From a virus, in the IMG/VR virus record IMGVR_UViG_3300032092_000107, positions 1 through 37,326 of that record: a DNA stretch of 37,326 nt. One strand, written 5' to 3'. The notes under the pieces were generated by a model, which was not told the origin of the DNA, searched no databases, and worked only from the letters and a program-made list of their open reading frames with translations. The position numbers and the translations under genes were made by a program. Positions 1 through 37,326 of this stretch are shown one piece after another. Each line of letters starts with the position of its first letter. Position 1 is the stretch's first letter.

Positions 1-2
1 AT

Positions 3-125
3 GTCTTGCGCACTTTCAACTACGACTATCGAAACAACCACGCTATCCCAAAGATCATGCAGCAGGTGATGAAATGGGAACGCAAGTATAAGAAACAAGT
101 TCGTCTGTCACGCAAGCATAAATAA
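3..125 (+). CDS. C-terminal end of an unidentified phage protein (partial)
   Basis: An open frame enters from the left edge and ends at the TAA at 123-125, giving about 40 residues. The tail is very basic and ends RLSRKHK. No start lies in the window and the piece is too short to assign. By position it is probably a virion or late gene, because the next genes are late-type and a late-promoter-like ATAAATA motif overlaps its stop. Confidence 0.6.
   Translation, partial: VLRTFNYDYRNNHAIPKIMQQVMKWERKYKKQVRLSRKHK
118..124 (+). promoter_or_regulatory. Late-promoter-like ATAAATA motif
   Basis: ATAAATA lies 32 bases before the ATG at 156. T4 late promoters have the core TATAAATA, and T4-like cyanophages use CTAAATA or ATAAATA. 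The same motif recurs before 4595, 11493 and 21855. The match is short, so this is inference from position and recurrence. Confidence 0.4.
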
Positions 126-155
126 TTTAGTTATTCTAATTATGAGAGACGATTA

Positions 156-959
156 ATGGCACAAGAAGGATTTGCTTACGAAGAAAGAGCATATGCTGCT
201 TTGCAGAAATATAAAATTTCTACAGGTGGCACTGCAGGCGCATCACACGATAAACCAGACCTGACCATTCAGAACAGAGAGAACAAGAAAACTGGTTGCG
301 AGTTAAAGAACTCACCAACTGCTGCAGGTTCTATGGTTCTAAAATACGTTAAGGGTAACTGGGGATTTGGTGATGCTGGTGATGAGGGTGCTAATCCTGA
401 AAAAGAATTTTTACAGGCTCTCGGTAAAAGCGCAAGACTGCTTGAAAAAATGACTTCTCAATGGCGTGGTAAAACACCAATGCTACAGAATGATGCTTCT
501 GGTAAGAAAATGCTCGTAGAAGGTAGCTGGAGTGTTCTTGCTGATAAGAAACGTGCTTACGAGCATGACTTGAAAACATTTGGTGCGCAAAATGAAGTTC
601 ATATTAATGTTGGCGCAAAAGCAGTTTGTGATTACTATTTGAAAAAGAAATGCTCTTATATAAATGTAGGCACTCATGGTTTCTTTACATTAAATGGAAA
701 AGATGATCTTGGGTTAAACGCTAATCTTAAAAAACTTGGGCAACCACCTATACCAAATTTCGCAACTAGCGCAGATTGTAAAATTCGTGTTCGAGTTCAG
801 TTAAAAAGTAGCTCGAAGTCTGACTATCAATTTGTTATGACATTACAGTTTAGTAATGTCAAAAAATCTCCATATAACATAGCACCATTAAGAGCAGGGT
901 CAAAATCTGACATTGATTTGGTTAAATTAGCCAAAGACCCTCTTGTAATGGCATTCTAA
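156..959 (+). CDS. PD-(D/E)XK nuclease-like phage protein
   Basis: 267 aa. The N-terminal third has a helix with acidic residues (E8, E9), then P34-D35, then E49-L-K51. This is the spacing and character of a PD-(D/E)XK nuclease core in a beta-hairpin (KPDLTIQ ... GCELKN). A glycine-rich stretch and a longer alpha/beta region without known motifs follow. The family includes Holliday-junction resolvases, Vsr-like and restriction-type nucleases, so DNA processing or packaging support is plausible, but the substrate cannot be read. It stands alone, with an ATAAATA motif upstream and a small intergenic region downstream. The fold call rests on motif reading only. Confidence 0.6.
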   Translation: MAQEGFAYEERAYAALQKYKISTGGTAGASHDKPDLTIQNRENKKTGCELKNSPTAAGSMVLKYVKGNWGFGDAGDEGANPEKEFLQALGKSARLLEKMTSQWRGKTPMLQNDASGKKMLVEGSWSVLADKKRAYEHDLKTFGAQNEVHINVGAKAVCDYYLKKKCSYINVGTHGFFTLNGKDDLGLNANLKKLGQPPIPNFATSADCKIRVRVQLKSSSKSDYQFVMTLQFSNVKKSPYNIAPLRAGSKSDIDLVKLAKDPLVMAF

Positions 960-996
960 TAGGGTTATAATCCCCTCAAAGTTGTAGGGTTATTAC

Positions 997-1025
997 TTTA
1001 CTTTAATGCAAAAATCAGGTATAAT
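997..1025 (+). promoter_or_regulatory. Sigma70-like promoter (TTTACT-17-TATAAT)
   Basis: The -35 box TTTACT is at 997-1002 and the -10 box TATAAT at 1020-1025, with a 17-base spacer ending in GG. The spacer (TTAATGCAAAAATCAGG) closely matches the spacers of the promoters at 27313 and 30100. The expected transcription start falls at about 1032, which is the ATG of the next gene, so that mRNA could be leaderless. Confidence 0.6.
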
Positions 1026-1031
1026 AGTTAT

Positions 1032-2264
1032 ATGAAGACGTTGAAGACTATCATTGCAGAAGAGAAGAATGTGCATATGGAGCATATTGAAGATCTCGTG
1101 TTCAATGAAGGTTCAGCTGGCGTCAACAAAGCAATCAAATTCCTCAAAGACCTGCGTGATATGTTGGCAGGTACATCTACTAAAAAAGTTACAGCAACTG
1201 TAAAGTGGGATGGTGCTCCTGCTGTGTTTGCTGGTATTGACCCACGCGATAAAAAGTTCTTTGTCGCTAAGAAGGGTGTCTTCAATAAGAATCCTAAAGT
1301 ATATAAAACAGCAGCGGAGATTGATGCTGATACCGATGGCGATCTGGCATTGAAACTTAAGATTGCTTTGACTGAGTTTAAGAAACTGGGTATTAAGTCT
1401 GGCGTATATCAAGGTGACTTGATGTTCACATCAGCAGATATTAAAACGCAAGCAATCAATGGTGAGAAGTATCTCACATTCCATCCGAACACTATCGTTT
1501 ACGCAGTTCCATTGGCTAGTGAACTGGCAAAGAAAATTAAAACTGCAAAGATCGGTGTCGTGTGGCATACAACATACACTGGCTCTTCATTTGAGTCAAT
1601 GACCGCATCTTTTGGTAAAGGTATAGTAACTAAGATGACTCATGTTCCATCTGTTTGGATGGACGACGCTAACTACAAAGATTACTCTGGCGTTGCCAAC
1701 TTCAGCGCAGCAGAAACAAAACAAATTGATTCTATAATCTCTAATCTTGAAACCAAATTCTTAAAGATTAATGACGCAACATTAAATGCGATTAGTCAAG
1801 ATGAAGACTTACTTGTTCTAGTTAAAACATATAACAATACTAAGATTCGTTCTGGTGAAAAAGTAGAAAACGTAAGTGCGCATGTCGAAGGATTGTTCCA
1901 CTACATCTATGATAAATATCAGAAAGAGATAGATTCCAAGAAAACAGAAAAGGGCAAATCCGCTCAGGAAGAGAAACGTAAGAAAATTTTAGCATTCTTC
2001 GCCAACCATCCAAAAGCACAGATCGAGAAGTTATTCGATCTGGCGAATGCCATAGCAGATGCAAAACTTCCAATTATCAATAAGATGAACCAAGCAGGAC
2101 ACATAGCCACCTTCGTTAAAACCCCAAGTGGATTTAAGATCACAGGAGTAGAAGGATTCGTCGCAATCGATCACCTGAAGGGTGGGGCAGTGAAGATAGT
2201 TGACCGAATGGAGTTTAGCCGCAACAACTTTAGCGCAGAGATTATCAAAGGATGGCAGCGATGA
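1032..2264 (+). CDS. DUF6267-like conserved phage protein
   Basis: 410 aa. It resembles a conserved protein of marine T4-like phages (DUF6267 type), with an N-terminal MEHIEDLVFNEG block followed by a KWDGAPAVFAG block at about residues 56-66. A lysine followed by DGAPA in a beta-rich context recalls the nucleotidyl-acceptor lysine (KxDG) of the ligase/RNA-ligase superfamily, and the later IDHLKGGAVK resembles a C-terminal nucleotidyltransferase motif. This is suggestive only. No Shine-Dalgarno sequence precedes the ATG, and the promoter at 997-1025 would start transcription about at this codon. The stop overlaps the next start (ATGA). Confidence 0.7.
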   Translation: MKTLKTIIAEEKNVHMEHIEDLVFNEGSAGVNKAIKFLKDLRDMLAGTSTKKVTATVKWDGAPAVFAGIDPRDKKFFVAKKGVFNKNPKVYKTAAEIDADTDGDLALKLKIALTEFKKLGIKSGVYQGDLMFTSADIKTQAINGEKYLTFHPNTIVYAVPLASELAKKIKTAKIGVVWHTTYTGSSFESMTASFGKGIVTKMTHVPSVWMDDANYKDYSGVANFSAAETKQIDSIISNLETKFLKINDATLNAISQDEDLLVLVKTYNNTKIRSGEKVENVSAHVEGLFHYIYDKYQKEIDSKKTEKGKSAQEEKRKKILAFFANHPKAQIEKLFDLANAIADAKLPIINKMNQAGHIATFVKTPSGFKITGVEGFVAIDHLKGGAVKIVDRMEFSRNNFSAEIIKGWQR

Positions 2265-3169
2265 GCGGAGACTTGAACGAACTATTTAAATTGGTTTCTG
2301 ATGCGAAGAAGAATAGTCCTGTTGCTAAACAAACTAAAGAGATAAAAGAAAACATTCAAGGCGGACTTAGTGATTTGTTTTCAGAAATGGCTAGATTAAA
2401 AGCCAACGATCCTGTTGCTCAGAAAAACAAAAAGATTGAAGATCAAGTTCGCGAATCAGTTGAGACTGATCTTCACTCTTTGTTCTCTGAACTTGCTTCG
2501 TTAAATAAACAAAAAGAAGAAATAATACAAGAGCAGATAAAAGAGGAACATAAAGTTCTAACAGAAGTAGTTCCTCTTCCAACTCCAATTGGAGAAGTTC
2601 CTCCATCTCAACAAGTTGTTCCAACATTACCATTGACAGGTTTAGATAAATGGTTAGCGACGCCAAAGACAACTATTGATAATACATCAGAAAATGATCT
2701 GTCATTAATCAATAAGAAGATCAAGTTCTTAGAGCAGTGGATCGGCAAGATTCAAAATGCTGGACCAGGATCTGGTGAAGTCAATCTACGTTATCTAGAT
2801 GATGTTAAACGAGACACGATTGCTGATGGTCGCTGGTTAAAATACTCAGAAGCAGATAAAAAGTTTATATTTGATGAGATCAATCCGTATGAAGTTGTAT
2901 ATAATACAACTGAAGTTACAACACCGACATATACAGTAGATGATAATGACTACTACATCGGTGTTAATTACGCTGGTCCAGTTACAATAACATTACCAGC
3001 AACTGCTAATTCTGGCAGAATGCTTATTATCAAAGACGAAGATGGTGACGCAGAAATTAATCCTATTACCGTACTTGGGACTGTTGATAACGATGCTGGT
3101 GGATTTATAATTCAAATTAACAATGGAGCCATACAGATGATATATCGTAATGGCTGGAGAATAGTATGA
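2261..3169 (+). CDS. Virion protein with N-terminal repeats and a fibre-like C-terminus
   Basis: 302 aa from the ATG at 2261, chosen because AAGGA lies 8 bases upstream and the start overlaps the previous stop. An in-frame ATG at 2252 would add three residues. The first ~80 residues hold about three copies of a helical unit: DLNELFKLV...NSPVAKQTK, DLFSEMARL...DPVAQKNK and DLHSLFSELASL. The C-terminal ~90 residues (TYTVDDNDYYIGVNYAGPVTITLP onward in outline) look like the small beta domain found at the ends of phage fibres and neck proteins. It probably acts as a structural, possibly trimeric, fibre or baseplate-associated part. It is directly coupled to the next structural gene. Confidence 0.6.
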   Translation: MSGDLNELFKLVSDAKKNSPVAKQTKEIKENIQGGLSDLFSEMARLKANDPVAQKNKKIEDQVRESVETDLHSLFSELASLNKQKEEIIQEQIKEEHKVLTEVVPLPTPIGEVPPSQQVVPTLPLTGLDKWLATPKTTIDNTSENDLSLINKKIKFLEQWIGKIQNAGPGSGEVNLRYLDDVKRDTIADGRWLKYSEADKKFIFDEINPYEVVYNTTEVTTPTYTVDDNDYYIGVNYAGPVTITLPATANSGRMLIIKDEDGDAEINPITVLGTVDNDAGGFIIQINNGAIQMIYRNGWRIV

Positions 3170-4563
3170 CATATTTGTTTACAAACAATCAAGAAGTTAA
3201 AAATGATATCGGCAATCCATTACCAATATCAAAGAATACAACAGTAAACTCTGCTGATAATCCAATATATGTAGATGCTCAAACGACTCCATCAGGTGGT
3301 GGTAACGATGCATTCGGTAGACAGCGTGTTAGTGAGCCATTTACACTAGGAGATTATAAACATCTATTTGCTCTTGATCCTAACTTTGTAGATAAAACAT
3401 TAAATGGTGGTTCTATAACCTTTCTTTTGAACAAAGCATGTGCCCAATTAACAACTACCAGCAACACATCGTCATATGCTGCTCACCAAACTAAATTTTA
3501 TCATCACTATCAGCCAGGAAAGTCACAAACAATTCTATCCTCTATTTGTTTTGGATATGCTCAAAGAAATGTAACAAAAAGAACTGGATACTTTGATGAC
3601 AGAGATGGTATCTATTTTGAACAAGTTGGTTCTGATACTAGTGATGGAACAAACAATGGAACACTTAACTTTGTAGTAAGAAGTTATGTTTCTGGATCAC
3701 CAAGTGAAGCTACACAGGGTGCATATGTTCGTAGAGTTCCACAACATTTATGGAATGTAGACAAATGTGATGGTACAGGTGCTAGTGGATTTAATATTAA
3801 CATGTCAAAGACTCAACTCATTTATATGGACTTTCAATGGTTAGGTGTTGGTAGAATTCGAGTTGGATTTGTTCATGATGGAACATACATCGTTGCTCAT
3901 GAATATAATTGCAGTAATGTATTAAGTGAAGTTTATATTTCAAATCCTAATCTTCCTGTTCGTTGTGAAATTCTTAATACAGGAACAACTACTGGTGGAA
4001 GTTTAGATCAAATCTGTGCTACTGTTATTAGCGAGGGTGGATACTCACAGAATGGTATTGACTGGGCGATTGCTCCGTTAGCAAGAACGACTGCAACTCC
4101 ATCAGCAACACCACTTCCTTTGGTTGCTATCAGACTAAAAAATACATTTAATGGTTATCCGAATAGAATCACTGCTAGATTAAATCATATTTCTTTTTAT
4201 GCAGAAACGAATAGCGTATATTATCAGGTAGTGAAACTTCCTTCAGCTGCATCCCTAACGGGAACTGTAACTTGGCAGTCTGTTAATGATGATAGTGCTG
4301 TCGAATATTCGGTTACTCAAACAGGGTATGTTGAAGCAGACGGAGATATGTTATCCGCTGGGTTCATTCCAGCTGGTGCTTCTCAAAACTCTTTATCTCC
4401 AGTTAATTCTGGGGAACTAACTAGTGCTAAGAAAAATGCTTTAAATCAAAATTTTGACTCCAATAACTCTGAAGTTTATGTTATCGTGGTTAAAACTATT
4501 ACAACCGGAGGAAATGCCACCGCCACTGTGGGCGCAGCACTCCAGTGGAGAGAAATTTATTAA
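3166..4563 (+). CDS. Conserved structural (fibre-like) virion protein
   Basis: 465 aa, beta-rich, with few Lys/Glu helices and many Asn, Thr, Ser and Gly. After a short N-terminal anchor it carries the block GGNDAFGRQRVSEPFTLGDY (about residues 44-63), which I associate with large virion proteins of marine T4-like phages. No enzymatic motif is visible. The start overlaps the preceding stop (ATGA). A CTAAATA late-type motif follows the stop. Fibre, adhesin or head/neck decoration are all possible. Confidence 0.6.
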   Translation: MTYLFTNNQEVKNDIGNPLPISKNTTVNSADNPIYVDAQTTPSGGGNDAFGRQRVSEPFTLGDYKHLFALDPNFVDKTLNGGSITFLLNKACAQLTTTSNTSSYAAHQTKFYHHYQPGKSQTILSSICFGYAQRNVTKRTGYFDDRDGIYFEQVGSDTSDGTNNGTLNFVVRSYVSGSPSEATQGAYVRRVPQHLWNVDKCDGTGASGFNINMSKTQLIYMDFQWLGVGRIRVGFVHDGTYIVAHEYNCSNVLSEVYISNPNLPVRCEILNTGTTTGGSLDQICATVISEGGYSQNGIDWAIAPLARTTATPSATPLPLVAIRLKNTFNGYPNRITARLNHISFYAETNSVYYQVVKLPSAASLTGTVTWQSVNDDSAVEYSVTQTGYVEADGDMLSAGFIPAGASQNSLSPVNSGELTSAKKNALNQNFDSNNSEVYVIVVKTITTGGNATATVGAALQWREIY

Positions 4564-4566
4564 CGA

Positions 4567-4573
4567 CTAAATA
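4567..4573 (+). promoter_or_regulatory. Late-promoter-like CTAAATA motif
   Basis: CTAAATA sits in the short gap after the stop at 4563 and 21 bases before the ATG at 4595. It matches the CTAAATA late-promoter core described in T4-like cyanophages. It is one of four such motifs in non-coding gaps of this window. Confidence 0.45.
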
Positions 4574-4594
4574 ATACATTAGTTCAATTTATAG

Positions 4595-7573
4595 ATGGGT
4601 CAAATGAAAAGATACAGCCAGTTCCTAAAGGAACTTCCCTCAAAAACCGTAGTTTTAGCATTCGGGCGGTTCAATCCCCCAACAATTGGTCACGAACTGC
4701 TCATCAAAGCGGTCAAAAAGGTTGCAAAAACTCATAATGCAGACCACTCAATCTACGCCTCCAAGACTACCGATACCAAAAAGAACCCACTAACGGTAGA
4801 CAAGAAAGTCAAATACCTGAAGTTGATGTTCCCAGGAACCAACTTTGTAGCTGCTAATGATCAAGAAAGAACTTTCTTAGAGGCAGCTAAACACCTAAAC
4901 AAGAAGTATAAGAATCTCATAATGGTCGCAGGAAGCGATCGAGTCCAGGAATTTACTCGCCTGTTGAATACCTACAATGGAAAAGAGTTCAAATACGATA
5001 CAGTCGAAGTAGTTTCGGCTGGAGAGCGCGACCCAGATGCAGACGATGCTTCTGGTATGTCAGCCAGCAAAATGAGAGCGTTGGCTTCCAAGGGTGACTA
5101 CTCAGAATTTAAGAAGGGTCTTCCTTCTTCCATACGCGATATCGATGGTCGTCGTTTAATGAATGACGTTCGCCAGGGTATGGGACTTGATATGGTCAAG
5201 GAAGATATTATATTGGTTAAAGATACCCTACGTGAGCAGTATTTCCTTGGAGATATATTCAATGTTGGTGATATTGTAGAGTCCAGCGGAGTTAAGTATG
5301 AGATCGTCAAACGTGGATCTAATCATCTGCTGCTCAAAGAAGAATCTGGTAAACTTGTTTCTAAATGGATCCAAGACGTAAATATTGCTGAAGATGTACA
5401 ACCTGGATATGCACCCAAAGAAATTTCTTTCGATGGATATACCACGAAAAACTTTCATCACCATGAAGATGCGGTAAAAGCATTTCAGGATACTATATCT
5501 AGATTCGGTAGCACTCACAGAGAGATCGTAAAGACAGCGTTGACTGCAACTGATAAATATATGCAGTTAAACGATATGCATATAGCCAGCGGAGAAGCTC
5601 CAACTGGTGAAGAAATAAAACAGTGGATTGAGTCACACGGTGTTGCAAAACAGGCACTAGATAATATCGGAGAATTTTTACACCACGAAGATTACTGGCA
5701 TCAGCATCGCCATGAGTTAGAAATAATGCTGAATCAATATAAAGATAAAGGTGCAGAATCTGTGGCAGAGGAAACTATGAAGACAGAACCAAAAAGTTAT
5801 AAGGATTTTGTAAGCGATCTTAGAACAGATATAGAAGATCCATTTACAAACACGCCTGTTCAAGATCAACCAGAAACTGGTTTAGTTGGTCACACTCTTC
5901 ACAGTGAGCCACTTGACACTTACATGCGCCACAGAAAAGTTAAGTATCAACTTGGTGAGGGTGTCCATCCTGCTATAGGATATTCTAATCCGGATAGAAC
6001 TGTAAAAAAAGGTCCAGAATCAAACCCATTTAGAAAACAAAAAACTGCTGCAGACATTGAGAAAATTAAGAAGGCTAAGGCAGATGATGCTAAGAAATCT
6101 GCTAAAGCGCAAGGTGGGATATACAAAAAACAAAGTAATACACAGAGAAATCAAACAGTTAAAGGATATATGGATCTGCTAAAACAGATCGGTGAATCCA
6201 GCAGTAAACTTAGCAGTCAAAGAGAAACTTCAACTCCAGTTTATGATGCGCATATCAAAGGTAACTCTGATTACTCATCTATTGTTAAGAAACATGGTGC
6301 CTTTAAAACAAGAGAAATTATTCACGGTCTTTCAAAAGAAAGAGATTCTCTGCGTAAACATTCTGGCGAGTGGGCAGGTCCTGCTCATGTAAGAAATCAT
6401 GACTTTGCTATTCGCGGATTGAAAAAAGCAATTGGTGAAGAAGTAGAACTTGACGAATCGCACGTAGAGTTTAGAATCGATCATCGTCAGAAAGTTGCTC
6501 CTGGTCATGAAAAAACATTTAAGGATCATGACGCTAAAGTTTCAGAAATAAGCGACAAAGCAACATATGTAAAAGTTCCTGCTGATAAAGCAAATTCGTT
6601 TAAAGCAGCAATGAAGTCTAAACATAATACGCACTTAGAACTTGCCGAAGAAACATCGCCAATGATTAAACCACCAAGCAACAGATTTGATGATAAGAAA
6701 TCTGCATTCGCTCATGCCAAAGAGCATGGTGGTAAAGTATATAAACGTGAATATGTTAATCCAAGAACAGGTACAAAGCAAACGCATTTTGTAGTTAAAG
6801 AAAGTTACGACGAAATTCAATCAGCTGATTACAAAACTGATTCTAAAGGTAAAAAATACGCTGCTCGCCACATAGTATTTAAGAACGGCGAAGAAGAAAG
6901 TGACGAAGAAAAAGCAAAACATCAGCGCGAGCAAATCGAACTTGAAGAAAAGAAAAGAATTAAAGAAACTCCAGTTAAAGATGATTCTGCTCAGTTAGGT
7001 GATGAGGAAGATAAAGGAAATGATGCATTCTTTGAAGAGGAAGAGTTTGATATAGAAGATATGTCTGATGATGAGCTGGACAAGATGGCTGGCGAAATCG
7101 AAGATGAAGACGACATTATGGATGAATACGAAGACGATGAGTTTTCCATTGTTGACGATGAAACTGGTGAAGAACTGCCAGAAGATGAAGACGAAAAAGA
7201 AATCAAAGAGGCTGCTCTATATGAAGTTCTTTCTCGCATGGAAAGAATGAGAGCTAAGGCAAGAATGCGTCGCACCAAAGCAAAACGTGAGCGTGCTACA
7301 AAAATCGCACTAAAGCGTTACTCATCAAATCCAACTATCAATAAGAGATCACGTCGTCTAGCTATCAAACTTATGAAGAAAAGATTGCTTCGTGGTCGGG
7401 ATCCATCAAAAATTTCTGTTGGCGAGAAGGAAAGAATTGAACGTGTTATTGAGAAAAGAAAAAAGATAATTGGACGTTTGGCTATGCGTCTTGCACCACG
7501 TGTTCGTAAAATAGAGAAGGCTAGATTATCTCATACAAAGTTTACACAAGGAGCGCCAAATGTTGCATTTTAA
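4595..7573 (+). CDS. Large protein with N-terminal nucleotidyltransferase (HxGH-like) domain
   Basis: 992 aa. Residues about 16-190 form a cytidylyl/NMN-adenylyltransferase-type domain: the nucleotide-binding GRFNPPTIGH (24-33) is an HxGH-type motif, with GSDRVQEF near residue 110 and SASKMRALA near 156 as the C-terminal ligand motif. The rest is a mosaic of charged linkers with short recurrent EEVEL-type motifs, a long acidic run (about residues 795-872) and a strongly basic Lys/Arg tail (about 880-985). The length, linkers and place among virion genes suggest a virion-internal or scaffold protein carrying an enzyme head. Substrate is unknown; NMN/NAD or a sugar/choline nucleotide are options. 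ATG 4604 is an alternative start. The stop overlaps the next gene. Confidence 0.7.
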   Translation: MGQMKRYSQFLKELPSKTVVLAFGRFNPPTIGHELLIKAVKKVAKTHNADHSIYASKTTDTKKNPLTVDKKVKYLKLMFPGTNFVAANDQERTFLEAAKHLNKKYKNLIMVAGSDRVQEFTRLLNTYNGKEFKYDTVEVVSAGERDPDADDASGMSASKMRALASKGDYSEFKKGLPSSIRDIDGRRLMNDVRQGMGLDMVKEDIILVKDTLREQYFLGDIFNVGDIVESSGVKYEIVKRGSNHLLLKEESGKLVSKWIQDVNIAEDVQPGYAPKEISFDGYTTKNFHHHEDAVKAFQDTISRFGSTHREIVKTALTATDKYMQLNDMHIASGEAPTGEEIKQWIESHGVAKQALDNIGEFLHHEDYWHQHRHELEIMLNQYKDKGAESVAEETMKTEPKSYKDFVSDLRTDIEDPFTNTPVQDQPETGLVGHTLHSEPLDTYMRHRKVKYQLGEGVHPAIGYSNPDRTVKKGPESNPFRKQKTAADIEKIKKAKADDAKKSAKAQGGIYKKQSNTQRNQTVKGYMDLLKQIGESSSKLSSQRETSTPVYDAHIKGNSDYSSIVKKHGAFKTREIIHGLSKERDSLRKHSGEWAGPAHVRNHDFAIRGLKKAIGEEVELDESHVEFRIDHRQKVAPGHEKTFKDHDAKVSEISDKATYVKVPADKANSFKAAMKSKHNTHLELAEETSPMIKPPSNRFDDKKSAFAHAKEHGGKVYKREYVNPRTGTKQTHFVVKESYDEIQSADYKTDSKGKKYAARHIVFKNGEEESDEEKAKHQREQIELEEKKRIKETPVKDDSAQLGDEEDKGNDAFFEEEEFDIEDMSDDELDKMAGEIEDEDDIMDEYEDDEFSIVDDETGEELPEDEDEKEIKEAALYEVLSRMERMRAKARMRRTKAKRERATKIALKRYSSNPTINKRSRRLAIKLMKKRLLRGRDPSKISVGEKERIERVIEKRKKIIGRLAMRLAPRVRKIEKARLSHTKFTQGAPNVAF

Positions 7574-8081
7574 AGAGTGGCACGTAAGAGGAAATATTAC
7601 AGAAGAAAATGACCCAAGAGAATATGACTTTGAGGGTGACATGGCAAAGGGAGATTTAAGAAGCATTATAGTGAACGCAAAACGTGTGCATGATATGCTT
7701 GAGGATAATACTAATCTTCCAGAGTGGGTTCAATCTAAAATTACAAAAGCAGAAGATTATATCTCTACTGTCGCTAATTATCTTTCCAGTGAGTCCATGA
7801 AGGAAGAAGTTGAGCAAGAAGATCTTGATGAAGCAAAGTATCAGGGTAGAGAAGTTCCATTGAACAAACCAATGGCTGGGGACGTCAAGAAATCTAAAGT
7901 TTTCGTTAAAGATCCATCTACAGGAAACATTAAAAAAGTAAACTTCGGTGATAAAACACTAAGTATTAAAAAACATATGCCCAACAGAAAGAAAAGTTAT
8001 TGCGCACGTTCTTCTGGGCAGGGTAATTTAACTGATAAAACAAAAGCGAATTATTGGTCTCGCAGAGCATGGGATTGTTAA
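7560..8081 (+). CDS. DUF5872-like conserved phage protein
   Basis: 173 aa. The N-terminal half (YDFEGDMAKGDLRSIIVNAK, then LPEWVQSKITKAEDYI) is a helical module common in marine T4-like phages. A KEEVEQEDLDEA linker follows. The C-terminal half (VKDPSTGNIKKVNFGD ... MPNRKKSYCARS ... KANYWSRRAWDC) matches the basic DUF5872 type. Function is unknown; the basic, aromatic C-terminus could bind DNA or pack inside the capsid. It overlaps the preceding gene by 14 bases and its stop shares a base with the next ATG, so the run 4595-8524 is translationally coupled. Confidence 0.65.
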   Translation: MLHFKEWHVRGNITEENDPREYDFEGDMAKGDLRSIIVNAKRVHDMLEDNTNLPEWVQSKITKAEDYISTVANYLSSESMKEEVEQEDLDEAKYQGREVPLNKPMAGDVKKSKVFVKDPSTGNIKKVNFGDKTLSIKKHMPNRKKSYCARSSGQGNLTDKTKANYWSRRAWDC

Positions 8082-8524
8082 TGGATGAATTAAAAGCTGC
8101 CTTACGAATAGTATTAGCGAACAAATTTCTGATGTATTTTAAAGCGCAATCCTATCACTGGAATGTGGAGGGAATGTTTTTCCCACAGCTGCACGATTTC
8201 TTCGGTAAAATATACGAAGAGGTTTATGGTTCCATTGATACTGCAGCAGAAGAACTTAGAGCGTTAGATGCCTATGCACCAGTTAGTATTAACGAACTAT
8301 ACAATTATGCTACTGTTGAGGAAGATTTGGCGGAACCACCTGCACCTTCTGATATGATTCAGAACCTGTTCATAGCAAATGCAAAGGTTATTGAGAGCCT
8401 AAATAGTTTATTCGAACTCGCAGATAAACAGAACGAACAAGGATTGGCAGATTTTGCCGCAGCAAGATTAGATGCTCATAAAAAACATGCTTGGATGCTT
8501 TCTTCCATGTTAAAGGAAAAATAA
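8081..8524 (+). CDS. dps: Dps-like ferritin
   Basis: 147 aa. Dps proteins form 12-subunit shells that oxidise Fe(II) with peroxide at inter-subunit sites and may bind DNA. The iron-site residues are all present with spacing identical to E. coli Dps: H26, H38 (12 later), D53 (15 later) and E57 (4 later), in the blocks YHWNVEG and DTAAEELRALD. The ATG at 8081 is chosen because it overlaps the preceding TAA and gives the normal Dps N-terminus; 8054 would extend it inside the upstream gene. Lying between presumed virion genes, it could be virion-associated or simply protect host and phage DNA. No lysine-rich DNA-binding tail is visible. Confidence 0.9.
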   Translation: MDELKAALRIVLANKFLMYFKAQSYHWNVEGMFFPQLHDFFGKIYEEVYGSIDTAAEELRALDAYAPVSINELYNYATVEEDLAEPPAPSDMIQNLFIANAKVIESLNSLFELADKQNEQGLADFAAARLDAHKKHAWMLSSMLKEK

Positions 8525-10309
8525 ATGAAAAAGTTCTTATCTTTTCAAAAAGAATTCAATGAATCTTCTGCTTATGGTAGAATTAGCTCTAGATTTAAAA
8601 CACTATCTGGTCGTTCATTAGATGCAGCTGCAAAAGAGCATGGTGACGAGGCTAAAAAACTTCAAAAAGAAATAGAAGCGCAACAAAAAGAAATAGATCG
8701 TCGTAAGGCTGCAATGAAACAGGAAGAAGTTCATATTTCTGAGGCTACTGTAAAAACCCAAAAATATTCATGGGGAACTATGAAGACTGTGCATCATGGT
8801 TCTGACTTCTCTATTCCTTTACATCCAGAACACCACCAAGCAATCGCTAAACTAAAAGACGAACAAGAACATAAGTTTAAAGATGAGACTGGTCGTCATT
8901 GGACTGCTCGTCGCAAAGGCGATGAAGTTCATTTCCAGGGGGCTAATAATGGTCGTTCTACTAAAGTCAAACACTCTGATCTAAAAGAAGAAGTTGAGCA
9001 AGTCGAAGAAAAGATGGATATGGCTAAAGCAAAGATGGGTGATGTTATCAAAGATTTTCAAAAGTCAGATGCTCCACAATTCGCAGGTAAAAGCAAAGAA
9101 AAGCGTCGTGAAATGGCAATTGCTGCTAAACTTGGAGCAGAACGTGACATGAAAGAGGATACTAACAAGGACGGAAAAACCATGCTTAGATTTAAAGATA
9201 TTGCAGAACAGTTAAAAGGTAAACAGCATAAAATTGACGTAGATAAAGACGGAAAGATCGAAGCCGAAGATCTGGCCAAGCTGCGTGCTAAAAAAATGAA
9301 AGAAGAACTGGAACTAGATGAGTTGAATAAATCTACTCTTGCTTCATATGCTAAGAAAGCATCAAAAGATGCACGCATTAAAAGTATGGTTTCAAAAGAC
9401 CTGGAACACAGAAGCGAAACATCTAGAAAAGATTCCAATAAAACATCTTTTTCTAATGCTGCAACTGATTGGAAAAAGAAAGCGTGGAAACGTGAAGCTG
9501 GTGTAAACAAAGCAGTTGATCGTTTAACTAAAGAAGAAGTAGCTAAAGCTACTGGTGATTTAAAAGATGCTTGCTGGAAAGGTTATACCGCAGTTGGCAT
9601 GAAGATGAAGAACGGCAAGAAAGTTCCTAACTGTGTTCCAGTTAAGGAAGGTGTCTTTGGTGCACTGGCAGGTGGTGTTCTTGGTGGTTTAGCTGGTGGA
9701 CCATTGGGTGCTGCAGCAGGTGCTTATCTTGGACACAAGGCACAACAAGCTGGTAACAATGCAAAAGAAGTTAATAAAAAACTTAAGAAAGAAGAAGTTG
9801 AGCAGATTGATGAATTAAGTTTTAATACTCTGGCTAGCTACGCATCAAAGGTTGATCAAAAAGATAAACAGCCACTATCAAAGAAACGTCAAGCTGGATA
9901 TAATTCTGCTGTAGAACGTATGTCAAAAGCAGCACAGACAGCTGATTTGAAAAAGTGGGGTAAAATTTCAGATTCAGTAGAATACAATTTCGACAACGAA
10001 GGAAACCTTATGCCAAATCCAGTATCATTTAAACAATTTTTAGGTCAGTTAGATGAGATCAAGATGGCTGATCTACCTTCACGTAAAGTATCTGGACGTG
10101 GTTATGGTACGGAATATTATAAGAAAGAAGCGGAAAAAGATAAAAGTGGATATGATGACGAGAAGAAAGAAAAGTCAGAAGTGAAGCGTGGTCGTGGTCG
10201 CCCAGTAGGATCTACTTCTGGCGCAAGACAAAAAGGTTCAACAACTGGGAAGAAACGTAGTGGTGTAGAAATGACTGGCTACCCATTACACCTTCCAAAT
10301 AAAAACTAA
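8525..10309 (+). CDS. Modular basic protein with EF-hand, glycine zipper and AT-hook
   Basis: 594 aa. Visible modules: an N-terminal coiled coil (about 45-75); an EF-hand-like loop DVDKDGKIEAED (about 238-249) preceded by a weaker DTNKDGK loop; a Cys module DLKDACWKGYTAVGMKMK (about 345-375); a glycine-zipper segment GGVLGGLAGGPLGAAAG (about 383-400) that may insert in a membrane; and a C-terminal AT-hook RGRGRPVGS (about 557-565) in a basic tail. Two copies of an (E)EL..L(D)ELN/S..TLASYA motif occur near residues 260 and 425. It starts one base after the dps stop. It may be an internal virion protein delivered with DNA, which is inference. Confidence 0.65.
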   Translation: MKKFLSFQKEFNESSAYGRISSRFKTLSGRSLDAAAKEHGDEAKKLQKEIEAQQKEIDRRKAAMKQEEVHISEATVKTQKYSWGTMKTVHHGSDFSIPLHPEHHQAIAKLKDEQEHKFKDETGRHWTARRKGDEVHFQGANNGRSTKVKHSDLKEEVEQVEEKMDMAKAKMGDVIKDFQKSDAPQFAGKSKEKRREMAIAAKLGAERDMKEDTNKDGKTMLRFKDIAEQLKGKQHKIDVDKDGKIEAEDLAKLRAKKMKEELELDELNKSTLASYAKKASKDARIKSMVSKDLEHRSETSRKDSNKTSFSNAATDWKKKAWKREAGVNKAVDRLTKEEVAKATGDLKDACWKGYTAVGMKMKNGKKVPNCVPVKEGVFGALAGGVLGGLAGGPLGAAAGAYLGHKAQQAGNNAKEVNKKLKKEEVEQIDELSFNTLASYASKVDQKDKQPLSKKRQAGYNSAVERMSKAAQTADLKKWGKISDSVEYNFDNEGNLMPNPVSFKQFLGQLDEIKMADLPSRKVSGRGYGTEYYKKEAEKDKSGYDDEKKEKSEVKRGRGRPVGSTSGARQKGSTTGKKRSGVEMTGYPLHLPNKN

Positions 10310-10318
10310 GGAATTAAG

Positions 10319-10840
10319 ATGGCGCTATGGACAAATATTGACGAAGAAGCAGGTAAACCAAAGTACCTATCTTCAGCAGATAAAGCAAACACAGTTGGTG
10401 TAAGCCCACTTGAAGCTACTGCAAATAATTTAACTGCAGGTTGGAATTTAAAAACAACTGGTACTGGTGGTCGTGCTGGTCGTGTATTCTATGAAACTTT
10501 GGTTGCGATGGGTTCAATGACTGGTGATAATGATAGCATTACACCGGAAATAGTAATTTCTTTGACAAATGCATATGCTACTAAGTTGGTCGGGCAATCG
10601 CATACAATTTCAGCGTTTGCACTAGTTGATCCTGCACAAGCTGCTACATTTACGTATCAGTGGCAAGAATCTGCTGATGATGGTACAACATGGGCGACTG
10701 CACCTGGAACTTCAAATACCAGTACATATACAACTAACTGCCCAACTGCTGGAACTTTTAACTATCGTGTTTTAGTTTCTTCAAATGTAGCAGATACACA
10801 AATTTCATCAAGCGGAATAATAATTGTTGTCGCACCATAA
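10319..10840 (+). CDS. Ig-like virion protein, copy 1
   Basis: 173 aa. It starts MALWTNIDEEAGKPKYLSSA, a phage-specific N-terminal module shared with the next gene (MALWGNIDQAADKPKYLNTA). The C-terminal ~90 residues form an Ig-like beta domain with the signature TYQWQESADDGTTW and a YRVLV strand. Ig-like domains decorate heads and tails of T4-like phages and are thought to hold weakly to host surface carbohydrate. An AAGGA site precedes the ATG. It is followed by a 24-base gap and its paralogue. Confidence 0.75.
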   Translation: MALWTNIDEEAGKPKYLSSADKANTVGVSPLEATANNLTAGWNLKTTGTGGRAGRVFYETLVAMGSMTGDNDSITPEIVISLTNAYATKLVGQSHTISAFALVDPAQAATFTYQWQESADDGTTWATAPGTSNTSTYTTNCPTAGTFNYRVLVSSNVADTQISSSGIIIVVAP

Positions 10841-10864
10841 AATAAAAACTAAGGAGAAATAAAG

Positions 10865-11419
10865 ATGGCACTTTGGGGAAATATAGATCAAGCAGCAGAT
10901 AAACCAAAATATCTGAATACTGCTGATACAGCAGCTGTTGAGGGAATCTCTGCAGCAGAAGCAGCAACACCAGGCAATAAAGCGAAAGGTGTTCAGCATC
11001 CAGGTTGGGTTCTTTATAGAACTTATACTGATGCTCAAGGGAACACTCGTCATAAATCAGAAACATTAGTTGCTATGAGTACTATTTCTGGCGACGATAA
11101 TACTGATGACACAACAATTGGTATTGATCCAGTTATTACTATTGGAACACAACCATCACCACTTAGTGTTACTTCGCCTACTGCAGCTACATTTACAGTA
11201 GTATCCACAATTAACAATGGTGGTGCATTGTCATATCAGTGGCAAGTTTCTACTAACGCTGGAACAACATGGTCAAATATCACTGGAGAAACAGGAACTA
11301 CTCTGAATATTAGTGATACTGATCAAGAGTATCTAACTGCTAACCAGTTCCGTGTTATTGTTTCCTCAACAGGTGCTACATCTGTAACATCTAATGCAGT
11401 AACTTTAACAATAGCATAA
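10865..11419 (+). CDS. Ig-like virion protein, copy 2
   Basis: 184 aa, paralogous to the preceding gene. It has the same MALW.NID...KPKYL N-terminus and an Ig-like C-terminal domain (SYQWQVSTNAGTTW, then FRVIVSS). Between them lies a WVLYRTYTDAQGN..HKSETLVAM segment that the first copy keeps only in part, so the pair has diverged. AAGGAG lies upstream. It is probably a capsid or tail decoration protein. A hairpin terminator follows at 11442. Confidence 0.75.
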   Translation: MALWGNIDQAADKPKYLNTADTAAVEGISAAEAATPGNKAKGVQHPGWVLYRTYTDAQGNTRHKSETLVAMSTISGDDNTDDTTIGIDPVITIGTQPSPLSVTSPTAATFTVVSTINNGGALSYQWQVSTNAGTTWSNITGETGTTLNISDTDQEYLTANQFRVIVSSTGATSVTSNAVTLTIA

Positions 11420-11422
11420 ATA
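11416..11422 (+). promoter_or_regulatory. Late-promoter-like ATAAATA motif
   Basis: ATAAATA overlaps the stop of the preceding gene and lies about 70 bases before the ATG at 11493. A hairpin terminator lies between it and that gene, so a transcript starting here would have to read through it. It is the weakest of the four late-type motifs. Confidence 0.3.
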
Positions 11423-11441
11423 ATCTAGTAACCTAGAACGA

Positions 11442-11478
11442 GGTGGGATTGTAACAAATCCCACCAATTTATATTTTT
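11442..11478 (+). terminator. Hairpin terminator after the Ig-like genes
   Basis: A 9-base perfect stem GGTGGGATT (11442-11450) pairs with AATCCCACC (11457-11465) across a 6-base loop. AATTTATATTTTT follows. This fits an intrinsic terminator, with the T-tract slightly displaced from the stem. Confidence 0.75.
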
Positions 11479-11492
11479 AATAGGAGAGCCAA

Positions 11493-12095
11493 ATGGCAGA
11501 TCAAAAAATATCTGAACTAACAGCAGCAACTTCTGCTGCATCAGCTGATTTACTTCCAATCGTACAAGGTGGTAGCAACAAGAAACTAACTGTTGCTAAC
11601 TTTCTTGCAAATTTAAATAGCCCAGTAATTGTTAACGCAGCAGGTGCTGACCAGGATACACGTATCCTCGGTAATAATGACGACGATCTTTTCTACGTCA
11701 ATGCTGGCGACGATAAGATTGGTATCGGTACACAAACCCCAACAGAAAAACTAGACGTTGACGGAAACATAGCATATAATGGTTTCCTGCGGGCAGGTGG
11801 AACACCACAGATCATCCAAGGTCAAGGCGCACAAATTATCAGTTTGACCAGCGCAGTTACTTTGATTCATCCAGAAGGTTCTACTCAGTATGTTTTAGCA
11901 AACGGTGTTGCTGGTCAATACAAAACTATTATTTGTAGACAACATGCTGGCGGTCCAGCAGTTCTACTTCCACAAACTCCAGGAACCAACTACGCAACAA
12001 TTACTTTCACTGGAACTGGTTCTACTGTTACTCTGTTATGGGTTGGTAGCAAATGGTGGATCGTTTCGGCATACGCAGTGACAGTTAGTCTGTAA
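11493..12095 (+). CDS. Fibre-like virion protein
   Basis: 200 aa. The N-terminus MADQKISELTAATSAASADL followed by LPIVQGGSNKKLTV is the attachment module found at the start of many phage tail fibres and appendages. The middle (GTQTPTEKLDVDGNIAYNG) is the shaft repeat seen before fibre tips and chaperone domains. The C-terminal ~100 residues form a compact beta domain ending WVGSKWWIVSAYAVTV. AGGAG precedes the start. It is short for a complete fibre, so it may be a small appendage or decoration protein. Confidence 0.65.
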   Translation: MADQKISELTAATSAASADLLPIVQGGSNKKLTVANFLANLNSPVIVNAAGADQDTRILGNNDDDLFYVNAGDDKIGIGTQTPTEKLDVDGNIAYNGFLRAGGTPQIIQGQGAQIISLTSAVTLIHPEGSTQYVLANGVAGQYKTIICRQHAGGPAVLLPQTPGTNYATITFTGTGSTVTLLWVGSKWWIVSAYAVTVSL

Positions 12096-12111
12096 TTAGT
12101 TTTCTTTCGTT

Positions 12112-12486
12112 ATGGAAATTTTGAACGAAAATAATTTCATTGTGTATTGTATGCGCAATTATGATAATCCTCAGTGCCATAGCATTGAGGAGTTTGACGA
12201 AGATCTTAAAAGATTTTTGTATCTTAAGAAATTACTTTCTCGTTATAAAAAGAATGGTGATTTGAAGGAACGACTTATATTAAATCACCTTGTAGTTTTA
12301 TACAACGTATTTGGTGATGCGACTCTGAATATGTTGTTTTACAAAGTTGACAAAGAGTGTTGGGATTCTCTAATAACCTTTCTAGTTTACCTGGAGAGAA
12401 TGCCTGAAGAGATTCCCAACTACTCAATTATATTGTCAGATATTGCATTAGACGAAACTATTATTTCTTGTTTAAGAAAAATATAA
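12112..12486 (+). CDS. DUF7207-like conserved phage protein
   Basis: 124 aa, all helical. The N-terminal block NYDNPQCHSIEEFDEDLKRF and the ERLILNHLVVLYNVFGD block resemble a conserved family of T4-like cyanophages and marine phages (DUF7207 type) of unknown function. No good ribosome-binding site precedes the ATG, but homology to the N-terminal block supports this start. Confidence 0.65.
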   Translation: MEILNENNFIVYCMRNYDNPQCHSIEEFDEDLKRFLYLKKLLSRYKKNGDLKERLILNHLVVLYNVFGDATLNMLFYKVDKECWDSLITFLVYLERMPEEIPNYSIILSDIALDETIISCLRKI

Positions 12487-12495
12487 GGGAATAAA

Positions 12496-13005
12496 ATGTC
12501 AAGACTTGTTGATAACATGATTGCTTTTAGAATTCTTTCTATGCTTGTAAAGCCATTTAAAGAAACAGAAGCATTTCGTCTTGGTATTATAGACGACAAA
12601 GGTAAGAACTTAAAGAAGTCTTATCAGTTAACAAGTGATGAGCGAGATGCTTATACGTATCTGCATCGTTTGGCGTTCAATCTAAAAAAGATTCTCCTCA
12701 AACTTCCAGGTGGAGATAGTAAATTAAAGAACCTAGTAGCTGCTTTGTATCTCGTTAAAGAGTATCATGAAACTAACAATCGTAGTATGTCATTGATGGA
12801 AGATAGATTTAATAAAATCCTCGAGGCAGTCGAAAACAATGTATATCTCGTAGAAGAAGAAATACAAGTTAAAAAGTTTTTCGAAGAAGCACCTGCAAAT
12901 AATACAGCTGGTGCTTCTGTTTCAGAACCAAAGATTGGCAAAAAAGATATTAGCAAATACCAAGTGATGGCGAGAAGGAAGAAACCAATCAATGTTCCTG
13001 CTTAG
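12496..13005 (+). CDS. Conserved marine-T4-type hypothetical protein
   Basis: 169 aa, mainly helical, with a basic C-terminus (MARRKKPINVPA). The block MSRLVDNMIAFRILSMLVKPF and the central KLKNLVAALYLVKEYH recall a conserved protein that accompanies the DUF7207 gene in marine T4-like phages. Function is unknown. AAGGGA precedes the start. The last 14 bases overlap the next gene. Confidence 0.55.
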   Translation: MSRLVDNMIAFRILSMLVKPFKETEAFRLGIIDDKGKNLKKSYQLTSDERDAYTYLHRLAFNLKKILLKLPGGDSKLKNLVAALYLVKEYHETNNRSMSLMEDRFNKILEAVENNVYLVEEEIQVKKFFEEAPANNTAGASVSEPKIGKKDISKYQVMARRKKPINVPA

Positions 13006-13444
13006 TTTTATACCTGATGCGCTAATACAATTAGTAGTCAACGGGGTTTTAATTGCAGGTATAGTTGGCTGTGTAGTATCGTTTTTCTTTGGCTTCTTCG
13101 TCAGATGGATGCCATGGATTATTCCTTACCGAATGATCCTACAACTTTTAGGATTGATTCTGCTTATTGCTGGTGTATACTTTAAGGGTGGTGTTGGCGT
13201 CGAGATGGAATGGCGCGAGCGAGTTAAAGTTGCGCAAGAACAAGTTAAGGCAGCAGAAGAAAGAGCAGAAAAGATAAATAAAGATCTCGAGCAAACGAAA
13301 AAAGAAAAAGACAGAGCAGTTGCTGAATCTAAGGCAAAGATAAAAGAAACAATCGTTATTCAAGCTACAACAATTGATGAGAAATGCAAAGTAGCACCAG
13401 AAGTACTTAGTATTATAAATGATGCTGCGAAGAAACCGAAATGA
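12992..13444 (+). CDS. Inner-membrane coiled-coil protein, i-spanin-like
   Basis: 150 aa. Two hydrophobic segments (about residues 10-35 and 42-62) precede a long charged coiled coil (about 70-115, ERVKVAQEQVKAAEERAEK) that would lie in the periplasm. The next gene starts inside its stop codon and encodes a lipoprotein, which is the usual arrangement of inner and outer spanins (Rz/Rz1). Spanins fuse the inner and outer membranes at lysis. Classical i-spanins have one TM segment, so the two here are unusual. A cysteine near residue 131 could make a disulfide. Confidence 0.6.
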   Translation: MFLLSFIPDALIQLVVNGVLIAGIVGCVVSFFFGFFVRWMPWIIPYRMILQLLGLILLIAGVYFKGGVGVEMEWRERVKVAQEQVKAAEERAEKINKDLEQTKKEKDRAVAESKAKIKETIVIQATTIDEKCKVAPEVLSIINDAAKKPK

Positions 13445-13701
13445 AAATTATATTATTACTTCCAGCAGTTTTATTAACAGGTTGTTTGAGTTTTACGGCA
13501 CCCGTCAAGCAAAAGTTTCCAGAAGTTCCAAAAGAACTACTTGAAACTTGCCCAGAGTTGAAACTTGTAGAGTCTACAGAGAAACTTTCTGACGTGTTGA
13601 GTGTTATCAATGAAAATTATTCAGAATACCATTCCTGCAGAGTGAAGATAGACGCATGGATACAGTGGTATAGATTTCAGAAAGATAATTTTGGAAAATA
13701 A
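13441..13701 (+). CDS. Outer-membrane lipoprotein, o-spanin-like
   Basis: 86 aa. The signal sequence MKIILLLPAVLLTGC ends in the lipobox L-T-G-C with acylation expected on C15, leaving a short periplasmic protein with two more cysteines (in ETCPEL and HSCRVK). Size, lipobox and position directly after the coiled-coil membrane gene (ATGA overlap) fit an Rz1-like outer spanin. It is not proline-rich like lambda Rz1, so the assignment rests on context. Confidence 0.6.
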   Translation: MKIILLLPAVLLTGCLSFTAPVKQKFPEVPKELLETCPELKLVESTEKLSDVLSVINENYSEYHSCRVKIDAWIQWYRFQKDNFGK

Positions 13702-13702
13702 C

Positions 13703-14065
13703 ATGGAACACATGGATCAGGAAAGAATCGCAAAATTGGAAACTCAAGTAGAGACGATCAAGGAAGACGTGGCAGAAGTTAAGCAAGACATCAAAGAAAT
13801 ACATTCTCGTATCACAACTCAAACAAGAGAGATTGTTGATAAGATGGATGATATGCAAACTCGTCTAGAGCATAAGATGAATGCAAATGCTCAGATATCA
13901 CAACAGCAACACCAAGAAATTCACAAGCAAATATCTGACGATGTGGATAAATTAGGATCTAGAGTTAGTGATCTTGAGAAATGGAAATGGTATGTTATTG
14001 GCGGAGCTGCAGTAATAGGTTATCTTGTTGCACATCTAGCGGATATTGTAAACGTAGTAAAATAA
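13703..14065 (+). CDS. Coiled-coil protein with C-terminal membrane anchor, XhlA-like
   Basis: 120 aa from ATG 13703, which follows the previous TAA by one base; a TTG at 13691 would overlap that gene. Heptads run from residue 4 to about 92 (RIAKLETQVETIKEDVAEVK onward). One TM segment (WYVIGGAAVIGYLVAHLADI) lies at the C-terminus. Tail-anchored coiled coils of this shape (XhlA/hemolysin type) accompany holins and lysis genes. With the spanin-like pair just upstream it probably belongs to the lysis group. No endolysin is seen in this window. Confidence 0.5.
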   Translation: MEHMDQERIAKLETQVETIKEDVAEVKQDIKEIHSRITTQTREIVDKMDDMQTRLEHKMNANAQISQQQHQEIHKQISDDVDKLGSRVSDLEKWKWYVIGGAAVIGYLVAHLADIVNVVK

Positions 14066-14066
14066 C

Positions 14067-14095
14067 TTGCTTTTTATTATGCTGTAGGGTATAAT
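14067..14095 (+). promoter_or_regulatory. Sigma70-like promoter (TTGCTT-17-TATAAT)
   Basis: TTGCTT at 14067-14072, a 17-base spacer ending GTAGGG, and TATAAT at 14090-14095. The start of transcription would be near 14102, leaving a 16-base leader with GAGGAG before the primase ATG at 14118. It probably drives the primase-thyX-nrdA-nrdB run. Confidence 0.65.
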
Positions 14096-14117
14096 TATAC
14101 TCTACTATGAGGAGATT

Positions 14118-15131
14118 ATGCTTTACATTGACAAAAAGTATGCAAGTATTCTTGGTGGTCGACTAAGAAACTTTAAGCAGAAGAATGATTATCTGTGGAA
14201 CTTCAGTTGCCCTGTCTGCGGTGACAGTTCTACAAACAAATTGAAGGCACGAGGATATATCTATCGCGCCAAATCAGATCTATTTGTTAAATGTCATAAC
14301 TGTGGTTATGGAACTAATCTTGGAAATCTGATTAAACATGTTGATCAAAAGTTATATGATGAGTATGTCTTAGAGCGTTACAAAGCTGGCGCCACAAAAT
14401 ATAATGATCACAAAGAAGTAAAATTACCAGAGTCAACTCCAGTTTTATTAGAAGATAATGTTCTGTCTTCTTTGAAGCGTATTGATTTACTGGAAGAAAA
14501 TCACCCAGCAGTAAAATATGTATCGAATCGGAAAATACCGAAAGATAAGTGGAGACATCTTTACTTCGCACCAAAGTTTAAGAAGTTTACTAACTCGGTC
14601 TCGCCAAAGTTTGTAGAACCAATTGAAGGTGAGCACCCAAGAATGATTATACCTTTCTTCACGAAAGAGAGTAAATGTTTCGCTTTCCAAGCCAGAGCGT
14701 ATGGTGATGAGGAGCCTAAGTATTATACAATCAAAATCGATGAAGATCTGGAAAAGATCTATGGACTTGAGCGCATAGATTTATCTAAAAAGATTTACGT
14801 TGTGGAAGGACCAATTGACTCTCTATTCCTCCCCAATGCAATAGCTGTGAGTGGTGCTAGTTTTGATACACCGACAATAAAGTCTTTACTGACTAACGCT
14901 GTAATTGTGATTGATAATGAACCCAGAAATAAAGAGATCGTTAAACAGCTGGGTAAGTACATTGAGGAAGGGTATAGCGTTTGTATGTTTCCAGATTTCG
15001 TAATGGAAAAAGATATTAATGAGATGATTTTACATGGCAAAACGCCTGACGAAATTCTTGAAATGATAAATACAAACACCTTCTCTGGTCTGGAAGCGAA
15101 ACTTAGATATGGTACATGGAGAAAAGTATGA
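14118..15131 (+). CDS. DNA primase (T4 gp61-like)
   Basis: 337 aa, close to T4 gp61 (342 aa). An N-terminal zinc ribbon uses C31-x2-C34 (CPVCGDSS) and C59-x2-C62 (CHNCGYG). A TOPRIM-like region follows, with YVVEGPIDSLFLP (catalytic Glu) at about 227-239 and AVIVIDNEPRNKE (Asp) near 260. In the T4 system the primase acts with the gp41 helicase to make short primers on the lagging strand. GAGGAG precedes the start and the stop overlaps thyX (ATGA). Confidence 0.9.
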   Translation: MLYIDKKYASILGGRLRNFKQKNDYLWNFSCPVCGDSSTNKLKARGYIYRAKSDLFVKCHNCGYGTNLGNLIKHVDQKLYDEYVLERYKAGATKYNDHKEVKLPESTPVLLEDNVLSSLKRIDLLEENHPAVKYVSNRKIPKDKWRHLYFAPKFKKFTNSVSPKFVEPIEGEHPRMIIPFFTKESKCFAFQARAYGDEEPKYYTIKIDEDLEKIYGLERIDLSKKIYVVEGPIDSLFLPNAIAVSGASFDTPTIKSLLTNAVIVIDNEPRNKEIVKQLGKYIEEGYSVCMFPDFVMEKDINEMILHGKTPDEILEMINTNTFSGLEAKLRYGTWRKV

Positions 15132-15826
15132 ATGTGAAGTTAATTAGTTATTCTCAACACGCAATTGATCCTGCCAAACAAGATGGTGTTGAAATTGATG
15201 TGATGAATATGCAGCAGCTGGTGGCTTTTTGTGCTAGGGTATCAAACCCCAGCAATCAAACAAATACAGAAACATCTGAGAAGTTAATTCGATATCTCAT
15301 CAATCATAAACATTGGTCGCCATTAGAGATGGTTTCTGCGTGTTTAGAGATTGAAACTACACGTGATATAGCAAGACAAATATTACGTCATCGTTCTTTT
15401 TCATTCCAGGAGTTTAGCCAAAGATACGCAGATCCTACAAAAGATCTGTCGTTCGTTCTTCGTGAGCCACGACTACAAGATCCAAAAAATAGGCAGAACT
15501 CAATTGAGATAAATGGTTGGACTTTAGGTGAACAGAACCTAATGGAAGAATGGAAAAGAAAACAAGAAGATGTGCTGCGTGAGGTAGTTCATGCTTATGA
15601 ATGGGCGATTAAAAATAACATCGCTAAAGAACAAGCAAGAGTAGTTTTACCAGAGGGGCTAACTATATCTAGAATGTATATGAATGGCACCTTACGTAGT
15701 TGGATACATTTTATTGAATTGCGCAGCGCCAATGGAACACAAAAAGAACACATGCTGGTGGCTCGTGAATGTGCTAAGGTAATCGCCAAAGTATTTCCTT
15801 TGGTTGACGAATTTGTAAGTAAATAA
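15128..15826 (+). CDS. thyX: Flavin-dependent thymidylate synthase
   Basis: 232 aa. ThyX makes dTMP from dUMP using methylene-tetrahydrofolate, NADPH and FAD. The diagnostic RHRx7S motif is present as RHRSFSFQEFSQR (R87-R99), and EQARVVLPEGL near 160 and the later RxxxxAQ-like region fit the family. ATG 15128 is chosen over 15116 because GGAG lies 6 bases upstream and the start overlaps the primase stop. With NrdAB and dCMP deaminase it completes a dTTP supply route that does not depend on a ThyA. Confidence 0.95.
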   Translation: MNVKLISYSQHAIDPAKQDGVEIDVMNMQQLVAFCARVSNPSNQTNTETSEKLIRYLINHKHWSPLEMVSACLEIETTRDIARQILRHRSFSFQEFSQRYADPTKDLSFVLREPRLQDPKNRQNSIEINGWTLGEQNLMEEWKRKQEDVLREVVHAYEWAIKNNIAKEQARVVLPEGLTISRMYMNGTLRSWIHFIELRSANGTQKEHMLVARECAKVIAKVFPLVDEFVSK

Positions 15827-15842
15827 TTATAACGGAGTTCGT

Positions 15843-17642
15843 ATGGAAGATGTTGTGCATGGCATAAAGGTAGATTATTCGCGTGATGGTTTGTTTGACG
15901 AACTTGGGCTGCTGCGATTAAAAGAAAGTTATATGAGGGAAGAAGAATCATCCCCTCAAGAAAGATTCGCGTATGTCTCGTCTAAGTTTGGTAGTGATCT
16001 TGATCATGCTCAGCGGTTGTACAACTATTCGTCCAAGCATTGGTTGTCATATTCAACACCAATTCTATCCTTTGGGAGAAGCAAGAGGGGTTTGCCTATA
16101 TCTTGTTTTTTAAACTATATTGAAGATACTGCGGAGGGTTTAGTTGATAATCTTAGTGAAACTAATTGGCTTAGTATGCTTGGTGGCGGTGTCGGCATTG
16201 GCTTTGGTATTCGTTCGACGGATGATAAATCTACTGGCGTTATGCCGCACCTCAAAATTTACGATGCGTCTAGTTTGGCTTATCGCCAAGGTCGCACTCG
16301 CCGTGGGTCTTATGCTGCTTATCTTGATATTTCCCATCCAGATATTATTGCTTTCTTAGAAATGAGAAAGCCAACAGGCGATCAAAACTTAAGAACATTA
16401 AACATGCATCACGGTATTAACATTCCTGATGCATTTATGGAACTGATTGAGAAGTGTATGATTGACCACGACGCAGATGATTCGTGGGAACTTAAAGATC
16501 CACACAGTGGAGAAATTCGCGAAGTGGTTTCTGCAAGAGAACTATGGCAGAGAATCCTTGAGATGCGTATGACTACAGGTGAACCATATCTGCATTTCAT
16601 TGATACTTCTAATAAGCATTTACCACAGTGGTTGAAAGATAAGGGGCTAAAAGTCCATCAGTCAAACCTATGCTCAGAAATTATTCTGCCAACAAATGAA
16701 AAGCGTACTGCTGTTTGCTGTTTGTCTTCTTTAAACTTGGAGTATTATGATGACTGGAAAGATGACCCTTTGTTCCTTCGAGACGTTGCGGAAATGCTTG
16801 ATAATGTTCTGCAGTATTTTATTGATAACGCACCCACTTCTATTTCCAGAGCTGTTTATTCTGCTACTCGTGAGCGCAGTATTGGCATCGGAGCATTAGG
16901 ATGGCATGCTTATCTACAAAAGTGCAATCTGCCTTGGGAATCACCAATGGCAATTGGTCGTAACAAACAAATTTTTAAAACAATAAGAGAGAAATTAAAT
17001 GTGGCTAATCAAGAACTTGGGTCCAGAAGAGGTGAAGCTCCTGATGCGGTGGGTACTGGGAATAGGTTTAGTCATCTTATGGCTATCGCTCCCAATGCTT
17101 CTTCTTCCATTCTCATGGGCAATACTAGTCCTAGCATTGAACCTTATCGTGCCAATGCTTATAGGCAGGATACTCTTTCGGGTTCTCACTTAAACAAAAA
17201 TAGATATCTTGATAAGATTATTCAGGTCGAAGCGGAGAAACATAATGAAGGTTGGGCTGACGAAGTTTGGCGTACTATTATTGCGAATGATGGTAGCGTT
17301 CAGCACTTGGATTGGATGGACGAATGGACAAAAGATGTTTTCAAAACTTCTATGGAAATTGACCAGCGTTGGGTGGTGCAACATGCGGCAGATCGCCAAC
17401 TTTGGATTGACCAAGCGCAATCTCTAAATGTATTTTTCCGTCCAGACAGCAACATTAAATACATACATGCGGTTCATTTTATGGCATGGAAACTTGGATT
17501 AAAGACGATGTATTATTGCCGCAGTGATAAGATTGCTAAGGCAGATAAAGTTGCCAAGCGTATTGAAAGAGAAGTTATCAAAGAGATTGATTTAACGGCA
17601 CTGACCAAAGACGACGGTGCTTGTCTAGCCTGCGAAGGATAA
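15843..17642 (+). CDS. nrdA: Ribonucleotide reductase class I alpha chain
   Basis: 599 aa. It reduces ribonucleoside diphosphates with NrdB. The active site is complete: C88 (SCFLN), N275-x-C277-x-E279 (NLCSEI), C292/C293 (VCCLSSLNL), the radical-transfer pair Y557-Y558 (TMYYCRS) and C-terminal redox cysteines C594 and C597. The chain is much shorter than E. coli NrdA (761 aa), and the N-terminal ATP-cone is missing: the sequence begins directly at the ten-stranded barrel lead-in. It therefore should not be switched off by dATP at that site, which suits a phage that needs high dNTP flux. Confidence 0.95.
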   Translation: MEDVVHGIKVDYSRDGLFDELGLLRLKESYMREEESSPQERFAYVSSKFGSDLDHAQRLYNYSSKHWLSYSTPILSFGRSKRGLPISCFLNYIEDTAEGLVDNLSETNWLSMLGGGVGIGFGIRSTDDKSTGVMPHLKIYDASSLAYRQGRTRRGSYAAYLDISHPDIIAFLEMRKPTGDQNLRTLNMHHGINIPDAFMELIEKCMIDHDADDSWELKDPHSGEIREVVSARELWQRILEMRMTTGEPYLHFIDTSNKHLPQWLKDKGLKVHQSNLCSEIILPTNEKRTAVCCLSSLNLEYYDDWKDDPLFLRDVAEMLDNVLQYFIDNAPTSISRAVYSATRERSIGIGALGWHAYLQKCNLPWESPMAIGRNKQIFKTIREKLNVANQELGSRRGEAPDAVGTGNRFSHLMAIAPNASSSILMGNTSPSIEPYRANAYRQDTLSGSHLNKNRYLDKIIQVEAEKHNEGWADEVWRTIIANDGSVQHLDWMDEWTKDVFKTSMEIDQRWVVQHAADRQLWIDQAQSLNVFFRPDSNIKYIHAVHFMAWKLGLKTMYYCRSDKIAKADKVAKRIEREVIKEIDLTALTKDDGACLACEG

Positions 17643-17645
17643 TTA

Positions 17646-17840
17646 ATGGACGCATACGATCTATATTGGAAACTAAAAACACTTTGGATGGAAAACTGCA
17701 ATAGAATCAGTGGAGTAACAACTAAAACAGCCCATATGGCTATAATGATCCCAACTGAGAATGGATATAGAGAAGTTCTTGGTGCAAAATACAATAAAGA
17801 AATTAATGCAATAGAATTAATATTAGAGGAACAAGAATGA
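17646..17840 (+). CDS. Small protein between nrdA and nrdB
   Basis: 64 aa, unrecognised. It starts three bases after nrdA, has AAGGA upstream, and its stop overlaps the nrdB start (ATGA), so it is part of the nrd operon. Sequence MDAYDLYWKLKTLWMENCNR has an aromatic helix, and the C-terminus is acidic. One cysteine only, so it is not a glutaredoxin or NrdH. A role linked to the reductase is suggested by position alone. Confidence 0.65.
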   Translation: MDAYDLYWKLKTLWMENCNRISGVTTKTAHMAIMIPTENGYREVLGAKYNKEINAIELILEEQE

Positions 17841-18823
17841 AGACCAGTCTAAAACTAACAGACGAAAGAAATTACTTTAAACCATTTGAGTATGCTTGGG
17901 CATATGATGCATGGTTAAAGCATGAGCAAGCGCATTGGTTACATACAGAAGTGCCAATGGCAGAAGACGTGAAAGATTGGAAAAAGAAATTAACTAAAGA
18001 AGAAAAACATTTTTTAACAAACATCTTCCGTTTCTTTACGCAAGGTGACATTGACGTTGCTGGTGGCTATGTGAAGAACTATCTTCCATATTTTCCACAA
18101 CCAGAAATTCGTATGATGCTTATGGGATTTGCTGCACGTGAAGCATTACACATTGCTGCATACTCTCACTTGATTGAAACTCTCGGAATGCCAGAATCAA
18201 CTTATAATGAATTCCTTGAATATCAAGAAATGAAGGATAAGCACGACTATGTTTTGGATATTTCTGCCAAGAATACAACAAAGGAAAACACTGCTACGCA
18301 CATTGCGGTCTTCTCTGCTTTTACGGAAGGAATGCAGTTGTTTAGCTCTTTCATTATGCTTCTTAATTTTCCCCGTCATGGTATTATGAAAGGTATGGGT
18401 CAAATTGTTACCTGGTCTATCGTTGATGAAACTATGCACGCTGAAAATATGATGCGTTTGTTTAAAGAGTTTATCAAAGAGAACCCAGAAATTTGGAATG
18501 ATTCTTTGAAGAGCAAGATCTATAGCATTGCTGAGAAGATGGTTGATCTTGAAGATAAGTTTATTGACCTATCATTCGCTAACGAGCCAATGAGAAATCT
18601 GACTGCTGAAGATGTAAAGAAATATATTCGCTACATTGCGGATCGTCGTCTTATCGGTCTGGGTATGAAAGGTATCTTCAAAGTTAAGAAGAACCCACTA
18701 CCATGGGTAGAGGAAATGATTAATGCACCAGTACATGGTAACTTTTTTGAGAATCGTGTTACTGACTATGCTAAAGGTGCTTTGTCTGGCACATGGGAAG
18801 ATGTTTGGGCTAAAGCAGCATAA
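17837..18823 (+). CDS. nrdB: Ribonucleotide reductase class I beta chain
   Basis: 328 aa. It carries the di-iron/tyrosyl-radical cofactor. Ligands can be read as D44, E102, H105, E164, E198 and H201, with the radical tyrosine Y109 in REALHIAAYSH (the E-x2-H-x3-Y pattern of E. coli E115, H118, Y122). The second helix pair is TEGMQLF and DETMHAENMM. It partners NrdA. The stop shares one base with the next ATG. Confidence 0.95.
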   Translation: MKTSLKLTDERNYFKPFEYAWAYDAWLKHEQAHWLHTEVPMAEDVKDWKKKLTKEEKHFLTNIFRFFTQGDIDVAGGYVKNYLPYFPQPEIRMMLMGFAAREALHIAAYSHLIETLGMPESTYNEFLEYQEMKDKHDYVLDISAKNTTKENTATHIAVFSAFTEGMQLFSSFIMLLNFPRHGIMKGMGQIVTWSIVDETMHAENMMRLFKEFIKENPEIWNDSLKSKIYSIAEKMVDLEDKFIDLSFANEPMRNLTAEDVKKYIRYIADRRLIGLGMKGIFKVKKNPLPWVEEMINAPVHGNFFENRVTDYAKGALSGTWEDVWAKAA

Positions 18824-19458
18824 TGTCCCATATTGTTGCTAATCTACCACCTGTAAAATGTTTTGTTCGCAGAGAGTTTCTCTATGATTTTGAAAAAGGT
18901 CATGGAGAACTCGAACCCTGCTGGTGGATAAGTATTAAGTCTTTAAGAGGACAAGCATTTCGCATAGAAGCATATTTAAATAACTATGGCGCTTTATATG
19001 ATAAGTTGCCATTACATGCATTTTGTTGGAAACCAATTGATGGTGAGCCGTTACCGTTAGATTTTTTACAGCTGTGGGATTGTCTTTCGTATGATGTTAC
19101 AGTATTAAAGAAAGCGCAACTCCAATCAATGCGTTGTAAAATAAAACTAAAAAATGGAGAATGGTTATATGGCGAGTATCTATTTACTGTTGACTCTGCT
19201 CATCCTGATTTTAATATTCTTGATACTGGATTTGCTGAAGATATCGAAGATCACAAATCTTATAATTTTATTCGCTGCGACAATGGGCAGTTTGCTGCTC
19301 AGCCAAACAATCGTATTATTATCTGTGAGCCATCATCTAATCCTCGGGAACTGAAGATGCCAGATTTTAAGGTAGCAACAAAACGCTGGTCTGTAGAAAC
19401 AGATCCTAAATGGGCATTGGGAGATACTAATACCATAATGTATGAGGAAACGAAATGA
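18823..19458 (+). CDS. Conserved phage protein of the nrd run
   Basis: 211 aa. The block CWWISIKSLRGQAFRIEAYL followed by NNYGALYDKLPLHAFCW is well conserved in marine phages, where the gene often sits near nucleotide-metabolism genes. Predominantly beta with conserved Trp and Cys residues. The function is not known. It is translationally coupled to nrdB (TAATG) and to the next gene (ATGA), so it is co-expressed with the reductase. Confidence 0.6.
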   Translation: MSHIVANLPPVKCFVRREFLYDFEKGHGELEPCWWISIKSLRGQAFRIEAYLNNYGALYDKLPLHAFCWKPIDGEPLPLDFLQLWDCLSYDVTVLKKAQLQSMRCKIKLKNGEWLYGEYLFTVDSAHPDFNILDTGFAEDIEDHKSYNFIRCDNGQFAAQPNNRIIICEPSSNPRELKMPDFKVATKRWSVETDPKWALGDTNTIMYEETK

Positions 19459-19679
19459 TATCTGTAAAAACATTGGTCGAGCTGGCAAAAGAGGTAGAGA
19501 ATGAGGATCCTATAGATTGGGGAACTCTCTCTATTGATGAAGATACTGCATATAATATTATCGCATCTCAGGTGCTAGAAATATATAACACGAATGACCA
19601 ACTCACTATGCTAGCAAGCATAACAAAGTTAATTGTGGAGAACTTTGTGCTAAATCTTAAACTACAAGGCATGAAATAA
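19455..19679 (+). CDS. Small helical protein, unknown
   Basis: 74 aa, acidic N-terminal half then an amphipathic helix (MLASITKLIVENFVLNLKLQ). Not recognised. Start overlaps the preceding stop and its stop overlaps the next start, so it belongs to the same transcript. Confidence 0.6.
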   Translation: MISVKTLVELAKEVENEDPIDWGTLSIDEDTAYNIIASQVLEIYNTNDQLTMLASITKLIVENFVLNLKLQGMK

Positions 19680-19828
19680 TGACTACTAAATTTTTTGACT
19701 GCGAAGAATGTGGCGCAAGAGGAAAGATAATATTAAAGGGAGATGACCACACTAGCGAGGATTGCGTTTATTGCCCAGTGTGCTCTGCTGATATTTACGA
19801 GAACGAAGAGGAGGATGACGAAGAATGA
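19679..19828 (+). CDS. Small zinc-ribbon protein
   Basis: 49 aa. Two CxxC knuckles are visible: C8-E-E-C11 and C28-P-V-C31, about 17 residues apart, followed by a very acidic tail (ENEEEDDEE). This is the pattern of a minimal zinc ribbon, a form common in small phage proteins that touch nucleic acid or RNA polymerase. It starts on the last base of the preceding stop and its stop overlaps the lipoprotein start. Confidence 0.7.
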   Translation: MTTKFFDCEECGARGKIILKGDDHTSEDCVYCPVCSADIYENEEEDDEE

Positions 19829-20169
19829 AACTGACTATAGTCATAGCATCCATATTTTTAACAGGATGTTCTATCATACTACCGAAACCACACGATCCAG
19901 TTATGTTTGATCAGATGGTTGGTGTAAAGATTACATTAAACAACACTAAGTGTGCTGGCGATAAGAACTGGGATTCGTTATTTGATAAAGTTGAGAGATT
20001 AAAAGTCTATACTGAATTGAGAAAAGACCCACAGGCTAAATCTGTGGATGATTTACAAGTAGCACTAAAGAAGGCACATTCCTCAGCAAATCCAATATTT
20101 TGCGAGTCTGTGCTTAAAATTAACCGTGTCAGAGTTGACACTATTGCAGACGCATGGAGAGGAAGATGA
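19825..20169 (+). CDS. Second small outer-membrane lipoprotein
   Basis: 114 aa. Signal MKLTIVIASIFLTGC has the lipobox L-T-G-C (C15). The mature part is about 100 residues with two further cysteines (TKCAGD and FCESV) that could pair. It resembles the 86-aa lipoprotein at 13441 in lipobox, size and cysteine content, so it may be another spanin-like or envelope lipoprotein, but no coiled-coil partner is directly upstream. AGGAGGA-like bases precede the start. Confidence 0.7.
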   Translation: MKLTIVIASIFLTGCSIILPKPHDPVMFDQMVGVKITLNNTKCAGDKNWDSLFDKVERLKVYTELRKDPQAKSVDDLQVALKKAHSSANPIFCESVLKINRVRVDTIADAWRGR

Positions 20170-20408
20170 GCATTTTACAACACATTAGAGCAGAGATTGA
20201 TGTAGCATCCAATGATGCAGCTAAACTTCTAGCAGAAGAGATGATAAGTGTCGGCGAGCAGTATCAAGCTGGACAACTATCTAGAGATGAGTTCGAGTTT
20301 CTCATTGGAGAAATTGCTCAAGTTAGAGCACAACAAGAACTAGCAACTGATGAGATCGCTCAGCGATGGATTATCAATGCTGCTTCTGCTATTTTGTCAG
20401 CAGTATAA
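20166..20408 (+). CDS. Conserved small phage protein
   Basis: 80 aa from ATG 20166, chosen for the ATGA overlap with the lipoprotein stop and GGAGAGGAAG upstream; an in-frame ATG at 20154 lies inside that gene. All helical: RAEIDVASNDAAKLLAEEM then GEQYQAGQLSRDEFEFLIGE. Related short proteins occur in T4-like cyanophages. Function unknown. Confidence 0.65.
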   Translation: MSILQHIRAEIDVASNDAAKLLAEEMISVGEQYQAGQLSRDEFEFLIGEIAQVRAQQELATDEIAQRWIINAASAILSAV

Positions 20409-20804
20409 ATGTGGACATATCAAGGAAACGAATTCTCTGAGATCCCAGAAGGATATACAGCATTCGTTTACTTGATAACAAACAAGAAAACTAATAAAAA
20501 GTATATTGGTAAGAAACTGTTTTATTTCTCAAGAAGCAAAACAGTAAAGGGTAAAAAGAAAAGAACTAAAATAGAATCTGACTGGAAAGATTACTGGTCT
20601 TCCTCAGAAGAAGTGCAAAAAGATGTTAAAGAGTTAGGTGAGGAAAACTTCACCAGAGAAATTATAAGACTCTGTGAGAATAAAGGGAGTGCATCTTATT
20701 TTGAAGCCAAAGAACAATTTATCAATGAAGTTTTGGAAAATCCCGATCAATGGTATAATGGTCAGATTCAAGTAAGAGTACATAGGACACACGTAAAAAA
20801 ATGA
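20409..20804 (+). CDS. GIY-YIG endonuclease-like protein (Seg-type)
   Basis: 131 aa. The N-terminal GIY-YIG core is seen as FVYLITNKKTNKKYIGKKL (about residues 18-36), then a basic linker and YWSSSEEVQKDV with E at FEAKEQF (about 99) as the likely metal ligand. Small Seg-like GIY-YIG proteins are common free-standing endonucleases in T4-like phages. It sits between ordinary genes with a stop/start overlap and no intron, so it may be a homing endonuclease or a resident nuclease. Confidence 0.75.
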   Translation: MWTYQGNEFSEIPEGYTAFVYLITNKKTNKKYIGKKLFYFSRSKTVKGKKKRTKIESDWKDYWSSSEEVQKDVKELGEENFTREIIRLCENKGSASYFEAKEQFINEVLENPDQWYNGQIQVRVHRTHVKK

Positions 20805-21826
20805 CATACTTACTTTTTGGAGTTGCGTTATCATTGTCAGCTGTGGCAGCATACTATGCCATCGCAGGACTAGTCGCAATCTTCGCAGCTGCAGCAATTC
20901 CTATTGCTATAATGGGATCATTGTTAGAAGCATCTAAACTTGTAGTCGCTTCATGGTTATACAGAAACTGGAAAGAGATACCTAGATTATTTAAGATATA
21001 TTTCTTCACAGCACTAATTGTTTTAATGATGTTAACATCTATGGGTATTTTTGGGTTTTTATCCAAGGCACACTTAGATCAAGCAGTACCTACAGGTGAT
21101 GTAGTATCAAAACTAAATCTCATTGATGAAAAGATTAAAATAGAAAAGGAGAATATTAATGCAGCTCGTACAGCAATTACTCAACTGGATGCGCAAGTCA
21201 ACGCCACCCTCAGCAGATCAGACGACTCCAAAGGAGCAGAACGATCCATTGCCATCCGTAGAGGACAGCAAAACGAAAGAACCAAACTCGTCAACGAAAT
21301 CGGCGCCAGCCAAGCGAAAATCGCCAAGTACAACGAAGAACGTGCGCCAATCGCCAGCGAAGTCCGCAAAGTCGAAGCCGAAGTCGGTCCGATAAAATAT
21401 ATCGCAGCACTTTTGTATGCAGACAACCCTGACGAAGATATTTTAGAGAAAGCAGTTAGGGTTGTTATTCTTCTTATAGTATTCGTTTTTGATCCATTAG
21501 CAGTATTGTTGTTAGTTGCTGCTAACTGGCAAATGAAGAAAGATTTCCCAGTAGTAAAACCACCCAAACCCAAAAAACAGACCCCATCACCACAACCAAT
21601 TCCACCCCTGATAATTCCAGAGGAAGCCAAAACCATTGTTAAAGAGTTCTTTAAAAAAGAAGAGCCAAAGGTAGAGGTTCCCAAGGAAGAGCCAAAAAAG
21701 GACTGGGAGCCAGAAATCTACCAGAGGGTAGAAGAGCCCAAAAAAGAGTTGGGTAGGTATCTGTCTGAGGTAAATTCTGAGGTAAAGGGCATAGCCAAAG
21801 ACGTCCAGGACCTGCAAAAAACCTAA
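20801..21826 (+). CDS. Membrane protein with long coiled coil
   Basis: 341 aa. N-terminal hydrophobic segments at about 3-22, 24-48 and 66-90, then a coiled coil (about 100-195), one or two more TM segments (about 219-246) and a Pro/Lys/Glu-rich cytoplasmic-type tail. A related architecture is seen in marine T4-like phages, function unknown. Residues about 125-198 are coded by a stretch with C-ending codons and much higher GC than the rest, where a second frame is also open with its own ribosome-binding site (see 21159). It is coupled to the GIY-YIG gene by ATGA. Confidence 0.7.
   Translation: MTYLLFGVALSLSAVAAYYAIAGLVAIFAAAAIPIAIMGSLLEASKLVVASWLYRNWKEIPRLFKIYFFTALIVLMMLTSMGIFGFLSKAHLDQAVPTGDVVSKLNLIDEKIKIEKENINAARTAITQLDAQVNATLSRSDDSKGAERSIAIRRGQQNERTKLVNEIGASQAKIAKYNEERAPIASEVRKVEAEVGPIKYIAALLYADNPDEDILEKAVRVVILLIVFVFDPLAVLLLVAANWQMKKDFPVVKPPKPKKQTPSPQPIPPLIIPEEAKTIVKEFFKKEEPKVEVPKEEPKKDWEPEIYQRVEEPKKELGRYLSEVNSEVKGIAKDVQDLQKT
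21159..21395 (+). CDS. Possible overprinted basic protein inside the 20801 gene
   Basis: 78 codons in the +1 frame of the membrane-protein gene. AAGGAG (21146-21151) stands 7 bases before the ATG, an ideal spacing. The product is rich in Lys, Ser, Pro and Thr, with a histone-H1-like tail (SPAKSAKSKPKSVR). The base composition of the host gene rises in GC almost exactly over this interval. It may be real or a by-product of a GC-rich patch; no homologue is known to me. Confidence 0.35.
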   Translation: MQLVQQLLNWMRKSTPPSADQTTPKEQNDPLPSVEDSKTKEPNSSTKSAPAKRKSPSTTKNVRQSPAKSAKSKPKSVR

Positions 21827-21829
21827 ATA
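21823..21829 (+). promoter_or_regulatory. Late-promoter-like CTAAATA motif
   Basis: CTAAATA overlaps the stop region of the 20801 gene and lies 25 bases before the ATG at 21855. It fits the late-promoter core of T4-like cyanophages and would drive the cluster of small membrane proteins. Confidence 0.45.
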
Positions 21830-21854
21830 GTGTTTAAGGAGGTTACGTAGTAAA

Positions 21855-21947
21855 ATGAACAAAAAGGCATTATTGCTTTTTGTTATGTCTTCATTAGCAG
21901 TTTCTGATTCGATCCCCAGCAATTCAACTAACCGCATCCTGCCATGA
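21855..21947 (+). CDS. 30-aa signal-peptide-like protein
   Basis: MNKKALLLFVMSSLAVSDS starts it: two lysines, a hydrophobic core and small residues, as in a signal peptide or short membrane anchor. Only 30 residues in all. AAGGAGG lies 12 bases upstream and the stop overlaps the next ATG. It may act as a tiny secreted or membrane peptide, or as a leader that couples translation to the next gene. Confidence 0.5.
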   Translation: MNKKALLLFVMSSLAVSDSIPSNSTNRILP

Positions 21948-22378
21948 GCGATAAAGAGCAGAAAAGCGAACTATTGGCTCCACTACACCAGGCTAGAGAT
22001 CTTGGTAAAGAGGGTGCTAAAATAGTAACAGATGTTCAATCTGAAAATCATAAGGCAGTCCTTAACGAACAGCGTAAACGTGAGGCAGAGAGACGAGCCA
22101 AAGAAAAAGCCATTTTAGAACTAGAATTTAAAGCATTCGATAAGTTTCAAAAAGAAGAAGAACGAAAGAGAATGATCTCTGAGATGGAAGGACAGATAGT
22201 AGAACAGTATGGTAAAGGTGGATTGGCTAGAGTAAAAGAACTAAAAGAAGAGATTAGAAAACAAGACGAGGAAGATAAAAAGTTAATGAAAAAAGATGAA
22301 GAAAAGATCAACGACATGTTCTGGTGGGTCGTTGGTGTAACTTCGTTGATGTATGCAGCAGGGAAGTTGTTCACATGA
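21944..22378 (+). CDS. Charged coiled-coil protein with C-terminal TM anchor
   Basis: 144 aa. Long Glu/Lys/Arg helix from about residue 20 to 120 (KREAERRAKEKAILELEFKA) and a tail anchor FWWVVGVTSLMYAAGKLF at the end. The same tail-anchored coiled-coil design as the protein at 13703, but unrelated in sequence. It is coupled to its neighbours at both ends. Role unknown; membrane scaffold or lysis regulator are possible. Confidence 0.65.
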   Translation: MSDKEQKSELLAPLHQARDLGKEGAKIVTDVQSENHKAVLNEQRKREAERRAKEKAILELEFKAFDKFQKEEERKRMISEMEGQIVEQYGKGGLARVKELKEEIRKQDEEDKKLMKKDEEKINDMFWWVVGVTSLMYAAGKLFT

Positions 22379-22494
22379 GAGCGCCACAAATATTTGCTTT
22401 AATAGCATTCATAATAGGTATATCCTCTATTGTTGTAAAATCAGTAGAGAGATCTCACGAAACAAAAAGTGCAGCAAAGAGCGCACAAAAATGA
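22375..22494 (+). CDS. 39-aa single-TM protein
   Basis: MRAPQIFALIAFIIGISSIV is one TM segment, followed by a short basic tail (KSVERSHETKSAAKSAQK). The start overlaps the previous stop (ATGA). Unrecognised. Confidence 0.55.
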   Translation: MRAPQIFALIAFIIGISSIVVKSVERSHETKSAAKSAQK

Positions 22495-22505
22495 TGGAGG
22501 ATTAT

Positions 22506-22628
22506 ATGGCAACTGGAGCTTATATCGTTTCTTTGATAGCATTAATAGTTTCTGCTTTTGCATTATCAGAAGCATATGATATTAAATGGAATAAAAAGTC
22601 TGATGACCAAGAGACCGATAAAAAATAA
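22506..22628 (+). CDS. 40-aa single-TM protein
   Basis: MATGAYIVSLIALIVSAFAL is a TM segment, followed by a charged tail (KWNKKSDDQETDKK). ATG 22506 is chosen because GGAGG stands 5 bases upstream; upstream in-frame ATGs at 22491 and 22494 overlap the preceding gene. Unrecognised. Confidence 0.6.
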   Translation: MATGAYIVSLIALIVSAFALSEAYDIKWNKKSDDQETDKK

Positions 22629-22639
22629 CGGAGGTGATT

Positions 22640-22906
22640 TTGAACGACAAGAAACTTTTTAAATGGCTTGGATTATTAATACTGCTACCATTAGCTCTTG
22701 CTATTTTTGGTGGCGACAAGTTTCGTTATCCATGCCAAGATCCCGCAAACTGGGATAAAGAAATGTGTAAGAAACCTACGTGTGATGTAACTAGAACATG
22801 TCCAGAGCATATATTCAAAGGTGGAAGAGATCCAAGACTTGGACCACCACCAGATCAATTACCACAAGGAACACCACAAACAACTACAGGAGCGATGTGC
22901 AAATGA
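22640..22906 (+). CDS. Small TM protein with cysteine-rich periplasmic part
   Basis: 88 aa with a TTG start at 22640, preceded by CGGAGG at a 5-base spacing; GTG 22634 would place the start inside that site. After a TM segment (WLGLLILLPLALAIFGG) come four or five cysteines within about 40 residues (YPCQDP, MCKKPTCDV, RTCPEH) and a Pro/Gln tail. The cysteines suggest a disulfide-bonded periplasmic domain. Unrecognised. Confidence 0.6.
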   Translation: MNDKKLFKWLGLLILLPLALAIFGGDKFRYPCQDPANWDKEMCKKPTCDVTRTCPEHIFKGGRDPRLGPPPDQLPQGTPQTTTGAMCK

Positions 22907-23373
22907 ACGATAATTTTATGTATACAGAAGATCAGTTGATGGCGAGACTGCGTTTTTTCATTGGCGTATGTTTAGCACTAACATTAACAGGAATCGTATT
23001 CGTAGTTCTCTACTCTATTATATTTGTAACACAACCATTGAATGCTATTAGCCCTATTGATCAGAAATTCTTCGAGTTAATTATTCCTATCGCTACATTT
23101 CTAACAGGTACATTGTCTGGCATTATGCTAGCAGGTAATGATCCTGAGGCGAGAAAGAAAGCAATGGAAGCAGCAACAGCTAGACCAGCACCAACATCAC
23201 CATCATCGCCAACGATGCCACCAAGACCAGGTATGCCATCTGTAGGTGGAATGATGAATAGTCTTGCTTCTGGTGCTACTGGATTCGGCATGGGCGCAGC
23301 TCCACAAATGATGACAAAAATGCCAGATCTAGAGCCAGGTGACCCAACTCATAGGAACTTTAGAAATGACTGA
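22903..23373 (+). CDS. Two-TM protein with Pro/Met/Gly-rich tail
   Basis: 156 aa from ATG 22903; an earlier in-frame start lies inside the preceding gene. TM segments at about 19-42 and 57-80, then a low-complexity tail (APTSPSSPTMPPRPGMPS and MGAAPQMMTKMP). The 4-base overlap couples it to the cysteine-rich protein. Unrecognised; the two-TM hairpin could be holin-like, but size and tail argue for a structural membrane role. Confidence 0.6.
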   Translation: MNDNFMYTEDQLMARLRFFIGVCLALTLTGIVFVVLYSIIFVTQPLNAISPIDQKFFELIIPIATFLTGTLSGIMLAGNDPEARKKAMEAATARPAPTSPSSPTMPPRPGMPSVGGMMNSLASGATGFGMGAAPQMMTKMPDLEPGDPTHRNFRND

Positions 23374-23470
23374 TCTATTTGATCTCTACGTTAAATTCTT
23401 TTTGCAACTTTGGTTTGCTCCATACCAGGTGATAAAAAATGCATCGATACAAAACAATATTTGTAAGTGA
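23366..23470 (+). CDS. Possible 34-aa hydrophobic peptide
   Basis: MTDLFDLYVKFFLQLWFAPY begins it, an amphipathic aromatic helix. The start overlaps the end of the previous gene and the reading frame runs 32 bases into the metallophosphoesterase gene. Weak ribosome-binding site. It may be a coupling ORF rather than a functional protein. Confidence 0.35.
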   Translation: MTDLFDLYVKFFLQLWFAPYQVIKNASIQNNICK

Positions 23471-24266
23471 TGTTCATCTTGGTACTAAAGATTGCAAAGC
23501 AGAACTTCTCAATAACTTTCTAAAAAACAATACCTGCGAGAAACTGTATCTCGTAGGTGATATTATTGATGGTTGGAAAGTGCAGCGTAATAAGTTACGC
23601 TGGAAACAGTCACATAGTAATGTATTAAGAAGAATACTGGGTTTCTCCAAAAGAGGAACCCAAGTCATTTATGTGGCAGGAAATCACGATGAATTCTTAC
23701 GGACTTTTATTCCTTTCGGAATTGGTCTTGGCAACATTACCATCTGCAATCATATTGAGCACGTGGGAGTGGATGGAAAGCATTATCTTGTTGTACATGG
23801 CGATATGTTTGATGGAATTACTCGCCTCCATAAGTGGTTATCTATTCTAGGTGATGGTGCCTACGATTTTGTATTGAATTTAAACTCTAAGTACAACTGG
23901 ATTCGTCACAAGATGGGGTTTGGATATTGGTCTTTAAGCCAGTACCTTAAACACAAAGTTAAGCGAGCAGTTGATTTTATGTTTCAGTTTGAGAAAAACA
24001 TAGCATCTTACTGTAAAAGAAAAGGATATGATGGCGTTATCTGTGGGCATATACACCACGCAGAAATTAAAGAAATAGATGGAGTGATTTATATGAATGA
24101 TGGAGACTGGGTTGAATCCTGCACCGCATTAGTTGAACATCATAATGGTAAATGGGAAATAATTCATTGGGGAGAAATAATAAATGTGGATGCTGATAAT
24201 AGTGGCAGTACACATAAACAATCCAAACGACATACCAGGAAGAGTGGAACTGAGATTCAACAGTGA
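23439..24266 (+). CDS. plcP: PlcP-like metallophosphoesterase (phospholipase C type)
   Basis: 275 aa. A complete calcineurin-like site is visible: D11-x-H13 (SDVHLG), D41 (GDIIDGW), N82-H83 (GNHDE), H120 (VHGD), H204 and H206 (GHIHH). The flanking sequence is not that of LpxH: DVHLGTKDCKAELL at the front and DGDWVESCTALVEH near the end are hallmarks of PlcP, the enzyme that alphaproteobacteria and marine bacteria use to cut phospholipid headgroups to diacylglycerol under phosphate starvation. Databases usually call it UDP-2,3-diacylglucosamine pyrophosphatase-like. The glycosyltransferase that follows is the usual operon partner. No obvious Pho box is seen upstream. Confidence 0.8.
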   Translation: MHRYKTIFVSDVHLGTKDCKAELLNNFLKNNTCEKLYLVGDIIDGWKVQRNKLRWKQSHSNVLRRILGFSKRGTQVIYVAGNHDEFLRTFIPFGIGLGNITICNHIEHVGVDGKHYLVVHGDMFDGITRLHKWLSILGDGAYDFVLNLNSKYNWIRHKMGFGYWSLSQYLKHKVKRAVDFMFQFEKNIASYCKRKGYDGVICGHIHHAEIKEIDGVIYMNDGDWVESCTALVEHHNGKWEIIHWGEIINVDADNSGSTHKQSKRHTRKSGTEIQQ

Positions 24267-24354
24267 ACAACAGTGCATGCAAGCGCTAGATAGTATGACA
24301 TATTGGTTAAAGTTTCAATCCTTTAAAGTGACTGCACAATGCAAAAAATCTTAA
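24184..24354 (+). CDS. 56-aa secreted-type protein overlapping plcP and agt
   Basis: Runs in another frame across the plcP/agt junction. GGGGAG lies 9 bases before the ATG. Hydrophobic N-terminus (MWMLIIVAVHI), then NNPNDIPGRVELRF, and cysteines at 31 and 53. The same 22-residue cysteine spacing occurs in the 58-aa product at 36251. Resembles tiny proteins of T4-like cyanophages. Function unknown. Confidence 0.6.
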   Translation: MWMLIIVAVHINNPNDIPGRVELRFNSEQQCMQALDSMTYWLKFQSFKVTAQCKKS

Positions 24355-25334
24355 TTATTACAGATGCCTGGGAACCACAAGTTAATGGAGTGGTTCGTAC
24401 ATATCAGAATACAATAAAAGAATTACATAGACTTGGGCATGAAGTTCAAGTTATTCATCCTTATTGTGATGGATTCAAAAGAGTTAAACTCCCAGCATAT
24501 CCAGAAATTGAGTTAGTAAAAAACCCTTGGATAGTAAAACAAAAAATTCTCGATGCTTTGCTCGACGGATGGAAGATACACATAGCCACTGAAGGAACTC
24601 TTGGGATTTATGCAAGATTTATATTGAGGAAAGATGAGTTTACTACATGTTATCATACTCAATTTCCAGAATTTATAGAGAGTAGAACAAAAATACCAGC
24701 TTGGGTATTTTATCCATTTTACAGATGGTTTCACAATTCTGCTAGATCAATGATGGTACCAACTAAACCTATGGCTCAATTTTTACAACAGAAAGGTTTC
24801 ACTTCTGTATCAATTTGGACAAGAGGTGTTGATCCTGAATTATTTAATCCCAAAAGAAAAACTAAAACTGAAGAACAACCATATATTCTTTGCGTATCTA
24901 GAGTATCACATGAAAAGGGATTAGATGATTTTTGTAAGTTAAACTATCCAAGAAAAGTATTAGTTGGTGATGGACCATATCTGGAAACTTTAAAGAAAAG
25001 ATATCCAACAGTAGAGTTTCCTGGCAAGAAAGAAGGTATTGAATTGGCAGAGTGGTATGCTAATGCAGAAGCATTTGTATTTCCAAGTAAGACAGATACA
25101 TTTGGTATTGTAATTTTGGAATCGTTAGCGTCAGGAACTCCAGTGGCAAGTTATTGGGAACCTGGACCAATAGAGACTATCGAACTCATGTACAATGGAA
25201 TGATGAGCGATAATTTAGAACACGCAGTTAAGGTAGCAACAGAATTAGTTAAGAGAGACGATGTTGTTGAATCCAGCAAAAAGTGGACATGGGAGGGTGC
25301 TACCAAGGCATTTTTAGAGAATATAAGTAAGTAA
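24339..25334 (+). CDS. agt: Agt-like GT4 diacylglycerol glycosyltransferase
   Basis: 331 aa, GT-B fold, GT4 family. N-terminal domain begins with TDAWEPQVNGVVRTYQNT, then CYHTQFPEFI; the C-terminal domain has CVSRVSHEKGLDDF, LVGDGPY and the nucleotide-sugar motif PSKTDTFGIVILESLASGTP. These match the SqdX/MgtA-like group to which Agt belongs. Agt adds glucose, galactose or glucuronate to diacylglycerol made by PlcP, giving glycolipids that replace phospholipids. It is probably a peripheral inner-membrane enzyme. The gene lies 72 bases after plcP with a small overlapping ORF between, and a strong terminator follows. Confidence 0.8.
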   Translation: MQKILIITDAWEPQVNGVVRTYQNTIKELHRLGHEVQVIHPYCDGFKRVKLPAYPEIELVKNPWIVKQKILDALLDGWKIHIATEGTLGIYARFILRKDEFTTCYHTQFPEFIESRTKIPAWVFYPFYRWFHNSARSMMVPTKPMAQFLQQKGFTSVSIWTRGVDPELFNPKRKTKTEEQPYILCVSRVSHEKGLDDFCKLNYPRKVLVGDGPYLETLKKRYPTVEFPGKKEGIELAEWYANAEAFVFPSKTDTFGIVILESLASGTPVASYWEPGPIETIELMYNGMMSDNLEHAVKVATELVKRDDVVESSKKWTWEGATKAFLENISK

Positions 25335-25348
25335 CCGCTAACTAATAA

Positions 25349-25365
25349 CCCTACATTTTGTAGGG
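25349..25365 (+). terminator. CCCTACA/TGTAGGG hairpin after agt
   Basis: A 7-base perfect stem CCCTACA...TGTAGGG with a 3-base loop and no T-tract. It lies 10 bases upstream of the true terminator at 25375. The same CCCTAC/GTAGGG core recurs at 30051 and 33866, so it appears to be a repeated control or RNA-stability hairpin. Confidence 0.5.
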
Positions 25366-25374
25366 GTATCTCGA

Positions 25375-25400
25375 GACCCTCTACTGGAGAGGGTCTTTTT
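25375..25400 (+). terminator. Intrinsic terminator of the plcP-agt unit
   Basis: GACCCTCT (25375-25382) pairs perfectly with AGAGGGTC (25388-25395) across a 5-base loop, followed directly by TTTTT. This is a textbook Rho-independent terminator. Confidence 0.9.
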
Positions 25401-25413
25401 CATTTGCAGGGGG

Positions 25414-25442
25414 TTTACAATAATTAAGGTTTGGAGCATAAT
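25414..25442 (+). promoter_or_regulatory. Sigma70-like promoter (TTTACA-17-CATAAT)
   Basis: TTTACA at 25414-25419, 17-base spacer, CATAAT at 25437-25442. It lies 14 bases after the agt terminator and starts a new set of small genes. The mRNA leader to the ATG at 25473 would be about 24 bases, with AAAGGAAA as ribosome-binding site. Confidence 0.65.
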
Positions 25443-25472
25443 TATCTTATGATGAATGAGAAAGGAAATGAA

Positions 25473-25790
25473 ATGAAAATGACTACTTATATGGTTTACC
25501 AACTCCCCTTCGGAAATGAGAATGCTCGCGAATTATCGTTTATGTCTGATAAAGAAATCGAAGAGATCTCTGATCAGTATGAGTTAGTTGCTCGGGTCGA
25601 TGCCCGATCGATAGACGAAGTCTTCCGCATCGCAAACTTTGTGTGTGATGAAGATGCAAGTTTGATCGAAGTGGTCGGTGAGATGCATAGCCTGTCAGTA
25701 GGTGACATCGTCCATAACCTGGAAACTGATGAGACGTTTGTGTGCGCCAACTACGGTTGGAATAAAATTGAAATGAAAGAGAGTGTGTAA
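25473..25790 (+). CDS. Small acidic phage protein, unknown
   Basis: 105 aa from ATG 25473, chosen because AAAGGAAA precedes it and because upstream in-frame starts overlap the promoter. Contains YQLPFGNENARELSF, SLSVGDIVHNLETDETFVC and a C-terminal NYGWNKIEM. The last block resembles the small beta-domain 'SVGDIV...' modules of single-stranded-DNA phage and plasmid proteins of unknown function. Not assigned. Confidence 0.65.
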   Translation: MKMTTYMVYQLPFGNENARELSFMSDKEIEEISDQYELVARVDARSIDEVFRIANFVCDEDASLIEVVGEMHSLSVGDIVHNLETDETFVCANYGWNKIEMKESV

Positions 25791-25960
25791 TGTCTGTCTC
25801 TGATCTGAATTACTGGTTTTATGTATCTCTTTTGGATTCAAACCAGAACTACACATCCGAGGCAATAGATGCAGTAGTTGATGAATACGAAGAGAAGTTA
25901 AATGAGTTACAACTTGAACAACAATGTATGGCTAATAGGAGTGAATATGAGAACAATTGA
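25790..25960 (+). CDS. Small helical protein, unknown
   Basis: 56 aa. Starts on the last base of the preceding stop and ends overlapping the next gene. MSVSDLNYWFYVSLLDSNQN then an acidic helix (VDEYEEKLNELQLEQQ). Unrecognised. Confidence 0.5.
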   Translation: MSVSDLNYWFYVSLLDSNQNYTSEAIDAVVDEYEEKLNELQLEQQCMANRSEYENN

Positions 25961-26180
25961 ATTTCGTGGTGAAAAGTTTGACACTAGTCATGGAACCCCA
26001 TTTGATCGTGGTTCGGCTGACAGTTACTACCGTCGTGCTGAAAACCCACACTACTACCCAGAGGGTAGTTATGTTGGGAAACGAGTTGAGTCCAAAGATA
26101 TGAGCATGTACGAACTGCGTGCTTATTTCGCTGGTTATGAGTATAATGAGAAGTTTGGTGATAAGAAAGATTGGAGTTAA
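25947..26180 (+). CDS. Conserved small phage protein (GSADSYYRR motif)
   Basis: 77 aa from ATG 25947 with AGGAG 5 bases upstream. The block HGTPFDRGSADSYYRR, then NPHYYPEG, and an ELRAYFAGYEYNE helix recur in small proteins of phages, plasmids and proteobacteria. The function is unknown. Confidence 0.65.
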   Translation: MRTIEFRGEKFDTSHGTPFDRGSADSYYRRAENPHYYPEGSYVGKRVESKDMSMYELRAYFAGYEYNEKFGDKKDWS

Positions 26181-26181
26181 T

Positions 26182-26457
26182 ATGAATGAAATGCAAAAAG
26201 AAGTGATGTTGATCGCACAAGAAGAGTGCGCTGAAGTTACGCAAGCAATAAGTAAATGTTTCAGATTTGGATTTGATTCTTCTTACAATGGTGCGAATAA
26301 TCGCGAGCGTCTTGAAGAAGAAGTCGGTGATCTAATGTGCATGATCGATCTGCTGATCGATAGTGGGATTGTTAGCGAAGCAGCTGTAATGACATCTAAG
26401 CATGAGAAGATGATGAAGTTACAAAAGTGGTCTGCAATCTTTAAGGAAGTAGCATGA
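26182..26457 (+). CDS. MazG-like nucleotide pyrophosphohydrolase
   Basis: 91 aa from ATG 26182 (GGAG upstream). All-alpha NTP pyrophosphohydrolase with metal-binding E15-x2-E18 (EECAE) and E47-x2-D50 (EEVGDL) on paired helices. Such enzymes hydrolyse NTPs or dNTPs to monophosphates; phage versions may remove unwanted nucleotides or alter alarmone levels. It is small, a single domain. The stop overlaps the next start (ATGA). Confidence 0.75.
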   Translation: MNEMQKEVMLIAQEECAEVTQAISKCFRFGFDSSYNGANNRERLEEEVGDLMCMIDLLIDSGIVSEAAVMTSKHEKMMKLQKWSAIFKEVA

Positions 26458-26684
26458 TAACTCTTACTGATCTGCATCCTAGGCATATTGAGTTGTTAAA
26501 CACAATGTGGGCTATGAATAGTTCAGATCAATATGATACCTGGAAGTGTTCGCTGCCCCTGGAGGTTATGAACGATGTGGATTCTCTGGAGATTTTATTA
26601 ATTCTAGAGACGATCGACGAGTTGTATGTAAAAGATTTTCCAGATGCAAAGAACTTGTTAAGTAAATTTGCCCTAAAAGGATAA
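26454..26684 (+). CDS. Small phage protein, unknown
   Basis: 76 aa, helical: LHPRHIELLNTMWAMNSSDQ then DSLEILLILETIDELYV. Coupled to the MazG-like gene. Resembles small proteins near MazG genes in T4-like phages, but no function can be given. Confidence 0.6.
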   Translation: MITLTDLHPRHIELLNTMWAMNSSDQYDTWKCSLPLEVMNDVDSLEILLILETIDELYVKDFPDAKNLLSKFALKG

Positions 26685-26687
26685 AAA

Positions 26688-26837
26688 GTGTATAATATAT
26701 CTTCGAAGCCAAAAAATCTTGTTGCCAAAGATTTGCGCACACCTAAGTATCGCATGCGTGTGGTGGAGTCGAAGGTTCTTTACACACGTAAAACTAAACA
26801 CAAGAAAGGTGCATATGAGTCTAAAATTTCAGAGTGA
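26688..26837 (+). CDS. Small basic protein, DUF7230-like (GTG start)
   Basis: 49 aa with a GTG start at 26688, AAAAGG 7 bases upstream. The block PKNLVAKDLRTPKYRMRVV and the basic tail (RKTKHKKG) match a small basic family of phages whose N-terminus carries NPVAKDL. The coding frame is out of phase with the next gene, which overlaps its last 23 bases. A TATAAT promoter-like motif lies in its first codons. Confidence 0.6.
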   Translation: MYNISSKPKNLVAKDLRTPKYRMRVVESKVLYTRKTKHKKGAYESKISE

Positions 26838-27066
26838 GATATACAAGAGTGGAATGCTCACCACTATTGAAGTGCACGATCACGAGTATGATCTAGTAGA
26901 ATTTGTTATCAAACGCAATATGCTTGCAGAAGACGGCAAAACTCTAGTTGATACAAAGAGCAGTATGTATTTTACAAATAGAGAGTTTAAGGATTTCTTT
27001 TCTCAATTTACAAATGCTATGCAAGAAAGATTTAATAATGGAAACAAACTCGACTCCACAATTTAA
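26815..27066 (+). CDS. Small phage protein, unknown
   Basis: 83 aa from ATG 26815 (AAAGG upstream); the earlier in-frame start would run through the preceding gene. Beta strands (MLTTIEVHDHEYDLVEF) then a C-terminal helix (EFKDFFSQFTNAMQERF). Unrecognised. Confidence 0.6.
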   Translation: MSLKFQSEIYKSGMLTTIEVHDHEYDLVEFVIKRNMLAEDGKTLVDTKSSMYFTNREFKDFFSQFTNAMQERFNNGNKLDSTI

Positions 27067-27316
27067 AGAATGGCTATTAGGTTTACTACGAGATGAAAAC
27101 ACAAAAGATCTGCTGGTTACTTTTACCAAAAAAGATGGTTCGCAAAGAATCATCAACGCAACACTTGCGCAAAGTAGAATCCCGTCCGACAAGCAGCCAA
27201 AGTCTCAAGCCGAAGATTCCTATTCTTCTGCAGCCTGTCGAGTCTTTGACACAGAACTAGGCGAGTGGCGTAGTTTTCGCTGGGACTCTATTGTAAAGGT
27301 CAAAGCAGATATTTGA
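27038..27316 (+). CDS. WYL_2 / Sm-like SH3 beta-barrel protein
   Basis: 92 aa from ATG 27038, overlapping the previous gene by 29 bases. LLRDENTKDLLVTFTKKDGS, INATLAQSRIP and FDTELGEWRSFRWDSI match the small phage family with an Sm-like SH3 barrel (PF10902 type). Such barrels may bind nucleic acid; the real role is unknown. Followed by a promoter. Confidence 0.65.
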   Translation: METNSTPQFKEWLLGLLRDENTKDLLVTFTKKDGSQRIINATLAQSRIPSDKQPKSQAEDSYSSAACRVFDTELGEWRSFRWDSIVKVKADI

Positions 27317-27341
27317 CTTTAATTCAAGAATAAGGTATAAT
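27313..27341 (+). promoter_or_regulatory. Sigma70-like promoter (TTGACT-17-TATAAT)
   Basis: TTGACT at 27313-27318 and TATAAT at 27336-27341 with a 17-base spacer TTAATTCAAGAATAAGG. The spacer is almost identical to that at 30106-30122. Drives the 27369 gene and RNase H; leader about 20 bases with GGAGG. Confidence 0.8.
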
Positions 27342-27368
27342 GTTAGTTCTAATGGAGGTTTCAAACCT

Positions 27369-28463
27369 ATGAATACGGCAAAACGTAAGGCTAAAGTTGA
27401 TGCGTTGATGGTAGCTATGAAAGGCGAAGAGCCGATCGTAACAATCGAACATTATACTATTGAATTAAATAAAGCACTGGCATGGTACTCAGAGCATAGC
27501 GACGAAAGGAAACTACGTAAATATGCTATCGAGTACTTTGCTAAACAAAAGAAACAATCAGAGGTATTGGCAATAAATAAGGCGACGGATTTCGAAATCC
27601 GCCAGATTGGCATCATCTGTCGTCTGCTTAGTCGTCAACAACAAATAAGTGACTTGCATATTTCTTGGTTAGACAAGACAATGCGCGAACTTATGGAAAA
27701 GTATTCTGTTCCTAAACAAGATGCAAAGAAAAAGACTGCTGTTGTTATTAACATCCAGGATCGTATCGATGAATCTGCTAAAAAGTATGCAGCAGAAATT
27801 GATGCTGAGATTGATTTGTTTGTTCTTAACAAGAGCAGCAGTTTTGAAACCAAAAACTTTCTATTGGCTAACTCGATCTCAGCACCAGTAGCCAAACGTA
27901 TCGGTGAGTTTTACATTCCTACGCTAAACGAGATAAACGAGGTTCTTGCTGGTGACGATGAACAGCTAGTAGAGGGTTATTCAAACTTCACCAAGCGTGA
28001 ACTCAAGAAGTATCTACAGTTTGTTGAGTCTATCATTCAGGACTGCCAGCAACAAGTGCAAACTGCTAAAGCTGCACGTTCGCCACGTAAGCGTAAGCCA
28101 GCATCACCGATCAAAATCGTAGCGAAGATGAAGTATATGAAAGAGTTTGCTGAACTAAATCTTAAATCTAGTCGTCCAGAGAATATTCTAACATCAAGTG
28201 AACTGTGGATATACAACACCAAGTATCGTAGGATACAGGTTTACAAGGCAGAGATGGATGTTCTTGGTGTCAAGGGAACAACTATCATTGGGTTCAATCT
28301 GAAAGATTCTTTGTCTTATACTCTTCGTAAACCAGAAGAATTCTTTAAGGATTTGAGTTTGTCTAAGCGTGCACTCAACTCAGCTATTAAGAAACTTACA
28401 ACTAAGCCAGGAACACCAAATGGTCGTATCAATGAAGAGTGCATATTACTGGGAGCATTTTGA
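27369..28463 (+). CDS. Conserved T4-like phage protein upstream of RNase H
   Basis: 364 aa. Conserved in T4-like cyanophages in the same place beside the RNase H gene. Recognisable blocks are NKALAWYSEHSDERKLRKYA, VVINIQDRIDESAKKYAAEI, GYSNFTKRELKKYLQFVESI, a basic PRKRKPASP segment and the ending RINEECILLGAF. Mostly helical and basic in the middle. Function unknown, but its position suggests replication or DNA repair. GGAGG lies 10 bases upstream; the stop overlaps RNase H. Confidence 0.7.
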   Translation: MNTAKRKAKVDALMVAMKGEEPIVTIEHYTIELNKALAWYSEHSDERKLRKYAIEYFAKQKKQSEVLAINKATDFEIRQIGIICRLLSRQQQISDLHISWLDKTMRELMEKYSVPKQDAKKKTAVVINIQDRIDESAKKYAAEIDAEIDLFVLNKSSSFETKNFLLANSISAPVAKRIGEFYIPTLNEINEVLAGDDEQLVEGYSNFTKRELKKYLQFVESIIQDCQQQVQTAKAARSPRKRKPASPIKIVAKMKYMKEFAELNLKSSRPENILTSSELWIYNTKYRRIQVYKAEMDVLGVKGTTIIGFNLKDSLSYTLRKPEEFFKDLSLSKRALNSAIKKLTTKPGTPNGRINEECILLGAF

Positions 28464-29368
28464 TGATTCTTGTAGACTATAGTCAGGTGGCACTTGCTGC
28501 CATTCTGACATTTCAACGTGAACTGAAGGGTACAGAATCAGAGGTAAAGAATCTGATTCGTCATGCTACTCTGGCGACTCTGAAGTCATACAAGAAAAAG
28601 TATGCTAAAGAATATGGCGAGATGGTTATCTGTTGCGATGGACGCAAGTACTGGCGCAAAGATGTGTTCGAACATTATAAAGCCAATCGTAAGAAAGCCA
28701 GAGATAACTCAGATCTGGACTGGCATCTTATCTTTGATACGTTATCAGAAATGCGTGATGACATTGCTAAGCATTTCCCATGGCGTGTTGTACATGTTGA
28801 CCGAGCAGAGGCAGACGACATCATTGCAGTTATGACAGAGTGGGCGCAGTCTAATGATCTATATGCGCAGGGATTGATCGAAGAACCACAGAAGGTTCTT
28901 ATTCTGTCAAGCGATAAAGACTTCAAGCAGTTACAGCTGGAGCCATTTTCAACTGGTAATGTGCGTCAGTGGTCACCTATGCAGAAGAAATTTATCCAGG
29001 CATCTAAACAAGAAATTATAGATTTTACAATTGAGCATATCGTTAAGGGTGATTCTGGCGATGGCATACCAAATATTCTTTCCAAAGATGATGTGTTTGT
29101 TGCGGGCGAGCGCCAGAAACCAGTTAGTGCAAAACGTCTTACAGAGTTCCTACAGAAAGGTATTGCTGCTTGCCGTAGCGATGAGGAGAAACGTAACTGG
29201 GTTAGAAATGCAAAACTTATTGCATTCGACCATATCCCTGCAGACGTGAAAGAATCTATTCTTAATCACTACCTAAATAATAAACCCACAGGTGATAAGA
29301 TGTCTGTTATGAATTATTTGATAGAGCATCGTTGCCGTTTGTTACTTGACGAAATTGAGGAGTTTTAA
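28463..29368 (+). CDS. rnh: RNase H / 5'-3' exonuclease (T4 Rnh-like)
   Basis: 301 aa, T4 RNase H is 305 aa. FEN/flap-nuclease family, with acidic metal ligands in MILVDYS (D5), VICCDGRKYWRKD, RAEADDIIAVM, LSSDKDFKQLQ and KGDSGDGIPNI (the helix-hairpin turn). It removes RNA primers and adjacent DNA from lagging-strand fragments. Start 28463 is taken because it overlaps the previous stop and gives the family N-terminus. It pairs naturally with the primase at 14118. Confidence 0.9.
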   Translation: MILVDYSQVALAAILTFQRELKGTESEVKNLIRHATLATLKSYKKKYAKEYGEMVICCDGRKYWRKDVFEHYKANRKKARDNSDLDWHLIFDTLSEMRDDIAKHFPWRVVHVDRAEADDIIAVMTEWAQSNDLYAQGLIEEPQKVLILSSDKDFKQLQLEPFSTGNVRQWSPMQKKFIQASKQEIIDFTIEHIVKGDSGDGIPNILSKDDVFVAGERQKPVSAKRLTEFLQKGIAACRSDEEKRNWVRNAKLIAFDHIPADVKESILNHYLNNKPTGDKMSVMNYLIEHRCRLLLDEIEEF

Positions 29369-29790
29369 TGACAAAGTTTGTTACTGAAATGTTGGCAGAA
29401 ATTAATGATAATCCAGAGTTGCTTAAGACTACGTACAAAGGTAACAATGTTCTTAAGTTTATCTTTGAGCATTCTTTTATCAAGGAGAAGAGGTTTCTAT
29501 TACCAGATACCGATCCACCATTTAAGAAAGATGCCGCACCAATAGGAATGAGTCCTGCTAATTTCTTACAGGAAACAAAAAGATTCTACGTCTTTTGCAG
29601 AGAAGATCTTTCCAAATTGCGTAGAGAAACTTTGTTTATTCAACTGTTGGAAAATGTTCATCCTTCTGAAGCAGATGTAATTCTTGCAGTTAAGAATCAG
29701 AAGTTAACAAAACTATACCCAAAAATAACAGCAAAGGTGGTTGCTGATGCTGGATTTATTCCAGCGCCACAGAAGAAAGAGAAAGAGTAA
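29368..29790 (+). CDS. DUF6433-like conserved phage protein
   Basis: 140 aa. Blocks LKFIFEHSFIKEKRFLLPD and LRRETLFIQLLENVHPSEAD followed by KNQKLTKLYPKITAKVV resemble a small conserved family of T4-like phages (DUF6433 type) found next to RNase H and other replication genes. Start and stop overlap the neighbours by one base each. Function unknown. Confidence 0.65.
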   Translation: MTKFVTEMLAEINDNPELLKTTYKGNNVLKFIFEHSFIKEKRFLLPDTDPPFKKDAAPIGMSPANFLQETKRFYVFCREDLSKLRRETLFIQLLENVHPSEADVILAVKNQKLTKLYPKITAKVVADAGFIPAPQKKEKE

Positions 29791-30050
29791 TGCTAACAAT
29801 AGAAATTACTGAATCTGCAACTGGAACAAAAACAGTTGGTGAACTGCGCAAGTATACAGAGAACACAGCAATGATGGTTCTTGTTAAAGACTTTCTGTCT
29901 GCTGAGTTGCAATCAGTTATTTTTGAATGGGATGGCAGTAAGTTTGTTTCACTCGATGGCAAGTACGAAAGCGACTTCCAATATACCAAAGAATATGAAG
30001 AAGCCAATGCACCATCTAGGCTGGTCAGGCACCCTAAGCCAGGACACTAG
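29790..30050 (+). CDS. Small beta-rich protein, unknown
   Basis: 86 aa, coupled to the preceding gene by TAATG. MLTIEITESATGTKTVGELR and IFEWDGSKFVSLDGKY suggest a small beta-sheet protein. Last gene before a hairpin and a new promoter. Unrecognised. Confidence 0.55.
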   Translation: MLTIEITESATGTKTVGELRKYTENTAMMVLVKDFLSAELQSVIFEWDGSKFVSLDGKYESDFQYTKEYEEANAPSRLVRHPKPGH

Positions 30051-30077
30051 AATAACCCTACAATCCGTAGGGTTATT
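30051..30077 (+). terminator. Perfect 11-bp hairpin AATAACCCTAC/GTAGGGTTATT
   Basis: AATAACCCTAC (30051-30061) pairs perfectly with GTAGGGTTATT (30067-30077) over a 5-base loop. No free T-tract follows, so termination would be weak; it may be a processing or stability element. Shares the CCCTAC/GTAGGG core with 25349 and 33866. Confidence 0.6.
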
Positions 30078-30099
30078 ACCTGGATAGGGTTCCAGGGAC

Positions 30100-30128
30100 T
30101 TTACAATAATTCAAGAATGGGGTATACT
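30100..30128 (+). promoter_or_regulatory. Sigma70-like promoter (TTTACA-17-TATACT)
   Basis: TTTACA at 30100-30105, spacer ATAATTCAAGAATGGGG, TATACT at 30123-30128. Its spacer matches the one at 27319 in 13 of 17 positions or better. Drives the envelope trio 30159-31950. Confidence 0.75.
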
Positions 30129-30158
30129 TGAGTTATAAACTTGAGAAAGGTAATTGTT

Positions 30159-30812
30159 ATGAAAACCAAAGTAATCCTAGCCGTTGCAATATCTGCTCTG
30201 ATGGCAGGCTGTGCTACCAAACAAGAGTCAGTTCGGGTTCTCCCCAAAGAGTCTGCTCTTGAAGCCAAGCCTGACATCAAGACAGCAGAAGTAACTTTCC
30301 ACGAAAAGAATGGAACACTGATCCTTGAGTTTGACGAGCAGGGTTCATGGGTTCGCATTAAGACCAGTGGTACATCTCCCGTTGAATTCAATCATGCTAA
30401 TGCACGTGAGCAAGCGTTCACGATCGCGACGATGCGTGCAAAACGTAATCTGGTTGAGTTCCTCAGCAATGACGTAAAGTCCCAGAAAGCAGTTAGCAAT
30501 ATTTCTGACGTGTTCCTCAAAGACATCGTTAAGGAAGATTCAACTAACAGCCTAAGGTCTTTGTCTGCTGATGAGGAAGGTACTGGCAATGCATCGCAGC
30601 AGAACTCAAACGAGAATCGTAACCGTGCTAACAAAGTTGCAACGAATGTGCGCGAGCAAATCGTTGACAATGCCAATGCGATCCTGCGTGGTGCGTATGT
30701 GTCCAAGCGTAACATTGATCCTGCAACCAATCAGGTTAGCGTAGAGATCAGTATCTCGCGTAAGACTATCACTGCTGCTCAACAGATTCGTGCTCAAATG
30801 GGAGGTCAGTAA
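30159..30812 (+). CDS. LPP20-like lipoprotein
   Basis: 217 aa from ATG 30159; the TTG at 30141 would place the start in the leader. The signal peptide ends with lipobox L-M-A-G-C (ALMAGCATK, C17). After a ~50-residue beta region, ANAREQAFTIATMRAKRNLV and ILRGAYVSKRNIDPATNQVS VEISI fit the LPP20 / FlgP-like fold of outer-membrane lipoproteins. The product should sit in the outer membrane facing the periplasm. It is co-transcribed with a tiny membrane protein and an exported FlgT-like protein, a combination that echoes the bacterial flgO-flgP-flgT group. Confidence 0.65.
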   Translation: MKTKVILAVAISALMAGCATKQESVRVLPKESALEAKPDIKTAEVTFHEKNGTLILEFDEQGSWVRIKTSGTSPVEFNHANAREQAFTIATMRAKRNLVEFLSNDVKSQKAVSNISDVFLKDIVKEDSTNSLRSLSADEEGTGNASQQNSNENRNRANKVATNVREQIVDNANAILRGAYVSKRNIDPATNQVSVEISISRKTITAAQQIRAQMGGQ

Positions 30813-30937
30813 TGAATTTCGTTATCGGGTTTGTCCTTGGTTTTATTATCGCTACTGCTGGTGTTTCCAATGTGGCTAATGCTTTGGATACAGTAGTAAA
30901 CTCGAGCAAAGAAATCATTAAAGAGAACGTGAAATGA
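30812..30937 (+). CDS. 41-aa single-TM protein
   Basis: MNFVIGFVLGFIIATAGVSN is one hydrophobic segment followed by ANALDTVVNSSKEIIKENVK, which may be a cleaved signal (VANA) or an anchored tail. GGGAGG lies 6 bases before the ATG. It links the lipoprotein to the FlgT-like gene, overlapping the latter by ATGA. Confidence 0.65.
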   Translation: MNFVIGFVLGFIIATAGVSNVANALDTVVNSSKEIIKENVK

Positions 30938-31950
30938 AAAAGTTACTACTCGCCGCTTTGATTGCAACTTCCATGGCTGCTAATGCTGAGGAAGTTGTAG
31001 TTGATGGCTACGGTGCAACTTATGAGAGCGCACTGCGTGCTGCTAAGATTGCTGCGTTGGAGAAAGTTACTGGTACTTGGATTAATAGTGAACATTATCT
31101 GCGTAACAATAGAGCAGATGAACGCATCACTCAGTATAACGGCGGAGTGATCAAATCGTATAAAGTTCTTTCATACAGAGAGAATGTGGTGACAATTGTG
31201 GCAGATGTAGACGTTGTAAAAGACAATCGTGTTGCCATGAATTCTACCCACGAGGTTAGTGACGAGGATAGGCAGAAACTTGTTGATCGCCAAAGAAACT
31301 ACAATAACATCAGAGTGGCTATGGATGTTATGGACGGAAACTCCTCCATGTTCTTTAAGCAGACAGGTGTACAGTATGTGAATCGTGGTGAGAGTACGAC
31401 AGTTGTTGTGAATGGTTTAATCGGCTGGAATAAGAAATGGGTCTCGGACTTTAAGTCGCTACTACAAACATCAGGCAATCGTGGCGATACGGTAACCGAC
31501 ACTAAACAGCGTATGGCTGGTGGCGTAGTACATAACCTTCTTATGTTGAATCCAATTCTGGCAGGCATTGCATCTGTTCCCCTGTCCAGAGTGCAGGAAG
31601 AGGAAGTTGTAGATAATACACCGATGGTTTGTTTTAACTCTAGTGGGGATTGCTACAAAACTCAGATTGGATTGCGTAGATTCGAGTATGGCACACCAAT
31701 CAAACTAGAAGTACGTGGCTATAGAGAAGATCTGTTAGTTACCAACAAAGCGATTGCATTTAGAGATACAAACTTGTATGAGAACATTTCAGCTGGATCA
31801 TCAAGAGATATGTGGCACAATGGCAAAGAAAAGTTTATGAATCCGACACTTATGGTGAACGAGAATAATATTATGCCAGTGCACTTTTCGTTTGAGATGA
31901 GAACTGCTGATTTGTCTAGGATTACATCATTTAGATATGGAGTGAAATAA
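30934..31950 (+). CDS. Exported FlgT-like protein
   Basis: 338 aa. Signal peptide MKKLLLAALIATSMAANA with AxA cleavage near residue 18. The N-terminal domain (VVVDGYGATYESALRAAKIA, then GGVIKSYKVLSYRENVVTIV) is the FlgT-N / LPP20-associated domain found in bacterial outer-membrane and flagellar accessory proteins. The C-terminal ~180 residues are unrecognised and include a Cys pair (MVCFNSSGDCY). It is expected in the periplasm or outer membrane with the lipoprotein from the same operon. Confidence 0.65.
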   Translation: MKKLLLAALIATSMAANAEEVVVDGYGATYESALRAAKIAALEKVTGTWINSEHYLRNNRADERITQYNGGVIKSYKVLSYRENVVTIVADVDVVKDNRVAMNSTHEVSDEDRQKLVDRQRNYNNIRVAMDVMDGNSSMFFKQTGVQYVNRGESTTVVVNGLIGWNKKWVSDFKSLLQTSGNRGDTVTDTKQRMAGGVVHNLLMLNPILAGIASVPLSRVQEEEVVDNTPMVCFNSSGDCYKTQIGLRRFEYGTPIKLEVRGYREDLLVTNKAIAFRDTNLYENISAGSSRDMWHNGKEKFMNPTLMVNENNIMPVHFSFEMRTADLSRITSFRYGVK

Positions 31951-31951
31951 A

Positions 31952-32656
31952 ATGCCAAACTGGTGCGATAATAGCGTTACATTATATAATGAAGATGTTG
32001 AGAAGGTTTCTGCTTTGGCTGAGGAGATGGGTAGAGAGAACGAAGAAGGTAAAATGATTGCGTGTCCCTTCCAGCATTTGCGCCCACGTCCAGCTGACCA
32101 AGAAGAAAACTGGTATGAATGGAATCTGGCCAACTGGGGAACCAAGTGGGATGCTTCTATTATCGATTGGGAACGTAGAGATGATAATGAGATTTGGATA
32201 TCTTTTGATTCTGCATGGGCACCACCAATAACTTTATATGATTATCTTACAGAGAATGGTTGGAATGTGGATGCAATATATCATGAGCCAGGAATGAATT
32301 TTGCTGGGCAATATAATAACGGCATCGATAATTACTTTGAGTATGATGTTAGCGATCCAGACTTTCTCGATAGTCTTCCTGGCGAAATAATCGAGTTTGC
32401 CAATTTGTTTGATGCGCATCAGGAATGGATTGTTCGAGAACTAGAGAGCAATTGGGATGATGAAGAACGTAGCGACTGGCACAAAGCAAAGAGTAAACCA
32501 GAAGTTGAAGGATGGTATGAAGTTGCACTGAAAGACTGGCAACATGTACAATTTATGGAATTTAAAGATGGTGAATGGGATTGCTACGATCCTAAAACCA
32601 TAGACAAGTGGCGTGGTCTTGCTAAAAGCCCAGAGGTTTTAAATGAGACCGTATGA
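31952..32656 (+). CDS. YubB/Api92-like ferredoxin-fold protein
   Basis: 234 aa. MPNWCDNSVTLYNEDVEK at the start, then WNLANWGTKWDASI and ISFDSAWAPPITLYDYL are the hallmarks of the DUF1281/YubB ferredoxin-like family found in phages, plasmids and conjugative elements. The C-terminal ~50 residues add a small unit (GWYEVALKDWQHVQFMEF). Function unknown. It starts one base after the preceding stop and overlaps the next gene by 14 bases. Confidence 0.8.
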   Translation: MPNWCDNSVTLYNEDVEKVSALAEEMGRENEEGKMIACPFQHLRPRPADQEENWYEWNLANWGTKWDASIIDWERRDDNEIWISFDSAWAPPITLYDYLTENGWNVDAIYHEPGMNFAGQYNNGIDNYFEYDVSDPDFLDSLPGEIIEFANLFDAHQEWIVRELESNWDDEERSDWHKAKSKPEVEGWYEVALKDWQHVQFMEFKDGEWDCYDPKTIDKWRGLAKSPEVLNETV

Positions 32657-33056
32657 AGAAGTAGTTGAAGGATGGGTTAGAGATTTTGTGTCAACAATGG
32701 ATGATGGATGGCTTCGCCCAGGAGATCAATCTGGCGATGAACCACTCGGTGTGAAAATTATTTTTGATGGATATGGTTACAACGAAGAAACCAACGAAGA
32801 CAATGACGAAAACATAATGTCGTTTGCTGTGTTCGTGCATAAAGATTCTCTCAATGGAGAGGAATTTCCTGAGCATGAACAAACACCATGGGCATTGATT
32901 CATCGTCCTAAGGAAGAAGTTTGTATTTGGGTTTGGTATACTGTCGACACAGACGAGGTTGAGGTAATTCCATTTGAAGACGGTTCGACGGAAATGGATC
33001 ATGAAGAAATCTATCGAATAATCGATAAGTTAGATAAGGAAGAGTATGAAGGATAA
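32643..33056 (+). CDS. Acidic hypothetical protein
   Basis: 137 aa, pI clearly low. Blocks include VEGWVRDFVSTMDDGWLRPG and a Trp-rich PKEEVCIWVWYTVDTDEVE. Overlaps the YubB-like gene and the deaminase gene. Unrecognised. Confidence 0.6.
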   Translation: MRPYEEVVEGWVRDFVSTMDDGWLRPGDQSGDEPLGVKIIFDGYGYNEETNEDNDENIMSFAVFVHKDSLNGEEFPEHEQTPWALIHRPKEEVCIWVWYTVDTDEVEVIPFEDGSTEMDHEEIYRIIDKLDKEEYEG

Positions 33057-33480
33057 ATGGACTGACGCATACATGGATACAGCTGAAAGATTTGCCCAGC
33101 TGTCCAGTGCTGTTAGGCTAAAGGTAGGTGCTGTTGTTGTAAAAGATCATCGCATTATCTCAATCGGCTACAATGGAATGCCATCTGGTTGGGACAATGT
33201 GTGTGAGGAAAAAGTATATACACAAGATGGTGACTATTATTTAAAAACGAAAGATGAGGTTATTCATGCTGAAGCAAACGCTATACTTAAACTTGCAAAA
33301 TCTGGCGACGGAGGTAATGATGCCAGTTTATTTTGTACTCATGCTCCTTGTGTTGAATGTGCTAAACTAATTTACGGTGCAGGAATTAATAAATTCTATT
33401 ATCGTAATTCATACAGAGATGAATCAGGATTAAAATTCTTAGAGAAATGTTCTATTCATGTAGAACAGCTAACTAAGTAG
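33046..33480 (+). CDS. dCMP deaminase
   Basis: 144 aa. Zinc site H74-A-E76 (IHAEANA) and P101-C102-x2-C105 (APCVECAK) as in T4 cd, with RLKVGAVVVKDHRIISIGYN and GMPSG typical of the family. It converts dCMP to dUMP, which ThyX turns into dTMP. It is shorter than T4 Cd (193 aa). It overlaps the preceding gene by 11 bases and the tRNA cluster follows. Confidence 0.93.
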   Translation: MKDKWTDAYMDTAERFAQLSSAVRLKVGAVVVKDHRIISIGYNGMPSGWDNVCEEKVYTQDGDYYLKTKDEVIHAEANAILKLAKSGDGGNDASLFCTHAPCVECAKLIYGAGINKFYYRNSYRDESGLKFLEKCSIHVEQLTK

Positions 33481-33482
33481 TA
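33474..33482 (+). repeat. TAAGTAGTA repeat, copy 1
   Basis: TAAGTAGTA lies 7 bases before tRNA-Thr, overlapping the deaminase stop. Two further identical copies flank tRNA-Met and tRNA-Gly. Confidence 0.5.
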
Positions 33483-33488
33483 GTTCAT

Positions 33489-33562
33489 GCTTCCTTAGTA
33501 TAATGGTATTACAGTGGATTTGTAATCCTCTGATGGGAGTTCGATTCTCTCAGGGAGCACCA
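33489..33562 (+). tRNA. tRNA-Thr (TGT)
   Basis: 74 bases with encoded CCA. Acceptor GCTTCCT pairs with AGGGAGC (one G-T pair). The anticodon loop TTTGTAA carries TGT, and the T-loop TTCGATT is normal. Confidence 0.9.
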
Positions 33563-33570
33563 ATTGTTAT

Positions 33571-33646
33571 TGTCTCGTAGTTCAGATGGTAGAACAGCGG
33601 ACTGTTAATCCGTATGTCGCTGGTTCGATCCCAGCCGAGACAGCCA
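33571..33646 (+). tRNA. tRNA-Asn (GTT)
   Basis: 76 bases with encoded CCA. Acceptor TGTCTCG pairs with CGAGACA. Anticodon arm CGGA-CTGTTAA-TCCG gives GTT. The T-arm is GCTGG-TTCGATC-CCAGC. Confidence 0.93.
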
Positions 33647-33651
33647 GTTTA

Positions 33652-33729
33652 CCGAGTGTAGTTCAGTCTGGTTAGAATACATGCTTTGGGAGCATGGGGT
33701 CGTAGGTTCGAATCCTACCACTCGGACCA
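33652..33729 (+). tRNA. tRNA-Pro (TGG)
   Basis: 78 bases with encoded CCA. Acceptor CCGAGTG pairs with CACTCGG. Anticodon arm CATGC-TTTGGGA-GCATG gives TGG. T-arm GTAGG-TTCGAAT-CCTAC. Confidence 0.93.
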
Positions 33730-33734
33730 TATAT

Positions 33735-33810
33735 GCGACTGTAGTTCAGTGGATAGAACAACAGCCTTCTAAGCTGTGGGTCGCAGGTTCGATCCCTGCC
33801 AGTCGCGCCA
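33735..33810 (+). tRNA. tRNA-Arg (TCT)
   Basis: 76 bases with encoded CCA. Acceptor GCGACTG pairs with CAGTCGC. Anticodon arm ACAGC-CTTCTAA-GCTGT gives TCT, which reads the AGA codons common in this AT-rich phage. Confidence 0.93.
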
Positions 33811-33865
33811 TTGATTTTATAGACTATGATAATTGAAAAATACAATGGTTAAAAACCAGTGGAAA

Positions 33866-33904
33866 CCCTACCAAATTGACTAAGTAAATTAGTAGGGCAT
33901 TTTT
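33866..33904 (+). terminator. Intrinsic terminator after the tRNA cluster
   Basis: CCCTAC (33866-33871) pairs with GTAGGG (33892-33897), extended by a mismatched A/T stem, and is followed by CATTTTT. It ends the deaminase-tRNA transcript before rubrerythrin and carries the same CCCTAC/GTAGGG core as the other intergenic hairpins. Confidence 0.7.
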
Positions 33905-33931
33905 AATTGAAATAAACAAACAGGAGAAATT

Positions 33932-34366
33932 ATGAAAGTCAAAGGTACTAAAACAGAACAGTGTTTGAAAGATGCATTTTCTGGAGAATCGAAAGCCAAT
34001 CGTCGCTATCTTTACTTCGCGAACATGGCAGACATCGCAGGTGCGCCAGAAGTTGCAAACGTATTTCGTAACACAGCTGAGGGTGAAACAGGACATGCTC
34101 ATGGTCACATGGAATATTTGATTAATGGCGACAGTGGTGATCCAGAAACTGGTTTACCAGCCAGCACTGTAGAACAGGCATTGGAATCTGCTATCGCAGG
34201 CGAGACACATGAGTATACAGATATGTATCCAGGTATGGCTAAAACTGCTCGCGATGAAGGATTTGATGAGATTGCTGATTGGTTTGAAACATTAGCCAAA
34301 GCTGAGCGTAGCCATGCTGGCAAATTCAAAAGAACTCTTGATGCTTACAAAGCAGAACAGAACTAG
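33932..34366 (+). CDS. Rubrerythrin (ferritin-like domain only)
   Basis: 144 aa. Di-iron four-helix bundle with E19, E52-x2-H55, E91 or E94, and E125-x2-H128 (blocks [37 protein letters not shown] and KAERSHAGK). Rubrerythrins reduce hydrogen peroxide; this form lacks the C-terminal rubredoxin domain, as in sulerythrin-type proteins, so it needs an external electron donor. CAGGAG lies before the ATG, in a small region behind a terminator. The last base of its stop is the first base of tRNA-Met. Confidence 0.9.
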
Positions 34367-34442
34367 CACTAGTAGCTCAGTTGGTTAGAGCAGAGGACTC
34401 ATAATCCTTTGGTCGTAGGTTCGAGTCCTACCTGGTGCACCA
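34366..34442 (+). tRNA. tRNA-Met or tRNA-Ile2 (CAT)
   Basis: 77 bases with encoded CCA. Acceptor GCACTAG pairs with CTGGTGC (one T-G pair). Anticodon loop CTCATAA gives CAT. Whether it is elongator Met or lysidine-modified Ile cannot be settled by eye. It begins on the last base of the rubrerythrin stop codon. Confidence 0.9.
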
Positions 34443-34443
34443 A

Positions 34444-34452
34444 TAAGTAGTA
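34444..34452 (+). repeat. TAAGTAGTA repeat, copy 2
   Basis: Two bases after tRNA-Met, identical to the copies at 33474 and 35415. Confidence 0.5.
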
Positions 34453-34454
34453 AC

Positions 34455-34474
34455 AGTGGGAGGTAACTCCCACT
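34455..34474 (+). other. Perfect hairpin with GTAA tetraloop
   Basis: AGTGGGAG (34455-34462) pairs perfectly with CTCCCACT (34467-34474) over GTAA, a GNRA-type tetraloop. No T-tract follows, so it is more likely an RNA processing or stability element of the tRNA transcript than a strong terminator. Confidence 0.6.
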
Positions 34475-34494
34475 AATTCATTGAAAGGATCGTT

Positions 34495-34722
34495 ATGTTC
34501 ATTAAAGTTACCAATGCTCATTCAGAGCACAAAGGCGAGAAACTGATTATTCGTAAGGATATTATTCGATCAGTCCATCGCGCAGAAATTCGTCCAGAAA
34601 AAGATATAGAAGAAGATAACGTAACAACTATCTACGAAACAGTCACAGTTGTATTCTGTGGTGAGTTAGGTAGCTGGTATGTTGACGAGAGCATAGATGA
34701 AATCTACGAGATGCTCAAATGA
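34495..34722 (+). CDS. Small beta-rich protein, unknown
   Basis: 75 aa, AAAGGA upstream. MFIKVTNAHSEHKGEKLIIR, then TIYETVTVVFCGELGSWYV, suggests a small beta fold with a C-terminal helix. Overlaps the next gene by ATGA. Unrecognised. Confidence 0.65.
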   Translation: MFIKVTNAHSEHKGEKLIIRKDIIRSVHRAEIRPEKDIEEDNVTTIYETVTVVFCGELGSWYVDESIDEIYEMLK

Positions 34723-34919
34723 GTGACGGAGGTAAAGGTAGCGCACCAAGACCACTGAGTGTCGATAGAAAGACATTCGATGATAACTGGGACAAGATAT
34801 TTAAGAAGCCAGACTGGGATAATTACAGTGATCTTCCAGCTGTAAACGCATACGATGTGCCAATACTAGATAATGAAGACATGTGGGTGCAAGAGGTTAT
34901 CGATAAAAGTGGCTGTTAG
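34719..34919 (+). CDS. Conserved small phage protein (GKGSAPRPLSV motif)
   Basis: 66 aa. The N-terminal block MSDGGKGSAPRPLSVDRKTF followed by DDNWDKIF is shared with small proteins in many T4-like and other phages. Function unknown. Confidence 0.7.
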   Translation: MSDGGKGSAPRPLSVDRKTFDDNWDKIFKKPDWDNYSDLPAVNAYDVPILDNEDMWVQEVIDKSGC

Positions 34920-34927
34920 GAGATAGT

Positions 34928-35410
34928 ATGCAGAGTATCAACGTCAACGAGGTTAGAGAATTTATCGAAGCGCAGTCTAGCGAAACAAAGATTTATATTG
35001 GTGGCGACTCAGAAAGATTTCTTATCGGTGACGATTGGTATGCAGACTATACTCTATGCGTTGTTATTCACATAGATGGCAAGCATGGCTGTAAAATCTT
35101 TGGCGAGGTGCATCGCGAGAGAGATTGGGATCAGAAGAAGAATCGCCCACGTATGCGTCTGATGAATGAGGTATATAAAATTGCAGACCTATATCTGCGA
35201 CTACATGATGTCCTGGAGGATAGACAGGTAGAAGTGCATCTGGATATCAATCCATCAGAAATGCATGGTAGTTCCTGTGTGATGAACGAAGCCATAGGTT
35301 ATATTCGTGGCATGTGCAACGTGATTCCAATGGTCAAACCCAAAGCATTTGCGGCATCATACGCTGCTGATCGTCTCAAGCATATTCTGGCAGATCGCGC
35401 TGCTGCGTAA
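34928..35410 (+). CDS. DUF458 / YkuK-type RNase H-like protein
   Basis: 160 aa. Retroviral-integrase/RNase-H-like fold suggested by IYIGGDSE (D27), LCVVIHIDGKHGCKIFGEVH, VHLDINPSE (D near 104) and the final KPKAFAASYAADRLKH, as in the DUF458/YkuK family. Nuclease activity is plausible but unproven. AGGAG precedes the ATG. Confidence 0.75.
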   Translation: MQSINVNEVREFIEAQSSETKIYIGGDSERFLIGDDWYADYTLCVVIHIDGKHGCKIFGEVHRERDWDQKKNRPRMRLMNEVYKIADLYLRLHDVLEDRQVEVHLDINPSEMHGSSCVMNEAIGYIRGMCNVIPMVKPKAFAASYAADRLKHILADRAAA

Positions 35411-35414
35411 CGAA

Positions 35415-35423
35415 TAAGTAGTA
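35415..35423 (+). repeat. TAAGTAGTA repeat, copy 3
   Basis: Five bases before tRNA-Gly and five after the DUF458 stop, identical to the copies at 33474 and 34444. Confidence 0.5.
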
Positions 35424-35427
35424 GATT

Positions 35428-35503
35428 GCGGGTAAAGTGTTTACGGTTACACGTCTGCCTTCCAAGCAGAAATAGACGAGTTCGAATCTCGCTTCCCGCT
35501 CCA
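35428..35503 (+). tRNA. tRNA-Gly (TCC)
   Basis: 76 bases ending in encoded CCA. Anticodon arm TCTGC-CTTCCAA-GCAGA gives TCC. The acceptor GCGGGTA pairs with TTCCCGC with one T-T mismatch at the sixth pair, and the discriminator is T. The weak acceptor end is unusual but the cloverleaf is otherwise clear. Confidence 0.85.
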
Positions 35504-35522
35504 TCATTTACAAGGAGGCATT

Positions 35523-35741
35523 ATGGATAATACTGATGTTGTGAATGTCGAAGAAACTCACATGACATTTAAAGACAAATGGCATGCTGAGAAACTATTA
35601 AAGCAGTCCAAGAAGAAAGCACGTAAGCAACTGCAGAAGCAGGGATTTAGTAATCTCGATGCTCGAAAGGCAGTCAACAGTGCCATGAATCGCATCGTCG
35701 ATAACAAGCCAATGAAACGTGTCGCTGGTAGAGGTGGCTGA
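35523..35741 (+). CDS. Small basic helical protein
   Basis: 72 aa. Helix rich in Lys/Arg (KLLKQSKKKARKQLQKQG, then DARKAVNSAMNRIV), pI high, so nucleic-acid binding is plausible. AAGGAGG lies upstream. Stop overlaps the next start. Confidence 0.6.
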   Translation: MDNTDVVNVEETHMTFKDKWHAEKLLKQSKKKARKQLQKQGFSNLDARKAVNSAMNRIVDNKPMKRVAGRGG

Positions 35742-35926
35742 TGATTCTCACCTGCGGACATAGATCAAGTGAAGGCAATGCCGTGGTGTGTAAAGATTAT
35801 ACAGATAAAGGTACAAGAGCACTGGCGTACAGATATGTTTGCAATCATTGCTATAGAGAATATAAACAAGACCAAATTGTATTTTACAGCGACAGAGACG
35901 CAGAGAGATGGTTACTGAATGCTTAA
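35741..35926 (+). CDS. Small putative zinc-binding protein
   Basis: 61 aa. CGH at 5-7, C17 and CNHC (34-37) could make a zinc site (C5, H7 or C17, C34, C37). The rest is basic and aromatic. Coupled to both neighbours by overlaps. Unrecognised. Confidence 0.6.
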   Translation: MILTCGHRSSEGNAVVCKDYTDKGTRALAYRYVCNHCYREYKQDQIVFYSDRDAERWLLNA

Positions 35927-36254
35927 GAATCTAACTCCATCGGATAAGGTAGAACTGCTAATAGTTCTATTGGCTATGCTTGGATGCACTGTGCTGGTGG
36001 TTAGCATCGTGGCATGGTCTAACGGCAAAGACGTGGACTATTTCAAGGAAAGAGTTATTATGTTGGACAACAGAATGAACGTGCTCGATAAGAGAGTTCA
36101 CGATTCTGTTCTCAGGCAGGAAGAGGTAGTTAAGAAGATGAACGAGACAGTTACACAGTTAAATAGTGTAACGACGAAAGTAGAAGAGCATGATAAATGG
36201 CTGGATGAGTGGAAGAAATTACCCTCTCTACCCAAGCCAAAGGAAAGAAGATGA
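35919..36254 (+). CDS. Single-TM protein with periplasmic-type coiled coil
   Basis: 111 aa. TM segment LLIVLLAMLGCTVLVVSIVA (about 13-32), then heptads (YFKERVIMLDNRMNVLDKRV). The shape resembles i-spanins and membrane-tethered coiled coils, but no lipoprotein follows directly. Overlaps the next gene by ATGA. Confidence 0.6.
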   Translation: MLKNLTPSDKVELLIVLLAMLGCTVLVVSIVAWSNGKDVDYFKERVIMLDNRMNVLDKRVHDSVLRQEEVVKKMNETVTQLNSVTTKVEEHDKWLDEWKKLPSLPKPKERR

Positions 36255-36427
36255 CACCACATTGGATACTGATTCTCATGCTCAATGGGCAGGTGGCAGA
36301 TTTTCCAGACAAGTATAAGACCAATGCAGCATGCGAGGAACATAGGAAGTTAATAGAACGAGCACTCAAGCAAGCCGAATCCACTGCCACAGTACGCTGT
36401 GAGTGGAAACAATCAAAGGAGAAATAA
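36251..36427 (+). CDS. 58-aa secreted-type protein, two cysteines
   Basis: From ATG 36251 (ATGA overlap). Hydrophobic N-terminus (HWILILMLNGQVADF) and cysteines at 28 and 50, the same 22-residue spacing as the 56-aa product at 24184. Likely the same tiny exported or membrane family. Confidence 0.6.
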   Translation: MTPHWILILMLNGQVADFPDKYKTNAACEEHRKLIERALKQAESTATVRCEWKQSKEK

Positions 36428-36637
36428 ATGGCTGAAGAGAATCTAGAAGAGATGGTGCGAGAAATAGATGCATATTTGGTTAGAACAATGGCAAAGTACG
36501 AGGTAGATCCACTGAAGTTATCCGCTATTATCAATGCACGTCTGATGTGGATAAACTATCTCGGTGGCAGCGAGGATGACTTTAAGAAAGCACTGGTTGA
36601 CTTTAGCCAGTCATCTATACGAGGAGAGTTGCATTGA
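36428..36637 (+). CDS. Small acidic helical protein, unknown
   Basis: 69 aa, directly after the preceding stop with GGAG upstream. NLEEMVREIDAYLVRTMAKY at the start. Unrecognised; small helical partner protein is as much as can be said. Confidence 0.6.
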   Translation: MAEENLEEMVREIDAYLVRTMAKYEVDPLKLSAIINARLMWINYLGGSEDDFKKALVDFSQSSIRGELH

Positions 36638-36840
36638 GAGAGATGAATAAAATGGACCAGAAGATGCCAATGCCCTACGAGGAATGGAAACAATCCAGAG
36701 TCTTTAATCTGGACGATAGTTACATCAAAGCATTTGAGAGATTACATAAGGTGAATCCAGCAGAAGAGATTGAGGAGATGCTGAGAAAAGAGTATGAAGA
36801 ATATAGAATGGACTTCGACGGCAGATGGTTAAATTTATAG
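36634..36840 (+). CDS. Small helical protein, unknown (TTG start)
   Basis: 68 aa with TTG at 36634, seven bases after GGAG and overlapping the previous stop; ATG 36643 is an in-frame alternative. Charged, with LDDSYIKAFERLHKVNPAEE. Unrecognised. Confidence 0.55.
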   Translation: MREMNKMDQKMPMPYEEWKQSRVFNLDDSYIKAFERLHKVNPAEEIEEMLRKEYEEYRMDFDGRWLNL

Positions 36841-36995
36841 GAATCTTTGTGGTGATCTTTAGTATATCACTGCTAGTGATTCCTGGTGTGGGAATACTGT
36901 ATGGTCTATCCAAGAAGCACGTGATTCTCCCAATCTATGCTAAAATTACAGATCCAGGTCCATTGTACGTAGACGACAGGAGGTGCTGCAGATGA
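36825..36995 (+). CDS. 56-aa single-TM protein
   Basis: MVKFIGIFVVIFSISLLVIP is a signal/TM segment, followed by a basic stretch and a C-terminal CC. It overlaps the preceding gene by 16 bases and the next by ATGA. Unrecognised. Confidence 0.5.
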   Translation: MVKFIGIFVVIFSISLLVIPGVGILYGLSKKHVILPIYAKITDPGPLYVDDRRCCR

Positions 36996-37084
36996 TTGAA
37001 GTTATAATAGTTTTGGCAGTAATGGCAATCATTGGATATATTATTTGGGCAGGCGACGAGATATATCGAGACGACGATGAGTGA
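36992..37084 (+). CDS. 30-aa single-TM peptide
   Basis: MIEVIIVLAVMAIIGYIIWA is a TM segment followed by an acidic tail (GDEIYRDDDE). AGGAGG lies 8 bases upstream, and the stop overlaps the next gene. Very short, but the site and coupling favour a real gene. Confidence 0.5.
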   Translation: MIEVIIVLAVMAIIGYIIWAGDEIYRDDDE

Positions 37085-37292
37085 TTCCAAGGTAATTATC
37101 ATATCAGATCTGCTGGACACACGTGCTCGGAAAGAGAAAGAACTGGCATTCTATCAGGATGAGCTGCGCAAGCTGGAAGAAAAGATGAAGTGGCTCAAAA
37201 TGGAGATTCGGCTGACCAGCGACATTATTACAATGATCGAGAAAGAAAAGATCATAGACATCAAGGAGATGATAAAAAATGCTCATGACTGA
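37077..37292 (+). CDS. Coiled-coil small protein, unknown
   Basis: 71 aa from ATG 37077, which overlaps the preceding stop; the earlier in-frame TTG at 37032 would run through that gene. Heptad-rich helix (KELAFYQDELRKLEEKMKWL). Unrecognised. Confidence 0.6.
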   Translation: MSDSKVIIISDLLDTRARKEKELAFYQDELRKLEEKMKWLKMEIRLTSDIITMIEKEKIIDIKEMIKNAHD

Positions 37293-37326
37293 ATTAATAT
37301 TAGGATTACTCTATTCGGCGAGCAGC
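37279..37326 (+). CDS. Start of a membrane-type gene (partial)
   Basis: ATG 37279 opens a frame running off the right edge: MLMTELILGLLYSASS. AAGGAG stands 10 bases before it; ATG 37285 is an alternative. The hydrophobic start suggests a signal or TM segment. Too short to assign. Confidence 0.5.
   Translation, partial: MLMTELILGLLYSASS

Follow-up and report, generated by a model that had tools for sequence, protein, structure and literature searches.

We find that a bacteriophage contig carries a three-gene cassette that is predicted to remodel the lipids of the host membrane. The DNA analysed, referred to as the window, is the IMG/VR virus record IMGVR_UViG_3300032092_000107, a linear fragment of 37,326 bases. 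The cassette consists of a PlcP-type metallophosphoesterase gene (23439-24266, + strand, 275 aa), a small gene of 56 codons (24184-24354, + strand) and the gene for an Agt/GTcp-type GT4 glycosyltransferase (24339-25334, + strand, 331 aa), and it is closed by an intrinsic-terminator-like hairpin followed by a T tail (25373-25397, + strand; 10-pair stem, 5 G-C pairs). An earlier note, made from the sequence alone, had described the metallophosphoesterase, the glycosyltransferase and the terminator as a PlcP-Agt lipid-remodelling module that would release phosphate from host membranes. Our analysis confirms this observation and supports most of the interpretation. However, it is a three-gene cassette and not a pair, the window itself holds neither a pstS gene nor a Pho box, and in many relatives the partner of PlcP is a GT2 and not Agt.

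Both large ORFs are intact, and the motifs DVHLGTKDCKAELL, GDWVESCTALVEH, DAWEPQVNGVVRT and TDTFGIVILES are all present. The arrangement is far more than chance, since at least 466 IMG/VR stretches encode relatives of the first protein, and both genes are under strong purifying selection. The median pairwise dN/dS is 0.03 for plcP over 97 pairs and 0.09 for agt over 56 pairs. It should be noted that many IMG/VR contigs are near-copies of one another and that several contigs appear in more than one search, and the counts of loci given below should be read with this in mind.

The first protein groups with PlcP and not with LpxH

The first protein matches PF00149 and has the calcineurin-like metal-binding motifs DxH, GD, GNHD, HGD and GHxH. 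The metal ligands D11, H13, D41, N82, H83, H120, H204 and H206 are invariant among 13 aligned phage sequences, relatives down to 39% identity. Against the two LpxH equivalog models, however, the protein scores only 46.7 and 35.1 bits, compared to cut-offs of 134 and 190.35 bits. Several bacterial genomes carry both a true LpxH over the cut-off and a second protein at 34-50 bits. These second copies are PlcP, and in two of the genomes they are found beside the Agt-type transferase. Hits in a plasmid collection supplied two PlcPs that appear to be the experimentally studied ones. One is an S. meliloti protein (45% identity) encoded beside the acyl-homoserine-lactone synthase and LuxR-type regulator genes, a neighbourhood that probably identifies it as SMc00171. 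The other is a P. aeruginosa protein (57% identity), whose neighbours seem to correspond to the region of PA3219 (PMC8528852). In an 88-row phylogenetic tree the window protein lies with these two inside the PlcP clade, whereas E. coli LpxH and seven further LpxH proteins split off with an SH-aLRT support of 100. Sequence searches of solved structures gave no match for this protein. The structure model is good in the core, the catalytic domain comprising about residues 1-246, while the tail (residues 247-275), which is overlapped by the small gene, is disordered. Among solved structures its fold is closest to LpxH, as expected for the superfamily.

In bacteria, the same two enzyme families are found in the same order and on the same strand in the PlcP-Agt (GTcp) lipid-remodelling operon of marine heterotrophs and Pseudomonas (SMc00171; PB7211_983/960; PA3219/PA3218) (PMC4796936, PMC8231724, PMC8528852). 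Of the 80 closest bacterial plcP loci, 65 have a GT4 relative in the locus, mostly directly downstream, as in PMC4796936. Two plasmid records of such regions are of note. P. aeruginosa plasmid pHPA0698-2 (NZ_CP137508.1) carries a chromosome-like block with plcP-agt1 and neighbouring phospholipid-transport (MlaD-family) genes, and a record titled S. meliloti plasmid pSymB (CP090106.1), which contains the AHL-synthase/plcP region, is 3.7 Mb long and looks like a mislabelled chromosome.

The second protein resembles Agt/GTcp glycosyltransferases

To analyze the second protein we made use of the residues named from mutation or docking in Pelagibacter GTcp (PMC8231724). Pelagibacter proteins from two of our loci match the published GTcp numbering at 14 of 14 positions with zero offset. 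Aligned to them, the window protein has all 14 residues, including the catalytic pair His104-Asp256 and the diacylglycerol contacts Arg163 and Trp320 (here H106, D253, R162 and W318). R188, K193, T254, F255, G256 and E261 of the window protein also equal the GTcp residues. The Asp in place of the usual GT4 Glu is the signature of the group. Phylogenetic analysis places the protein with Agt, GTcp and PA3218 and apart from the E. coli LPS and colanic-acid transferases, although the supporting branch has an SH-aLRT value of 90, not 95, and the E. coli outgroups are very long. Moreover, the protein is only about 40-45% identical to bacterial Agts, below the 46-58% range given for the GTcp group (PMC8231724). 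The structure model is a confident GT-B fold (pLDDT 92.4) whose nearest solved relatives are GT4 enzymes; searches by sequence recovered only distant GT4 structures.

Not all relatives have kept these residues. Five of 37 phage GT4 representatives have Glu where GTcp needs Asp256. Since the D256E exchange cost GTcp over 90% of its activity, this suggests a changed donor or acceptor. In a Pelagibacteraceae locus the Agt-like protein beside plcP has Cys in place of the catalytic His104. Finally, in four loci (L134, L140, L146 and L152) Agt-like GT4 genes are preceded by a much more distant (29-31%) metallophosphoesterase, and the one from L134 lacks the GDWVES motif, perhaps reflecting a second phosphoesterase-transferase pairing.

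A conserved small gene overlaps both enzyme genes

The earlier note had overlooked the small gene at 24184-24354, which overlaps the 3' end of plcP by 83 nt and the 5' end of agt by 16 nt. A first survey found it conserved at the same place in 89 loci. We then compared 101 full-length ungapped copies, 62 of them non-redundant. Differences by codon position of its own frame are 300:119:581 in the first 60 nt, which mostly lie inside plcP, and 359:238:803 in the last 75 nt. Thus, this frame is constrained, even inside plcP, and it is the plcP tail that is relaxed. Searches with the small protein alone returned 92 loci, all of which have plcP directly upstream. The 90 loci with room downstream have either GT4 (53) or GT2 (37). 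The small protein has no match in Pfam, PHROGs or PADLOC, was not found beside the 80 bacterial plcP loci and gave no match in public phage isolates. Its short hydrophobic N-terminus and two invariant cysteines (C31 and C53) suggest that it may be a membrane-near accessory protein. Interestingly, in the Pelagibacter phage Mosig a 72-residue ORF (8701-8919 of the retrieved locus) overlaps the 3' end of a lone plcP; it is unrelated in sequence to the small gene of the window but sits in the same position.

The glycosyltransferase downstream of plcP is exchangeable

Among the loci found with PlcP alone, 70 have at least 1 kb of sequence downstream. Of these, 32 have GT4, 35 have an unrelated GT2 (PF00535) and 3 have neither, so that 67 of 70 plcP loci have one of the two transferases directly downstream. 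A reciprocal search with the GT2 returned 77 loci with room upstream, all of which have plcP. Twelve of 70 GT4 loci with room have no plcP directly upstream; in one locus of this kind (L148) plcP lies just downstream instead. No GT2 partner was found beside the 80 bacterial plcP loci. On a tree of 109 phage PlcPs the partner changes 20 times by parsimony, and at least 7 of these changes are forced by well-supported branches. Repeated replacement of one transferase family by another behind the same phospholipase is what is expected if the diacylglycerol product is the link.

A PstS-type gene lies near plcP in a subset of related phages

We next asked whether other phosphorus-related genes are found near the cassette. 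A PstS-type gene (PF12849) occurs in 7 of 34 searched phage records, and in 6 of these it lies within about 2.5 kb of plcP, three times directly upstream on the same strand. Over all viral-contig loci retrieved, 26 distinct plcP sequences have pstS in the locus, 25 of them within 2.7 kb. Of the 133 distinct sequences with room on both sides, 21 have it. The window and most cassette contigs, however, lack pstS, although contigs are fragments. phoH is common in the records but does not lie beside the cassette. Finally, no Pho box was found upstream of plcP in the window or in Mosig, as the best match was no better than in shuffled sequences.

A plcP without a neighbouring transferase or 56-codon gene is present in two Kyanoviridae, Pelagibacter phage Mosig EXVC030M and Synechococcus phage S-SRM01, in which it is annotated as LpxH ('UDP-2,3-diacylglucosamine hydrolase'). 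In Mosig it stands divergent from pstS.

Interpretation of the cassette

Based on homology, key residues, linkage and selection, we propose that PlcP cuts the phosphate-bearing head group off host phospholipids, leaving diacylglycerol in the inner membrane, and that the Agt-type enzyme puts a sugar from a UDP-sugar onto this diacylglycerol, so that the bilayer is rebuilt as glycolipid while phosphate is set free. The small protein would be a dedicated partner, most likely a membrane-near accessory or regulator, which is translated together with the two enzymes. The likely benefit is a continued phosphate supply, or phosphate sparing, in a phosphate-poor virocell once host gene expression is shut down, and in some relatives pstS beside the cassette would do the matching uptake job. 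The enzymatic activities, the glycolipid made and the benefit to the phage are all inferred, and we assign this reading a probability of roughly 0.82. If it is true, these viruses reroute phosphorus by dismantling and rebuilding the membrane of the host, and not only by boosting uptake. A more far-reaching possibility, which we consider about as likely as not, is that large aquatic T4-like phages carry a modular phosphorus-mining operon, (pstS)-plcP-small gene-GT4 or GT2, in which the phage-only small protein is an obligate partner that recruits or switches PlcP and the transferase at the membrane, so that host phospholipid is actively converted to glycolipid during infection.

The pathway itself is known in bacteria. 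What differs in the phages is the overlapping small gene, the exchange of GT4 for GT2 in many relatives and the absence of a detectable Pho box. In six searches we found no paper describing phage plcP, although surveys list viral 'lpxH', which may in part be this gene, and the paper on Mosig does not discuss its copy.

Alternatively, the same chemistry could serve membrane remodelling itself rather than phosphate supply, by altering charge or curvature, blocking superinfection, hiding receptors or timing lysis. This remains possible but appears less likely. Changed membrane lipids affect phage attachment in Ruegeria (PMC9938194), glycolipids protect Pseudomonas against an antibiotic (PMC8528852) and most cassettes have no pstS beside them. 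On the other hand, independent pstS genes of at least two types lie beside plcP, either upstream or downstream, in about 25 distinct loci and in Mosig, which points to phosphorus, and bacterial plcP-agt is a phosphate-starvation system. It is more doubtful still that the transferases act on something other than diacylglycerol, such as a surface glycan, a protein or phage DNA, and that plcP is a neighbour with a separate role. The GT2 partners do resemble TIGR04283-type transferases with no known lipid substrate, and the GT4 loci without plcP directly upstream and the Glu-containing GT4 representatives mentioned above are in line with this view. However, it is at odds with the near-absolute linkage in reciprocal searches and with the repeated exchange of unrelated transferases behind the same plcP. 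Moreover, the DAG-contact residues H104, R163 and W320 of GTcp are kept in the window protein. The reading of the pair as an LpxH-type lipid A enzyme and an LPS core or capsule transferase that alter the host surface, which has in its favour only the annotation in Mosig and S-SRM01, the fold and weak hits to LpxH models, is very unlikely given the scores, the tree, the GNHD motif in place of the GNRD of E. coli LpxH, and the fact that the transferase does not group with E. coli WaaG, WaaB, WcaL, WcaI or WcaC. A role in anti-phage defence or conflict is likewise not supported, as there was no PADLOC match and the Pfam GT4-conflict hit is below cut-off.

The cassette is carried by large T4-like myoviruses

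The cassette is found on contigs with phage hallmark genes. The window carries virion structural genes, a T4-type primase and RNase H, both ribonucleotide reductase subunits, thymidylate synthase and six tRNAs. Cassette contigs of relatives are up to 436 kb long and carry a T4-type portal (7 of 31) and a terminase (7 of 31 over cut-off). Phage PlcP does not form a single clade, and well-supported branches force at least 4 changes between phage and bacterial labels. Thus, the gene moved more than once. A plcP without transferase from a Methylotenera MAG (4977-5744 of the retrieved locus) lies among phage-like small genes and falls in the phage clade; it is probably derived from a prophage or a misbinned phage piece. 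Finally, directly after the gene for the small subunit of ribonucleotide reductase the window encodes a protein (18823-19458) of a PHROG labelled ferredoxin / auxiliary metabolic gene.
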